Below are positions 1 to 38,028 of a stretch of DNA of 38,028 nucleotides, in pieces (the first letter of the stretch is position 1; each line of letters starts with the position of its first letter). This stretch comes from Selenomonadaceae bacterium (GTDB taxonomy: Bacteria > Bacillota > Negativicutes > Selenomonadales > Selenomonadaceae), in NCBI GenBank assembly GCA_022773425.1, contig JALFBM010000034.1, forward strand, positions 1 to 38,028, read 5' to 3'. The notes beneath the pieces were generated by a model. It was not told the DNA's origin. It saw nothing but the letters and a program-made list of their open reading frames with translations, and searched no databases. Both the position numbers and the translations under genes were made by a program.

Positions 1-92
1 TCGGAGCAAATGACGTTGAACTCTTTGTCGCCCTGCAAGATGGACAGGACAGTCTTCGCTTTGAATTCAGCCGTGTACTTTTTTCGTGGCAT
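1..92 (-). CDS. IS3-family transposase OrfA, N-terminal fragment cut by window edge
   Basis: Reading from an ATG at 92 toward position 1, the frame starts MPRKKYTAEFKAK and continues to ...EFNVICSE. This is the usual beginning of the small helix-turn-helix OrfA subunit of IS3-family transposases, which binds the terminal repeats. A good ribosome-binding site (GGAGG, at about 101-105) lies 8 bases upstream of the ATG. Only about 30 codons are inside the window, so the intactness of the element and the presence of OrfB cannot be judged. The gene points out of the window, so the element's 5' end faces the polysaccharide operon. Recognition rests on a short stretch but it is characteristic. Confidence 0.75.
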   Translation of the reverse strand, partial: MPRKKYTAEFKAKTVLSILQGDKEFNVICS

Positions 93-218
93 GATAGCAA
101 CCTCCGTTTTCATTACTACTATATCATGCACTCCTAAAAAATTCACGGGTGGTCTAAATCCATGGGCCCATTATATATTACGCCCGAATTGTCAAACATA
201 CAGAATCCATTGTTTTAC
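93..218. mobile_element. Probable IS3-type element end and junction with the polysaccharide operon
   Basis: This stretch lies between the transposase start and the stop of the last glycosyltransferase gene. The 5' untranslated part of the insertion sequence should occupy its lower-coordinate portion. A terminal repeat beginning with TG on the minus strand could lie around 150-170, near the palindromic CCATGGGCCCA at 160-170. The exact terminus and any target duplication cannot be fixed because the other end is outside the window. The remaining AT-rich bases show no gene. Confidence 0.35.
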
Positions 219-1250
219 TTACATTAAATTCATTGCGTTTCTGATTGCTCTCTTTGTAAAATAACCACTCGTCACCTTCTCTTGTAAGGCCGTAATGTTT
301 TTTAGATATCGTGCATAATCATCCTCAGTCATGGACGCTAGAATCGTATGGATATCGCTCAGACTATCCACACAAAATCCTATATCATGTTCCTTCACAA
401 AATCTGCAATAGCAGCCTGCGACCAAACAATCACCGGTAAGCACGAAGATACATACAGCGACAATTTGTGCGGATTATTATACCTCGTATATTCCCCGAA
501 AGCCCCCGAGCAAGTATCAATCGAGTCTCCATCCCAAATCAGACCAAAACTTCCTTCCAATCTAGCCGGAATTTCTTCTGATGTAAAGCTTCCATAGTAG
601 GTGACACTTTTGGATCGTATCTTATTGCGATCAAAATTTATTCCGTAAACAAAAAAATTCACGCCAAGTTTATCCAGATCATGATACAAGAAGGTGCTCT
701 TAGCAAGATTGCCAGCAAAAGCAATCTCATATCGATAAGAGCGCGCTGGGTGGTTTGTTGTTGCACGTAAATAATCAAATAGATCCAATGTCAACATTGG
801 TGTATGTACGCCCATCCTTTTCAATGCATCTGCCATCCGCTGGTTATGTACGATAAGCATTTTGCAGGTATTAAACACCTCAATCTCATGCTGGATATTA
901 TCCTGGCCGAAATTACGTAATGAGTCCACATCATGTATCAACAAACAGACTTCATTGTGTCGCAAAAGACGTAGCAGTAACTTACGTAAAATGATATTAG
1001 AATAAAAAGGGTACTGGATAAATAACTTTTTATTGTTCACGCGAGATAAATCTATAAACTTACAAATATTATGAGGAGATAGCACATAATAAACTTTGTC
1101 AAAGACAGATGTAAAATGATGTTCACTATATGAAAATGCCACATCCCCTACCATTTGTGCAAGAATCACATCGATATCCTGACGAGCCTTACTGCCAGCA
1201 TGTTTGCCAATATCGCTTTGCTCTTGTATATAAGAATAGTTTTCACCCAT
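219..1250 (-). CDS. Gtf3-like glycosyltransferase of polysaccharide assembly
   Basis: A 343-residue soluble protein whose layout matches the Gtf3-type family (glucosyl- or galactofuranosyltransferases of surface glycan clusters). Family-typical stretches are HDVDSLR near residue 100, an E...FN..K.LIVHN segment, the FAGNL segment that opens the nucleotide-sugar domain, GSFGLIWDGDS, and NNPHKLSLY followed by LPVIVW. It would add a sugar to a lipid-linked or protein-linked glycan in the cytoplasm; donor and acceptor cannot be read. I chose the ATG at 1250 over that at 1259 because AAGGA sits 8 bases before it, whereas the earlier ATG abuts the Shine-Dalgarno sequence. It is the last gene of the AT-rich part of the operon, starting 13 bases after the polymerase stop. 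Confidence 0.8.
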   Translation of the reverse strand: MGENYSYIQEQSDIGKHAGSKARQDIDVILAQMVGDVAFSYSEHHFTSVFDKVYYVLSPHNICKFIDLSRVNNKKLFIQYPFYSNIILRKLLLRLLRHNEVCLLIHDVDSLRNFGQDNIQHEIEVFNTCKMLIVHNQRMADALKRMGVHTPMLTLDLFDYLRATTNHPARSYRYEIAFAGNLAKSTFLYHDLDKLGVNFFVYGINFDRNKIRSKSVTYYGSFTSEEIPARLEGSFGLIWDGDSIDTCSGAFGEYTRYNNPHKLSLYVSSCLPVIVWSQAAIADFVKEHDIGFCVDSLSDIHTILASMTEDDYARYLKNITALQEKVTSGYFTKRAIRNAMNLM

Positions 1251-1263
1251 AATAAGCATCCTT

Positions 1264-2634
1264 CTACTTTCTCCCTTTCAGAGTTTCGATTCCTTCTACA
1301 AAAAAATATTTGAACAAGAAATAACTGATTACTCCCTGCAACAAGGTTATCGATACTATTTCCGTGTAAAACCAATTTGAAAAAAAGGCCAAGGCTACAG
1401 AATAATAAATATAAGCATACATTAACAGCCATACATCAATCGCCCTTTTATTATAAGGGAATTTAACATAGCGTATTCTATAATACATGTAGCCAAAACA
1501 AGATCCCATTATACCACTAAATAAAATAACACCAAAAAAACCGGCATCTATATAGTAAGATTTGAACATAGTATAGACATTACCTAAAAAAATTCCATTT
1601 ACCGTACGGAAGCCAAAATCATTATTAATTGTAACAATACCTAATTTTAAATACAGCCAATCATAAAATCCAGAAAAGGTGTGTTCACCAAAAAACATAG
1701 AGGTGCCCGGATAGTATTCCTGTGTCAAATATATATCTAACAGCTTTAATTCAGCCCCCCAATAAATGGCAAGCTGTTCAAAAGAATCACTAATCAATTC
1801 TCCCACAGAATCTAAGCCTATATCATCACCTCGGCCAACTATAATTAAACTAGAATAAAATACTACCATAGCGACCATAGTTAATATAAAGAAGATTACA
1901 AGTTTTCGAATCGTGAAACGACTCTTCCAACTGTGCATTCTCATGCGATAAATATAAAAAACAATCAAAAACGGAAACACGATATGAAGAAGAACCGCGC
2001 CTCTAGATCCTTCTAACAAAGACAATATAACTGTACTTACAACGATGATTATCGATTTTATATCCCACTTTTTAGACACAGCTCGAATAACTGCCATACG
2101 ATACACAAAAAACAAACTACCAATATATGCAAATTTCCGGCTATAAGCCATCAGTTTAGGGATTGGTGGTATATCTAAAGTACCATTATTTGCAACAACC
2201 GAAAGTCTATACGCTATGATTTTTTGGCTAAGTGAATCCGTCATGTTAAATGCCGTGGCAATCTCATTAATATACTGCAAACAAAGGAAAATGACAAACA
2301 CTTGAAACAGTGCAAACAAAATCGTCTTTTTCCATGTAATAGAAAAAACAGCGTACATAGGTACACTTAGTCCAACTATTTTAGAGTTATCCTTTTTTTT
2401 ACATAAAGTAACATAGTAGCATAGGAGAAATGAAAGAATTCCTAATATGACAACCAAAAATGTTGTCAAGCTCATATCAAAATACCATATATATATATAT
2501 GGCTCACACATAAGTGCTGCTAATAAAAAAGTTGCACACAAAATCACAGGCGCAGACAAGTAATCTTTATTCGAGAAATAATACGTAATCATGGTCAAAA
2601 TTAATAAGAAGCCAATCATTACATGTAAAAGCAT
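1264..2634 (-). CDS. Wzy-like oligosaccharide repeat-unit polymerase (multi-pass membrane protein)
   Basis: About 456 residues, almost entirely hydrophobic segments separated by short charged loops, with roughly ten or more membrane spans. A larger soluble loop lies around residues 280-350 (ELLDIYLTQEYYPGTS... region). Such a protein among glycosyltransferases is almost always the Wzy polymerase, which links lipid-carried repeat units at the outer face of the inner membrane. Sequence identity is low in this family, so the call leans on topology and context; an O-antigen ligase-like or flippase-like role is less likely given the length and the long periplasmic loop. ATG at 2634 is preferred because AAGGA lies 8 bases upstream; an in-frame ATG at 2643 directly follows that site. 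Very AT-rich compared with genes right of 5050. Confidence 0.7.
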   Translation of the reverse strand: MLLHVMIGFLLILTMITYYFSNKDYLSAPVILCATFLLAALMCEPYIYIWYFDMSLTTFLVVILGILSFLLCYYVTLCKKKDNSKIVGLSVPMYAVFSITWKKTILFALFQVFVIFLCLQYINEIATAFNMTDSLSQKIIAYRLSVVANNGTLDIPPIPKLMAYSRKFAYIGSLFFVYRMAVIRAVSKKWDIKSIIIVVSTVILSLLEGSRGAVLLHIVFPFLIVFYIYRMRMHSWKSRFTIRKLVIFFILTMVAMVVFYSSLIIVGRGDDIGLDSVGELISDSFEQLAIYWGAELKLLDIYLTQEYYPGTSMFFGEHTFSGFYDWLYLKLGIVTINNDFGFRTVNGIFLGNVYTMFKSYYIDAGFFGVILFSGIMGSCFGYMYYRIRYVKFPYNKRAIDVWLLMYAYIYYSVALAFFSNWFYTEIVSITLLQGVISYFLFKYFFVEGIETLKGRK

Positions 2635-2678
2635 TACTTTCATCCTTATTGTATCGAATACAAATGAATACAGGAATT

Positions 2679-3794
2679 TTATCTACAGTAAGCATCTTCA
2701 ATTTTTTCAATCTCTGTAGTTGCATCATACCCAGCCAAGACAATTTTCTCTTGCATATTTTGGCGTATAACATCTCCACAAACGATTATATCATCACACC
2801 ATTTTTCAGATGATGCATTCAAGCTTATTGTTTGAAACAACTCTGTAACAGAAGTTTCCCGGGAAAAAACATCCGAACATATGCACGGTAGTCCTGCAGC
2901 CTGAGCCTCAATTGCCGTAATACACAGCCCCTCAAATTTTGATGGCAATACATGACAGTCCATGGCTTGGTAAAGTTCATTTGTATCTTTACGCATGCCA
3001 AGGAACATGACCTTATCCTCCAGATGATAGGCACGTACTTTTTGCTTTATCATTTTCAAGCGATCTTGGAACCCTGCTGCATCGCCTACGAGCATCAAGA
3101 CGGCATCCTCTCGCTTAGCAGCAATTTCTTTAAATATGTCAATGAGGAACTCATGGTTCTTCTGTGGAGAAAATCTTGCTACAGTTCCTACCACAAACTT
3201 ATCCTCTATCCCCAGTTTCTTCCGCACTCGGTTCCGGATTGCTGGATTAAAAATAAATTTAGGTGTATCGATTGCATTGTGAATGATTTGAAATGGATGT
3301 TTTCCGAACATCCATTTTCCTGCCAGTTTTGAGCAGGCCCAATAATCTGTTGCAGAGAGTTTCAATAGGAATGCGTTCAAGCACTTTAAACACTTTCTAG
3401 GCAGACTTTCCGCTATTTCATCACCGGAATTATGGGAATGGATCACGCGATGCGGTATCCCCACTAAGGCAGCGACAAACAATGGAAACACATAGTATAA
3501 GGAACAGGTGTTTAAAACAATATATTTGTATTCATGTCTTTTTTTATACAATAGTTTAAATACACTCCAATAATGGCCTATCAGTGATTTGTGACGGGAT
3601 GGTACAGCATAAATCGAGTCACCATTTTGTTCAATTTCATCTGAAAACACAATCTGCGACTCTCCCGTAATATTCAGGAAATCATAGCGGACAATTTCAC
3701 GATTCAATTTGCGATACTGCGACATCAGATAAGTTTCCATACCGCCTATATTATGGGTCATACCAATTTGAAGCACTCTAACTGGTAAATTCAT
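2679..3794 (-). CDS. GT4-family glycosyltransferase
   Basis: A 371-residue GT-B fold enzyme. The N-terminal domain begins with VLQIGMTHNIGGMETYL, typical of EpsF-type transferases, and has HSHNSG near residue 120. The C-terminal domain opens with GTVARFSPQKN near residue 204 and carries the E-x7-E retaining signature (EGLCITAIEAQ, near residue 289). It is predicted to transfer a sugar from a nucleotide donor to the growing lipid-linked repeat unit; specificity is not readable. Two adjacent ATG codons exist; the second (3794) has better spacing from GAGGAG. It follows the previous transferase gene by about 10 bases, indicating one transcript. Confidence 0.85.
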   Translation of the reverse strand: MNLPVRVLQIGMTHNIGGMETYLMSQYRKLNREIVRYDFLNITGESQIVFSDEIEQNGDSIYAVPSRHKSLIGHYWSVFKLLYKKRHEYKYIVLNTCSLYYVFPLFVAALVGIPHRVIHSHNSGDEIAESLPRKCLKCLNAFLLKLSATDYWACSKLAGKWMFGKHPFQIIHNAIDTPKFIFNPAIRNRVRKKLGIEDKFVVGTVARFSPQKNHEFLIDIFKEIAAKREDAVLMLVGDAAGFQDRLKMIKQKVRAYHLEDKVMFLGMRKDTNELYQAMDCHVLPSKFEGLCITAIEAQAAGLPCICSDVFSRETSVTELFQTISLNASSEKWCDDIIVCGDVIRQNMQEKIVLAGYDATTEIEKIEDAYCR

Positions 3795-3804
3795 CATGCT
3801 CTCC

Positions 3805-4926
3805 TCAATCCAACGATAGATAATACCGTTCTAAAACCTTTGCTTCTTGCTGAATATCGTATCCTGCTTTACGAATTTCTTCTACAGGGCTTTTTCGCAG
3901 AAATTTATTATTGATTCGTTCTCCAATAATTTTTGCCCATTGATCCTCATTATTTTTCAGCGGAATAAATGTCAACAAATCGCTTACTTTTGCATCGCTA
4001 GGAATAACATCTGCACTAGCAAAAACAGGTAAACCACTGCACTGTGCTTCTACTAAGACTATCCCTAGTCCCTCATAAATAGAGGGAAATACAAATGCAT
4101 CAAATGCCTGATAATAATCTTCTATATCTTTTTTTGCGCCCAAAAATTTAACAACATGTTGCAATTTTAAAGCCTGAACAAGTTGCTTCAATATGGTTTC
4201 ATCTTCACCTTCGCCAATTATTAATAAACGTACATCAGGATATTTCTGATAAATTTTAGAAAATATCCTGATTAGAAATGATTGGTTTTTTTGGGGGTTC
4301 AATCGCCCTACATGACCAATGACAAAATTTTTTCCAAGATGAAGCTTTTCCCTCATGAAGTTGCGCATTGATGATGAATAAATAAATCGATTAACATCTA
4401 TTGAATTTTTTATAATAGTAAACGGATACTTACCAAAAAGGAATCGTCCTGCGTCTTCCGTACAGGCAATACGTTCAGTTGCTTCCATATTGCCGATATA
4501 AAGCAAAGGATAATTTCGAATAGCATGTGAAAAAGTCGCCGCTGCACGATTATTATGGCTGTGAAGGATACAATGTTTTATCCCTGCCTTTTTAGCCAAT
4601 GGGAAATACAAAAATGCTGCATTCGCCATATGACAATGTAATATATGGTATTCATTTCGATGTTCTTCGAGAAAGCTTGAGATTTTTTTCTTTATAGCAA
4701 AGAATCGATTTAGCCGAAATGCTTCCCAATCAAAAACATGCCCTCCTAAAGATTCAATTTCTTTTTTTATTTCATCTTCTACATGGCTATGCGTGATAAA
4801 ATCAAACTGTATTTTAGAACGATCTATATGGCGATAATAATTTAATAAATAAGCTTCTATACCTCCACAAAACGTTAATCCAGGAAGAACATGTAAAATA
4901 CGAATAGGTTTTCCTACAGCCATCAT
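3805..4926 (-). CDS. GT4-family glycosyltransferase (EpsF-like)
   Basis: A 373-residue transferase, paralogous in layout to its downstream neighbour. It starts with IRILHVLPGLTFCGGIEAYL, has HSHNNRAA near residue 120, then VGRLNPQKNQSFL near residue 208 and the E-x7-E motif in EGLGIVLVEAQ near residue 290. It probably adds another sugar of the repeat unit at the cytoplasmic face of the membrane. Two adjacent ATGs (4926 and 4923) both crowd the AAGG ribosome-binding site, so the start is uncertain by one codon. Base composition is AT-rich, unlike wzz upstream, consistent with an imported cassette. Confidence 0.85.
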   Translation of the reverse strand: MMAVGKPIRILHVLPGLTFCGGIEAYLLNYYRHIDRSKIQFDFITHSHVEDEIKKEIESLGGHVFDWEAFRLNRFFAIKKKISSFLEEHRNEYHILHCHMANAAFLYFPLAKKAGIKHCILHSHNNRAAATFSHAIRNYPLLYIGNMEATERIACTEDAGRFLFGKYPFTIIKNSIDVNRFIYSSSMRNFMREKLHLGKNFVIGHVGRLNPQKNQSFLIRIFSKIYQKYPDVRLLIIGEGEDETILKQLVQALKLQHVVKFLGAKKDIEDYYQAFDAFVFPSIYEGLGIVLVEAQCSGLPVFASADVIPSDAKVSDLLTFIPLKNNEDQWAKIIGERINNKFLRKSPVEEIRKAGYDIQQEAKVLERYYLSLD

Positions 4927-4946
4927 CCTTATTCATCTACCTACCT

Positions 4947-6293
4947 TTAAACTGTTTTTTTATAGACGAATAACATATATAAAAACGAAATCAGCCAGCC
5001 TAACACAAATCCTACAGCTGTCATTAATTTTGGTCTTGGCCATACCGGCTTCTCTTCAAATGGCAGTGTGGCTGGATCGACAATCTGGACATCCATGGAG
5101 TCCATGGCCTGCTGGACGCGGCTCTGTTCGCACTGCTGGACAAGGTTGACGTAGACCTGATTCTTGATCTCTGCATCGCGTTTATACTCAAGGTAATCCA
5201 CGACACCCTCCGGCAGGTCACCGAGTTCCTGCTGCTTACTGTCGCGCTGGGCCTTGATGGCAGATTCACTGGCCTGAGCCGTGGCAATAGTCACCTGGGC
5301 CTGGGCCTGTGTCTTCAGGAGTTCTGCCTGGGCTGGATTGAGGGTCGTTGCATTCGAGGATACGACGGCATTGACTTCGTTCGTCAGGCTGCTCTTCAGT
5401 TTGCCGAGCTGTTCGCGAGCCACGATGACCTGCGGATTGTTCTCTGTGTAGCGCTGTCTGAGGCCGACGAGCTCGACCTGCTTGGCAACGATCTGGTTGC
5501 GGATGCCCTGTACAGTCGCATTATCGTTGATGTTGTAGCTCTGGCTGCCTGCTTTCATTTCGCTGAGCTTTGCATTGGCCGTATCCAGTTGTGCCTGCCC
5601 GGACTGTGCCTGGACTTCCATCTTGCTGATGGCTTCGTCATAAGCATCGAGGTGGGAAATCAGGGCTTTTGTCTGGGTATCCGGGTCATAGATCTTATGC
5701 TCTTTCTGATACTCGGCAAACTTCTCGGCGGCTTCATCCGACTCCTGCTTGGCCTGGTCAATGCGCTCATTCAGGAACTGGACGAGGAGGCTCTGCGTCT
5801 CTTTGTTCAGGCCCGTCATCATGTCGAGGAAGTTGTTCACGACATCCTGCGAGATTTTCTGCGCCTCCTCCGGTGTCTTGCCTTTAGCCGTCACCTTGAT
5901 GAGGTTCGTCTGCTTCGTATTCTCGATCTTGAGATTCGACTTCGCAAAGGCTTCCGGCGTCAAGAACTTTTTCTTATTCTCTGGCCAGTCGAGAGCATCG
6001 ATGATCGGCTGTAGGACTGTATTGCTCTTCATGAGCTCCACATATGTGAGCGTGGGCGAGTTCCCGCCGCCAAACCCCATGGCTGCAGCGGCGGCCGATG
6101 CACCACCACTGGCCAGTTGCGAACCCGTCATGCGGGTCTGGACGGTGGTGGTGGATTCGTACGTCTTCGGCCAAACGAGACCAGCGACGAGTGCGACGGC
6201 TGTGCAGCCCACTACGATGCCGCCGACCACTTTCTTGCGCTGCAGCATGATGTCTTTGAGGCGGCCAAAGTCGATGGATTCTTCTTTTTCCAA
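4947..6293 (-). CDS. Wzz-type polysaccharide chain-length regulator (polysaccharide co-polymerase)
   Basis: A 448-residue inner-membrane protein with the classic co-polymerase layout: a cytoplasmic N-terminus, a membrane span at about 22-41, a long periplasmic part rich in coiled coil (about 130-390), a Pro-rich stretch (EEKPVWPRPK) and a second span at about 424-444. It would set polymer length by acting on the Wzy polymerase. No tyrosine-kinase domain is fused and none is seen nearby. The start is a TTG at 6293 preceded by AGGAGA; no nearby ATG fits. The last 90 or so bases are AT-rich while the rest is GC-rich, placing a composition breakpoint inside the gene. Confidence 0.88.
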   Translation of the reverse strand: MEKEESIDFGRLKDIMLQRKKVVGGIVVGCTAVALVAGLVWPKTYESTTTVQTRMTGSQLASGGASAAAAAMGFGGGNSPTLTYVELMKSNTVLQPIIDALDWPENKKKFLTPEAFAKSNLKIENTKQTNLIKVTAKGKTPEEAQKISQDVVNNFLDMMTGLNKETQSLLVQFLNERIDQAKQESDEAAEKFAEYQKEHKIYDPDTQTKALISHLDAYDEAISKMEVQAQSGQAQLDTANAKLSEMKAGSQSYNINDNATVQGIRNQIVAKQVELVGLRQRYTENNPQVIVAREQLGKLKSSLTNEVNAVVSSNATTLNPAQAELLKTQAQAQVTIATAQASESAIKAQRDSKQQELGDLPEGVVDYLEYKRDAEIKNQVYVNLVQQCEQSRVQQAMDSMDVQIVDPATLPFEEKPVWPRPKLMTAVGFVLGWLISFLYMLFVYKKTV

Positions 6294-6342
6294 GGTGTTC
6301 TCTCCTATCTATGCCTGTAATGGTTCCGGATATGATGCAATA

Positions 6343-7113
6343 TTAATGCGAAGTCGTCAGACCGAGCTTGCGCGCGACGAAAAGGCCGCCCTTGCGCACC
6401 CAGTTCTGTTTCTCGAGGAAGGATACATTCTGTTCACGGTACGGGATACCGTTCTTGTCCAGCCAGATGTCGAGCATCAGCTCGCTGACGAAGCCGAAGA
6501 TGCGCGCTTCGTAGGCAGAATAGTTGCTGATGTCCACCCTGTCCTCAATCTTGAACAGGATGTCGAACATCCACTGGCAGTAGGCGTCGTAGAGGTCTTT
6601 GCGCATGACGAACATGTTGAACATATGCGCCCAGGTGCGCTTCATGACGGTATCATGTGCCTCGATGTATTCAGGATAATCCGCGCGGATGATTTCGTCA
6701 AGGGCCTGCAGGCCTTCTGCATGGTGGGCGTGCAGGTAGTGGGATTTGTTCGATTCGATGTAATAGCGCCGCTTATCGGCCACGATGACCGGTGTCTCAG
6801 CCAGCAGTCTCTCCCAGTCCGCCCGGGACAGGATTGCCGCCCGCTTGCCCTCGATCGAGCGCGCTTCCTTATTGGTAAAGTAGCGGCGGTAATGGACAAG
6901 CCCCGTATAATCCGCCTGGAGATTCTTCCACGCCCAGTACAAGGCTGTCAGTTCACAGTAATGCGGATTCTTGGCGCTGATGTTGTCGCCGGTATTGTCA
7001 CCGGTAAAGCCGATGCTTTCTTTGCCCTCACAGCCAACGTGAATCGGCATGTAGACATCATCCTGCGGCATCCAATACGGCTTATGCGCCGCGACCATGA
7101 TCTTTATATCCAC
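6343..7113 (-). CDS. DUF4422 family protein, probable capsular polysaccharide glycosyltransferase
   Basis: A 256-residue protein with DUF4422 hallmarks: IMVAAHKPYWMP at the start, GDNTGDNISAKN near 40, CELTALYWAWKN, DYTGLVHYRRYF near residue 70, and a C-terminal FGFVSELMLDIWL. Members of this domain family occur in capsule and O-antigen clusters and are regarded as glycosyltransferases, but the reaction here is unknown. The start is a GTG at 7113 with AAGGAG 7 bases upstream. It lies between the ATPase/nuclease-like pair and wzz on the same strand with short gaps, so all are probably co-transcribed. Confidence 0.85.
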   Translation of the reverse strand: MDIKIMVAAHKPYWMPQDDVYMPIHVGCEGKESIGFTGDNTGDNISAKNPHYCELTALYWAWKNLQADYTGLVHYRRYFTNKEARSIEGKRAAILSRADWERLLAETPVIVADKRRYYIESNKSHYLHAHHAEGLQALDEIIRADYPEYIEAHDTVMKRTWAHMFNMFVMRKDLYDAYCQWMFDILFKIEDRVDISNYSAYEARIFGFVSELMLDIWLDKNGIPYREQNVSFLEKQNWVRKGGLFVARKLGLTTSH

Positions 7114-7146
7114 AAAATCTCTCCTTATGAAACATGAAACGAATCC

Positions 7147-7656
7147 TCACGAACTATTTTTATGAACGAAGTTATGTGCTACAGCACTCTCCTTATTGAA
7201 TACCAAAATATTCATATTCCAGATTCGCATTTCTGCTCGAAGTTGCTTGCGCAACAATTCTCCTAAAGGCGCGCGATGATCATCCTTGAGATTTTTGACA
7301 ATCAGAATCAGTTTAATACGCGGTTGCTGCTTGAACGCTTCTTGCAAAGAATCTGGAAATAACGGTTCCTCATCGGGCAGTGCCTTTGTGAGTAAAGCAT
7401 AACATACTTCCAAAGAATGGATAAACTTCTTGCCAATGTGCTCGACGAATTCTCCTATCCCCTCGCCATTCTCCTGATCTGGCGCGCTTGTCTTCGCCTC
7501 GACGAAGATGATATCCTGCTTCGGTCCCATCGTGATGAATTCCACGGCAGAAACTCCGCGCGTGTTCACCTTTCGATAGGTATCGGACTGCTCGATGGGG
7601 AATGTCTTGGTTTCAGGCAGGTGAAACCACATACCGGATTCATGAATCTTTAGCAT
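7147..7656 (-). CDS. Small protein with PD-(D/E)XK-like motif, partner of the upstream ATPase
   Basis: A 169-residue soluble protein I cannot assign to a named family. An acidic/lysine pattern is visible: E39, then D48-IIFV-E53-A-K55, with hydrophobic residues making a strand that ends in ExK. This is the arrangement of the core of PD-(D/E)XK nucleases. A later KLILIVKNL strand could complete the sheet. I chose ATG 7656 over 7662 because the first ATG abuts the G-rich ribosome-binding site. The gene overlaps the end of the ATPase gene by 17 bases, implying translational coupling and joint function. A nuclease or effector role in a two-gene defence module is an inference; a non-catalytic adaptor is possible. 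GC content is lower than that of the flanking polysaccharide genes. Confidence 0.55.
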   Translation of the reverse strand: MLKIHESGMWFHLPETKTFPIEQSDTYRKVNTRGVSAVEFITMGPKQDIIFVEAKTSAPDQENGEGIGEFVEHIGKKFIHSLEVCYALLTKALPDEEPLFPDSLQEAFKQQPRIKLILIVKNLKDDHRAPLGELLRKQLRAEMRIWNMNILVFNKESAVAHNFVHKNSS

Positions 7657-8683
7657 AGCCATCCCCCAAGGTCAAGTCCACTTCACGTTCGTAAAGGCGA
7701 ACTGATTCATCGATGATGCTGTTATCGGGCATTCCTGCGAGCAAGTCGTCGTAAGCCGGTGTGCCGGTATCGCTCAGGGACAGCACGGGAATGCTCATGT
7801 GGTGTTCCTGTGCCAGGAGGTAGAGCTCTTTGATGGCGAAGTAGGAATGCGTGGCGATGAAGAACTGCATGCCACTCTGGGAGAGCTCGTAGATCATCTG
7901 GAGGAACCTGACGACAGCCTGTGGATGCAGCGAGGACTCGATCTCATCGAGGAAGACAACGGACTTCGGCGTCAAATAGCGATTGGCCAGCAGCTGATTG
8001 AATATCGCGATTTTCTTGATGCCCTCGGCCGTCGTGTTGATGGAATAGAGCGTGTTGCCCTTCTTGTAGTACCACTGGCGCTTCTTCTCATCGTAGTCGA
8101 CGGTGCCGCCCAAGATATCCTTGAGAATCTTGCGGCTATCGGCGAAGTGCTGATAGTTGTTGCCGCGCTGCCGTGGCAACTGCAAGGCCTTGACGAGATC
8201 AAGATAGGTGTCGTCGAAGCCGTACATCATATCCTGCTCGCGCGATTTCAGGATGACGTCCTGCAAAGACAGGACTTCCTTAGCGGGGATAAATACGGTA
8301 TTGCTGTCGCGGTTCTTGGCGAGCGTCGTCCCGGCCTTCAAGATTTTCTTGACCGTATCCCGCCCGAATTCGTAGAAGAGCGATTCGTTGTTGTCCACCG
8401 TCATTGAGAAGTTCAGCTTGCCGCCATTTGTCTTGTTGACCAAGTCCCCGAGGCGGTCGGTCTGGAACGTCCAATGCAGCTTCTCCTGCAGGATGTCTGG
8501 CAAGGCCTGTTGCGCGTTACCGCGCTTGTACTGTTCCAACGTCCGCATCGCAACATACATCGCCTTCAGGACAAAGGTCTTCCCGGTTCCATTGATGCCG
8601 AGGAGCAAATTGATACTCTGAAGATGCTTCCACGCTATGTTCTTGTGCATACCAAAGTTTTTTGCTTGTATGGAGTCAATCAT
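7640..8683 (-). CDS. AAA family (ABC/SMC-like, AAA_21-type) ATPase, no fused nuclease
   Basis: A 347-residue ATPase of the group found in phage-defence and toxin modules. It has Walker A GINGTGKT at residues 29-36, a TAEGIKK signature-like stretch near 218, Walker B VVFLDEIESSLHPQ near 245 and the switch histidine in ATHSYF near 280. The region between Walker A and the signature is an insertion of about 180 residues with no recognised domain. No Toprim (OLD-type) domain follows, so any nuclease activity would come from the overlapping downstream gene. ATG at 8683 has GGGAG 8 bases upstream. It begins 36 bases after the sugar-phosphate transferase stop, so it sits within the polysaccharide transcription unit. 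Confidence 0.8.
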   Translation of the reverse strand: MIDSIQAKNFGMHKNIAWKHLQSINLLLGINGTGKTFVLKAMYVAMRTLEQYKRGNAQQALPDILQEKLHWTFQTDRLGDLVNKTNGGKLNFSMTVDNNESLFYEFGRDTVKKILKAGTTLAKNRDSNTVFIPAKEVLSLQDVILKSREQDMMYGFDDTYLDLVKALQLPRQRGNNYQHFADSRKILKDILGGTVDYDEKKRQWYYKKGNTLYSINTTAEGIKKIAIFNQLLANRYLTPKSVVFLDEIESSLHPQAVVRFLQMIYELSQSGMQFFIATHSYFAIKELYLLAQEHHMSIPVLSLSDTGTPAYDDLLAGMPDNSIIDESVRLYEREVDLTLGDGYAKDS

Positions 8684-8719
8684 CGTGCCAACTCCCTTCC
8701 CCCCATAAAATAAACTGGA

Positions 8720-10138
8720 TCAATAGGCGCCTTTCTTGCCGCAGACGACGCCGATGGTCCGAAAGAGCAGGACGATGTCCTGCCATAGGCTCCAGTTGCG
8801 GACGTACCAGGCGTCGAGGTGCAGGCGACCATGAAAGCTGATGTTGCTGCGGCCGCTGACCTGCCAAAGGCCGGTGATGCCGGGGGTCGTCATGCAGATG
8901 ACGGGCAGATACCGGCCGATCTTCTCTTTTTCGCGCAGCAGGTACGGGCGCGGACCGACGAGGCTCATCTCGCCTTTTAGGACGTTGAAAATCTGTGGCA
9001 ACTCGTCGAGGCTGTACTTGCGAATGAACTTGCCGATGTGTGTGACGCGTGGGTCGTCTCCGCGGAGCTTTTGGAACTCTTTCCATTCCTCCTCGGCCTC
9101 GGGATGTTTGCCGAGGAACTCGAGAAGAATGTGGTCAGCGTTTACGTACATGGAACGGAATTTATAGCACTTGAACGTCTTGCCGCCCTTGCCGATGCGC
9201 GCAGCGTTGTAAAAGGCAGGGCCATTCGAATCGAGTTTGATCAGCACAGCGAGGACGATCAGGACGGGCGAAATCAGCACGGCGAGAATGCTTCCTAACA
9301 GGAGGTCAAACGCGCGCTTTAGCAGCTGGTTGCTGAGGCTGTTCAGGTTGTTCCGCGTCTTTAGGACGAGCAGGCGGTCGTCAAGGCTGCTCTCGATCTC
9401 GACGTTACCGATCGGCACGCCAAAAATGTTCGGGATAACCGAAACGCTGCGGACATAGGGCTGCACGAGGTAGAATAGCGTGGCCTGTTCCTTTTTTGAA
9501 AGGCCTGGTGTCGCGAGAACGACTTCCTGTACCGGGTGCTGATGCAGGATGCCGCGGATATCGGCAAACCCGCCGAGATGTGGATAGCGCTGCAAGAGTG
9601 GCTTGCTGCGGTCGTCCTCGATGATGCCGACGATTTCGTAGTTCTCGGAAAACGCCTGGACGAAGCGCTCGGCCGTCTTTCCCGCGCCAATGATGATGAT
9701 GGTGTTCTGCCAGATCCCGATTTTGCGCAGGATATTGCGTGCTGCGATGCGTCCGAAGCAGGCAAAGGCGTAGCTTATGGCCCAGTAGGTGAACAGAAAG
9801 CCGCGCGGGATGGTGATCCGCTCCCCTGAGATGATGTAGTCGAGCACGATGACCGTCACGATGGTATAAAAGGTCGCGCGGAATATCCTCCCCGTGCATT
9901 CCCGCAGGATGCGGCGTGTCCGATACATCCGCATCGGGATCATGTACAGGATAAACACGCACGGCATGATGCTATACCACACTTTGCTGATGAGGAGCGG
10001 CGCCCCCACCACCCGCTCCACGAGGGCCGCAGACAGGATGGCCGCGGCATTACAGACGATAAAGTCGACCAAGACCAAAAGGAACGGCGTCACGTATTGG
10101 TTGGTTCTCGCCTGCCAAGTCTGTTTGATTCGTATCAA
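8720..10138 (-). CDS. Undecaprenyl-phosphate sugar phosphotransferase (WbaP/EPS-type initiating transferase)
   Basis: A 472-residue membrane enzyme that starts repeat-unit synthesis by moving a sugar-1-phosphate from a nucleotide sugar to undecaprenyl phosphate. The N-terminal half holds four to five membrane spans and a Rossmann-like segment ([14 protein letters not shown] near residue 148). A further span near 280 is followed by the conserved catalytic domain: [38 protein letters not shown] and [13 protein letters not shown]. This is full length for the polyisoprenyl-phosphate hexose-1-phosphate transferase family. The start is a TTG at 10138 behind AAGGGGA. It follows the export gene by 36 bases. 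Which sugar is used (galactose or glucose type) cannot be told. Confidence 0.9.
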
Positions 10139-10174
10139 CGAAAATTCCCCTTCAAATCTCTTCTATCGCCTGCG

Positions 10175-11026
10175 TCAGTCGGTCAGGGCTTTGTACATCG
10201 ACCAGGCGTTGATGTATGGCATGACGTCGGTGTCGAATTTGATGCCGTTGGTCTTCGGCACGTAGAGGATGTCGCCGTTCTCGAGGGCGACGTTCTGGGT
10301 GAGGTCGTGGCGAACGGTGTAGGCTTTCATGTTGAGCGTGCGGTAGTACATGGTGCCGTCGATGACGCGCAGGATCTGGACACGTGTGCTGCGGCCTTTG
10401 CGGGCCCAGCCGCCGGCGGACGCGAGCGCGGCGTAGGCGTTCATGTTGTCGATGGTCATGTCCTGGATGCCGGGTTTCTTGACCTCGCCCATGACGTAGA
10501 CCTTGCGCGGGCCGTATTTCGTGATCATGAGGGTGAGGTCCGGGACGCGCAGGTACTGGTTCAGGGAGTTCAGGACGACCTGCTTGGCCTCGTCGAGGGT
10601 CAGGCCCTCCATCTTGACGCTGCCGACGTACGGGAGCTGCACGTAGCCGTCGAGGCCGACGGTGATCTTGTCGATACCGATGCCGTCGGGGAAGCCGACG
10701 ACGAGCAGGCTCATGGTGTCGCCGCGGAACAGGCGGTAGTCCGGCGACACATACGTGTTGCGGAGCGAGGCCGTCTGGAAGATGTCCTTGGACTCGACGT
10801 AGCGGGCCTGGAGGTCGCTGCTCTGCGGCTTCGGCGGCTGCGCCTTTGCGGCTTTGGTGGCTGGCTTTGCGGATGCGCTGCCCTTTGCCGGCGTGCGGTA
10901 GGCGGCGGAGGCACCCGGATCGGCGGCTGCCTCGGCTGCGACCTGGTCGGCCGTCGGCGCGGCCAGAACGGTACCGCCCGCGGCCAGCATAGCCGCGAGT
11001 GTGAGAACCGATATGCTTGTTTTCAT
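10175..11026 (-). CDS. Outer-membrane polysaccharide export protein (Wza/Poly_export family)
   Basis: A 283-residue exported protein with a signal peptide ending around VLAA (residue 23), a low-complexity Ala/Lys/Pro linker (about 25-70), then the polysaccharide export domain (YRLFRGDTMSLLVVG... DGYVQLPYVGSVKMEGLTLDEA) and an SLBB-like segment (VYVMGEVKKPGIQDM... AYAALASAGGW). There is no lipobox cysteine, unlike enterobacterial Wza. It should form part of the outer-membrane exit channel, which supports a diderm host. The ATG at 11026 with AAGGGG upstream is preferred over a TTG one codon earlier. First gene of the operon, about 60 bases downstream of the predicted transcription start. Confidence 0.88.
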   Translation of the reverse strand: MKTSISVLTLAAMLAAGGTVLAAPTADQVAAEAAADPGASAAYRTPAKGSASAKPATKAAKAQPPKPQSSDLQARYVESKDIFQTASLRNTYVSPDYRLFRGDTMSLLVVGFPDGIGIDKITVGLDGYVQLPYVGSVKMEGLTLDEAKQVVLNSLNQYLRVPDLTLMITKYGPRKVYVMGEVKKPGIQDMTIDNMNAYAALASAGGWARKGRSTRVQILRVIDGTMYYRTLNMKAYTVRHDLTQNVALENGDILYVPKTNGIKFDTDVMPYINAWSMYKALTD

Positions 11027-11092
11027 CAATAAAACCCCTTGTTTTTCATCTTACTTAAAAATTTCGAGACTCCGCATAAAATAGCATACCTC

Positions 11093-11121
11093 ATTATATA
11101 TCATTCTTTTTCGCGCGACAA
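11093..11121 (-). promoter_or_regulatory. SigmaA-type promoter of the polysaccharide operon
   Basis: On the minus strand TTGTCG (11116-11121) and TATAAT (11093-11098) are separated by exactly 17 bases. Transcription would begin near 11086, giving a leader of about 60 bases before the export gene. No other promoter of this quality is seen further into the operon. Confidence 0.75.
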
Positions 11122-11175
11122 GACCACTAGCAGGACCTCCGCCACCTTTTTGCGGGAAAATTTCTGCACGATCCC

Positions 11176-11204
11176 TTGTCCTTCCGGCGGGGTTCTTCTA
11201 TAAT
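11176..11204 (+). promoter_or_regulatory. SigmaA-type promoter for the repeat protein gene
   Basis: TTGTCC at 11176-11181, a 17-base spacer and a perfect TATAAT at 11199-11204 on the plus strand. It fires divergently from the polysaccharide promoter about 55 bases away. The transcript would start near 11211, immediately before an inverted repeat. Confidence 0.75.
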
Positions 11205-11214
11205 AGAAGTAGAG

Positions 11215-11240
11215 CGCAGTTCGTCTGCGGGCGGACTGCG
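11215..11240 (+). other. Hairpin at the 5' end of the repeat-protein mRNA
   Basis: CGCAGT (11215-11220) pairs with ACTGCG (11235-11240), with further C-G pairs inside. Lying at the predicted transcription start, it may stabilise the message or bind a regulator. It is about 30 bases upstream of the ribosome-binding site and does not cover it. Confidence 0.4.
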
Positions 11241-11281
11241 GATACCCACCGGAAGGATCTAGTGGAAAGCGAGGGATTGCT

Positions 11282-11710
11282 ATGGGTATTTCAGGAGTTG
11301 GCGGCTCTGGGGCGTATGCGTCCTATACCACGCTGAAATCGTTCCAGCAGCTGAATCGCGACGTGGATACGACGGGCGTCCAAAAGGCGTCGGCCATCTC
11401 GCGCCGGGCCGGGGACTACTCGCGCGTCTCGAATTTCGGCACGGAGACGAAGATCGGGACGAGCAAGTTCCAGCGCGGCAACGAGGAGACCGCGTCGATC
11501 GGGTCGCAGAAAACATCGGAGCTCATGGACAAGGCGAAGAGCTACTACGCCGCGTCGAATTTCGGCGACTCGACGAAGCTCGGCTCGAGCCGGTTCCAAC
11601 AGACGAACGCGCAGGTCAGCGCCAAGTTCGCGGCCGTCGCGAGCGCGTACAAGCAGTCGGCCAGCCTCGGCACGGCGACGCGCGGCGCGCTGGTGGATCT
11701 CGGGGCCTAA
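11282..11710 (+). CDS. Orphan two-repeat protein, function unknown
   Basis: A 142-residue protein with no signal peptide, membrane span or cysteine. It contains two copies of a motif reading SNFG..TK(I/L)G(T/S)S(K/R)FQ..N, beginning at residues 50 and 92, exactly 42 residues apart, inside a Ser/Ala/Gly/Thr-rich, probably partly disordered chain. The N-terminus (MGISGVGGSGAYASY) is Gly/Ser-rich. GAGGG lies 6 bases before the ATG. The gene has its own promoter and terminator, so it is a real single-gene transcription unit. I do not recognise the family; a lineage-restricted structural or surface-associated protein is only a guess. Confidence 0.75.
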   Translation: MGISGVGGSGAYASYTTLKSFQQLNRDVDTTGVQKASAISRRAGDYSRVSNFGTETKIGTSKFQRGNEETASIGSQKTSELMDKAKSYYAASNFGDSTKLGSSRFQQTNAQVSAKFAAVASAYKQSASLGTATRGALVDLGA

Positions 11711-11720
11711 ATCGTACCAC

Positions 11721-11760
11721 AAAAGGGAGGATGCCAAACACGGCACCCTCCCCTTTTTTT
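11721..11760. terminator. Bidirectional Rho-independent terminator
   Basis: A long stem forms between 11721-11735 and 11742-11757 (AAAAGGGAGG...GCC against GGC...CCTCCCCTTTT, one mismatch and one bulge) with a 6-base loop. A T-run of seven follows on the plus strand and a run of four on the minus strand. It ends both the repeat-protein gene and the convergent addA gene. Confidence 0.85.
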
Positions 11761-14700
11761 ACATTTCGACGAGCTGGGAGGAGGAAAGGAGGTAGAGCGC
11801 GGCCTCGTCGATGGGCCGCCCGAGGATGCGCGCGGCAGCCTCGCGGTAGAGCGCGATCTGGAGGGCGTGGCGGCGGCGTGCGCGCGTGGGATCCGGGTCG
11901 TGGTCGGTCTTGTAGTCGAGAAGGACGAGACGACCGTCCGCCTCCTCGAACAGGACGTCGAGGACGCCCTGCATAAAGATCTCGGCCGATGCGTCCTGGA
12001 TCTCGGGGTAAAAGCGCTTCGCCGGAAACAGGCAGCAAAAGGGCTTCTCGCGCCAGACGGCTGCGGCGCGGCACATGCGCTGCCCGATGGGCGACGTGAA
12101 AAAGGTGCGGATGCGCGCGACGGGCACGATGCGGCGGTCGTCGGCGGTCAGGATCTCGCGGCGGACCATGGCGTCGAGCTGCGCCGCAATGCCGCGCGCG
12201 GAGAGGTCGCCGTGGAGATCGATGTGCTGCAGGACGCTGTGGAGGATGGTGCCGTACTCTGCGCCGGTGCGGCGCGCGTGTTCCTGCAGGAAGCGCGGGC
12301 GTCTCGCGTAGACGCCCGTGAGAGCTGCGGCACCAGAAAGCGTCTCGCCGTCCGCGGGGCCTGCAGCCGGCACAGTCTCTCCCTCCTGGCGGTCCGCCGG
12401 CACAGCCTCCTCCCCCGGTACGAGCTGCACCGGCATTGCCTCGAGAGACATGGCCGTCTCGTCGCGTTCGTCCTCGCGGCGTTTGAGCTCGGTGACGGAG
12501 AGCTTGGCGGGGACGCGCTCGAGCCCGCGGGCGTCGTAGTGCCAGGCGAGGATGCGGCGGACGGCCGGCTCGTCGTCGCTCGGCGCGAGGGTTTCGCCGC
12601 GGCGCACGGCATCGAGGAGCTCGGCGGCCGCGGTCTTTTGGTCTGCGGCCGCGGCGGGTGCGAGGTCCTCTGCCCCGACGTGGCGGAGGTCGAACGCAGC
12701 CTCTCCGTACTGCGGCATGGCGAGCGTCCCCTCGCCCGGCAGGCCGGCGAGATCGCGCAACGGTCTCCCGTCCGGCAGGCGCAGGAGGGCCATGAGGATC
12801 CAGTCGAGGTAGGAGTCCGCGCGCTCGACCATCGCGGGCGGGAGCTTTTCCCCGCAGGCGTCGCAGGCTGCGCTCCATTTCTCGATGCGCGCTTCGAGGC
12901 CGGGGGCAGCCGTGACGAGGATGAGTTTTTCGCGCGCGCGGGTCAGCGCGACGTAGAGCAGGCGGAGTTCCTCAGCCTTGCTCTCGGCGGTCATCGCGGC
13001 GGAGATGGCCTTCCACGGCAGGGTCTTATAGCGCTGCGCGGTCGCAAGGTCGGTGAGCCGCACCCCGATGCCGAGGGTCTTGTGCAGCTGGAACAGGCGG
13101 CTGCGCGCATCGCTCATATTGAAGCTCTTGCCGAGGTCGAGCAGGAGCACGACGGGGAACTCGAGGCCCTTGCTGCGGTGGATGCTCATGATGCGCACGA
13201 CGTTCTCGCCAGCGCCAAGGGTGCGGGCCGCGGACAGGTCGGTATCGGCCTTGCGGAGGTTCTCGATGTAGCGCAAAAAGCGGTAGAGGCCGCGGTAGTT
13301 CGTGCGCTCGTAGTCAGCCGCACGGTCCGCGAGCATGCGGAGGTTCGCCTGGCGCAGGACGCCGCCCGGCAGGCCGCCGACGTAGTTGTAGTAGCCGGTC
13401 TCGGCGTAGAGCAGCCATAGGAGATCCGGCACGGATTTTTCGCGGGCCATGCGCCGCCAGCGCGCGACGCGCGCCTGAAAGTCGGCTGCCTTTTCCGCGA
13501 GAGCCCTGGAAAGGCGCTGCTGCGGCGCGGGATCCATCGCGGCGAGCAGGGCCGCGTAGAGGTCACCCGTGTCGCTCGCGAGGCGGATGCGCGCAATCTC
13601 GCGCATGGTGAACCCGCCGATGGGCGAAGCCATGACCGCCGCGAGCGGGATGTCCTGCCGCACGTTGTCGAAGCAGGTGAGCAGCGCGAGCACGACGCGG
13701 ATCTCCTGCGCCTCGAAATACCCGGCGTCGGTATCCGCGTAGGCCGGGATCTCCGCCGCGCGCAGTGTCTCGAGCACGGTCTGTGCCTTGCCCTTGACCG
13801 TGCGCAGGAGGATCACGATGTCGCGGTAGGCGATGGGGCGATAGGCCTCCGCGTGCTTGTCGTAGACCTGTACGCCAGCATCCATCAGGGCGCGGATGCG
13901 CCTCGCGGCGTAGCGGGCCTCGGCCTCGATGCGACCGGACGCGCTGGGCTCTCCGCCCTCTTGGCCCGCGTCTGCCGTCTCTCCGCTTTCGTCCACCCAC
14001 GCGCATTCCACGGGGCCGTCGAGGGTCGGCGCGCCGTCCGCCGGCGCCGGATAGTCGAGACCCGGGTAGAGCGCCTCGTCGCGGTCGTAGCCGATCTCCA
14101 TAGTCTCTTCGTTCATGAGCTGGCCAAAGAGCGCATTGATGCTGTCGAGCACGTGTGCGCGGCTCCGAAAGTTCTTGCGCAGGTGCAGCAGGGCGCAGTC
14201 CGCGGCGCTTCCCGCATAGGCCTTTTGCTTTTTCTGGAAAAAGCTGGGATCGGTGAGGCGAAAGCGGTAGATGCTCTGCTTCACGTCGCCGACGGTAAAG
14301 AGGTTTGGCGCATCGGCGCGGCGCACGAGCTCCAGGATGGCCTCCTGCACGCCGTTCGTATCCTGATACTCGTCGACCATGACCTCCTCGTAGTGCTCCT
14401 GCAGGGCAAGCGCAATCGGCGACGGCAGGGGCCGACCGTCTGCGTCCGCGCCGTCCGTGAGCAGGGCGAGCGCGAAATGCTCGAGGTCTTGAAAATCCGC
14501 GAGGTTCTTCTCCTTTTTCGACGCCTGAAGCTCCGCGTAAAAGGCCCGAACCAGCGCGACGAGTTCGCGGACGACAGCCGCGCCGTCCAGGAGGTCCTGC
14601 CGCATGGCGTCCTCGTCCTGCGCAAACCACACGGCGGCCTGCGCGATATCTTTTTTCGCCCGGTCACGGTGCGCCGTAAAGGCCTCCTTCATCTCCTTGT

Positions 14701-15583
14701 CCGCCTTGCGGTCGGCGTAGGGCTTTGTCCGCATGTTCGGCATGGTAAAGCCCTGGATGCTCTCCTGTACGAGCGCGTAGTCCGCCTCCTCCGCGATGGC
14801 ATGCTGGAGGGTCTCGAGGTCGCGCGCGATCTCGGAGGCGGCGAGCGCGTAGCCATCGCTGGCCGCCGCCCGCGCGGCATCGAGAGCCAGCCCGGCCTCG
14901 GCGCGCGCGTCCGCGAGCAGGCGCCGGACCTCGGGAAGGCCCGCGCGCAGCCACGGGTTCTCCCACGCGGGGAGCGCGGCCGCCTGCTCGTAGGCGGCGA
15001 TCTGTCGGTCGAGCCAGGCGTCCGGGAACGGCTGGGCGCGCGCGAAATCCGCGACGGCGCGCACGATCTCTTTTACCTGCGCGTCGCCCCGGTCGTCGCC
15101 GTACGCATCGACGAAGTTCAGGAACGCGGGCTCCCCCGCCTCGTACTGCGCCTCAAAGACGCGCTCCATGGCGTCCTGGCGCAGCAGGGTCATCTCCTGT
15201 TCGCCCGCGAGACGGAAGCGCGGGTCGAGGTCGACCGCGTCGATGTTCTGCCGGAGGATGCGCTGGCAAAAGGCATGGAACGTCGAGATGGAGGCGCCTG
15301 AGAGCAGAATGAGCTGCCGCTCGAGGCGCGCGATCTCCTGCGCGTCCTCGCTCTGCTCGAGGCGTTCCTGCAGGGCAAGCCCGATGCGCTCGCGCATCTC
15401 GGCGGCGGCCGCGTTCGTAAAGGTCAGCACGAGCAGGCGGTCGACGTCGACGTCGCCGTTGAGGATCTCGCGGAGGATGCGCGCGACGAGCACGGCGGTC
15501 TTGCCTGAGCCCGCCGCCGCCGCGACGAGAATGTTTTTGCCCTGCGTCTGGATTGCCGCCTGTTGTTCCTCTGTCCAAGCCAT
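11759..15583 (-). CDS. addA: ATP-dependent helicase/nuclease subunit A
   Basis: A 1274-residue UvrD-like helicase with a C-terminal nuclease, partner of AddB in double-strand-break end processing and recombination. Motifs in order: Walker A AAAAGSGKTAVL near residue 20, LTFTNAAAAEMRERI near 60, Walker B DEYQDTNGVQEA, GDVKQSIYRFRLTDPSFF, MSIHRSKGLEFPVVLL, YVALTRAREKLIL, and a C-terminal LVLLDYKTD nuclease motif. Length is close to the Bacillus protein. ATG 15583 (MAWTEEQQAAIQ) is chosen because the family begins there and AAAGGAG lies 8 bases upstream; the longer frame to 15745 only overlaps addB. Starts 16 bases after the addB stop. Confidence 0.97.
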   Translation of the reverse strand: MAWTEEQQAAIQTQGKNILVAAAAGSGKTAVLVARILREILNGDVDVDRLLVLTFTNAAAAEMRERIGLALQERLEQSEDAQEIARLERQLILLSGASISTFHAFCQRILRQNIDAVDLDPRFRLAGEQEMTLLRQDAMERVFEAQYEAGEPAFLNFVDAYGDDRGDAQVKEIVRAVADFARAQPFPDAWLDRQIAAYEQAAALPAWENPWLRAGLPEVRRLLADARAEAGLALDAARAAASDGYALAASEIARDLETLQHAIAEEADYALVQESIQGFTMPNMRTKPYADRKADKEMKEAFTAHRDRAKKDIAQAAVWFAQDEDAMRQDLLDGAAVVRELVALVRAFYAELQASKKEKNLADFQDLEHFALALLTDGADADGRPLPSPIALALQEHYEEVMVDEYQDTNGVQEAILELVRRADAPNLFTVGDVKQSIYRFRLTDPSFFQKKQKAYAGSAADCALLHLRKNFRSRAHVLDSINALFGQLMNEETMEIGYDRDEALYPGLDYPAPADGAPTLDGPVECAWVDESGETADAGQEGGEPSASGRIEAEARYAARRIRALMDAGVQVYDKHAEAYRPIAYRDIVILLRTVKGKAQTVLETLRAAEIPAYADTDAGYFEAQEIRVVLALLTCFDNVRQDIPLAAVMASPIGGFTMREIARIRLASDTGDLYAALLAAMDPAPQQRLSRALAEKAADFQARVARWRRMAREKSVPDLLWLLYAETGYYNYVGGLPGGVLRQANLRMLADRAADYERTNYRGLYRFLRYIENLRKADTDLSAARTLGAGENVVRIMSIHRSKGLEFPVVLLLDLGKSFNMSDARSRLFQLHKTLGIGVRLTDLATAQRYKTLPWKAISAAMTAESKAEELRLLYVALTRAREKLILVTAAPGLEARIEKWSAACDACGEKLPPAMVERADSYLDWILMALLRLPDGRPLRDLAGLPGEGTLAMPQYGEAAFDLRHVGAEDLAPAAAADQKTAAAELLDAVRRGETLAPSDDEPAVRRILAWHYDARGLERVPAKLSVTELKRREDERDETAMSLEAMPVQLVPGEEAVPADRQEGETVPAAGPADGETLSGAAALTGVYARRPRFLQEHARRTGAEYGTILHSVLQHIDLHGDLSARGIAAQLDAMVRREILTADDRRIVPVARIRTFFTSPIGQRMCRAAAVWREKPFCCLFPAKRFYPEIQDASAEIFMQGVLDVLFEEADGRLVLLDYKTDHDPDPTRARRRHALQIALYREAAARILGRPIDEAALYLLSSSQLVEM

Positions 15584-15599
15584 GTGTCCGGCTCCTTTC

Positions 15600-18500
15600 C
15601 TATGATTCCTGGTTTTCGGTTTGCTCCGGGTTCCTGTCTTGCTGCTTTTCCCTGATCTCCTCGATGCGCTGCTCGATCTGCTGCAGAACGGCCTCGTCGT
15701 CGAGGCTGGGGAGGTTGCGGTAGGCGCTTCCCTGGCTGGGGTCAAAGCCGCAGAGGTCCTGATACGGGCAGAACCGGCAGGCCGTGTTCTCGTCCTTCAG
15801 CCGGTACGGGCTCACCTGCATCTCGCCCTGCAGAATGCGACGCCCGGTGTCCTCGAGCAGTACGCTGACGTAGTCGAGCAGCGTATGGAACTCCTCGGCG
15901 CTCTTGACGTAGGGGCGCGCTTTCTTGGCGAGGGAACCGTCCTTGTTGAACGAGACGGGCAAAAAGGAGAGCGTCGCATCGATGGCGCGGATCACGTCGG
16001 GATCCGCGAGCACCCAGCCCGGCATCTCGAGGGCTTTCTGCAGCTTCTGCTCGGCCTGCTCCGGCGTCAGCTTGGCATCGACGCTCAGCCACGTATCCTT
16101 CAGGAAGCAGTACAGCATGCCGACCGGCACGGCGCCTTCCGCGTGCATGGCATTTTGGACGACGAGCATGTAGGTCAGGAGCTGCAGGCGGAGGCCGTAG
16201 CAGACCTCGAGCAGGTTGATCGCCGCGCTGCCCGTCTTGTAGTCGTAGATCAAAAGATAGCGGCCGCTCTCGGAGCGGTCGATGCGGTCGATCTGCCCGA
16301 CGATCTCGAGCCTGGCACCGCCGAGGTCCGCGCTGAGCGGCGGCATCGCGGCGCTGCCCTGGCCGAACGCGAGCTCGAACGCGGCCGGATGGAAGTGGCT
16401 GACCTTGTCGAGGGCGATAAGCCGGTGGATGGAGCGCTCCGCCGTGCGTACGATGCGCGCGAGCATGTGCTGGCAGGCCGCCGTGCTGAGCATGAGCTGG
16501 CCGCGCAGCCGCGGCGCGAGCGCGGCGAGAATCTCCTCGACGAGCGCATGCGTCTCTGCGTCATCCACGTCGCGCCACATGCGGTGGTCTCGCGCGAGCC
16601 GCTCGCCAAACGCCTTTAGGATGCCGTGCAGCAGTACGCCGAGATCGCGCGTCTGATACTCGAACGTCTCGCGCTCGCCGAGCTTCAGCCCGTATTTCGC
16701 GAAATGCCGGAACGGGCACGCGCAAAACGCCTCGAACCGCGTGACGCTGCCGCGCAGCCGCCCGGATTTCGCGTAGAGCTCGCGCGCGAGCTCTGCGGGG
16801 ATCTGCTTTTCCTGGCCGCCCGCGAAAAGGCCCGCGAGCGACAGGCGGAATGCGTCCTCGGCGCCAGGCACGTCCCCGGCCCGAAACAGGTTGTAGACGT
16901 CCCGCCAGAACGGCGCGATGGCGTGCCCCTCGCGGAGCTCGCAAAACGCGGCCGTCATCGCGCAGAGGGCCGGATAGGGCGCTGCCGCGCGCGCGAGGGT
17001 CTCGCCGCCGGTCATCCGCAGCGGAATGCTACGCAGCCGCACGTCCGGCAGGATGCGGCGCAGCCGGCCAATGAGGCTCGACGGACGCTGCTCCCTGCCC
17101 TCGCTGTCCGCGAGCGCGTACGACACCCAGAGCGCGTCGCGCGCCTCGCTAAAGCCGTGGTAGAGCAGCGCGCTCTCACCGTAGCTGCGCTCGATGCCGC
17201 CGCCCGCGAGCTCGACGCCCATCTCGCGCAGATGCAGGCGGTCCGCATCCGTGAGGAGGCCCTGCTCCGTCGCCTTGCGCGGCATGACCCCCTCGACAGC
17301 GCCGACGATGTAGATCGCGCGCGTCCCCGCGAGACTGTTCTGATCAAAGGGCGCGATCGTCACGTGGTCGAGGCCCGGCGGGATCATCGCGAGCTGCATG
17401 CCGTCGAGCCCGTCCGCGAGGATATCCGCGTAGTCGCGCAGCGACAGTTTCTCCTCGCCGCTGACCGCGACGAGCTGATCCAGCAGGTCGAGGATGTCGC
17501 CCCAGATTTTCTGGTGCTCGGCCGCGTCGTCCTGCCGCCCCTCCTCGCGCGCGAGGCGCTCCCATTCTGCCAGGTGCTCAGGCACGTGCAGCGCCTCGAG
17601 GAACGCGTAGAGCGCCGCCGTCTGCGCGCGCACGTTTTCCGCGGTGTGCAGAGCCGCGGCGAGCGCGGCGAGCGGCTTGGCGGCCAGGCGCCGCCAGTAG
17701 TCGATCTGCGCGAGCTCCTCTTTCTGCTCGTCCGTCATGCCGTCCTCGTCGAGATCATGCCGACGGTGCCAGTCCCATGGCTCCTCGCGCGTCCAGCGCG
17801 CTTCGCCGCGGATGCCGTACGCGAGCACGTAGTTCTCGAGGCGGTCGATCTCCTCGGGCATCAGGGGCCAGAACCCCGTGCGCAGGCAACGGAACACGGC
17901 CTCCTGGCGCCAGCCGCGCAGGGCATCGAACACGGAGCGCAGGAGCTCCGCGAGCGGGTGATGGATGCCCGCGCGCTTGGTGTCCATGTAAAAAGGAATG
18001 CCGTAGAGGCGGAACGTACGCCGCAGGAGGCCTGCGTAGGTCTCCGCATCGCGGACGAGCACGCCGATGTCTCCGGCGCGATAGCCCTCGTCGCGCAGGA
18101 GGCGCAAGATGTCGGCCGCAACTGCCTCGGTCTCGAGGCGCGGGTTCGCGGCCTCCACGAGCTGCACGCCATGCGCCTCCCCGGCGAGCGGGCGCTGCGG
18201 AAAGTGGAAGAGCTCCCGCTCGATCTGCGCGAGCGCGGGGACTGCGCTGCGGTGAAAGCCCGTCAGGAGTTCGATGTGCAGCGCGGTGCCCTTTTCCGCG
18301 GCGAGCGCGCCGAGCTCCAGGAAGGTCTGATAGGCGCGGTGAAAAAGCCCGCTTTCGCGGACGTTTGACGCGGCGTCGAGGTCGGGATCCATCGGGAAGG
18401 TCACGTGCACGGCAGCGGCCGTGTCCAGCAGAGCCGCGAGCACGGCGCGCTCCTGCGGGTTAAAGAACGTGAAGCCGTCGATCCAGATCTCCGCCCCGCG

Positions 18501-19097
18501 CAGGAGCGCAGACTCTGGGATCCGCGCGGCAAACGCCTGCATCCGGTCCTCGCCGTCCGCGGCCTTGCCGGCCATCTCCGATTCGAAGTCCCGCAGGAGC
18601 AGCGCCATATCCGAGAGCTTGCCGGAAAGGCGCGGATCCTTTACCTGCGCGCCGGCCGTCTGCAGGGTGTCCGCGCTCAAACCGTAGCTCTTGCACTCCC
18701 GGATGATGCCCGCGAGCTCGTCGCCAAAGCCGTGCTGCCTCGCGGCGCGCGCGAAGACGGTCAGGTCCTTTTGCCGGCGTTCGAGCACGCGCCGCAACAG
18801 CAGGCGGCGGCCAAGGTCCGTGATGCGCGGGATCGCCGCGCCGCCGGTCTCCTGCAGGATATGCTCCGAAAGGCGCCGAAAGCCGAACACGTAGGCGCGC
18901 AGATACCCGCGGCCATGCGCCGGCGGGATGCAGGCCGCGAGCCGCCGCTCCGCCTGGTAGACCTCATGTTCCTGCGTCACGAGCACGAGCGCCGGGCCTT
19001 CCGGCTGTGCGAGCAGACTGCTGCGCATCGCGCGCAGGCAGGCCGTCGTCTTGCCGGAACCACTCCGCCCGAGCAGGGCGGTAAATTTTGCTGTCAT
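15600..19097 (-). CDS. addB: ATP-dependent helicase/deoxyribonuclease subunit B
   Basis: A 1165-residue AddB subunit. It has an N-terminal Walker A GRSGSGKT (residues 10-17), a degenerate helicase core, and a C-terminal RecB-type nuclease with LLIYDYKTGSA. The iron-sulphur cluster cysteines are visible: one in FCACPFRHFAKYGL and three in the C-x2-C-x5-C of CRFCPYQDLCGF near the C-terminus. With AddA it resects broken DNA and recognises Chi-like sites. Start ATG 19097 (MTAKFTALLG) has GAGGGA 7 bases upstream; the frame extends 18 codons further but without support. Gene order addB-addA matches Bacillus. Confidence 0.96.
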   Translation of the reverse strand: MTAKFTALLGRSGSGKTTACLRAMRSSLLAQPEGPALVLVTQEHEVYQAERRLAACIPPAHGRGYLRAYVFGFRRLSEHILQETGGAAIPRITDLGRRLLLRRVLERRQKDLTVFARAARQHGFGDELAGIIRECKSYGLSADTLQTAGAQVKDPRLSGKLSDMALLLRDFESEMAGKAADGEDRMQAFAARIPESALLRGAEIWIDGFTFFNPQERAVLAALLDTAAAVHVTFPMDPDLDAASNVRESGLFHRAYQTFLELGALAAEKGTALHIELLTGFHRSAVPALAQIERELFHFPQRPLAGEAHGVQLVEAANPRLETEAVAADILRLLRDEGYRAGDIGVLVRDAETYAGLLRRTFRLYGIPFYMDTKRAGIHHPLAELLRSVFDALRGWRQEAVFRCLRTGFWPLMPEEIDRLENYVLAYGIRGEARWTREEPWDWHRRHDLDEDGMTDEQKEELAQIDYWRRLAAKPLAALAAALHTAENVRAQTAALYAFLEALHVPEHLAEWERLAREEGRQDDAAEHQKIWGDILDLLDQLVAVSGEEKLSLRDYADILADGLDGMQLAMIPPGLDHVTIAPFDQNSLAGTRAIYIVGAVEGVMPRKATEQGLLTDADRLHLREMGVELAGGGIERSYGESALLYHGFSEARDALWVSYALADSEGREQRPSSLIGRLRRILPDVRLRSIPLRMTGGETLARAAAPYPALCAMTAAFCELREGHAIAPFWRDVYNLFRAGDVPGAEDAFRLSLAGLFAGGQEKQIPAELARELYAKSGRLRGSVTRFEAFCACPFRHFAKYGLKLGERETFEYQTRDLGVLLHGILKAFGERLARDHRMWRDVDDAETHALVEEILAALAPRLRGQLMLSTAACQHMLARIVRTAERSIHRLIALDKVSHFHPAAFELAFGQGSAAMPPLSADLGGARLEIVGQIDRIDRSESGRYLLIYDYKTGSAAINLLEVCYGLRLQLLTYMLVVQNAMHAEGAVPVGMLYCFLKDTWLSVDAKLTPEQAEQKLQKALEMPGWVLADPDVIRAIDATLSFLPVSFNKDGSLAKKARPYVKSAEEFHTLLDYVSVLLEDTGRRILQGEMQVSPYRLKDENTACRFCPYQDLCGFDPSQGSAYRNLPSLDDEAVLQQIEQRIEEIREKQQDRNPEQTENQES

Positions 19098-19151
19098 GGG
19101 GCTTTCCCTCTTTTCACGAGAAAAGCCCTCCTGGGCGGAAGGCTTTGTCAA

Positions 19152-20123
19152 CTACATGAGCATGGGCGTCAGGATACGGCGGAAGGTGCGGCCGCAGGTA
19201 CAGGGCTCCTCCTCGAGGCGCACGGCCTGACCGGTGCGGTAGCGGATGAGCGGCATGGCCTCCGCCGCGAGCGTCGTCACGACGAGCTCGCCCATCTGCC
19301 CCGGCGTCTCGACCTCTTTCTCGCTGTGGAACGCGAGGATCTCGGGGTAGAAATAGTCCTCCTGGATATGCTGGCCCTGCCGGCTCTCGCACGGGTAAAG
19401 CATGCCCGCCATGCCGAGCTCCGGCGGCGCGTAGAGGTTGTAGACATGCGCCTGCAGGCGGTTTTCGATATGCCGCTGCATCGGGTTCTGGATGGACGTG
19501 TCGTTGAGGCAGAGCACCTTTTGGATGACCGAGTCGCTGAGATCCCGCCCCGCGGCCTGGATCTGGATGATCAGCTGCATCACGAGCTGCGGCGTCGTCA
19601 CGAGCATGTCGATGCCGATCCTCTCGAAGATCTCCTGCTGGAGCTGCTGCGGCCCGAGCTCGACGACCGTTGCACCGAGATTCTCGAGCGCGTACTGGAT
19701 ATCCATGCCGCGCGAGTCCATGTCGCGCAGCGGCAGAGCGACGATCGTGGTCCGGTTCACACCGACTGCCTGCAGGACGCGCATCATCATCTCGACGTTC
19801 TTCGCGACGTCGCCCGCCGTGTAGAGTTTCATCACGTGGTGCATCTCCGCACCGACATAGCTACAGCGCAGGATCTGCGACAGCGGCAGCGTCAGGACGT
19901 CCATCGCGTCGATCTGCCGCATGGTCACCGCATCGAGCGTCGGGAACCGCTGCAGATCCTCCAGCGTCCGGAGATCCTGCCAGCTGACGCCAGCCTGTGC
20001 GAACGCCTGCTGGTAGTACCGGCTCTTTTCCTGCGCCCAGCGAAGCTGGCTCTGCAGGCGCTCGAGCTGCCGTTTCCGGAGCCCCGCCAGATCCATCTGT
20101 TCTATGTCCGGACTCGCTATCAT
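19152..20123 (-). CDS. Phenylacetate-CoA-ligase-like protein, truncated and lacking the nucleotide-binding loop
   Basis: A 323-residue homolog of the PaaK branch of adenylate-forming enzymes, which are usually about 430 residues. Recognisable parts: N-terminal LRKRQLERLQSQLRWAQEKSRYY, DYFYPEIL, GELVVTTLAAEAMPLIRYRTG and CTCGRTFRRI. Where functional enzymes have the Ser/Thr/Gly-rich P-loop (SSGTTGKP type), this protein has CSYVGAEMHHVMKLY, and the YG-x-(T/S)-E motif reads YAPPELG. The chain ends just after the CGR-x-x-RR segment, so the C-terminal lid domain with its catalytic lysine is missing. It therefore probably does not make acyl-CoA and may be a regulatory or binding protein. It lies between cheR and addB on the same strand with gaps of 39 and 54 bases. 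Confidence 0.75.
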   Translation of the reverse strand: MIASPDIEQMDLAGLRKRQLERLQSQLRWAQEKSRYYQQAFAQAGVSWQDLRTLEDLQRFPTLDAVTMRQIDAMDVLTLPLSQILRCSYVGAEMHHVMKLYTAGDVAKNVEMMMRVLQAVGVNRTTIVALPLRDMDSRGMDIQYALENLGATVVELGPQQLQQEIFERIGIDMLVTTPQLVMQLIIQIQAAGRDLSDSVIQKVLCLNDTSIQNPMQRHIENRLQAHVYNLYAPPELGMAGMLYPCESRQGQHIQEDYFYPEILAFHSEKEVETPGQMGELVVTTLAAEAMPLIRYRTGQAVRLEEEPCTCGRTFRRILTPMLM

Positions 20124-20162
20124 GCGCCTCGCACTCCTATCTCTCTATCCTGTTCCGCCGAC

Positions 20163-20957
20163 TCATTTCGCGTCCAGCGGCTTCTGATAGAAAAACGGCT
20201 GGAAGCTCGTGTAGCCAAGCGTCCGGAAATTTAAAATGGCCTCGGTCGCGCCGACGAACAGGATGCCGCCGGGCTTCAGCGCCTTGAAGAAATTCGCGTA
20301 GAGCTGATCCTTGGCCTGCTCGGTAAAGTAAATCACGACGTTGCGGCAGAGGATCAGGTCAAAGCCAGACTCGAACGGGTCCTTGAGCAGGTTGTGCCGC
20401 TCGAACTCGATGCACTGCTTGATCTCCGGCTTGACCGCGTATTTGCCGCCGTCGACCCGGTCGAAATACTTCGCGAGGCGTTCGTGCGACATGCTCTTGA
20501 TCTCGTTGTCCGTGTAGATGCCGCGCTTCGCCTTCGCGAGGATCTCAACATCGAGGTCGGTCGCGAGGATCCGGTGCTTGACACCCGGCGTCATTTCCTT
20601 CAGGATGATGGCGAGCGAGTACGGCTCCGCGCCGATCGAGCAGCCCGCGCTCCAGATGTTCAGGCGCGGCGAGCGCTTGAGGAGGTCAGGAATGACGTCC
20701 GTCTCGAGCTTGCCGAACTTTTCCGGTGTGCGGAAAAACTCCGAAACGTTGATGGTCAGGTATTCGATAAAGGACGCGAATTCGTCCTTGTCCTGCGAGA
20801 CATGCTGAAAATACCCCGTGTACGAGTCGAAATGCCCCCGGTTCACGAGATTGCCGATGCGCCGCTTCATCTGCGGCTCTTTGTAGAGATCGAGGTCGAT
20901 CTCCGTCTTTCTCTTGAGCATCTGCTTGAACAATGCCCAGTCGCGATCATCCATCAT
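20163..20957 (-). CDS. cheR: Chemotaxis protein methyltransferase
   Basis: A 264-residue CheR, which uses S-adenosylmethionine to methylate glutamates of chemoreceptors. The N-terminal helical domain includes YLTINVSEFFR near residue 67, followed by the methyltransferase fold with NIWSAGCSIGAEPYSLAI near 100, ILATDLD, and LILCRNVVIYF near 203. Length is normal. The ATG at 20957 has AGGAGG with good spacing. No other chemotaxis genes adjoin; instead it heads a likely operon with the ligase-like gene and addBA. A chemoreceptor end lies 17 kb away at the right edge of the window. Confidence 0.95.
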   Translation of the reverse strand: MMDDRDWALFKQMLKRKTEIDLDLYKEPQMKRRIGNLVNRGHFDSYTGYFQHVSQDKDEFASFIEYLTINVSEFFRTPEKFGKLETDVIPDLLKRSPRLNIWSAGCSIGAEPYSLAIILKEMTPGVKHRILATDLDVEILAKAKRGIYTDNEIKSMSHERLAKYFDRVDGGKYAVKPEIKQCIEFERHNLLKDPFESGFDLILCRNVVIYFTEQAKDQLYANFFKALKPGGILFVGATEAILNFRTLGYTSFQPFFYQKPLDAK

Positions 20958-21198
20958 GGGAATCCCCTCCTGTATCCCGATCTAAAGGACTCTTTTGTTA
21001 TAGTTCTCGTTTCCCACCCAAATTCCTGCTGCCGGAAAAAATATTGCGCGGCAACAAGGGAAAACGAGCCGCACGCAGGCAGGAATTCCGCGCGGACAAG
21101 GCGAATCTATAGGGTAGAAGCAAAAGAGGAACCCCGTTTCCCCGTGTTCCTCTTTTGCGATTTCCTTCCTGTTTTGGATTTTCATGGAGGCGGTTTTT
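20958..21198. promoter_or_regulatory. Divergent intergenic region between cheR and hsp20
   Basis: This stretch must carry the promoters of cheR (minus) and hsp20 (plus). A weak minus-strand TATAAC near 20997-21002 could serve cheR. On the plus strand the sequence CTATAGGG near 21105-21112 is a possible -10 for hsp20, with no convincing -35. I see no CIRCE-type inverted repeat. A strong hairpin described separately lies within it. Confidence 0.3.
21120..21158 (+). other. Strong hairpin in the hsp20 leader
   Basis: GCAAAAGAGGAAC (21120-21132) and GTTCCTCTTTTGC (21146-21158) form a perfect 13-base-pair stem with a 13-base loop. Neither strand has a T-run after it, so it is not an ordinary terminator. 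It ends 27 bases before the hsp20 ribosome-binding site. It could be a leader structure affecting mRNA stability or heat-dependent translation, or an operator. Confidence 0.55.
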
Positions 21199-21651
21199 AT
21201 GTTACGTGCTATGCCATTTCATACGATCCCGTTCCGTCAGAATATGGAGAAGGGCCGCGAGGTGCTCGAGAAGGCGCTCGATTTCGCGGCGGACCAGTCC
21301 GTCTACCCGCTCGGCCATGTGAGCGGCGCGCTGTCGCCGTTCCGCGTCGATGTGCTGGACGCAGACGATCGCTACGAGCTCTTTGCCGAGTTGCCAGGGT
21401 TCCACAAGGACGAGATCACGGTGTCCTACGACGAAGACAAATACCTGCGGATCCGCGCCGAGCGGCCGGAGGAGGAAACCGAAGCGCACTTCCTCTGCCG
21501 CGAGCGCCGCACGGGCACGTTCGAGCGCAGCTTTGAGATCGACGACCTCGACGACAGCCAGGTCAGCGTCAGCTACGAAAACGGCGTTCTCCACGTCGTG
21601 CTGCCGAGGAAAAAAGAAGACCCCAATAAGAAGGTCTTTACCATCCAGTAA
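21199..21651 (+). CDS. Small heat-shock protein of the Hsp20/alpha-crystallin family
   Basis: A 150-residue chaperone. The alpha-crystallin domain spans about residues 45-145 (FRVDVLDADDRYELFAELPGF ... YLRIRAERPEEE ... FERSFEID ... VSYENGVLHVVLPRK) and includes the conserved GVL motif. It holds unfolding proteins in soluble oligomers during stress. The start at 21199 is chosen because GGAGG lies 8 bases upstream; the in-frame ATG at 21184 precedes that site. It is a single-gene unit on the plus strand, with a hairpin leader and a terminator after it. Confidence 0.93.
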   Translation: MLRAMPFHTIPFRQNMEKGREVLEKALDFAADQSVYPLGHVSGALSPFRVDVLDADDRYELFAELPGFHKDEITVSYDEDKYLRIRAERPEEETEAHFLCRERRTGTFERSFEIDDLDDSQVSVSYENGVLHVVLPRKKEDPNKKVFTIQ

Positions 21652-21679
21652 GGTCTCACCTTTCTATAGGTTTTCGCTG

Positions 21680-21716
21680 CCGCCTGCAGGCTTTTGCCGG
21701 TGCGGCGGCTTTTTTA
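21680..21716 (+). terminator. Rho-independent terminator of hsp20
   Basis: GCCGCC pairs with GGCGGC, with an inner GGC/GCC stem around a TTTT loop, followed by a run of six T. It lies just downstream of hsp20 and before the convergent radical SAM gene end. Confidence 0.75.
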
Positions 21717-21736
21717 TGGGGATGTGGCGAGGTCCC

Positions 21737-23077
21737 TCAGGCACGGGGCCGTTCTACGTAGTGGCTGAACGAGCCAATGACAAGCTGCGGGAATTCCGCG
21801 TGAAGCGTCTGCAGGAAAGCCCTGGTGCCGACAGCGCGCCCCTGCGGCTCCGGCATGAGGTCGAGGAACGCGTCGGGATCGATGTTCAGGTTGCGCACCT
21901 GGATCATCTGTACGGGGAGCTCGCGGAAGAAGGCCTGCCAGGCGGCGAGCTCCTCCTCGCGGTCGTTAAAGCCCGGGAAGTAGAGCAGATTGAGCGAGAC
22001 GTACACGCCGTGGTCGAGCGCGTAGCGGATCGAGCGCTTGACATCGGCGAGGTGGTAGCTCGCGCGGTAATACGCGTCGTAGGCTTCGTCGCGCGCCGAG
22101 ATGATCGAGACGCGCAGCGAGTCGAGGCCGGCGTCGACGATCTTTTGGACGCCCTCGGTCCAGCCGACGTTCGAGTTCATGTTGATCTGGCCCTTCTTCG
22201 TCTTGGCGCGGATCAGGCGGATGCCCGCGGCGATGTTGTCGGCCGCGAGCGACGGCTCGCCCTCGCAGCCCTGCCCAAAGCTCACGATGCCGTCCGGCGC
22301 AACGGAGAGATGATAGATGCCGACCTCGGCGATCTCCTCCGGCGTCGGCCGGAACCGGATGCGCTCCTGCGGCGACGGGCAGCACTCGGCGGGCTGCAGC
22401 GAGATGCAGCCAAAGCAGTTCGCGTTGCAGACCGGCGAGGCGGGGATGCCGCATTCCCAGCGGCGGTAAAAGAGATTCTGCGCGGTCAGGCAGTGCCATT
22501 TCAGCGAACAGCCGCCGACCTGCTCGACAATCCGGTTGCCGGGCAGGTCTTTTTTCGTGCGCTTGACGAGCTTCGGGAGCTCGGGCGTGTTGTAGTTCGC
22601 GGGATCCCATTTCTCGTTCTCGTCCGTGTAGAGCGCCGCACAGTAAAGCGCGTCATGGTAGACGACGACGGCCGTGTAGCCGTAGAGCGGCAGGCGCGCG
22701 GCGTCCTCGGCGCGCGCGTAGGCTGGCAGGTAGAGCCGCGTGTAGCCGGCGGGCAGGATGGCCGCGACCGCGAGCCCCGCGATGGGGAGCACCTCGCCGT
22801 CCGGCGTCATGCCGACGGCCTCATGGTCGGGCAGCAGCATGAGGTCGGCGCTGTCTGGCAGCGGGATCAGGTCGTCGGGGTGCAGCGGCACGTTCTCGCG
22901 CCCCGTGCGCCCCATGCCGAGCATGCCCGGCGCGTCGAGGATCTCGCCGTCCTCGTCCGCGTAGATCGCGTAGACGTGCTCATCGAGGGCCGCCGCCTGT
23001 TTTTGCATGGCCGCTTCGCGCGCCGCCTGCTTCTTCGATGGATGCTTATGCTTCGGATGGTTTTGGTGCTTCCCCAT
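21737..23077 (-). CDS. Radical SAM protein of unknown function
   Basis: A 446-residue protein. A Lys/His-rich N-terminus and a domain of about 170 residues with no recognised motif precede a radical SAM core with the C-x3-C-x2-C cluster motif VCNANCFGC near residue 222. Downstream are GQGCEGEPS, INMNSNVGW and LDSLRVSIISARDEAYDAYY, typical strands of the SAM-binding barrel, and LNLLYFPGFND. Extra cysteines lie near the core (GGCSLKWHC, ECCPS). Substrate unknown. AAGGAGG lies 9 bases before the ATG. Its start overlaps the 3' end of pth by 32 bases, so the two are probably translated together. Confidence 0.85.
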   Translation of the reverse strand: MGKHQNHPKHKHPSKKQAAREAAMQKQAAALDEHVYAIYADEDGEILDAPGMLGMGRTGRENVPLHPDDLIPLPDSADLMLLPDHEAVGMTPDGEVLPIAGLAVAAILPAGYTRLYLPAYARAEDAARLPLYGYTAVVVYHDALYCAALYTDENEKWDPANYNTPELPKLVKRTKKDLPGNRIVEQVGGCSLKWHCLTAQNLFYRRWECGIPASPVCNANCFGCISLQPAECCPSPQERIRFRPTPEEIAEVGIYHLSVAPDGIVSFGQGCEGEPSLAADNIAAGIRLIRAKTKKGQINMNSNVGWTEGVQKIVDAGLDSLRVSIISARDEAYDAYYRASYHLADVKRSIRYALDHGVYVSLNLLYFPGFNDREEELAAWQAFFRELPVQMIQVRNLNIDPDAFLDLMPEPQGRAVGTRAFLQTLHAEFPQLVIGSFSHYVERPRA

Positions 23078-23681
23078 GGCTGTCTGCCTCCTTCTCTTTC
23101 TTTGCGTGATGTTTCTGCTTTTTCGGGTTGTAGCGGTTCATCGCGAGATCCGGTCCGTCCGTCACAATGCATGCGACCGCCGGGATCAGAGCGGCGATCG
23201 CCTCCTGCACGGCCACCGCGTCCTCGCCCTCAAAGCGGGAGAGCACGTGGTTCACGACGGTCCAGCCCGGCTTTGGCCGCCCGATGCCGATGCGCACGCG
23301 CGGGAAATGCTCGTCGCCGACCGCCGCGAGGATCGACTTGATGCCGTTGTGGCCGCCCGCGCTGCCCTTTTTGCGGATGCGGATCGTGCCGCATGGGATG
23401 TCCATATCGTCGTGGCAGACGATCAGGTCCTCCACCGGCAGTTTGTAAAAGTGCAGGATGGGCCCGATCGCGCGGCCGCTGTCGTTCATATAGGTCTGCG
23501 GCTTGACAAGCAGGACCTTTTCCGCGCCGATGCGCGCCTCCGCGACGAGCGCATCGAACTTCTCGCGCCAGTTCGTGACGCCAAGATGCGCCGCGAGCGC
23601 GTCGACGAGCATAAAGCCCGCGTTATGCCGCGTGCCCGCGTACTCTGCGCCCGGATTGCCGAGGCCAACGATGATTTTCAT
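23046..23681 (-). CDS. pth: Peptidyl-tRNA hydrolase
   Basis: A 211-residue Pth, which frees tRNA from stalled peptidyl-tRNA. Family signatures are at the expected places: MKIIVGLGNPGAEYAGTRHN with the catalytic histidine at about residue 20, KPQTYMNDSGRA near 65, HDDMDIP near 93, and GGHNGIKSI near 110. The tail after about residue 185 is Lys/His-rich and longer than usual. ATG 23681 is chosen because the family starts here and GAAAGGA lies upstream; the 14 extra codons to 23723 are unsupported. Overlaps the radical SAM gene. Confidence 0.96.
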   Translation of the reverse strand: MKIIVGLGNPGAEYAGTRHNAGFMLVDALAAHLGVTNWREKFDALVAEARIGAEKVLLVKPQTYMNDSGRAIGPILHFYKLPVEDLIVCHDDMDIPCGTIRIRKKGSAGGHNGIKSILAAVGDEHFPRVRIGIGRPKPGWTVVNHVLSRFEGEDAVAVQEAIAALIPAVACIVTDGPDLAMNRYNPKKQKHHAKKEKEADSHGEAPKPSEA

Positions 23682-23702
23682 TGCGTTTTCCTTTCTGTAG
23701 AA

Positions 23703-23735
23703 CGAAAAAGAGAGCCCGCCCATGGCGCAGCTCTC
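23703..23735 (-). terminator. Rho-independent terminator after uppP
   Basis: On the minus strand GAGAGC ... GCTCTC form a stem with inner GCC/GGC pairs, followed by TTTTTCGTT. It lies 16 bases after the uppP stop and just upstream of pth, so pth needs its own promoter or reads through. Confidence 0.75.
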
Positions 23736-23750
23736 CGGTTGTGTTTTCCA

Positions 23751-24599
23751 TCAATTGTTCGCCGTCGGGTCGCCGATGAAGATCAGGTAGAGGATGACGA
23801 CGATGCCGAGCGCGATGCGGTACCAGCCGAACGCCTTGAAGTCGTTCTTCTTGATGTAGCGGAGCAGGAACCGGATGGACAGGATGGACACGATGAAGGC
23901 CGTGACCATGCCGACGAGGAGGATGATGACCTCCGCGCTCGTGTAATGCCAGCCGAACTTGACCATCTTCAGGCCGCTTGCGCCGAACATGACCGGGATC
24001 GCGAGGAAGAACGTGAACTCCGTCGCGACGTAGCGGCTCGCGCCGAACAGGATGCCGCCGAGGATGGTCGAGCCGCTGCGGCTCGTGCCCGGGACGAGCG
24101 AGAGCACCTGGAAGCAGCCGATGATGAGCGCCGTCTTGTAGTCGAGCCTGTCGAGGTCCGTGACGCGCGGCGAGCGCGTCTTGTTGTAGTTCTCGACGAC
24201 GATGAACAGGATGCCGTACAGGATCAGCGTGAACGAGACGACCTGCGCCGTCATGAAATGCTTCTCCATGTAGTCATTGAACAGCAGGCCGATGATGGCG
24301 GCCGGCAGGCACGCGACGATGACCTTGGCCCAGAGCGAAAAGGTCGCGCGCTTCTCCGCTGCCGTCTTGCGCGAGGAGAACGGGTTCAGCTTGTCAAAGC
24401 TCAGCACGACCACGGCGAGGATGGCGCCGAGCTGGATCACGACGAGGAACATATCCTTGAACGCCGTCGTGACGTTCAGCTGGATGAACTCATCGACGAG
24501 GATCATATGCCCCGTGCTCGAGACCGGCAGCCACTCCGTCAGACCCTCTACGATGCCGAGAAAGATGGTTTTCAGTAACTCGACAACACTCAAATCCAT
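23751..24599 (-). CDS. uppP: Undecaprenyl-diphosphatase
   Basis: A 282-residue integral membrane phosphatase (BacA/UppP family) that recycles undecaprenyl diphosphate for peptidoglycan and polysaccharide export and gives low-level bacitracin tolerance. The two active-site motifs are present: [15 protein letters not shown] near residue 20 and [10 protein letters not shown] near residue 160, within about eight membrane spans. ATG 24599 ([13 protein letters not shown]) has GGGAGGAAA upstream; the 18-codon extension to 24653 would include leader and is unsupported. It supplies the carrier lipid used by the polysaccharide operon in this window. Confidence 0.96.
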
Positions 24600-24658
24600 A
24601 AAACTTTCCTCCCAAAATGCTGCGCGTTTACGCGGCTTTCTTTTTACAAGCAAGCACC

Positions 24659-24667
24659 ATTATAGCA
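24659..24667 (-). promoter_or_regulatory. Extended -10 promoter of uppP
   Basis: Minus strand reads TGCTATAAT, a perfect -10 with the TG extension, and no good -35 (TCCCGC at 17 bases). Transcription would start about 50 bases before the gene. A small CGCGTTTACGCG palindrome lies in the leader. Confidence 0.6.
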
Positions 24668-24723
24668 CAAAACGCGGGTGTGCGGGAGAGGCAATGCGTA
24701 AACATTGTATAAAGTTCAGGATT

Positions 24724-25782
24724 TTAATGGAAGGACTGTGCGATGGTGTCGATGAGGTCGCCCTTCTGCCAGTCGCTGAGGCGGCTGTGGTTTATCGCGT
24801 AGCCGAAGCCGATGAGGTACTGGAGCTTCTGCAGGTGCGTGAGGCCGGTGTTCGCGCAGAGGATCTGCACGAAATGGAAGATGGCCGGCTCGCTGATATC
24901 GGTGCGGAGCTGCAGCTGCATCGCGTAGATGCCCGCCTGGATATGGCGCCAGCTCGAGGCCGAAATGTCCCGGAACGGCTCCGGCCGCTCGCCGGCATCG
25001 GTTGCGGGGAGCGCGCGCTCGTCGGGGATGGCCGCCAGGCGCACGTTTTTCGGAACGGGCAGCGGGCGGAAGGCCTTTGGCGGCAGCGCGCGGCGGATGT
25101 CCGGATGCTGCTGCATCGGCGGCTGCGGGCGGTGCTTCCGCACGGGCGGCTGGTGGCGGTGACCGCCATGTGTGGCGTGCCAGGAAAGGGCCGGCCTGCG
25201 CGGATGCGGCGCAGCGCTCTCGCGATGCGGCAGTGCCGTCTCCTGGCGCGGCGGCGTGACCGTCTCGCGGCGCGGCGGTGCGATGGGTGCCGCAGGCTGC
25301 GGCAGGTCGTCGACGGTCAGGATGATGGGGTGCAGTTTTTGCGGGACCGCGTGGGATGCGGCGGCCGGCCGCTTTGCCATCTGCTTCTTTGCCGACTGCT
25401 GCTGCGTCTCGGCCTTTTTTTGCGCTTCAGCCTTTTTCTGCGCTTCGGCCTTTTCCTGCTGGGCGCGGAACGGTTCCTCGACGCTCTGCCAGCGGAGCGG
25501 CATCTTCATGATGGCCACAGCATCCGCGTGGGCCGCTTCCGCGTTCGTGGTGGCTGCGGCCTGCGCCTTGTCCGAAATCGACATCGTGACGTTGCCGGCC
25601 GCATCGACCGTCTCCTGCTCGTAGGCCTTCGCCTTAACGGGCGTGCCGATGACGAGGCCCGGCGCCTTTTCGAGCTGCTGGATGTCGACGGCCGTCACGT
25701 CCGTCGCGGCGAAGGCCGTACCCGAGCAGGCCAGACACACGAGCGCCGTCAGCACCGATGTCCGCATCTTTTTCTCTTGCAT
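24724..25782 (-). CDS. Secreted or periplasmic His/Pro-rich protein of unknown function
   Basis: A 352-residue protein with a clear signal peptide (hydrophobic LTALVCLACSGTAFA, cleavage after about residue 25). After about 80 ordered residues comes a charged repeat of AEAQKK units (near 110-130), then a long Pro/Arg/His-rich stretch (about 140-245, for instance HATHGGHRHQPP), then a C-terminal domain of about 85 residues (DISASSWRHIQAGIYAMQLQL to the end) that looks helical. I recognise no family. It could span the periplasm or bind metal through the histidines; both are guesses. GAGGGAG precedes the ATG. It follows pncC by 84 bases on the same strand. Confidence 0.75.
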   Translation of the reverse strand: MQEKKMRTSVLTALVCLACSGTAFAATDVTAVDIQQLEKAPGLVIGTPVKAKAYEQETVDAAGNVTMSISDKAQAAATTNAEAAHADAVAIMKMPLRWQSVEEPFRAQQEKAEAQKKAEAQKKAETQQQSAKKQMAKRPAAASHAVPQKLHPIILTVDDLPQPAAPIAPPRRETVTPPRQETALPHRESAAPHPRRPALSWHATHGGHRHQPPVRKHRPQPPMQQHPDIRRALPPKAFRPLPVPKNVRLAAIPDERALPATDAGERPEPFRDISASSWRHIQAGIYAMQLQLRTDISEPAIFHFVQILCANTGLTHLQKLQYLIGFGYAINHSRLSDWQKGDLIDTIAQSFH

Positions 25783-25866
25783 CGAAAAACTCCCTCTTTC
25801 GGAATCGCAAGGCGACTTCCCTGCGCTGCTAAAATCTTCCCTTCCCGCCGCGGCGATCGCGCATCG

Positions 25867-26358
25867 TCAGGCGTCCGCGCGCTGGAGCGTCTCGAGGAGA
25901 CACTCCAGTATTTTTTTCGCGGCCGCGGCCTTGATCTCCTTCCTCGTGCCGGTAAAGTGCCCGGAAAAGGTCTGTGTGCCACCCGCCGTGGACACGCCGA
26001 AATCGACGAGGCCGACCGGCTTGCCCTCCGAGGCGCCGGGGCCCGCGTTGCCCGTGATGCTGACCGCGACGTCCGCACCGATGACGCGGCGCACACCGTC
26101 CGCCATCTCCGCGGCGGTCTGCGGCGAAACGGCGCCGAACCGCTTCAGCGTCTCTTGCCGCACGCCGAGAACACCGTGCTTCACGGCGTTCGTATAGCTC
26201 ACGACCGATCCCTTCACGACGTCGGAACTGCCCGGGATGTCGGTCAGCCGGCTCGTCACGAGTCCGCCCGTGCAGGACTCCGCACAGGCGACGGTCCAGC
26301 CGCGCGCACGCAGGATCTCCTCGATGCGCCGCGCGAGATGCTCTGTCGTCTTTTCCAT
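25867..26358 (-). CDS. pncC: Nicotinamide-nucleotide amidohydrolase (CinA C-terminal domain protein)
   Basis: A 163-residue stand-alone CinA C-terminal domain, which deamidates nicotinamide mononucleotide in pyridine nucleotide salvage. Conserved elements: ACAESCTGGLV near residue 25, GSVVSYTNAVKHGVLGV near 50, and SITGNAGPGASEGKPVGLVDFGV near 100. The N-terminal molybdopterin-binding-like domain of full CinA is absent. It follows rimO with a 36-base gap. In many Firmicutes pgsA lies between these genes; it is not present here. Confidence 0.92.
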   Translation of the reverse strand: MEKTTEHLARRIEEILRARGWTVACAESCTGGLVTSRLTDIPGSSDVVKGSVVSYTNAVKHGVLGVRQETLKRFGAVSPQTAAEMADGVRRVIGADVAVSITGNAGPGASEGKPVGLVDFGVSTAGGTQTFSGHFTGTRKEIKAAAAKKILECLLETLQRADA

Positions 26359-26394
26359 CCGATGTCCCTTCTTCCCGCCGCGGGAACCGGCCTT

Positions 26395-27777
26395 TCAGCG
26401 CGCCGCTTCCCCGGTTTCGTTCTCGTTTCCTTCATCGGCGCCGTCCTTGTCGTCGATACGCTCACCGACGACGTCATAGGTAAAGCCCTGCAGGACCTTG
26501 ACGCGGACGATATCGCCGGGCTTGCAGTCCCCGGCCTGCTCGACGTAGACCTGTCCGTCCACGTCAGGGGCCTCGCGGTACGAGCGGCCGACCGCGATGT
26601 CTGGCTGCTCCTCGTCGCGCCCCTCGATCAGGACGTCGAGCTCACGGCCCTCGAGGCTCTGGTTGATGCGCTCAGAGATCTTGCTCTGCACGCTCATGAG
26701 ATCGTGGTAGCGCTCCTGCATGATCTCCTCGTGGACCTGGTTCGGCATATCGTAGGCCGGCGTCCCCTCCTCGCGCGAGTACGTGAACACACCGACCTTG
26801 TCGAGCTTCATCTCCTCGAGGAAGCGGCGCAGCGTCTGGTACTGCGAATCCGTCTCGCCCGGGAACCCGACGAGGAAGGTCGAGCGGATCGTGACGCCCG
26901 GGATGCGGCTGCGCAGCTTGCCGATGAGCGTGCGCATCTGCTCCTGCGTGTCCGGCCGGTGCATGCTGCGGAGCACCGCGTCGTGCGCATGCTGCAGCGG
27001 CAGATCGACGTATTTGCAGAGCTTGGGCTCGGAGGCAATCGTCTCGATGAGTTCATCGGTAAAGAACTTCGGATAGCTGTAGAGCGTGCGAATCCAGGCG
27101 ATGCCGTCGATGTGCGCGAGCTCGCGCAGGAGCCGCGCGAGCGACGGCGCATGGTAGAGATCGCGCCCGTACTCCGTCGAGTCCTGCGCGATCAGCACGA
27201 TTTCCTTGACGCCCTGTTTCGCTAGGCCCTCGACCTCCTCGCGGATATCCTCGATCGGCCGGCTCCGGTACTTGCCGCGGATCAGCGGGATCGCGCAGAA
27301 CGCGCAGCGGTTGTTACAGCCCTCCGCGATCTTCACATAGGCCGTGTAGCCTGGCGTCGTGCGGATGCGCGGCGTTTTCGTGTCGTAGAGGGACTTGTCC
27401 TCTCCCGCGATCACGACGCGGCGCCCTTTCAGTGTCTCCTCGACGGCCTCCATGATCCGGCTCCACGCCCCGGTGCCGATGATCGCGTCAGCCTCTGGGA
27501 TATCGTCGAGCAGCTCCTGCCCGTAGCGCTGGCCGAGACAGCCCGCGATGATCAGGCTGCGGCAGCGGCCCGTCTCCTTGTAGTCGGCCATGTTCAGCAC
27601 GGTCGTGATGGACTCTTCCTTTGCCGACTGGATGAAGGCGCACGTGTTGACGATCAGGATATCGGCCTCCGCCGGGTTCGTCGTGAGCTCGATGCCGTGC
27701 TCCTGAAGGATGCCGAGCATGACCTCCGTATCCACTAAGTTTTTCGAACAGCCCAAGCTGATAAATCCCGCTTTCAT
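26395..27777 (-). CDS. rimO: Ribosomal protein S12 methylthiotransferase
   Basis: A 460-residue radical SAM methylthiotransferase that modifies the conserved aspartate of ribosomal protein S12. The N-terminal UPF0004 domain has GCSKNLVDTE and NTCAFIQSAKEES; the cluster motif is GCNNRCAFCAIP near residue 150; GFPGETD is present and a TRAM domain closes the protein, followed by an acidic tail of about 20 residues. The RimO/MiaB choice is based on the SLGCSKNLVD start and the CAFIQSA stretch, both typical of RimO. GGAGG lies upstream of ATG 27777. Probable operon with the substrate-binding protein upstream and pncC downstream. Confidence 0.95.
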   Translation of the reverse strand: MKAGFISLGCSKNLVDTEVMLGILQEHGIELTTNPAEADILIVNTCAFIQSAKEESITTVLNMADYKETGRCRSLIIAGCLGQRYGQELLDDIPEADAIIGTGAWSRIMEAVEETLKGRRVVIAGEDKSLYDTKTPRIRTTPGYTAYVKIAEGCNNRCAFCAIPLIRGKYRSRPIEDIREEVEGLAKQGVKEIVLIAQDSTEYGRDLYHAPSLARLLRELAHIDGIAWIRTLYSYPKFFTDELIETIASEPKLCKYVDLPLQHAHDAVLRSMHRPDTQEQMRTLIGKLRSRIPGVTIRSTFLVGFPGETDSQYQTLRRFLEEMKLDKVGVFTYSREEGTPAYDMPNQVHEEIMQERYHDLMSVQSKISERINQSLEGRELDVLIEGRDEEQPDIAVGRSYREAPDVDGQVYVEQAGDCKPGDIVRVKVLQGFTYDVVGERIDDKDGADEGNENETGEAAR

Positions 27778-27867
27778 GGAAATGTTTCCTCCTATATCGT
27801 TCGGTTACCCTTTTCGTTCCCGTTTTCTTTTTTCTGCTTTTTCTGTGCTATGCTGCGATGTGCCGCC

Positions 27868-28905
27868 TCATTCGAAGCGGACTTCCTTGACCCAGCGGTC
27901 GAGCGCGTCGTGCTTTTGCTGGGCCGTGTACGAGGGGATCTGCGTGAACAGCCGCAGGTTCTTGCCGGGGAACCGACGGCTGGCCATCGTCCCCGGGTTC
28001 GTCGGCAGCAGGTAAAAATTGCCCGCCTGCAGCGCGAGCTGCGCGTCGTCGCTGAGCAGCCAGTCCGCGAACGCCTCGGCCTCGACCCGCTGGCGGTCGG
28101 AGATGCCCTTGAGAATGCCGGTGCCGGTCAGGATAAACGACGTGCCGTCTGTCGGATAGACGATGCGCAGCGGATAGCCGTCGTGCAGATACCGCAGCGT
28201 CTCGCTCTCCACCGTCACGGCGACGTCGACCTCCCCCATGCCGGCCTGGCGGACCGGATTCGAGAGGTACCGCGCGTACTGCACGACATGCGGGTGAATG
28301 CCCCGCCAGATGGCAAAGGTCTGCGCATCGCCGAACTCCGTGAGCATGCTGCAAAACAGATTCGCCGCCGCGTCGGACGCGAGGAAATCCGTGACGCCGA
28401 TGCGCGCCTCCGGCAGCTCGGAGAGGCTTTTCCAGTCGTCGGGGATCCGCGTCAGCGTCTTCAGGTAGTCCTGATTGTAGCAGAACACGACGGGATCGTA
28501 CCAGACGCCCGTCCAGTAGCCGTCATCCTGCCGGAATTCCTGCGGGACCTGGTCGCCGCTCTCTGAGATGTAGGGCTGGAATGCACCGGATGCCGAGGCC
28601 TTGCGCAGCGTCGCGCTGTCGGCGAGCACGAGCGTGGCCTCCGGCTTCTTGCTGTCCTGCAGTTTTTTTTGCAGGTCGTCGCTCGTCAGCGGCACGAAAT
28701 GCACGCGCACGTTTTCCTGTTTCTCGTAGGCCGCGGCGAGCACCTTCGCGTACTCCTGCGGGATCGTCGTGTAGACCGTGAGCTCCGCCTGGAGATGGCT
28801 TTTCGGCGGGTGGCTCAGCCGCACGGCATAGGCCGTGCCGACGATGACCACCGCGAGCAGCAGCAGCGCCGTCACCGCAAGGGAAAGATATCTCCGCACC
28901 GCCAT
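27868..28905 (-). CDS. Iron(III)-type extracellular substrate-binding protein, orphan
   Basis: A 345-residue protein with one N-terminal hydrophobic segment (LSLAVTALLLLAVVIVGTAYA) acting as signal or membrane anchor and no lipobox cysteine. The rest matches the binding-protein fold of the FbpA-like group: ELTVYTTIPQEYAKVLAAAYEK near the start, WTGVWYDPVVFCYN in the middle, ILKGISDRQRVEAEAFADWLLSDDAQ near the end. The ligand could be iron or another small ion; binding residues cannot be assigned. A promoter at 28939-28968 excludes the longer frame that starts at 28968. ATG 28905 or GTG 28899 both follow AAAGGAG; the GTG has better spacing. No permease or ATPase gene adjoins. Confidence 0.8.
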   Translation of the reverse strand: MAVRRYLSLAVTALLLLAVVIVGTAYAVRLSHPPKSHLQAELTVYTTIPQEYAKVLAAAYEKQENVRVHFVPLTSDDLQKKLQDSKKPEATLVLADSATLRKASASGAFQPYISESGDQVPQEFRQDDGYWTGVWYDPVVFCYNQDYLKTLTRIPDDWKSLSELPEARIGVTDFLASDAAANLFCSMLTEFGDAQTFAIWRGIHPHVVQYARYLSNPVRQAGMGEVDVAVTVESETLRYLHDGYPLRIVYPTDGTSFILTGTGILKGISDRQRVEAEAFADWLLSDDAQLALQAGNFYLLPTNPGTMASRRFPGKNLRLFTQIPSYTAQQKHDALDRWVKEVRFE

Positions 28906-28938
28906 CGCTCCTTTCCGCATCCTTTCTTCCGATGCTTT

Positions 28939-28968
28939 ATTATACACTTGCTGCATCGTTTCTTTCAA
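28939..28968 (-). promoter_or_regulatory. SigmaA-type promoter for the substrate-binding protein-rimO unit
   Basis: Minus strand TTGAAA (28963-28968), 18-base spacer, perfect TATAAT (28939-28944). It starts just after the methyltransferase stop at 28988 and gives a leader of about 25 bases. Confidence 0.75.
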
Positions 28969-28987
28969 GTAGCCGTCACGGAATCGA

Positions 28988-29785
28988 TCAAAGGGAAAGC
29001 ACGCCGTAGTGGACCTTGCTGTAACGGCCGCCCGTGACGACAGGGAAACCGAGCCGCGCGAATTCGCCGCTCCTCGCGGACTCTTTCAGCACGACGCGGC
29101 GGCGGGCGACGCGGCAGGCCTCGCGAACGTGATCTGCGCAAAGCGGCGCGGGGTTCGCAACGCCGCGCAGAGGCGCAAGCGCCTTGCTCTCGTAGAACGG
29201 GTGCCGGAACATCGGGTCGAAATAGACGATGTCGACGCTGCGGTCCGGCTGCGCGCGCAGGTAGTCGAGGGAATCCATGCAGACGGTCGAGACGCGGCGC
29301 ATGGCCTGCTCGACGCGCGGGCTTTCCTCGTGCGCGTGCGCAAGGCCCCAGCTCACGACCGCGTGCACGAGGGGCGAGGACTCGACGCCCGTGACATGGC
29401 CCGCCTCCCCCGCGACGAAGCTCGCGACGATCGCGTCGGCGCCGAGGCCGAGTGTGCCGTCCAGCACCGTCATGCCGGGGGTGAGCCCCATGGCCTCCGC
29501 CATGCGGTCGCCCTGCCCGTGATGCAGGTTCTTGATGCGCAGATGCGCCATGTTCGGGTGGAAAAACAGTTCCTGTCCGTCCGGCTCGTCGAGCATCAGC
29601 AGGCCCTGCTTCGCGACGAGGAGGGGGCCGGCGCCGGCGCGCTCGCGTACCTCGTCGAGGGAAAGCGTGCCGCGCGGCACATAGGGAAGGTCGAGCGCAC
29701 GCGCCGCCTCCTCTGCGTGCGCGAGGTTCTCCGCCGATGGCTGCCGTGAGGTCGTCACGGCGGCGGCCGTGTTTTCCTTTGTCAT
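28988..29785 (-). CDS. RsmJ-like class I SAM-dependent methyltransferase
   Basis: A 265-residue methyltransferase resembling the RsmJ/DUF548 family, whose E. coli member methylates G1516 of 16S rRNA. Seen: FHPNMAHLRIKNLHHGQGD near residue 75, the SAM-binding MTVLDGTLGLGADA near 105, VTGVESSPLVHAVV, and the catalytic-type VYFDPMFRHP near 190. The first 25 residues look disordered. The ATG overlaps the mutL stop as ATGA, so translation is coupled to mutL. Target RNA is inferred only from family resemblance; a related substrate is possible. Confidence 0.8.
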   Translation of the reverse strand: MTKENTAAAVTTSRQPSAENLAHAEEAARALDLPYVPRGTLSLDEVRERAGAGPLLVAKQGLLMLDEPDGQELFFHPNMAHLRIKNLHHGQGDRMAEAMGLTPGMTVLDGTLGLGADAIVASFVAGEAGHVTGVESSPLVHAVVSWGLAHAHEESPRVEQAMRRVSTVCMDSLDYLRAQPDRSVDIVYFDPMFRHPFYESKALAPLRGVANPAPLCADHVREACRVARRRVVLKESARSGEFARLGFPVVTGGRYSKVHYGVLSL

Positions 29786-31764
29786 GCACTCCCCCCCTGA
29801 AAATGGAATCCGGTGCGCTGGAACATCTTGGCAAGATCCTGGTCGGAGAATTTCAGGATGGTCGGACGGCCGTGCGGGCAGGTGAACGGGTAGGCCGTCG
29901 CAGCGAGCGCCTCCAGCAGGAGCTGCATCTGCCGCAGGCTGAGTTCCTCGCCCGCTTTGATGGCCGCGCGGCAGGCGGTCGTCGCGAGGCAGGCCTGCCG
30001 GATCTCCTGCGCGCTCGTCTCGTGCCGCTCAAAGAGCCCCGCGAGGATCTCGCGGATCGCGTCCTCGGCCTCGCCGGGCTGCAGGTCCGCCGGGATCTCC
30101 ATGAGGCGGAACTCGTTGTCGCCGCTCATCTCCATCGCGAAGCCGAGCCTGGCAAAGAGTTCCTTGTGCTCGTTGAGGAGCGCCGTCTCCCGCGCGTCAA
30201 ACGACAACACGAGGTGCACGAGCAGCTGCTGGGACGCTATGTGCTCTGCCTCGGCCGAGAACCGGTCGAACAGGATGCGCTCATGTGCCGCGTGCTGATC
30301 GATGATGTAGAGCCCGTGCTCGTCCTGCGCGATGATGTAGGTGCGCGCGACCTGCCCGATGGGGATCAGGCTGCCCGTGCCGAGGGGCGTCTGCCCCTCG
30401 TGGGCCGCGCCGTCTGCCGATCCGCTTTTTGGCATGCTCTCTGCCTGCCGGGCCGCTGACGTGGCTTCCTGTTCTTTGCTGTCTGCCGCGCCGGCATAGG
30501 GTATCTGGTTCTCCGCCGAGCGCATGCCCTTTTCCTCGCGGATGCGGCGCTGGGCCTCCTCAAAATGCACGGCCGCCGTGCCGGAAAGCCCCGTTCCGCC
30601 GTGCACGGCCTCGTAGATGGTCTGCGGCACATAGCCGCTTCCCGTCCGCGACGCAGAGGCGCTCTGCGCCGGCCGTGCCGCCGGATGGAACGTGAACGGC
30701 TCGATGGATGGCTGCGGCTGCTTCATCTTCGGCCTTTCGACCGCTGCCGCAATCGCATCGAGGCCCTGCCCGGCCTCCGCGCGGATCGCGTCGCGCACGG
30801 CCTTGTAGACCGCGCGGAACACGCTGCTCTCGTCCTCGAATTTCATCTCGGCCTTCTGCGGGTGGACGTTGACGTCGATCGTGCGCTGCGGCACCTGAAT
30901 GCCGATCACCGCAAAGGGATAGCCGCTTTTCGGGATCAGCGAGCGGTAGGCGTTGTCGATGGCCTTCTGAATGGCGCGGCAGCCGATCACGCGACCGTTG
31001 ACGATCAGCGTCTGCCAGGCGCGGCTGCCGCGCAGCATCGAAGGCTTGGTGATGAAGCCCTCGACCGCGATCTCCTCGCCGACGAACTCGAGCGGCAGCA
31101 GCGCTTCCTCGACCTTGCTGCCGTAGATGGCGCGGATCGTCTCTCGCGCGTCCCCCTGCCCCGGCGTCACGATGGTCTGCCGGTTGTTGCTGATCAGGCG
31201 GAACGCGATGTCCGGCCGCGACAACGCGAGCTTGCCGAGAAAGTCGCTGATCTTGTTCGTCTCCGTGTGGTTCGTCTTTAGGAATTTCTTGCGCGCCGGC
31301 GTGTTGAAGAATAGGTCCTCGACCTGCACGGTCGTGCCGACGCTCGTGCCGGCCTCCTCGATAACGAGGTCCTTGCCGCCCGTCATCTGGACGCGCGTGC
31401 CGAGGTCCTCGCCGTCGCGGCGCGTCAGCAGTGTAAAGCGCGAGACCGACGCGATGGTCGGCAGGGCCTCGCCGCGGAAGCCGAGCGTCGAGACCGTCTG
31501 CAGGTCGGATGCCTCGGTGATCTTGCTCGTCGCATGCCGCTGAATCGCGAGCCGTGCGTCCTCCATCGTCATGCCCCTGCCGTTGTCCGTCACGCGCATA
31601 AAGCTCGTGCCGCCGGCCATGATCTCGACCTCGATGCGCGTCGCACCGGCGTCGATGGCGTTCTCGACGAGCTCTTTGACGACGGATGCCGGCCGCTCGA
31701 CGACCTCGCCCGCCGCGATCTTGTTGATCGTGCTGTCGGATAAAAGATGAATCGCGGAACTCAT
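29782..31764 (-). CDS. mutL: DNA mismatch repair protein MutL
   Basis: A 660-residue MutL. The N-terminal GHKL ATPase has ELVENAIDAGATRIEVEI near residue 30 and TLGFRGEALPTIASV near 93. A linker rich in Ala, Gln and Ser (about 340-470) leads to the C-terminal dimerisation/endonuclease domain with DQHAAHERILFDRF, ACRAAIKAGEEL and CPHGRPT. The metal-binding DQHA-x2-E-x4-E motif has Asp in place of the last Glu. The protein nicks the new strand during mismatch repair. ATGA overlap with mutS upstream and with the RsmJ-like gene downstream indicates a coupled operon. Confidence 0.97.
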   Translation of the reverse strand: MSSAIHLLSDSTINKIAAGEVVERPASVVKELVENAIDAGATRIEVEIMAGGTSFMRVTDNGRGMTMEDARLAIQRHATSKITEASDLQTVSTLGFRGEALPTIASVSRFTLLTRRDGEDLGTRVQMTGGKDLVIEEAGTSVGTTVQVEDLFFNTPARKKFLKTNHTETNKISDFLGKLALSRPDIAFRLISNNRQTIVTPGQGDARETIRAIYGSKVEEALLPLEFVGEEIAVEGFITKPSMLRGSRAWQTLIVNGRVIGCRAIQKAIDNAYRSLIPKSGYPFAVIGIQVPQRTIDVNVHPQKAEMKFEDESSVFRAVYKAVRDAIRAEAGQGLDAIAAAVERPKMKQPQPSIEPFTFHPAARPAQSASASRTGSGYVPQTIYEAVHGGTGLSGTAAVHFEEAQRRIREEKGMRSAENQIPYAGAADSKEQEATSAARQAESMPKSGSADGAAHEGQTPLGTGSLIPIGQVARTYIIAQDEHGLYIIDQHAAHERILFDRFSAEAEHIASQQLLVHLVLSFDARETALLNEHKELFARLGFAMEMSGDNEFRLMEIPADLQPGEAEDAIREILAGLFERHETSAQEIRQACLATTACRAAIKAGEELSLRQMQLLLEALAATAYPFTCPHGRPTILKFSDQDLAKMFQRTGFHFQGGSA

Positions 31765-34475
31765 CGCTGTCCCTCCTCCCGCTTCGCCTGCTCCTGCAAC
31801 TGGTAAAGCGCGTTCATCGCCTCAAGCGGCGTCATGGTCATGATGTCAAGCGAGAGCAGCTGCGCGGAAAGCGAGGACGAAAACAGCGAATCCATGCCGC
31901 CCTCGCGCACAGGCTGCGCGGGCTTTGCCGACGCGCGCGAGGCTGCGGTGCTTCCCGCTGCCGCCCGAGCGCTTGTCTCCGTGCCGGACGTTTCCCCGGC
32001 CGCCTCTCCAGCCAGCGTTTTCCCAGCCGCTGCGCCCGCGGCGTTTTCCGCCAGCGCGTCGGTGCCGCGTGTCTCGAGGTCGTGCAGGATGACCTCTGCG
32101 CGCCTGGTCACGGCCTTGGGGAGGCCCGCGAGGCGCGCGACATGGATGCCGTAGGATTTATCCGCCGCGCCGCGCACGATGCGCCGCAGGAAGGCGACGT
32201 CCGTGCCGCGCTCCTTGACCGCGACGCAGTAGTTTTTGACCTTTTCGTCCTCCATATCCGTGAGCTCGTGATAGTGCGTCGCGAAAAGCGTCTTGGCGTG
32301 GATATGCCGCTCGATGTGCTCGACGACAGCGCGCGCGATGCTCATGCCGTCAAACGTACTCGTGCCGCGCCCGATCTCGTCGAGGATGATCAGACTGTCC
32401 TTGGTCGCGTATTTCAGGATCTGGGCGACCTCGTTCATCTCGACCATGAACGTCGACTGGCCGCTGACGAGGTCGTCGCTCGCGCCGATGCGCGTAAAGA
32501 TGCGGTCGACCGGCGAGATGCTCGCCTCGCGTGCCGGGATGAAGCTGCCGATCTGCGCCATGAGCGTCAGCAGAGCCACCTGCCGCATGTACGTCGACTT
32601 GCCGGCCATGTTCGGCCCCGTGATCAGCATGATCTCGCAGTCCCTGTGCGTGAGATCCGTGTCGTTCGGCACGAAGAGATCCCGCGTCAGGATGCGCTCG
32701 ACGAGCGGATGCCGCCCGTCGCGGATGTGGATCTCGCCGCTGCTCGTCATGCGCGGGCGCACGTAGTCGTAGGACGCGGCGGCCTCCGCAAGACTCATCA
32801 GCACGTCGAGCACGGCGATGGCCCGCGCCGTCTGCTGCACGCGCGTCAGGGCCTTTTTGATCGTCTCGCGCACGTCCTGGAACAGGTTGTACTCGATCTG
32901 CACGATTTTTTCCTGCGCGCCGAGGATCTTCGTCTCGAATGCCTTGAGCTCCTCGGTGATGTAGCGCTCGGCGGAGACGAGCGTCTGCTTGCGGATATAG
33001 CGTTCCGGCACGAGGCCGACGCTGCCTTTGCGGACCTCGATGTAGTAACCGAAAACCTTGTTGTAGCCGATTTTCAGCGACTTGATGCCCGTCTGCTCTT
33101 TCTCGCGCTCCTCGATCTCCTGCAGCATGGTCTTGCTGTCGTGCGCGATATGACGGTAGCTGTCGAGTTCCTCGTTGTAGCCGTCCTTGATGATGCCGCC
33201 CTCGCGGATCGTCAGCCCCGGCTCGTCGACAATCGCGCGTTCCAGCAGATCCGTGAGCGCGGGGAACGTCTCGATGCGCCCGCGGACCTGCTGCAGGAGC
33301 GGGGCCTTTGCGCCCTGCAGGGCTTTTTTGAGGCCCGGCAGACACAGCATCGACGCCTTCAGCGCGATCAGGTCACGGGCGTTTGCCGTACCGACCTCGA
33401 CGCGCGTCAGCAGCCGCTCGAAATCGTGGATGTCCTTTTCGCCCTCACGGACGGCGCCCCGCATGGAGAAATCCGCGGCGAGCTCGCCGACCGCCGCCTG
33501 ACGCCGCTCAATATGCACGATGTCGAGCAGCGGGTATTCGAGCCATTTTTTCAGCAGGCGGCTGCCCATCGCGGTCTCCGTGAAATCGAGCACGTCGTAG
33601 AGCGTGTTCTTCTTGCCGCCGTCGCGCAGGTTCCGCGTGATCTCGAGGTTCCGCAGCGTACAGGTATCGACGGTCAGGTTCTCCGACGCATCGAGAAAGG
33701 TCAGCGTGTGGAGATGCGAGAGGTCGGTCTTTACCGTCTCGTGCAGGTAGTCGAGCAGCGTCGCGACCGCCGCCTTTGCATCCTCGTCCGCCGGCCGGTT
33801 CGCGGCGTCGAAATGCTCGACGATGCGGTCGTCCACATGCGCGGAGGCCGCGGGGATCCGCGTGTAGGAGCAGTGCGGCAGCCGCAGCTTCAAAAAGTCA
33901 TCGAGGGCGCTTTGGAACGACAGGGTGCCGATGAGCAGCAGCTCGGGCATCATGAGGCGGTAGAGCTCGTCGAGCAGGCTTTGCAGACGGTCCGCGCCGT
34001 CGTAGATCCCATAAAAACACTCGCCGGTCGAAATATCCGCACCAGCGAGCACGATACGCTCCTTCTTCGCTTTTCCGTCCGCCTCCGGCTCATAGACGAG
34101 GGCGATGTAGTTGTTGGCCTTGCCTTTTAGCGCGCCCTCCGTGAGCACGGTTCCCGGCGTCACGATCTTGATGACCTCGCGCTTCGTCAGGCCCTTTGCC
34201 TTCGGGTCGCCGATCTGCTCGGCTATCGCGATCTTGTAGCCCTTTGCGATCAGGCGGTTCACATAGGACTCCGCCGCGTGGTACGGGATCCCGCACATCG
34301 GCGCCTTGTCCTTGTTACCGCTGCGGCTCGTCAGCGTCAGGCCGAGTTCCTTTGAGACGAGGCGCGCGTCGTCAAAGAACATCTCGTAGAAATCCCCAAG
34401 CCGGAAAAACAAGATTTCATCGGGATGCTGCTCCTTCGTCGCCATATATTGCTGCATCATCGGCGTAAGTTCCAC
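31761..34475 (-). CDS. mutS: DNA mismatch repair protein MutS
   Basis: A 904-residue MutS that recognises mispaired bases. The mismatch-reading F-x-E motif is in RLGDFYEMFF near residue 30. Core, lever and clamp domains follow, then the ATPase with Walker A GPNMAGKSTYM near 610, Walker B LIILDEIGRGTSTFDG and ATHYHELT. After the ATPase comes an Ala/Gly/Ser/Thr-rich linker and a short C-terminal helical segment. The start is a GTG at 34475, with GGAGG 9 bases upstream and the typical ELTPMMQQY beginning. The stop overlaps the mutL start. Confidence 0.97.
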   Translation of the reverse strand: MELTPMMQQYMATKEQHPDEILFFRLGDFYEMFFDDARLVSKELGLTLTSRSGNKDKAPMCGIPYHAAESYVNRLIAKGYKIAIAEQIGDPKAKGLTKREVIKIVTPGTVLTEGALKGKANNYIALVYEPEADGKAKKERIVLAGADISTGECFYGIYDGADRLQSLLDELYRLMMPELLLIGTLSFQSALDDFLKLRLPHCSYTRIPAASAHVDDRIVEHFDAANRPADEDAKAAVATLLDYLHETVKTDLSHLHTLTFLDASENLTVDTCTLRNLEITRNLRDGGKKNTLYDVLDFTETAMGSRLLKKWLEYPLLDIVHIERRQAAVGELAADFSMRGAVREGEKDIHDFERLLTRVEVGTANARDLIALKASMLCLPGLKKALQGAKAPLLQQVRGRIETFPALTDLLERAIVDEPGLTIREGGIIKDGYNEELDSYRHIAHDSKTMLQEIEEREKEQTGIKSLKIGYNKVFGYYIEVRKGSVGLVPERYIRKQTLVSAERYITEELKAFETKILGAQEKIVQIEYNLFQDVRETIKKALTRVQQTARAIAVLDVLMSLAEAAASYDYVRPRMTSSGEIHIRDGRHPLVERILTRDLFVPNDTDLTHRDCEIMLITGPNMAGKSTYMRQVALLTLMAQIGSFIPAREASISPVDRIFTRIGASDDLVSGQSTFMVEMNEVAQILKYATKDSLIILDEIGRGTSTFDGMSIARAVVEHIERHIHAKTLFATHYHELTDMEDEKVKNYCVAVKERGTDVAFLRRIVRGAADKSYGIHVARLAGLPKAVTRRAEVILHDLETRGTDALAENAAGAAAGKTLAGEAAGETSGTETSARAAAGSTAASRASAKPAQPVREGGMDSLFSSSLSAQLLSLDIMTMTPLEAMNALYQLQEQAKREEGQR

Positions 34476-34517
34476 GTCCGCACACCTCCAGCGTCAAATG
34501 AAAACGTTTCTCTATCT

Positions 34518-34526
34518 ATTATAGCA
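34518..34526 (-). promoter_or_regulatory. Extended -10 promoter ahead of mutS
   Basis: Minus strand reads TGCTATAAT between miaB and mutS, with only a weak -35 (TTTTCG at 17 bases). It would let mutS-mutL be transcribed apart from miaB. Confidence 0.55.
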
Positions 34527-34580
34527 CGCCAGCGCAAGCGCGAAAACCAGAAGGTCTCTGCGCCGTCCCGCCGCGCTGCC

Positions 34581-35930
34581 TTACGGGCGCAGCACCTCTC
34601 CTTTCAGCACCCAGGTCTGCGGATGCGTGATGCGGATGCGGCGGAAGTCGCCCGGGGCCTCGTCTGTGTGCGGGAACAGCACAAGCTTGTTCTGGCGCGT
34701 ACGGCCCTGCCATACGGCGGCATCGTGTTTGCTCGGCCCCTCGACCAGGACCTCCTGCTCCGTGCCGCGCAGCTTCTCGTTGATGGCAAGCGAGATCTCG
34801 TTTTGCACGGCCATCAGCGCGTTCAACCGCTCCTTTTTCACGCTTTCGGGGACCTGGCCTTCCATGTTCGCCGCGGGCGTTCCCGAGCGCTTCGAATAAA
34901 GGAACGTGTAGGCCGAGTCGTAGCGGATCTCGCGCAGGAAATCGAGCATCTCCTCAAAATCCTCGTCCGTCTCGCCGGGGAAGCCGACGATGAGATCCGT
35001 CGTCAGCGCAACGTCCGGGATGGCCGCGCGAATGCGCCCGACGAGCGCCTTGTAGCTCTCGACCGTGTAGACGCGGTTCATGGCTTTCAGCATCCGGTTG
35101 CTGCCGTACTGCACCGGCAGGTGAATGTGCTCGCAGAGATGTTTCCCCCGCGCGATCGTCTCGATGAGCTTGTCCGAGAGGTCCTTCGGATGCGACGTCA
35201 TGAAGCGCACGCGCTCGATGCCCGGCACGGCGTCAACCATCGCGAGCAGGTCGGCAAAGTCGGTTTCGCCCGGCTTGCCGTTCACTTTGCCATAGGAATT
35301 CACGTTCTGCCCAAGCAGCGTGACCTCCTTGTAGCCCTGCTGCACGGCCTGCTCCACCTCGCGCACGACGTCCTGCGGCGCGCGGCTCCGCTCGCGGCCG
35401 CGCACATACGGCACGATGCAGTATGTGCAGAAATTGTTGCAGCCGTACATGATCGGCACCCATGCCGAAAGCGTCCCCTCGCGCGCGATCGGCGCGTCCT
35501 GCTTCGGCAGCTCCGTCTCGCCAAAGCTCGTGTCGACGATATGGCCGCGCTCCGCCTCGATCTCGCGCACGACGCGCGTCAGCTCATGCACCTTGTTCGT
35601 GCCGAGCACAAAATCGATATGCGGTGCGCGCGCGATCAGTGCGTCGCCCTCCTTCTGCGCCATGCAGCCCGTGATGCCGAAGATCAGCGCCGGATTTTTC
35701 TCCTTGAGGTGTTTGATCTCCCCGATTTTTCCGTAGACTTTGTCCTCTGCCGTCTCTCGCACACAGCAGGTGTTCAGCAGAATCAGGTCGGCTTCCTCCC
35801 TATTCTCCGTGCGCTCGTACCCGATCGTCTCCAGCTGCCCCTCCATGCGCTCCGCGTCGCTGACGTTCATCTGGCATCCGTAAACTACGATTTCTGCGAA
35901 CCGGTGAACTTTCCCATCGATAATCTTCAT
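34581..35930 (-). CDS. miaB: tRNA-2-methylthio-N6-dimethylallyladenosine synthase
   Basis: A 449-residue radical SAM methylthiotransferase that modifies adenosine 37 of tRNAs reading UNN codons. The N-terminal domain has YGCQMNVSDAERM near residue 18 and NTCCVRETAEDKVYGKIGEI near 53. The cluster motif is GCNNFCTYCIVPYVRGRERSR near 155. GFPGETDEDFEE follows, and a TRAM domain ends the protein. YGCQMN and the PYVRGRE stretch distinguish it from RimO. First gene of the miaB-mutS-mutL cluster, with a promoter about 45 bases upstream. Confidence 0.96.
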   Translation of the reverse strand: MKIIDGKVHRFAEIVVYGCQMNVSDAERMEGQLETIGYERTENREEADLILLNTCCVRETAEDKVYGKIGEIKHLKEKNPALIFGITGCMAQKEGDALIARAPHIDFVLGTNKVHELTRVVREIEAERGHIVDTSFGETELPKQDAPIAREGTLSAWVPIMYGCNNFCTYCIVPYVRGRERSRAPQDVVREVEQAVQQGYKEVTLLGQNVNSYGKVNGKPGETDFADLLAMVDAVPGIERVRFMTSHPKDLSDKLIETIARGKHLCEHIHLPVQYGSNRMLKAMNRVYTVESYKALVGRIRAAIPDVALTTDLIVGFPGETDEDFEEMLDFLREIRYDSAYTFLYSKRSGTPAANMEGQVPESVKKERLNALMAVQNEISLAINEKLRGTEQEVLVEGPSKHDAAVWQGRTRQNKLVLFPHTDEAPGDFRRIRITHPQTWVLKGEVLRP

Positions 35931-35971
35931 GTATAAAAATCCGTCCTTTTTTTCATGATAATCAATAGATT

Positions 35972-36000
35972 ATTCTATCAGATAGAAGCTTTTTTGTCTA
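35972..36000 (-). promoter_or_regulatory. SigmaA-type promoter of miaB
   Basis: Minus strand TAGACA (35995-36000), 17-base spacer, TAGAAT (35972-35977); each box has one mismatch to consensus. The leader would be about 35 bases. Confidence 0.7.
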
Positions 36001-36091
36001 TCACATTCTCTACCATGTCTGCGTAAGGCCGTCTGCTCCAAAGTGTCCGGCAGCTTTAGCCAGGGCCGCAGCACCGCGCACTGGTTTTGAA

Positions 36092-36120
36092 GTGCAGAAA
36101 TGCCAGCAATATGCTATACT
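36092..36120 (+). promoter_or_regulatory. Promoter of the small toxin-like gene
   Basis: Plus strand TGCTATACT (36112-36120) is an extended -10; a poor -35 (GTGCAG, 36092-36097) is 17 bases away, and a better TTGAAG (36087-36092) is 22 bases away. The transcript would start near 36127. Confidence 0.5.
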
Positions 36121-36147
36121 TGTATCGGCGGTCGATGAGTTGGCCTT

Positions 36148-36162
36148 CCCTTTAAGCAAGGG
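36148..36162 (+). promoter_or_regulatory. Hairpin covering the ribosome-binding site of the toxin-like gene
   Basis: CCCTT (36148-36152) pairs perfectly with AAGGG (36158-36162) around a 5-base loop. The AAGGG is the core of the AAGGGGGTG ribosome-binding site, so folding would hide it. Such masking is common in type I toxin messages. Confidence 0.55.
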
Positions 36163-36172
36163 GGTGATGCTC

Positions 36173-36247
36173 ATGACGAACGAAGAGCTTGCATTATTGC
36201 TGGCATTTCTTCAGTTGGTTGTTAGCATTATCGCGTTGTTGAAGTAA
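36173..36247 (+). CDS. Putative type I toxin: 24-residue membrane peptide (holin-like toxin type)
   Basis: The peptide starts MTNEELALLLAFLQLVVSII and ends ALLK. A short acidic N-terminus leads into a single hydrophobic helix with a Lys end, the layout of Firmicutes holin-like type I toxins (TxpA/BsrG and Hol_Tox groups). These peptides insert into the cell membrane and are normally silenced by an antisense RNA. AAGGGGGTG is 8 bases before the ATG at 36173; an in-frame ATG at 36167 lies too close to that site. It is in an otherwise gene-free 500-base region with its own promoter, a masked ribosome-binding site and a candidate antisense RNA. Toxicity is inferred. Confidence 0.6.
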   Translation: MTNEELALLLAFLQLVVSIIALLK

Positions 36248-36265
36248 TTCACACGTAAGGCTAAG

Positions 36266-36357
36266 CAAAAGAACCTCACGCTTTCTTCAATCTTGGTAAG
36301 AAAAGGAAGGCTGACGGTTCGAAGCATCGGCCGCTCTTCTATTGCAAGATCAACGCT
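36266..36357 (-). ncRNA. Candidate antisense RNA (type I antitoxin)
   Basis: A perfect minus-strand TATAAT lies at 36364-36369, predicting a start near 36357. Reading leftward, a long imperfect hairpin between 36316-36320 (GAACC on this strand) and 36271-36275 (GGTTC), with inner TTTCTT/AAGAAA pairs, is followed by TTTT at 36267-36270, a plausible terminator. The RNA of about 90 bases would be complementary to the 3' untranslated part of the toxin-like message, which ends its coding part at 36247. The -35 is poor (TACCGA). Confidence 0.4.
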
Positions 36358-36363
36358 AGCTTG

Positions 36364-36369
36364 ATTATA
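36364..36369 (-). promoter_or_regulatory. -10 box for the candidate antisense RNA
   Basis: TATAAT on the minus strand, with no clear -35. It faces the toxin-like gene. Confidence 0.4.
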
Positions 36370-36428
36370 ACACAATATGTTGCTAGTCGGTAGTATCTCT
36401 TTTTTTACGATTACCTTCTTTTGATGGA

Positions 36429-37445
36429 TTAGTGTACTTCGCCAAGGTTGTTTTTGTCGATGATCAGCGGCGTGCAGAGATAGGCCGGTACGGTAATGAC
36501 GCCGTTGTTGTAGGATTTGACGTCGTTGATATCCGGCTGGGTTCCTTCGACTACCGCTTTTATCATGCGGACGGTCTTCGCTACGAGCAGTTCCGGATCT
36601 TTGTAGATGGTGATCGTCTGCTGGCCGCCTCGGATCGCCTCGAGCGCCTTGCTTTCCGCATCCTGCCCGGTCAAAAGCGGCATGGTGGTGTAACCGCCCG
36701 CGGCCAACGCCTCGCGGATTTCTCCGGCGATACCGTCGTTCGGCGAAAGGATCACATCCAGATGCTGTCCCGCATCGGGGCCATTCAGCAGGCGGGTCAT
36801 GCGCTCACCGGCGTTTTTCGGCTCCCACCCTTTCGTATTGACCTGCTCAAAGGACTGCTCGCCGGAGGGGATCACCAGCTGCCCCTTATCGATATAGGGC
36901 TGCAGGACAGCCATCGCCGCGGAGAAGAACAAATGCGCATTGTTGTCGGCAGGATCTCCGGCAAAGACCTCCATGCGGAACGGACCTGCGCCGTTTTTGA
37001 GCTGCAACGCAGATTCGATATAGTCGCCCATGGCCTCACCGACGGCTTCGTTGTCAAACGAAGCATAATACGATACCGCATCGGTGTTCATGATCAGGCG
37101 ATCGTAAGCGATCACGGGAATGTTCTTTTCCTTGGCTTCCGCGAGGACGTCGGTCAACGCCTCGCCATCAACCGCGCCGATGACCAGGCATTTCGGATGG
37201 GCTGCAATCTGTTTTTTGATTTGGTCAATTTGCTGGTCAGCGGTATCGGCAAACTGCAGATCGACGACGAAGCCTTCTTTTTCCAGCATTTCCTGAATGG
37301 CCTGTCCGTTTTTCTGCCAGCTGGAAGATGAATTGGCAAAGGAAACCGCAACGCTTTTCTCCGCGCCGCTGCCGCCGCATCCCGCCAGCAGAAACAAAGC
37401 GACGGCCAATACGGCCAGACTGAACCATGTGATATATTTCTTCAT
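36429..37445 (-). CDS. Sugar-binding periplasmic lipoprotein (ChvE/XylF-like, type I fold)
   Basis: A 338-residue lipoprotein with lipobox LLAGC (Cys about residue 23). The mature part is a type I periplasmic binding protein: VAVSFANSSSSWQKNGQAIQ, VDLQFADTADQQIDQIKKQI, CLVIGAVDGEALTDVL, IPVIAYDRLIMNT near 105-120, ILSPNDGIAGEI and LLTGQDAES. IAYDRLI and the NDG/GQDAE strands are typical of the ChvE and xylose-binding group, so an aldose monosaccharide ligand is likely. GAGGGGG precedes the ATG. It begins 12 bases after the chemoreceptor stop; no transporter genes follow in the window. Confidence 0.88.
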   Translation of the reverse strand: MKKYITWFSLAVLAVALFLLAGCGGSGAEKSVAVSFANSSSSWQKNGQAIQEMLEKEGFVVDLQFADTADQQIDQIKKQIAAHPKCLVIGAVDGEALTDVLAEAKEKNIPVIAYDRLIMNTDAVSYYASFDNEAVGEAMGDYIESALQLKNGAGPFRMEVFAGDPADNNAHLFFSAAMAVLQPYIDKGQLVIPSGEQSFEQVNTKGWEPKNAGERMTRLLNGPDAGQHLDVILSPNDGIAGEIREALAAGGYTTMPLLTGQDAESKALEAIRGGQQTITIYKDPELLVAKTVRMIKAVVEGTQPDINDVKSYNNGVITVPAYLCTPLIIDKNNLGEVH

Positions 37446-37457
37446 GATCTGACCCCC

Positions 37458-38028
37458 TCAAATCTGGAACTTCGCCGTGGACGATGACAATTCCTGTGCG
37501 AGATCGGACAGTTTCCGGCTGGCGCCGGCCACTTCATCCATAGAGGCCGACTGCTCTTCTGTCGCCGCCGATACCGATTCGGTTTCCGCGGCGACATCGC
37601 GTCCGGATTTGTCAATGCCTTCCATGACCTTTACGAGCGATTCGGCCCGTCCTGTGGATTCGCGGGCTTCCTGCAGGATCGTATCGGCTTGTGCCGTCAG
37701 ATCGGTCACGGCTTCGGAGATATGTTCAAAGGCTTCACCAGCCTCGGCCACGACTTCCCGTCCGCTCTGTACGTCCTCAGTTCCTTTTCTCATGCGCTCG
37801 ACGGCCTGCTCCGTATCCTGACGGATGGTGTGGATGAGCTCTGCGATCTTCTGCGCCGCCGTGTCGGATTCCTCGGCGAGCTTCCGTACTTCTTCCGCGA
37901 CGACGGAGAAGCCGCGCCCGGCTTCACCGGCACGGGCCGCTTCAATAGCTGCGTTGAGAGAGAGCAGATTCGTCTGCTCGGCAATCCCCGAGATCGTGAC
38001 GGAAATCTGTCCAATCTCCGTCGAGCGG
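37458..38028 (-). CDS. Methyl-accepting chemotaxis protein, C-terminal part (gene runs off the window)
   Basis: An open frame from the window edge to the stop at 37458 encodes about 189 residues of the cytoplasmic signalling domain. The hairpin tip that contacts CheA and CheW is seen as [20 protein letters not shown] followed by [21 protein letters not shown]. The rest is heptad-rich coiled coil with a methylation-type stretch [12 protein letters not shown] near the end. It ends in SSTAKFQI, without a CheR-docking pentapeptide. The sensor and membrane parts are outside. The sugar-binding lipoprotein gene follows 12 bases later, so the pair is likely co-transcribed. Confidence 0.93.

What the first reader, a model, noticed from the sequence alone, without database searches (positions are those of the whole stretch)
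11176..11760. Orphan protein with two 42-residue repeats, own promoter, leader hairpin and terminator
The unit has a consensus-quality promoter (TTGTCC-17-TATAAT), a 5' hairpin, a good ribosome-binding site and a strong terminator, suggesting high expression. The product, with repeated SNFG..TK(I/L)G(T/S)S(K/R)FQ..N motifs, resembles no family I know. It diverges from the polysaccharide operon, so the two may share regulation.
Basis: seen in the sequence. Interest (0 to 1): 0.6.

Follow-up and report, generated by a model that had tools for sequence, protein, structure and literature searches.

The report
Repeat protein regulated like flagellin
This small gene belongs to an undescribed family of repeat proteins found only in Selenomonas-type bacteria, and its messenger RNA carries the same CsrA-type "GGA-loop" switch that these bacteria put in front of flagellin, so it is probably made under flagellar control and may be exported through the flagellum.

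Summary
In detail: a 142-aa ORF (11282-11710, +) with two 42-residue repeats, a sigma-A-type promoter, a strong leader hairpin and a terminator. It is not an orphan. Profile searches find it in 103 of 189 Selenomonadaceae genomes (19 of 30 genera) and in none of 191 other genomes of the class. Members carry 1-5 or more units of 42 or 36 residues. No significant Pfam, NCBIfam or PDB match was found. Synteny with the polysaccharide operon is not conserved.

New here: the leader looks like a CsrA/FliW target. In the window it folds into tandem hairpins with AAGGAU and AGGGAU loops, 19 nt apart, the second on the Shine-Dalgarno. Across homologues 23/41 leaders have a GGA hairpin loop, against 13/147 control upstream regions and 26/26 flagellin leaders. 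The genome has fliW-csrA-flaG-fliD and flagellin. The family has no cysteine in 7052 residues (102 expected). It is absent from the six genomes without flagellin, and follows a flagellin gene in five loci of one genus.

Best reading: a CsrA-controlled, flagellum-linked repeat protein, perhaps exported by the flagellar secretion system. CsrA control is well supported by sequence; the flagellar role is inferred. The divergent clade beside flagellin mostly lacks the hairpin leader.

The parts
11176..11204 (+). sigma-A-type promoter TTGTCC-17-TATAAT
   Evidence: a TTGnnn-17-TATAAT-type promoter stands at similar distance in nearly all homologues; the same hexamers in S. bovis
11215..11240 (+). stable 5' leader hairpin (CGCAGUUCGUC/GGCGGACUGCG), loop UGCG
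11246..11265 (+). leader hairpin SL1, apical loop AAGGAU (CCAC c GGA[AGGA]UCU a GUGG): putative first CsrA site
11268..11281 (+). leader hairpin SL2, AGCGA[GGGA]UUGCU, loop AGGGAU over the Shine-Dalgarno: putative second CsrA site
   Evidence: AAGCGAGGGAU conserved in S. bovis and relatives
11271..11276 (+). Shine-Dalgarno GAGGGA
   Evidence: conserved in homologues
11282..11710 (+). CDS, 142 aa, Selenomonadaceae-specific repeat protein, no Cys
11416..11472 (+). repeat copy 1 (YSRVSNFGTETKIGTSKFQ)
11542..11598 (+). repeat copy 2 (YYAASNFGDSTKLGSSRFQ), 126 nt after copy 1
11721..11757 (+). terminator hairpin with U-tract, shared with the convergent addA-like gene ending at 11759
   Evidence: sequence

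Best explanation
The unit is a one-gene transcription unit for a small, cysteine-free, helical repeat protein whose translation is controlled by the CsrA-FliW system together with flagellin. Step 1 (supported by sequence): a vegetative sigma-A-type promoter makes a short mRNA with a stabilising 5' hairpin and an intrinsic terminator. Step 2 (strongly suggested): two adjacent hairpins present AAGGAU and AGGGAU loops 19 nt apart, the second on the Shine-Dalgarno; one CsrA dimer would bridge them and block ribosomes, as on C. jejuni flaA and B. subtilis hag. Step 3 (inferred): when flagellin leaves the cell, FliW is free, binds CsrA and releases this mRNA together with flagellin mRNA. Step 4 (inferred, weaker): the protein, without signal peptide or cysteine and made of helix-plus-loop units, works on or through the flagellum, most likely exported by the flagellar type III apparatus as a filament-associated or secreted protein. 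My estimates: real family 0.98; CsrA-type leader 0.8; flagellum-linked function 0.45. The stated confidence is for steps 1-3 plus a flagellar link of some kind.
For: Family. Leader: ARGGAU outside the Shine-Dalgarno 26 seen against 3.3 in shuffles; 1.27 per 100 nt against 0.10 in control upstream regions. GGA-loop hairpins with stem >=5 in 16/41 leaders against 3.0 in shuffles and 10/140 controls. GGA in MFE hairpin loops in 23/41 against 9.4 in shuffles (maximum 16) and 13/147 controls; flagellin leaders 26/26; the window has two such loops (12 of 1000 shuffles of that 41-nt part do as well). Stems differ while the loop stays, e.g. CCGGCAAA(AAGGA)UUUGCCGG, UCCCUA(AGGA)UAGGGA, UAAUUAAAA(AGGA)UUUUAAUUA. 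The genome has fliW (C72:56836) directly before csrA (C72:57229), then flaG and fliD, and has flagellins. Zero Cys in 7052 family residues, 102 expected; flagellin 0.10%, other proteins 1.45%. The six genomes without flagellin all lack the family. Family gene directly downstream of flagellin in L107, L108, L109, L113, L116. Literature: GGA loops plus Shine-Dalgarno overlap define CsrA sites (PMC7652899); the C. jejuni flaA leader has two ANGGA stem-loops 21 nt apart, the second on the ribosome-binding site (PMC4894983).
Against: The divergent clade whose genes lie beside flagellin (genus g11) has short leaders, mostly without the hairpins (5/14), so the two lines of flagellar evidence come from different subfamilies. 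The five flagellin-adjacent loci are probably one inherited arrangement. Only 5 of 55 loci have a flagellin or MCP gene as flanking gene by the local search. Many flagellated genomes, including two of the same genus, lack the family, so it is not needed for flagella. Only six flagellin-less genomes, in three genera, were available. The 41 leaders are related, so the P values overstate independence, and transcription starts are inferred. Folding with the start codon included gives a competing structure. Cys depletion also fits other disordered or surface proteins. AlphaFold2 gives only low-confidence helices (pLDDT 47 and 36).
Confidence: 0.5

Rival explanations
1. CsrA-regulated but not flagellar: an abundant cytoplasmic helical repeat or scaffold protein (storage, stress or cell-surface related) in a wider Selenomonadaceae CsrA regulon.
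For: Stand-alone gene with no fixed neighbour; many flagellated genomes lack it; hydrophilic, probably partly disordered helices. CsrA has many non-flagellar targets (PMC7652899).
Against: Complete absence of Cys, similar to flagellin; absent from flagellin-less genomes; the leader type closely resembles that of flagellin.
Confidence: 0.3
2. The mRNA leader is itself the main product: an abundant CsrA titrator (sponge), as reported for the C. jejuni flaA leader, with the short protein secondary.
For: Strong promoter, stabilising 5' hairpin, tandem ARGGAU loops and terminator. The flaA mRNA titrates CsrA in C. jejuni (PMC4894983).
Against: The protein sequence and its repeats are conserved across 19 genera while the leaders differ in sequence; divergent members keep the protein and lose the hairpins.
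Confidence: 0.1
3. The GGA hairpins are not CsrA sites; the leader matters for mRNA stability or translation efficiency only.
For: Purine-rich Shine-Dalgarno regions contain GGA by themselves (visible); transcription starts are inferred from promoter matches.
Against: Enrichment outside the last 18 nt, against dinucleotide shuffles and control upstream regions, and the same architecture in 26/26 flagellin leaders.
Confidence: 0.1

Closest known systems
CsrA/FliW-controlled flagellin leaders (B. subtilis hag, C. jejuni flaA)
   Same: Hairpin loop with ANGGA followed by a second GGA hairpin on the Shine-Dalgarno at about 18-21 nt spacing; fliW next to csrA in the genome.
   Different: The gene is not a flagellin; it has a vegetative-type promoter and an extra 5' hairpin; CsrA binding has not been measured.
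Flagellum-secreted non-structural proteins of C. jejuni (Fed, Cia, FlaC)
   Same: Proteins linked to the flagellar system and not required for motility; the window protein likewise has no recognisable Sec signal and is not required by every flagellated strain.
   Different: Sequence similarity was not tested; the 42-aa repeat architecture has no counterpart known to me; secretion is untested here.
Flagellins of the same genomes
   Same: Leader architecture, Cys/Trp/Pro-poor and Asn/Gln/Ser/Thr-rich composition, helical prediction.
   Different: No Flagellin_N or Flagellin_C domain; about 100-290 aa; variable number of repeats.

Membership tests
CsrA-repressed mRNA leader | GGA (ANGGA) in the loop of a leader hairpin | tested here: met
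   window loops AAGGAU and AGGGAU
CsrA-repressed mRNA leader | second GGA site overlapping the Shine-Dalgarno, spaced for a CsrA dimer (about 18 nt) | tested here: met
   GGA at 11255 and 11274, 19 nt apart, the second in GAGGGA
CsrA-repressed mRNA leader | csrA (and fliW) in the same genome | tested here: met
CsrA-repressed mRNA leader | motif kept across homologues | tested here: inconclusive
   23/41 leaders of the main set, but 5/14 in divergent members, several of these over the Shine-Dalgarno
CsrA-repressed mRNA leader | CsrA binding and csrA-dependent expression | not testable with these tools
   needs gel shift and reporter assays
Flagellin | Flagellin_N / Flagellin_C domains | tested here: not met
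   no Pfam match in the window protein and none to flagellin in homologues
Flagellar type III export substrate | no Sec signal, disordered N-terminus, Cys-poor composition | tested here: met
   sequence, AlphaFold2 low-confidence N-terminus, composition; compatible, not diagnostic
Flagellar type III export substrate | genetic linkage to flagellar genes | tested here: inconclusive
   beside flagellin in five loci of one genus; otherwise unlinked
Flagellar type III export substrate | flagellum-dependent secretion | not testable with these tools
   needs culture supernatants of export mutants

The most novel reading that the evidence does not exclude
A Selenomonadaceae-specific class of repeat proteins, exported through the flagellum or built onto it, whose repeat number varies between species and whose mRNA is both a CsrA target and a CsrA titrator, tying an unknown surface component to flagellin homeostasis.
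Probability: 0.2. Interest if true: 0.75.

Novelty: new variant of a known kind. Interest (0 to 1): 0.55.

Why it matters
It gives a first testable handle on an unannotated protein family found in about half of the Selenomonadaceae genomes searched (common rumen and gut bacteria). It also gives sequence evidence that the CsrA-FliW circuit works in Negativicutes and controls something besides flagellin. If the protein is exported, it would be a new kind of flagellar accessory protein.

Tried and rejected
Pfam, NCBIfam, PHROGs and PDB sequence searches gave no usable relative. AlphaFold2 on a 2-repeat and a 5-repeat member gave low-confidence helices, so no fold search was run. Conserved operon partners: none; the few recurring neighbours (hybrid cluster protein, MCP) follow lineage only. 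Shared regulation with the polysaccharide operon: rejected for lack of synteny. A known riboswitch or RNA family in the leader: none in Rfam. A prophage origin: nothing points to it. Relatives outside the family Selenomonadaceae: none among the other genomes of the class.

Full report
WHAT IS THERE. The window holds an intact 142-codon ORF at 11282-11710 on the + strand. It lies between a divergent gene at 10175-11029 (polysaccharide-export-like by its sequence, not searched) and a convergent addA-like helicase gene ending at 11759. Its two 42-residue repeats are real: 57 nt at 72% identity, 126 nt apart, and 12 identities in the best 24-residue window, reached by 0 of 5000 shuffles. Promoter TTGTCC-17-TATAAT, a 5' hairpin at 11215-11240, and a terminator hairpin with U-tract at 11721-11757 are confirmed.

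A FAMILY, NOT AN ORPHAN. A scan of GTDB species genomes gave 17 relatives, in Selenomonas bovis, S. ruminantium and uncultured relatives. Profiles built from them (A1; A3) find the family in 100 and 103 of 189 Selenomonadaceae genomes, 19 of 30 genera, often in two or more copies. None was found in the other 191 genomes of the class. Members hold one to five or more units. The usual period is 42 residues (59 of the spacings measured) and the second is 36 (18), the short unit lacking the VSNFGxET part. Consensus: xVSNFG(N/T)ETK(L/I)G(S/T)SxFQxxNxxIxxxGxxxTSxxMxxAKSY. Most members end in VDI(S/G)A or similar. A single-unit paralogue of 103-105 aa exists in several genera. No Pfam, NCBIfam or PDB family matches.

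NEIGHBOURHOOD. In 40 loci no neighbour recurs beyond close relatives, so the gene is a stand-alone unit and the polysaccharide operon is not a conserved partner. One exception: in five loci of one genus (L107, L108, L109, L113, L116) the family gene stands directly downstream of a flagellin gene, on the same strand, with its own promoter. These are probably one inherited arrangement, so they count as a single observation.

THE LEADER. Nearly every homologue has a TTGnnn-17-TATAAT-type promoter 30-110 nt before its start codon. Between them lie repeated ARGGAU motifs. Outside the last 18 nt there are 26, against 3.3 in dinucleotide shuffles, a density of 1.27 per 100 nt against 0.10 in control upstream regions of the same loci. 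Many sit in the loop of a hairpin whose stem differs between species while the loop stays: CCGGCAAA(AAGGA)UUUGCCGG, CUUUGAAA(AAGGAA)UUUCAAAG, UCCCUA(AGGA)UAGGGA, UAAUUAAAA(AGGA)UUUUAAUUA. By minimum-energy folding 23 of 41 leaders have such a loop, against 9.4 in shuffles (maximum 16) and 13 of 147 controls. In the window there are two, AAGGAU (11246-11265) and AGGGAU (11268-11281), with the GGAs 19 nt apart and the second in the Shine-Dalgarno; 12 of 1000 shuffles of that 41-nt part also give two. This is the textbook CsrA site: GGA in a hairpin loop plus a site on the Shine-Dalgarno, SELEX consensus RUACARGGAUGU (PMC7652899). It is close to the C. jejuni flaA leader, which has two ANGGA stem-loops 21 nt apart with the second over the ribosome-binding site (PMC4894983).

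POSITIVE CONTROL. Flagellin leaders of the same bacteria, where CsrA control is expected from B. subtilis and C. jejuni, show the motif in 26 of 26 cases. The window's own genome encodes fliW directly followed by csrA, then flaG and fliD, and has flagellins. CsrA was not tested on this RNA; the assignment rests on sequence and predicted structure.

LINK TO FLAGELLA. Four observations point the same way, none decisive: the flagellin-like leader; no Cys in 7052 family residues where 102 were expected, with a composition like that of flagellin; absence from all six genomes without flagellin, a small and phylogenetically clumped sample; and the flagellin-adjacent loci. Against this, many flagellated genomes lack the family, including two of the same genus. 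The flagellin-adjacent clade also mostly lacks the hairpin leader (5 of 14, several of these over the Shine-Dalgarno). Precedent for proteins exported by the flagellum without being needed for motility exists in C. jejuni (Fed, Cia, FlaC; PMC12445086).

THE PROTEIN. AlphaFold2 predicts a helix of about 25-30 residues per unit joined by loops, at low confidence (pLDDT 47 for the window protein, 36 for a five-unit relative). Only the first helix has a notable hydrophobic moment. A flexible chain of short helices joined by conserved SNFG..TK.G.S.FQ loops is the likely picture. The conserved loop, present one to several times, is the obvious candidate for a repeated binding motif (inference).

VERDICT. 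What makes it interesting is the leader: the gene most likely belongs to the CsrA-FliW regulon of Selenomonadaceae beside flagellin. The function of the protein remains an inference.

Noticed in passing
11241-11247 and 11283-11289: AUACCCA in the leader can pair with UGGGUAU at the start codon, an alternative structure that would hide the start (favoured when the start region is included). The S. bovis leader also has AUACCCA and S. ruminantium leaders AUACCUAU, both able to pair with their AUGGGUAU start regions; not seen in other clades.
   Followed up: partly
L087-L122 flagellin loci: All 26 flagellin leaders examined in Selenomonadaceae have a GGA hairpin loop before or at the Shine-Dalgarno, and many carry a GCTAGCAGCC-like element further upstream whose role is unknown.
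   Followed up: partly
L109 10084-10145 (-): RAGATH-18 RNA (Rfam RF03064) about 1 kb upstream of the flagellin gene next to the family gene.
   Followed up: no
L042, L068, L069, L070: Hybrid cluster protein (prismane) gene downstream of the family gene on the same strand in Selenomonas ruminantium-type genomes and one genome of another genus.
   Followed up: no
11093-11121 (-): A divergent promoter-like site TTGTCG-17-TATAAT for the polysaccharide operon in the same intergenic region.
   Followed up: no
37458-37793 (-): ORF with a partial, below-cutoff MCP signalling-domain match; larger MCP-like genes lie upstream of the family gene in some S. ruminantium loci.
   Followed up: no
L053, L061, L063, L065, L073, L120, L121: A single-unit paralogue (103-105 aa, MLIG..GLNTIANQ) with very short leaders and mostly no GGA hairpin, present beside the long form in several genera.
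   Followed up: partly
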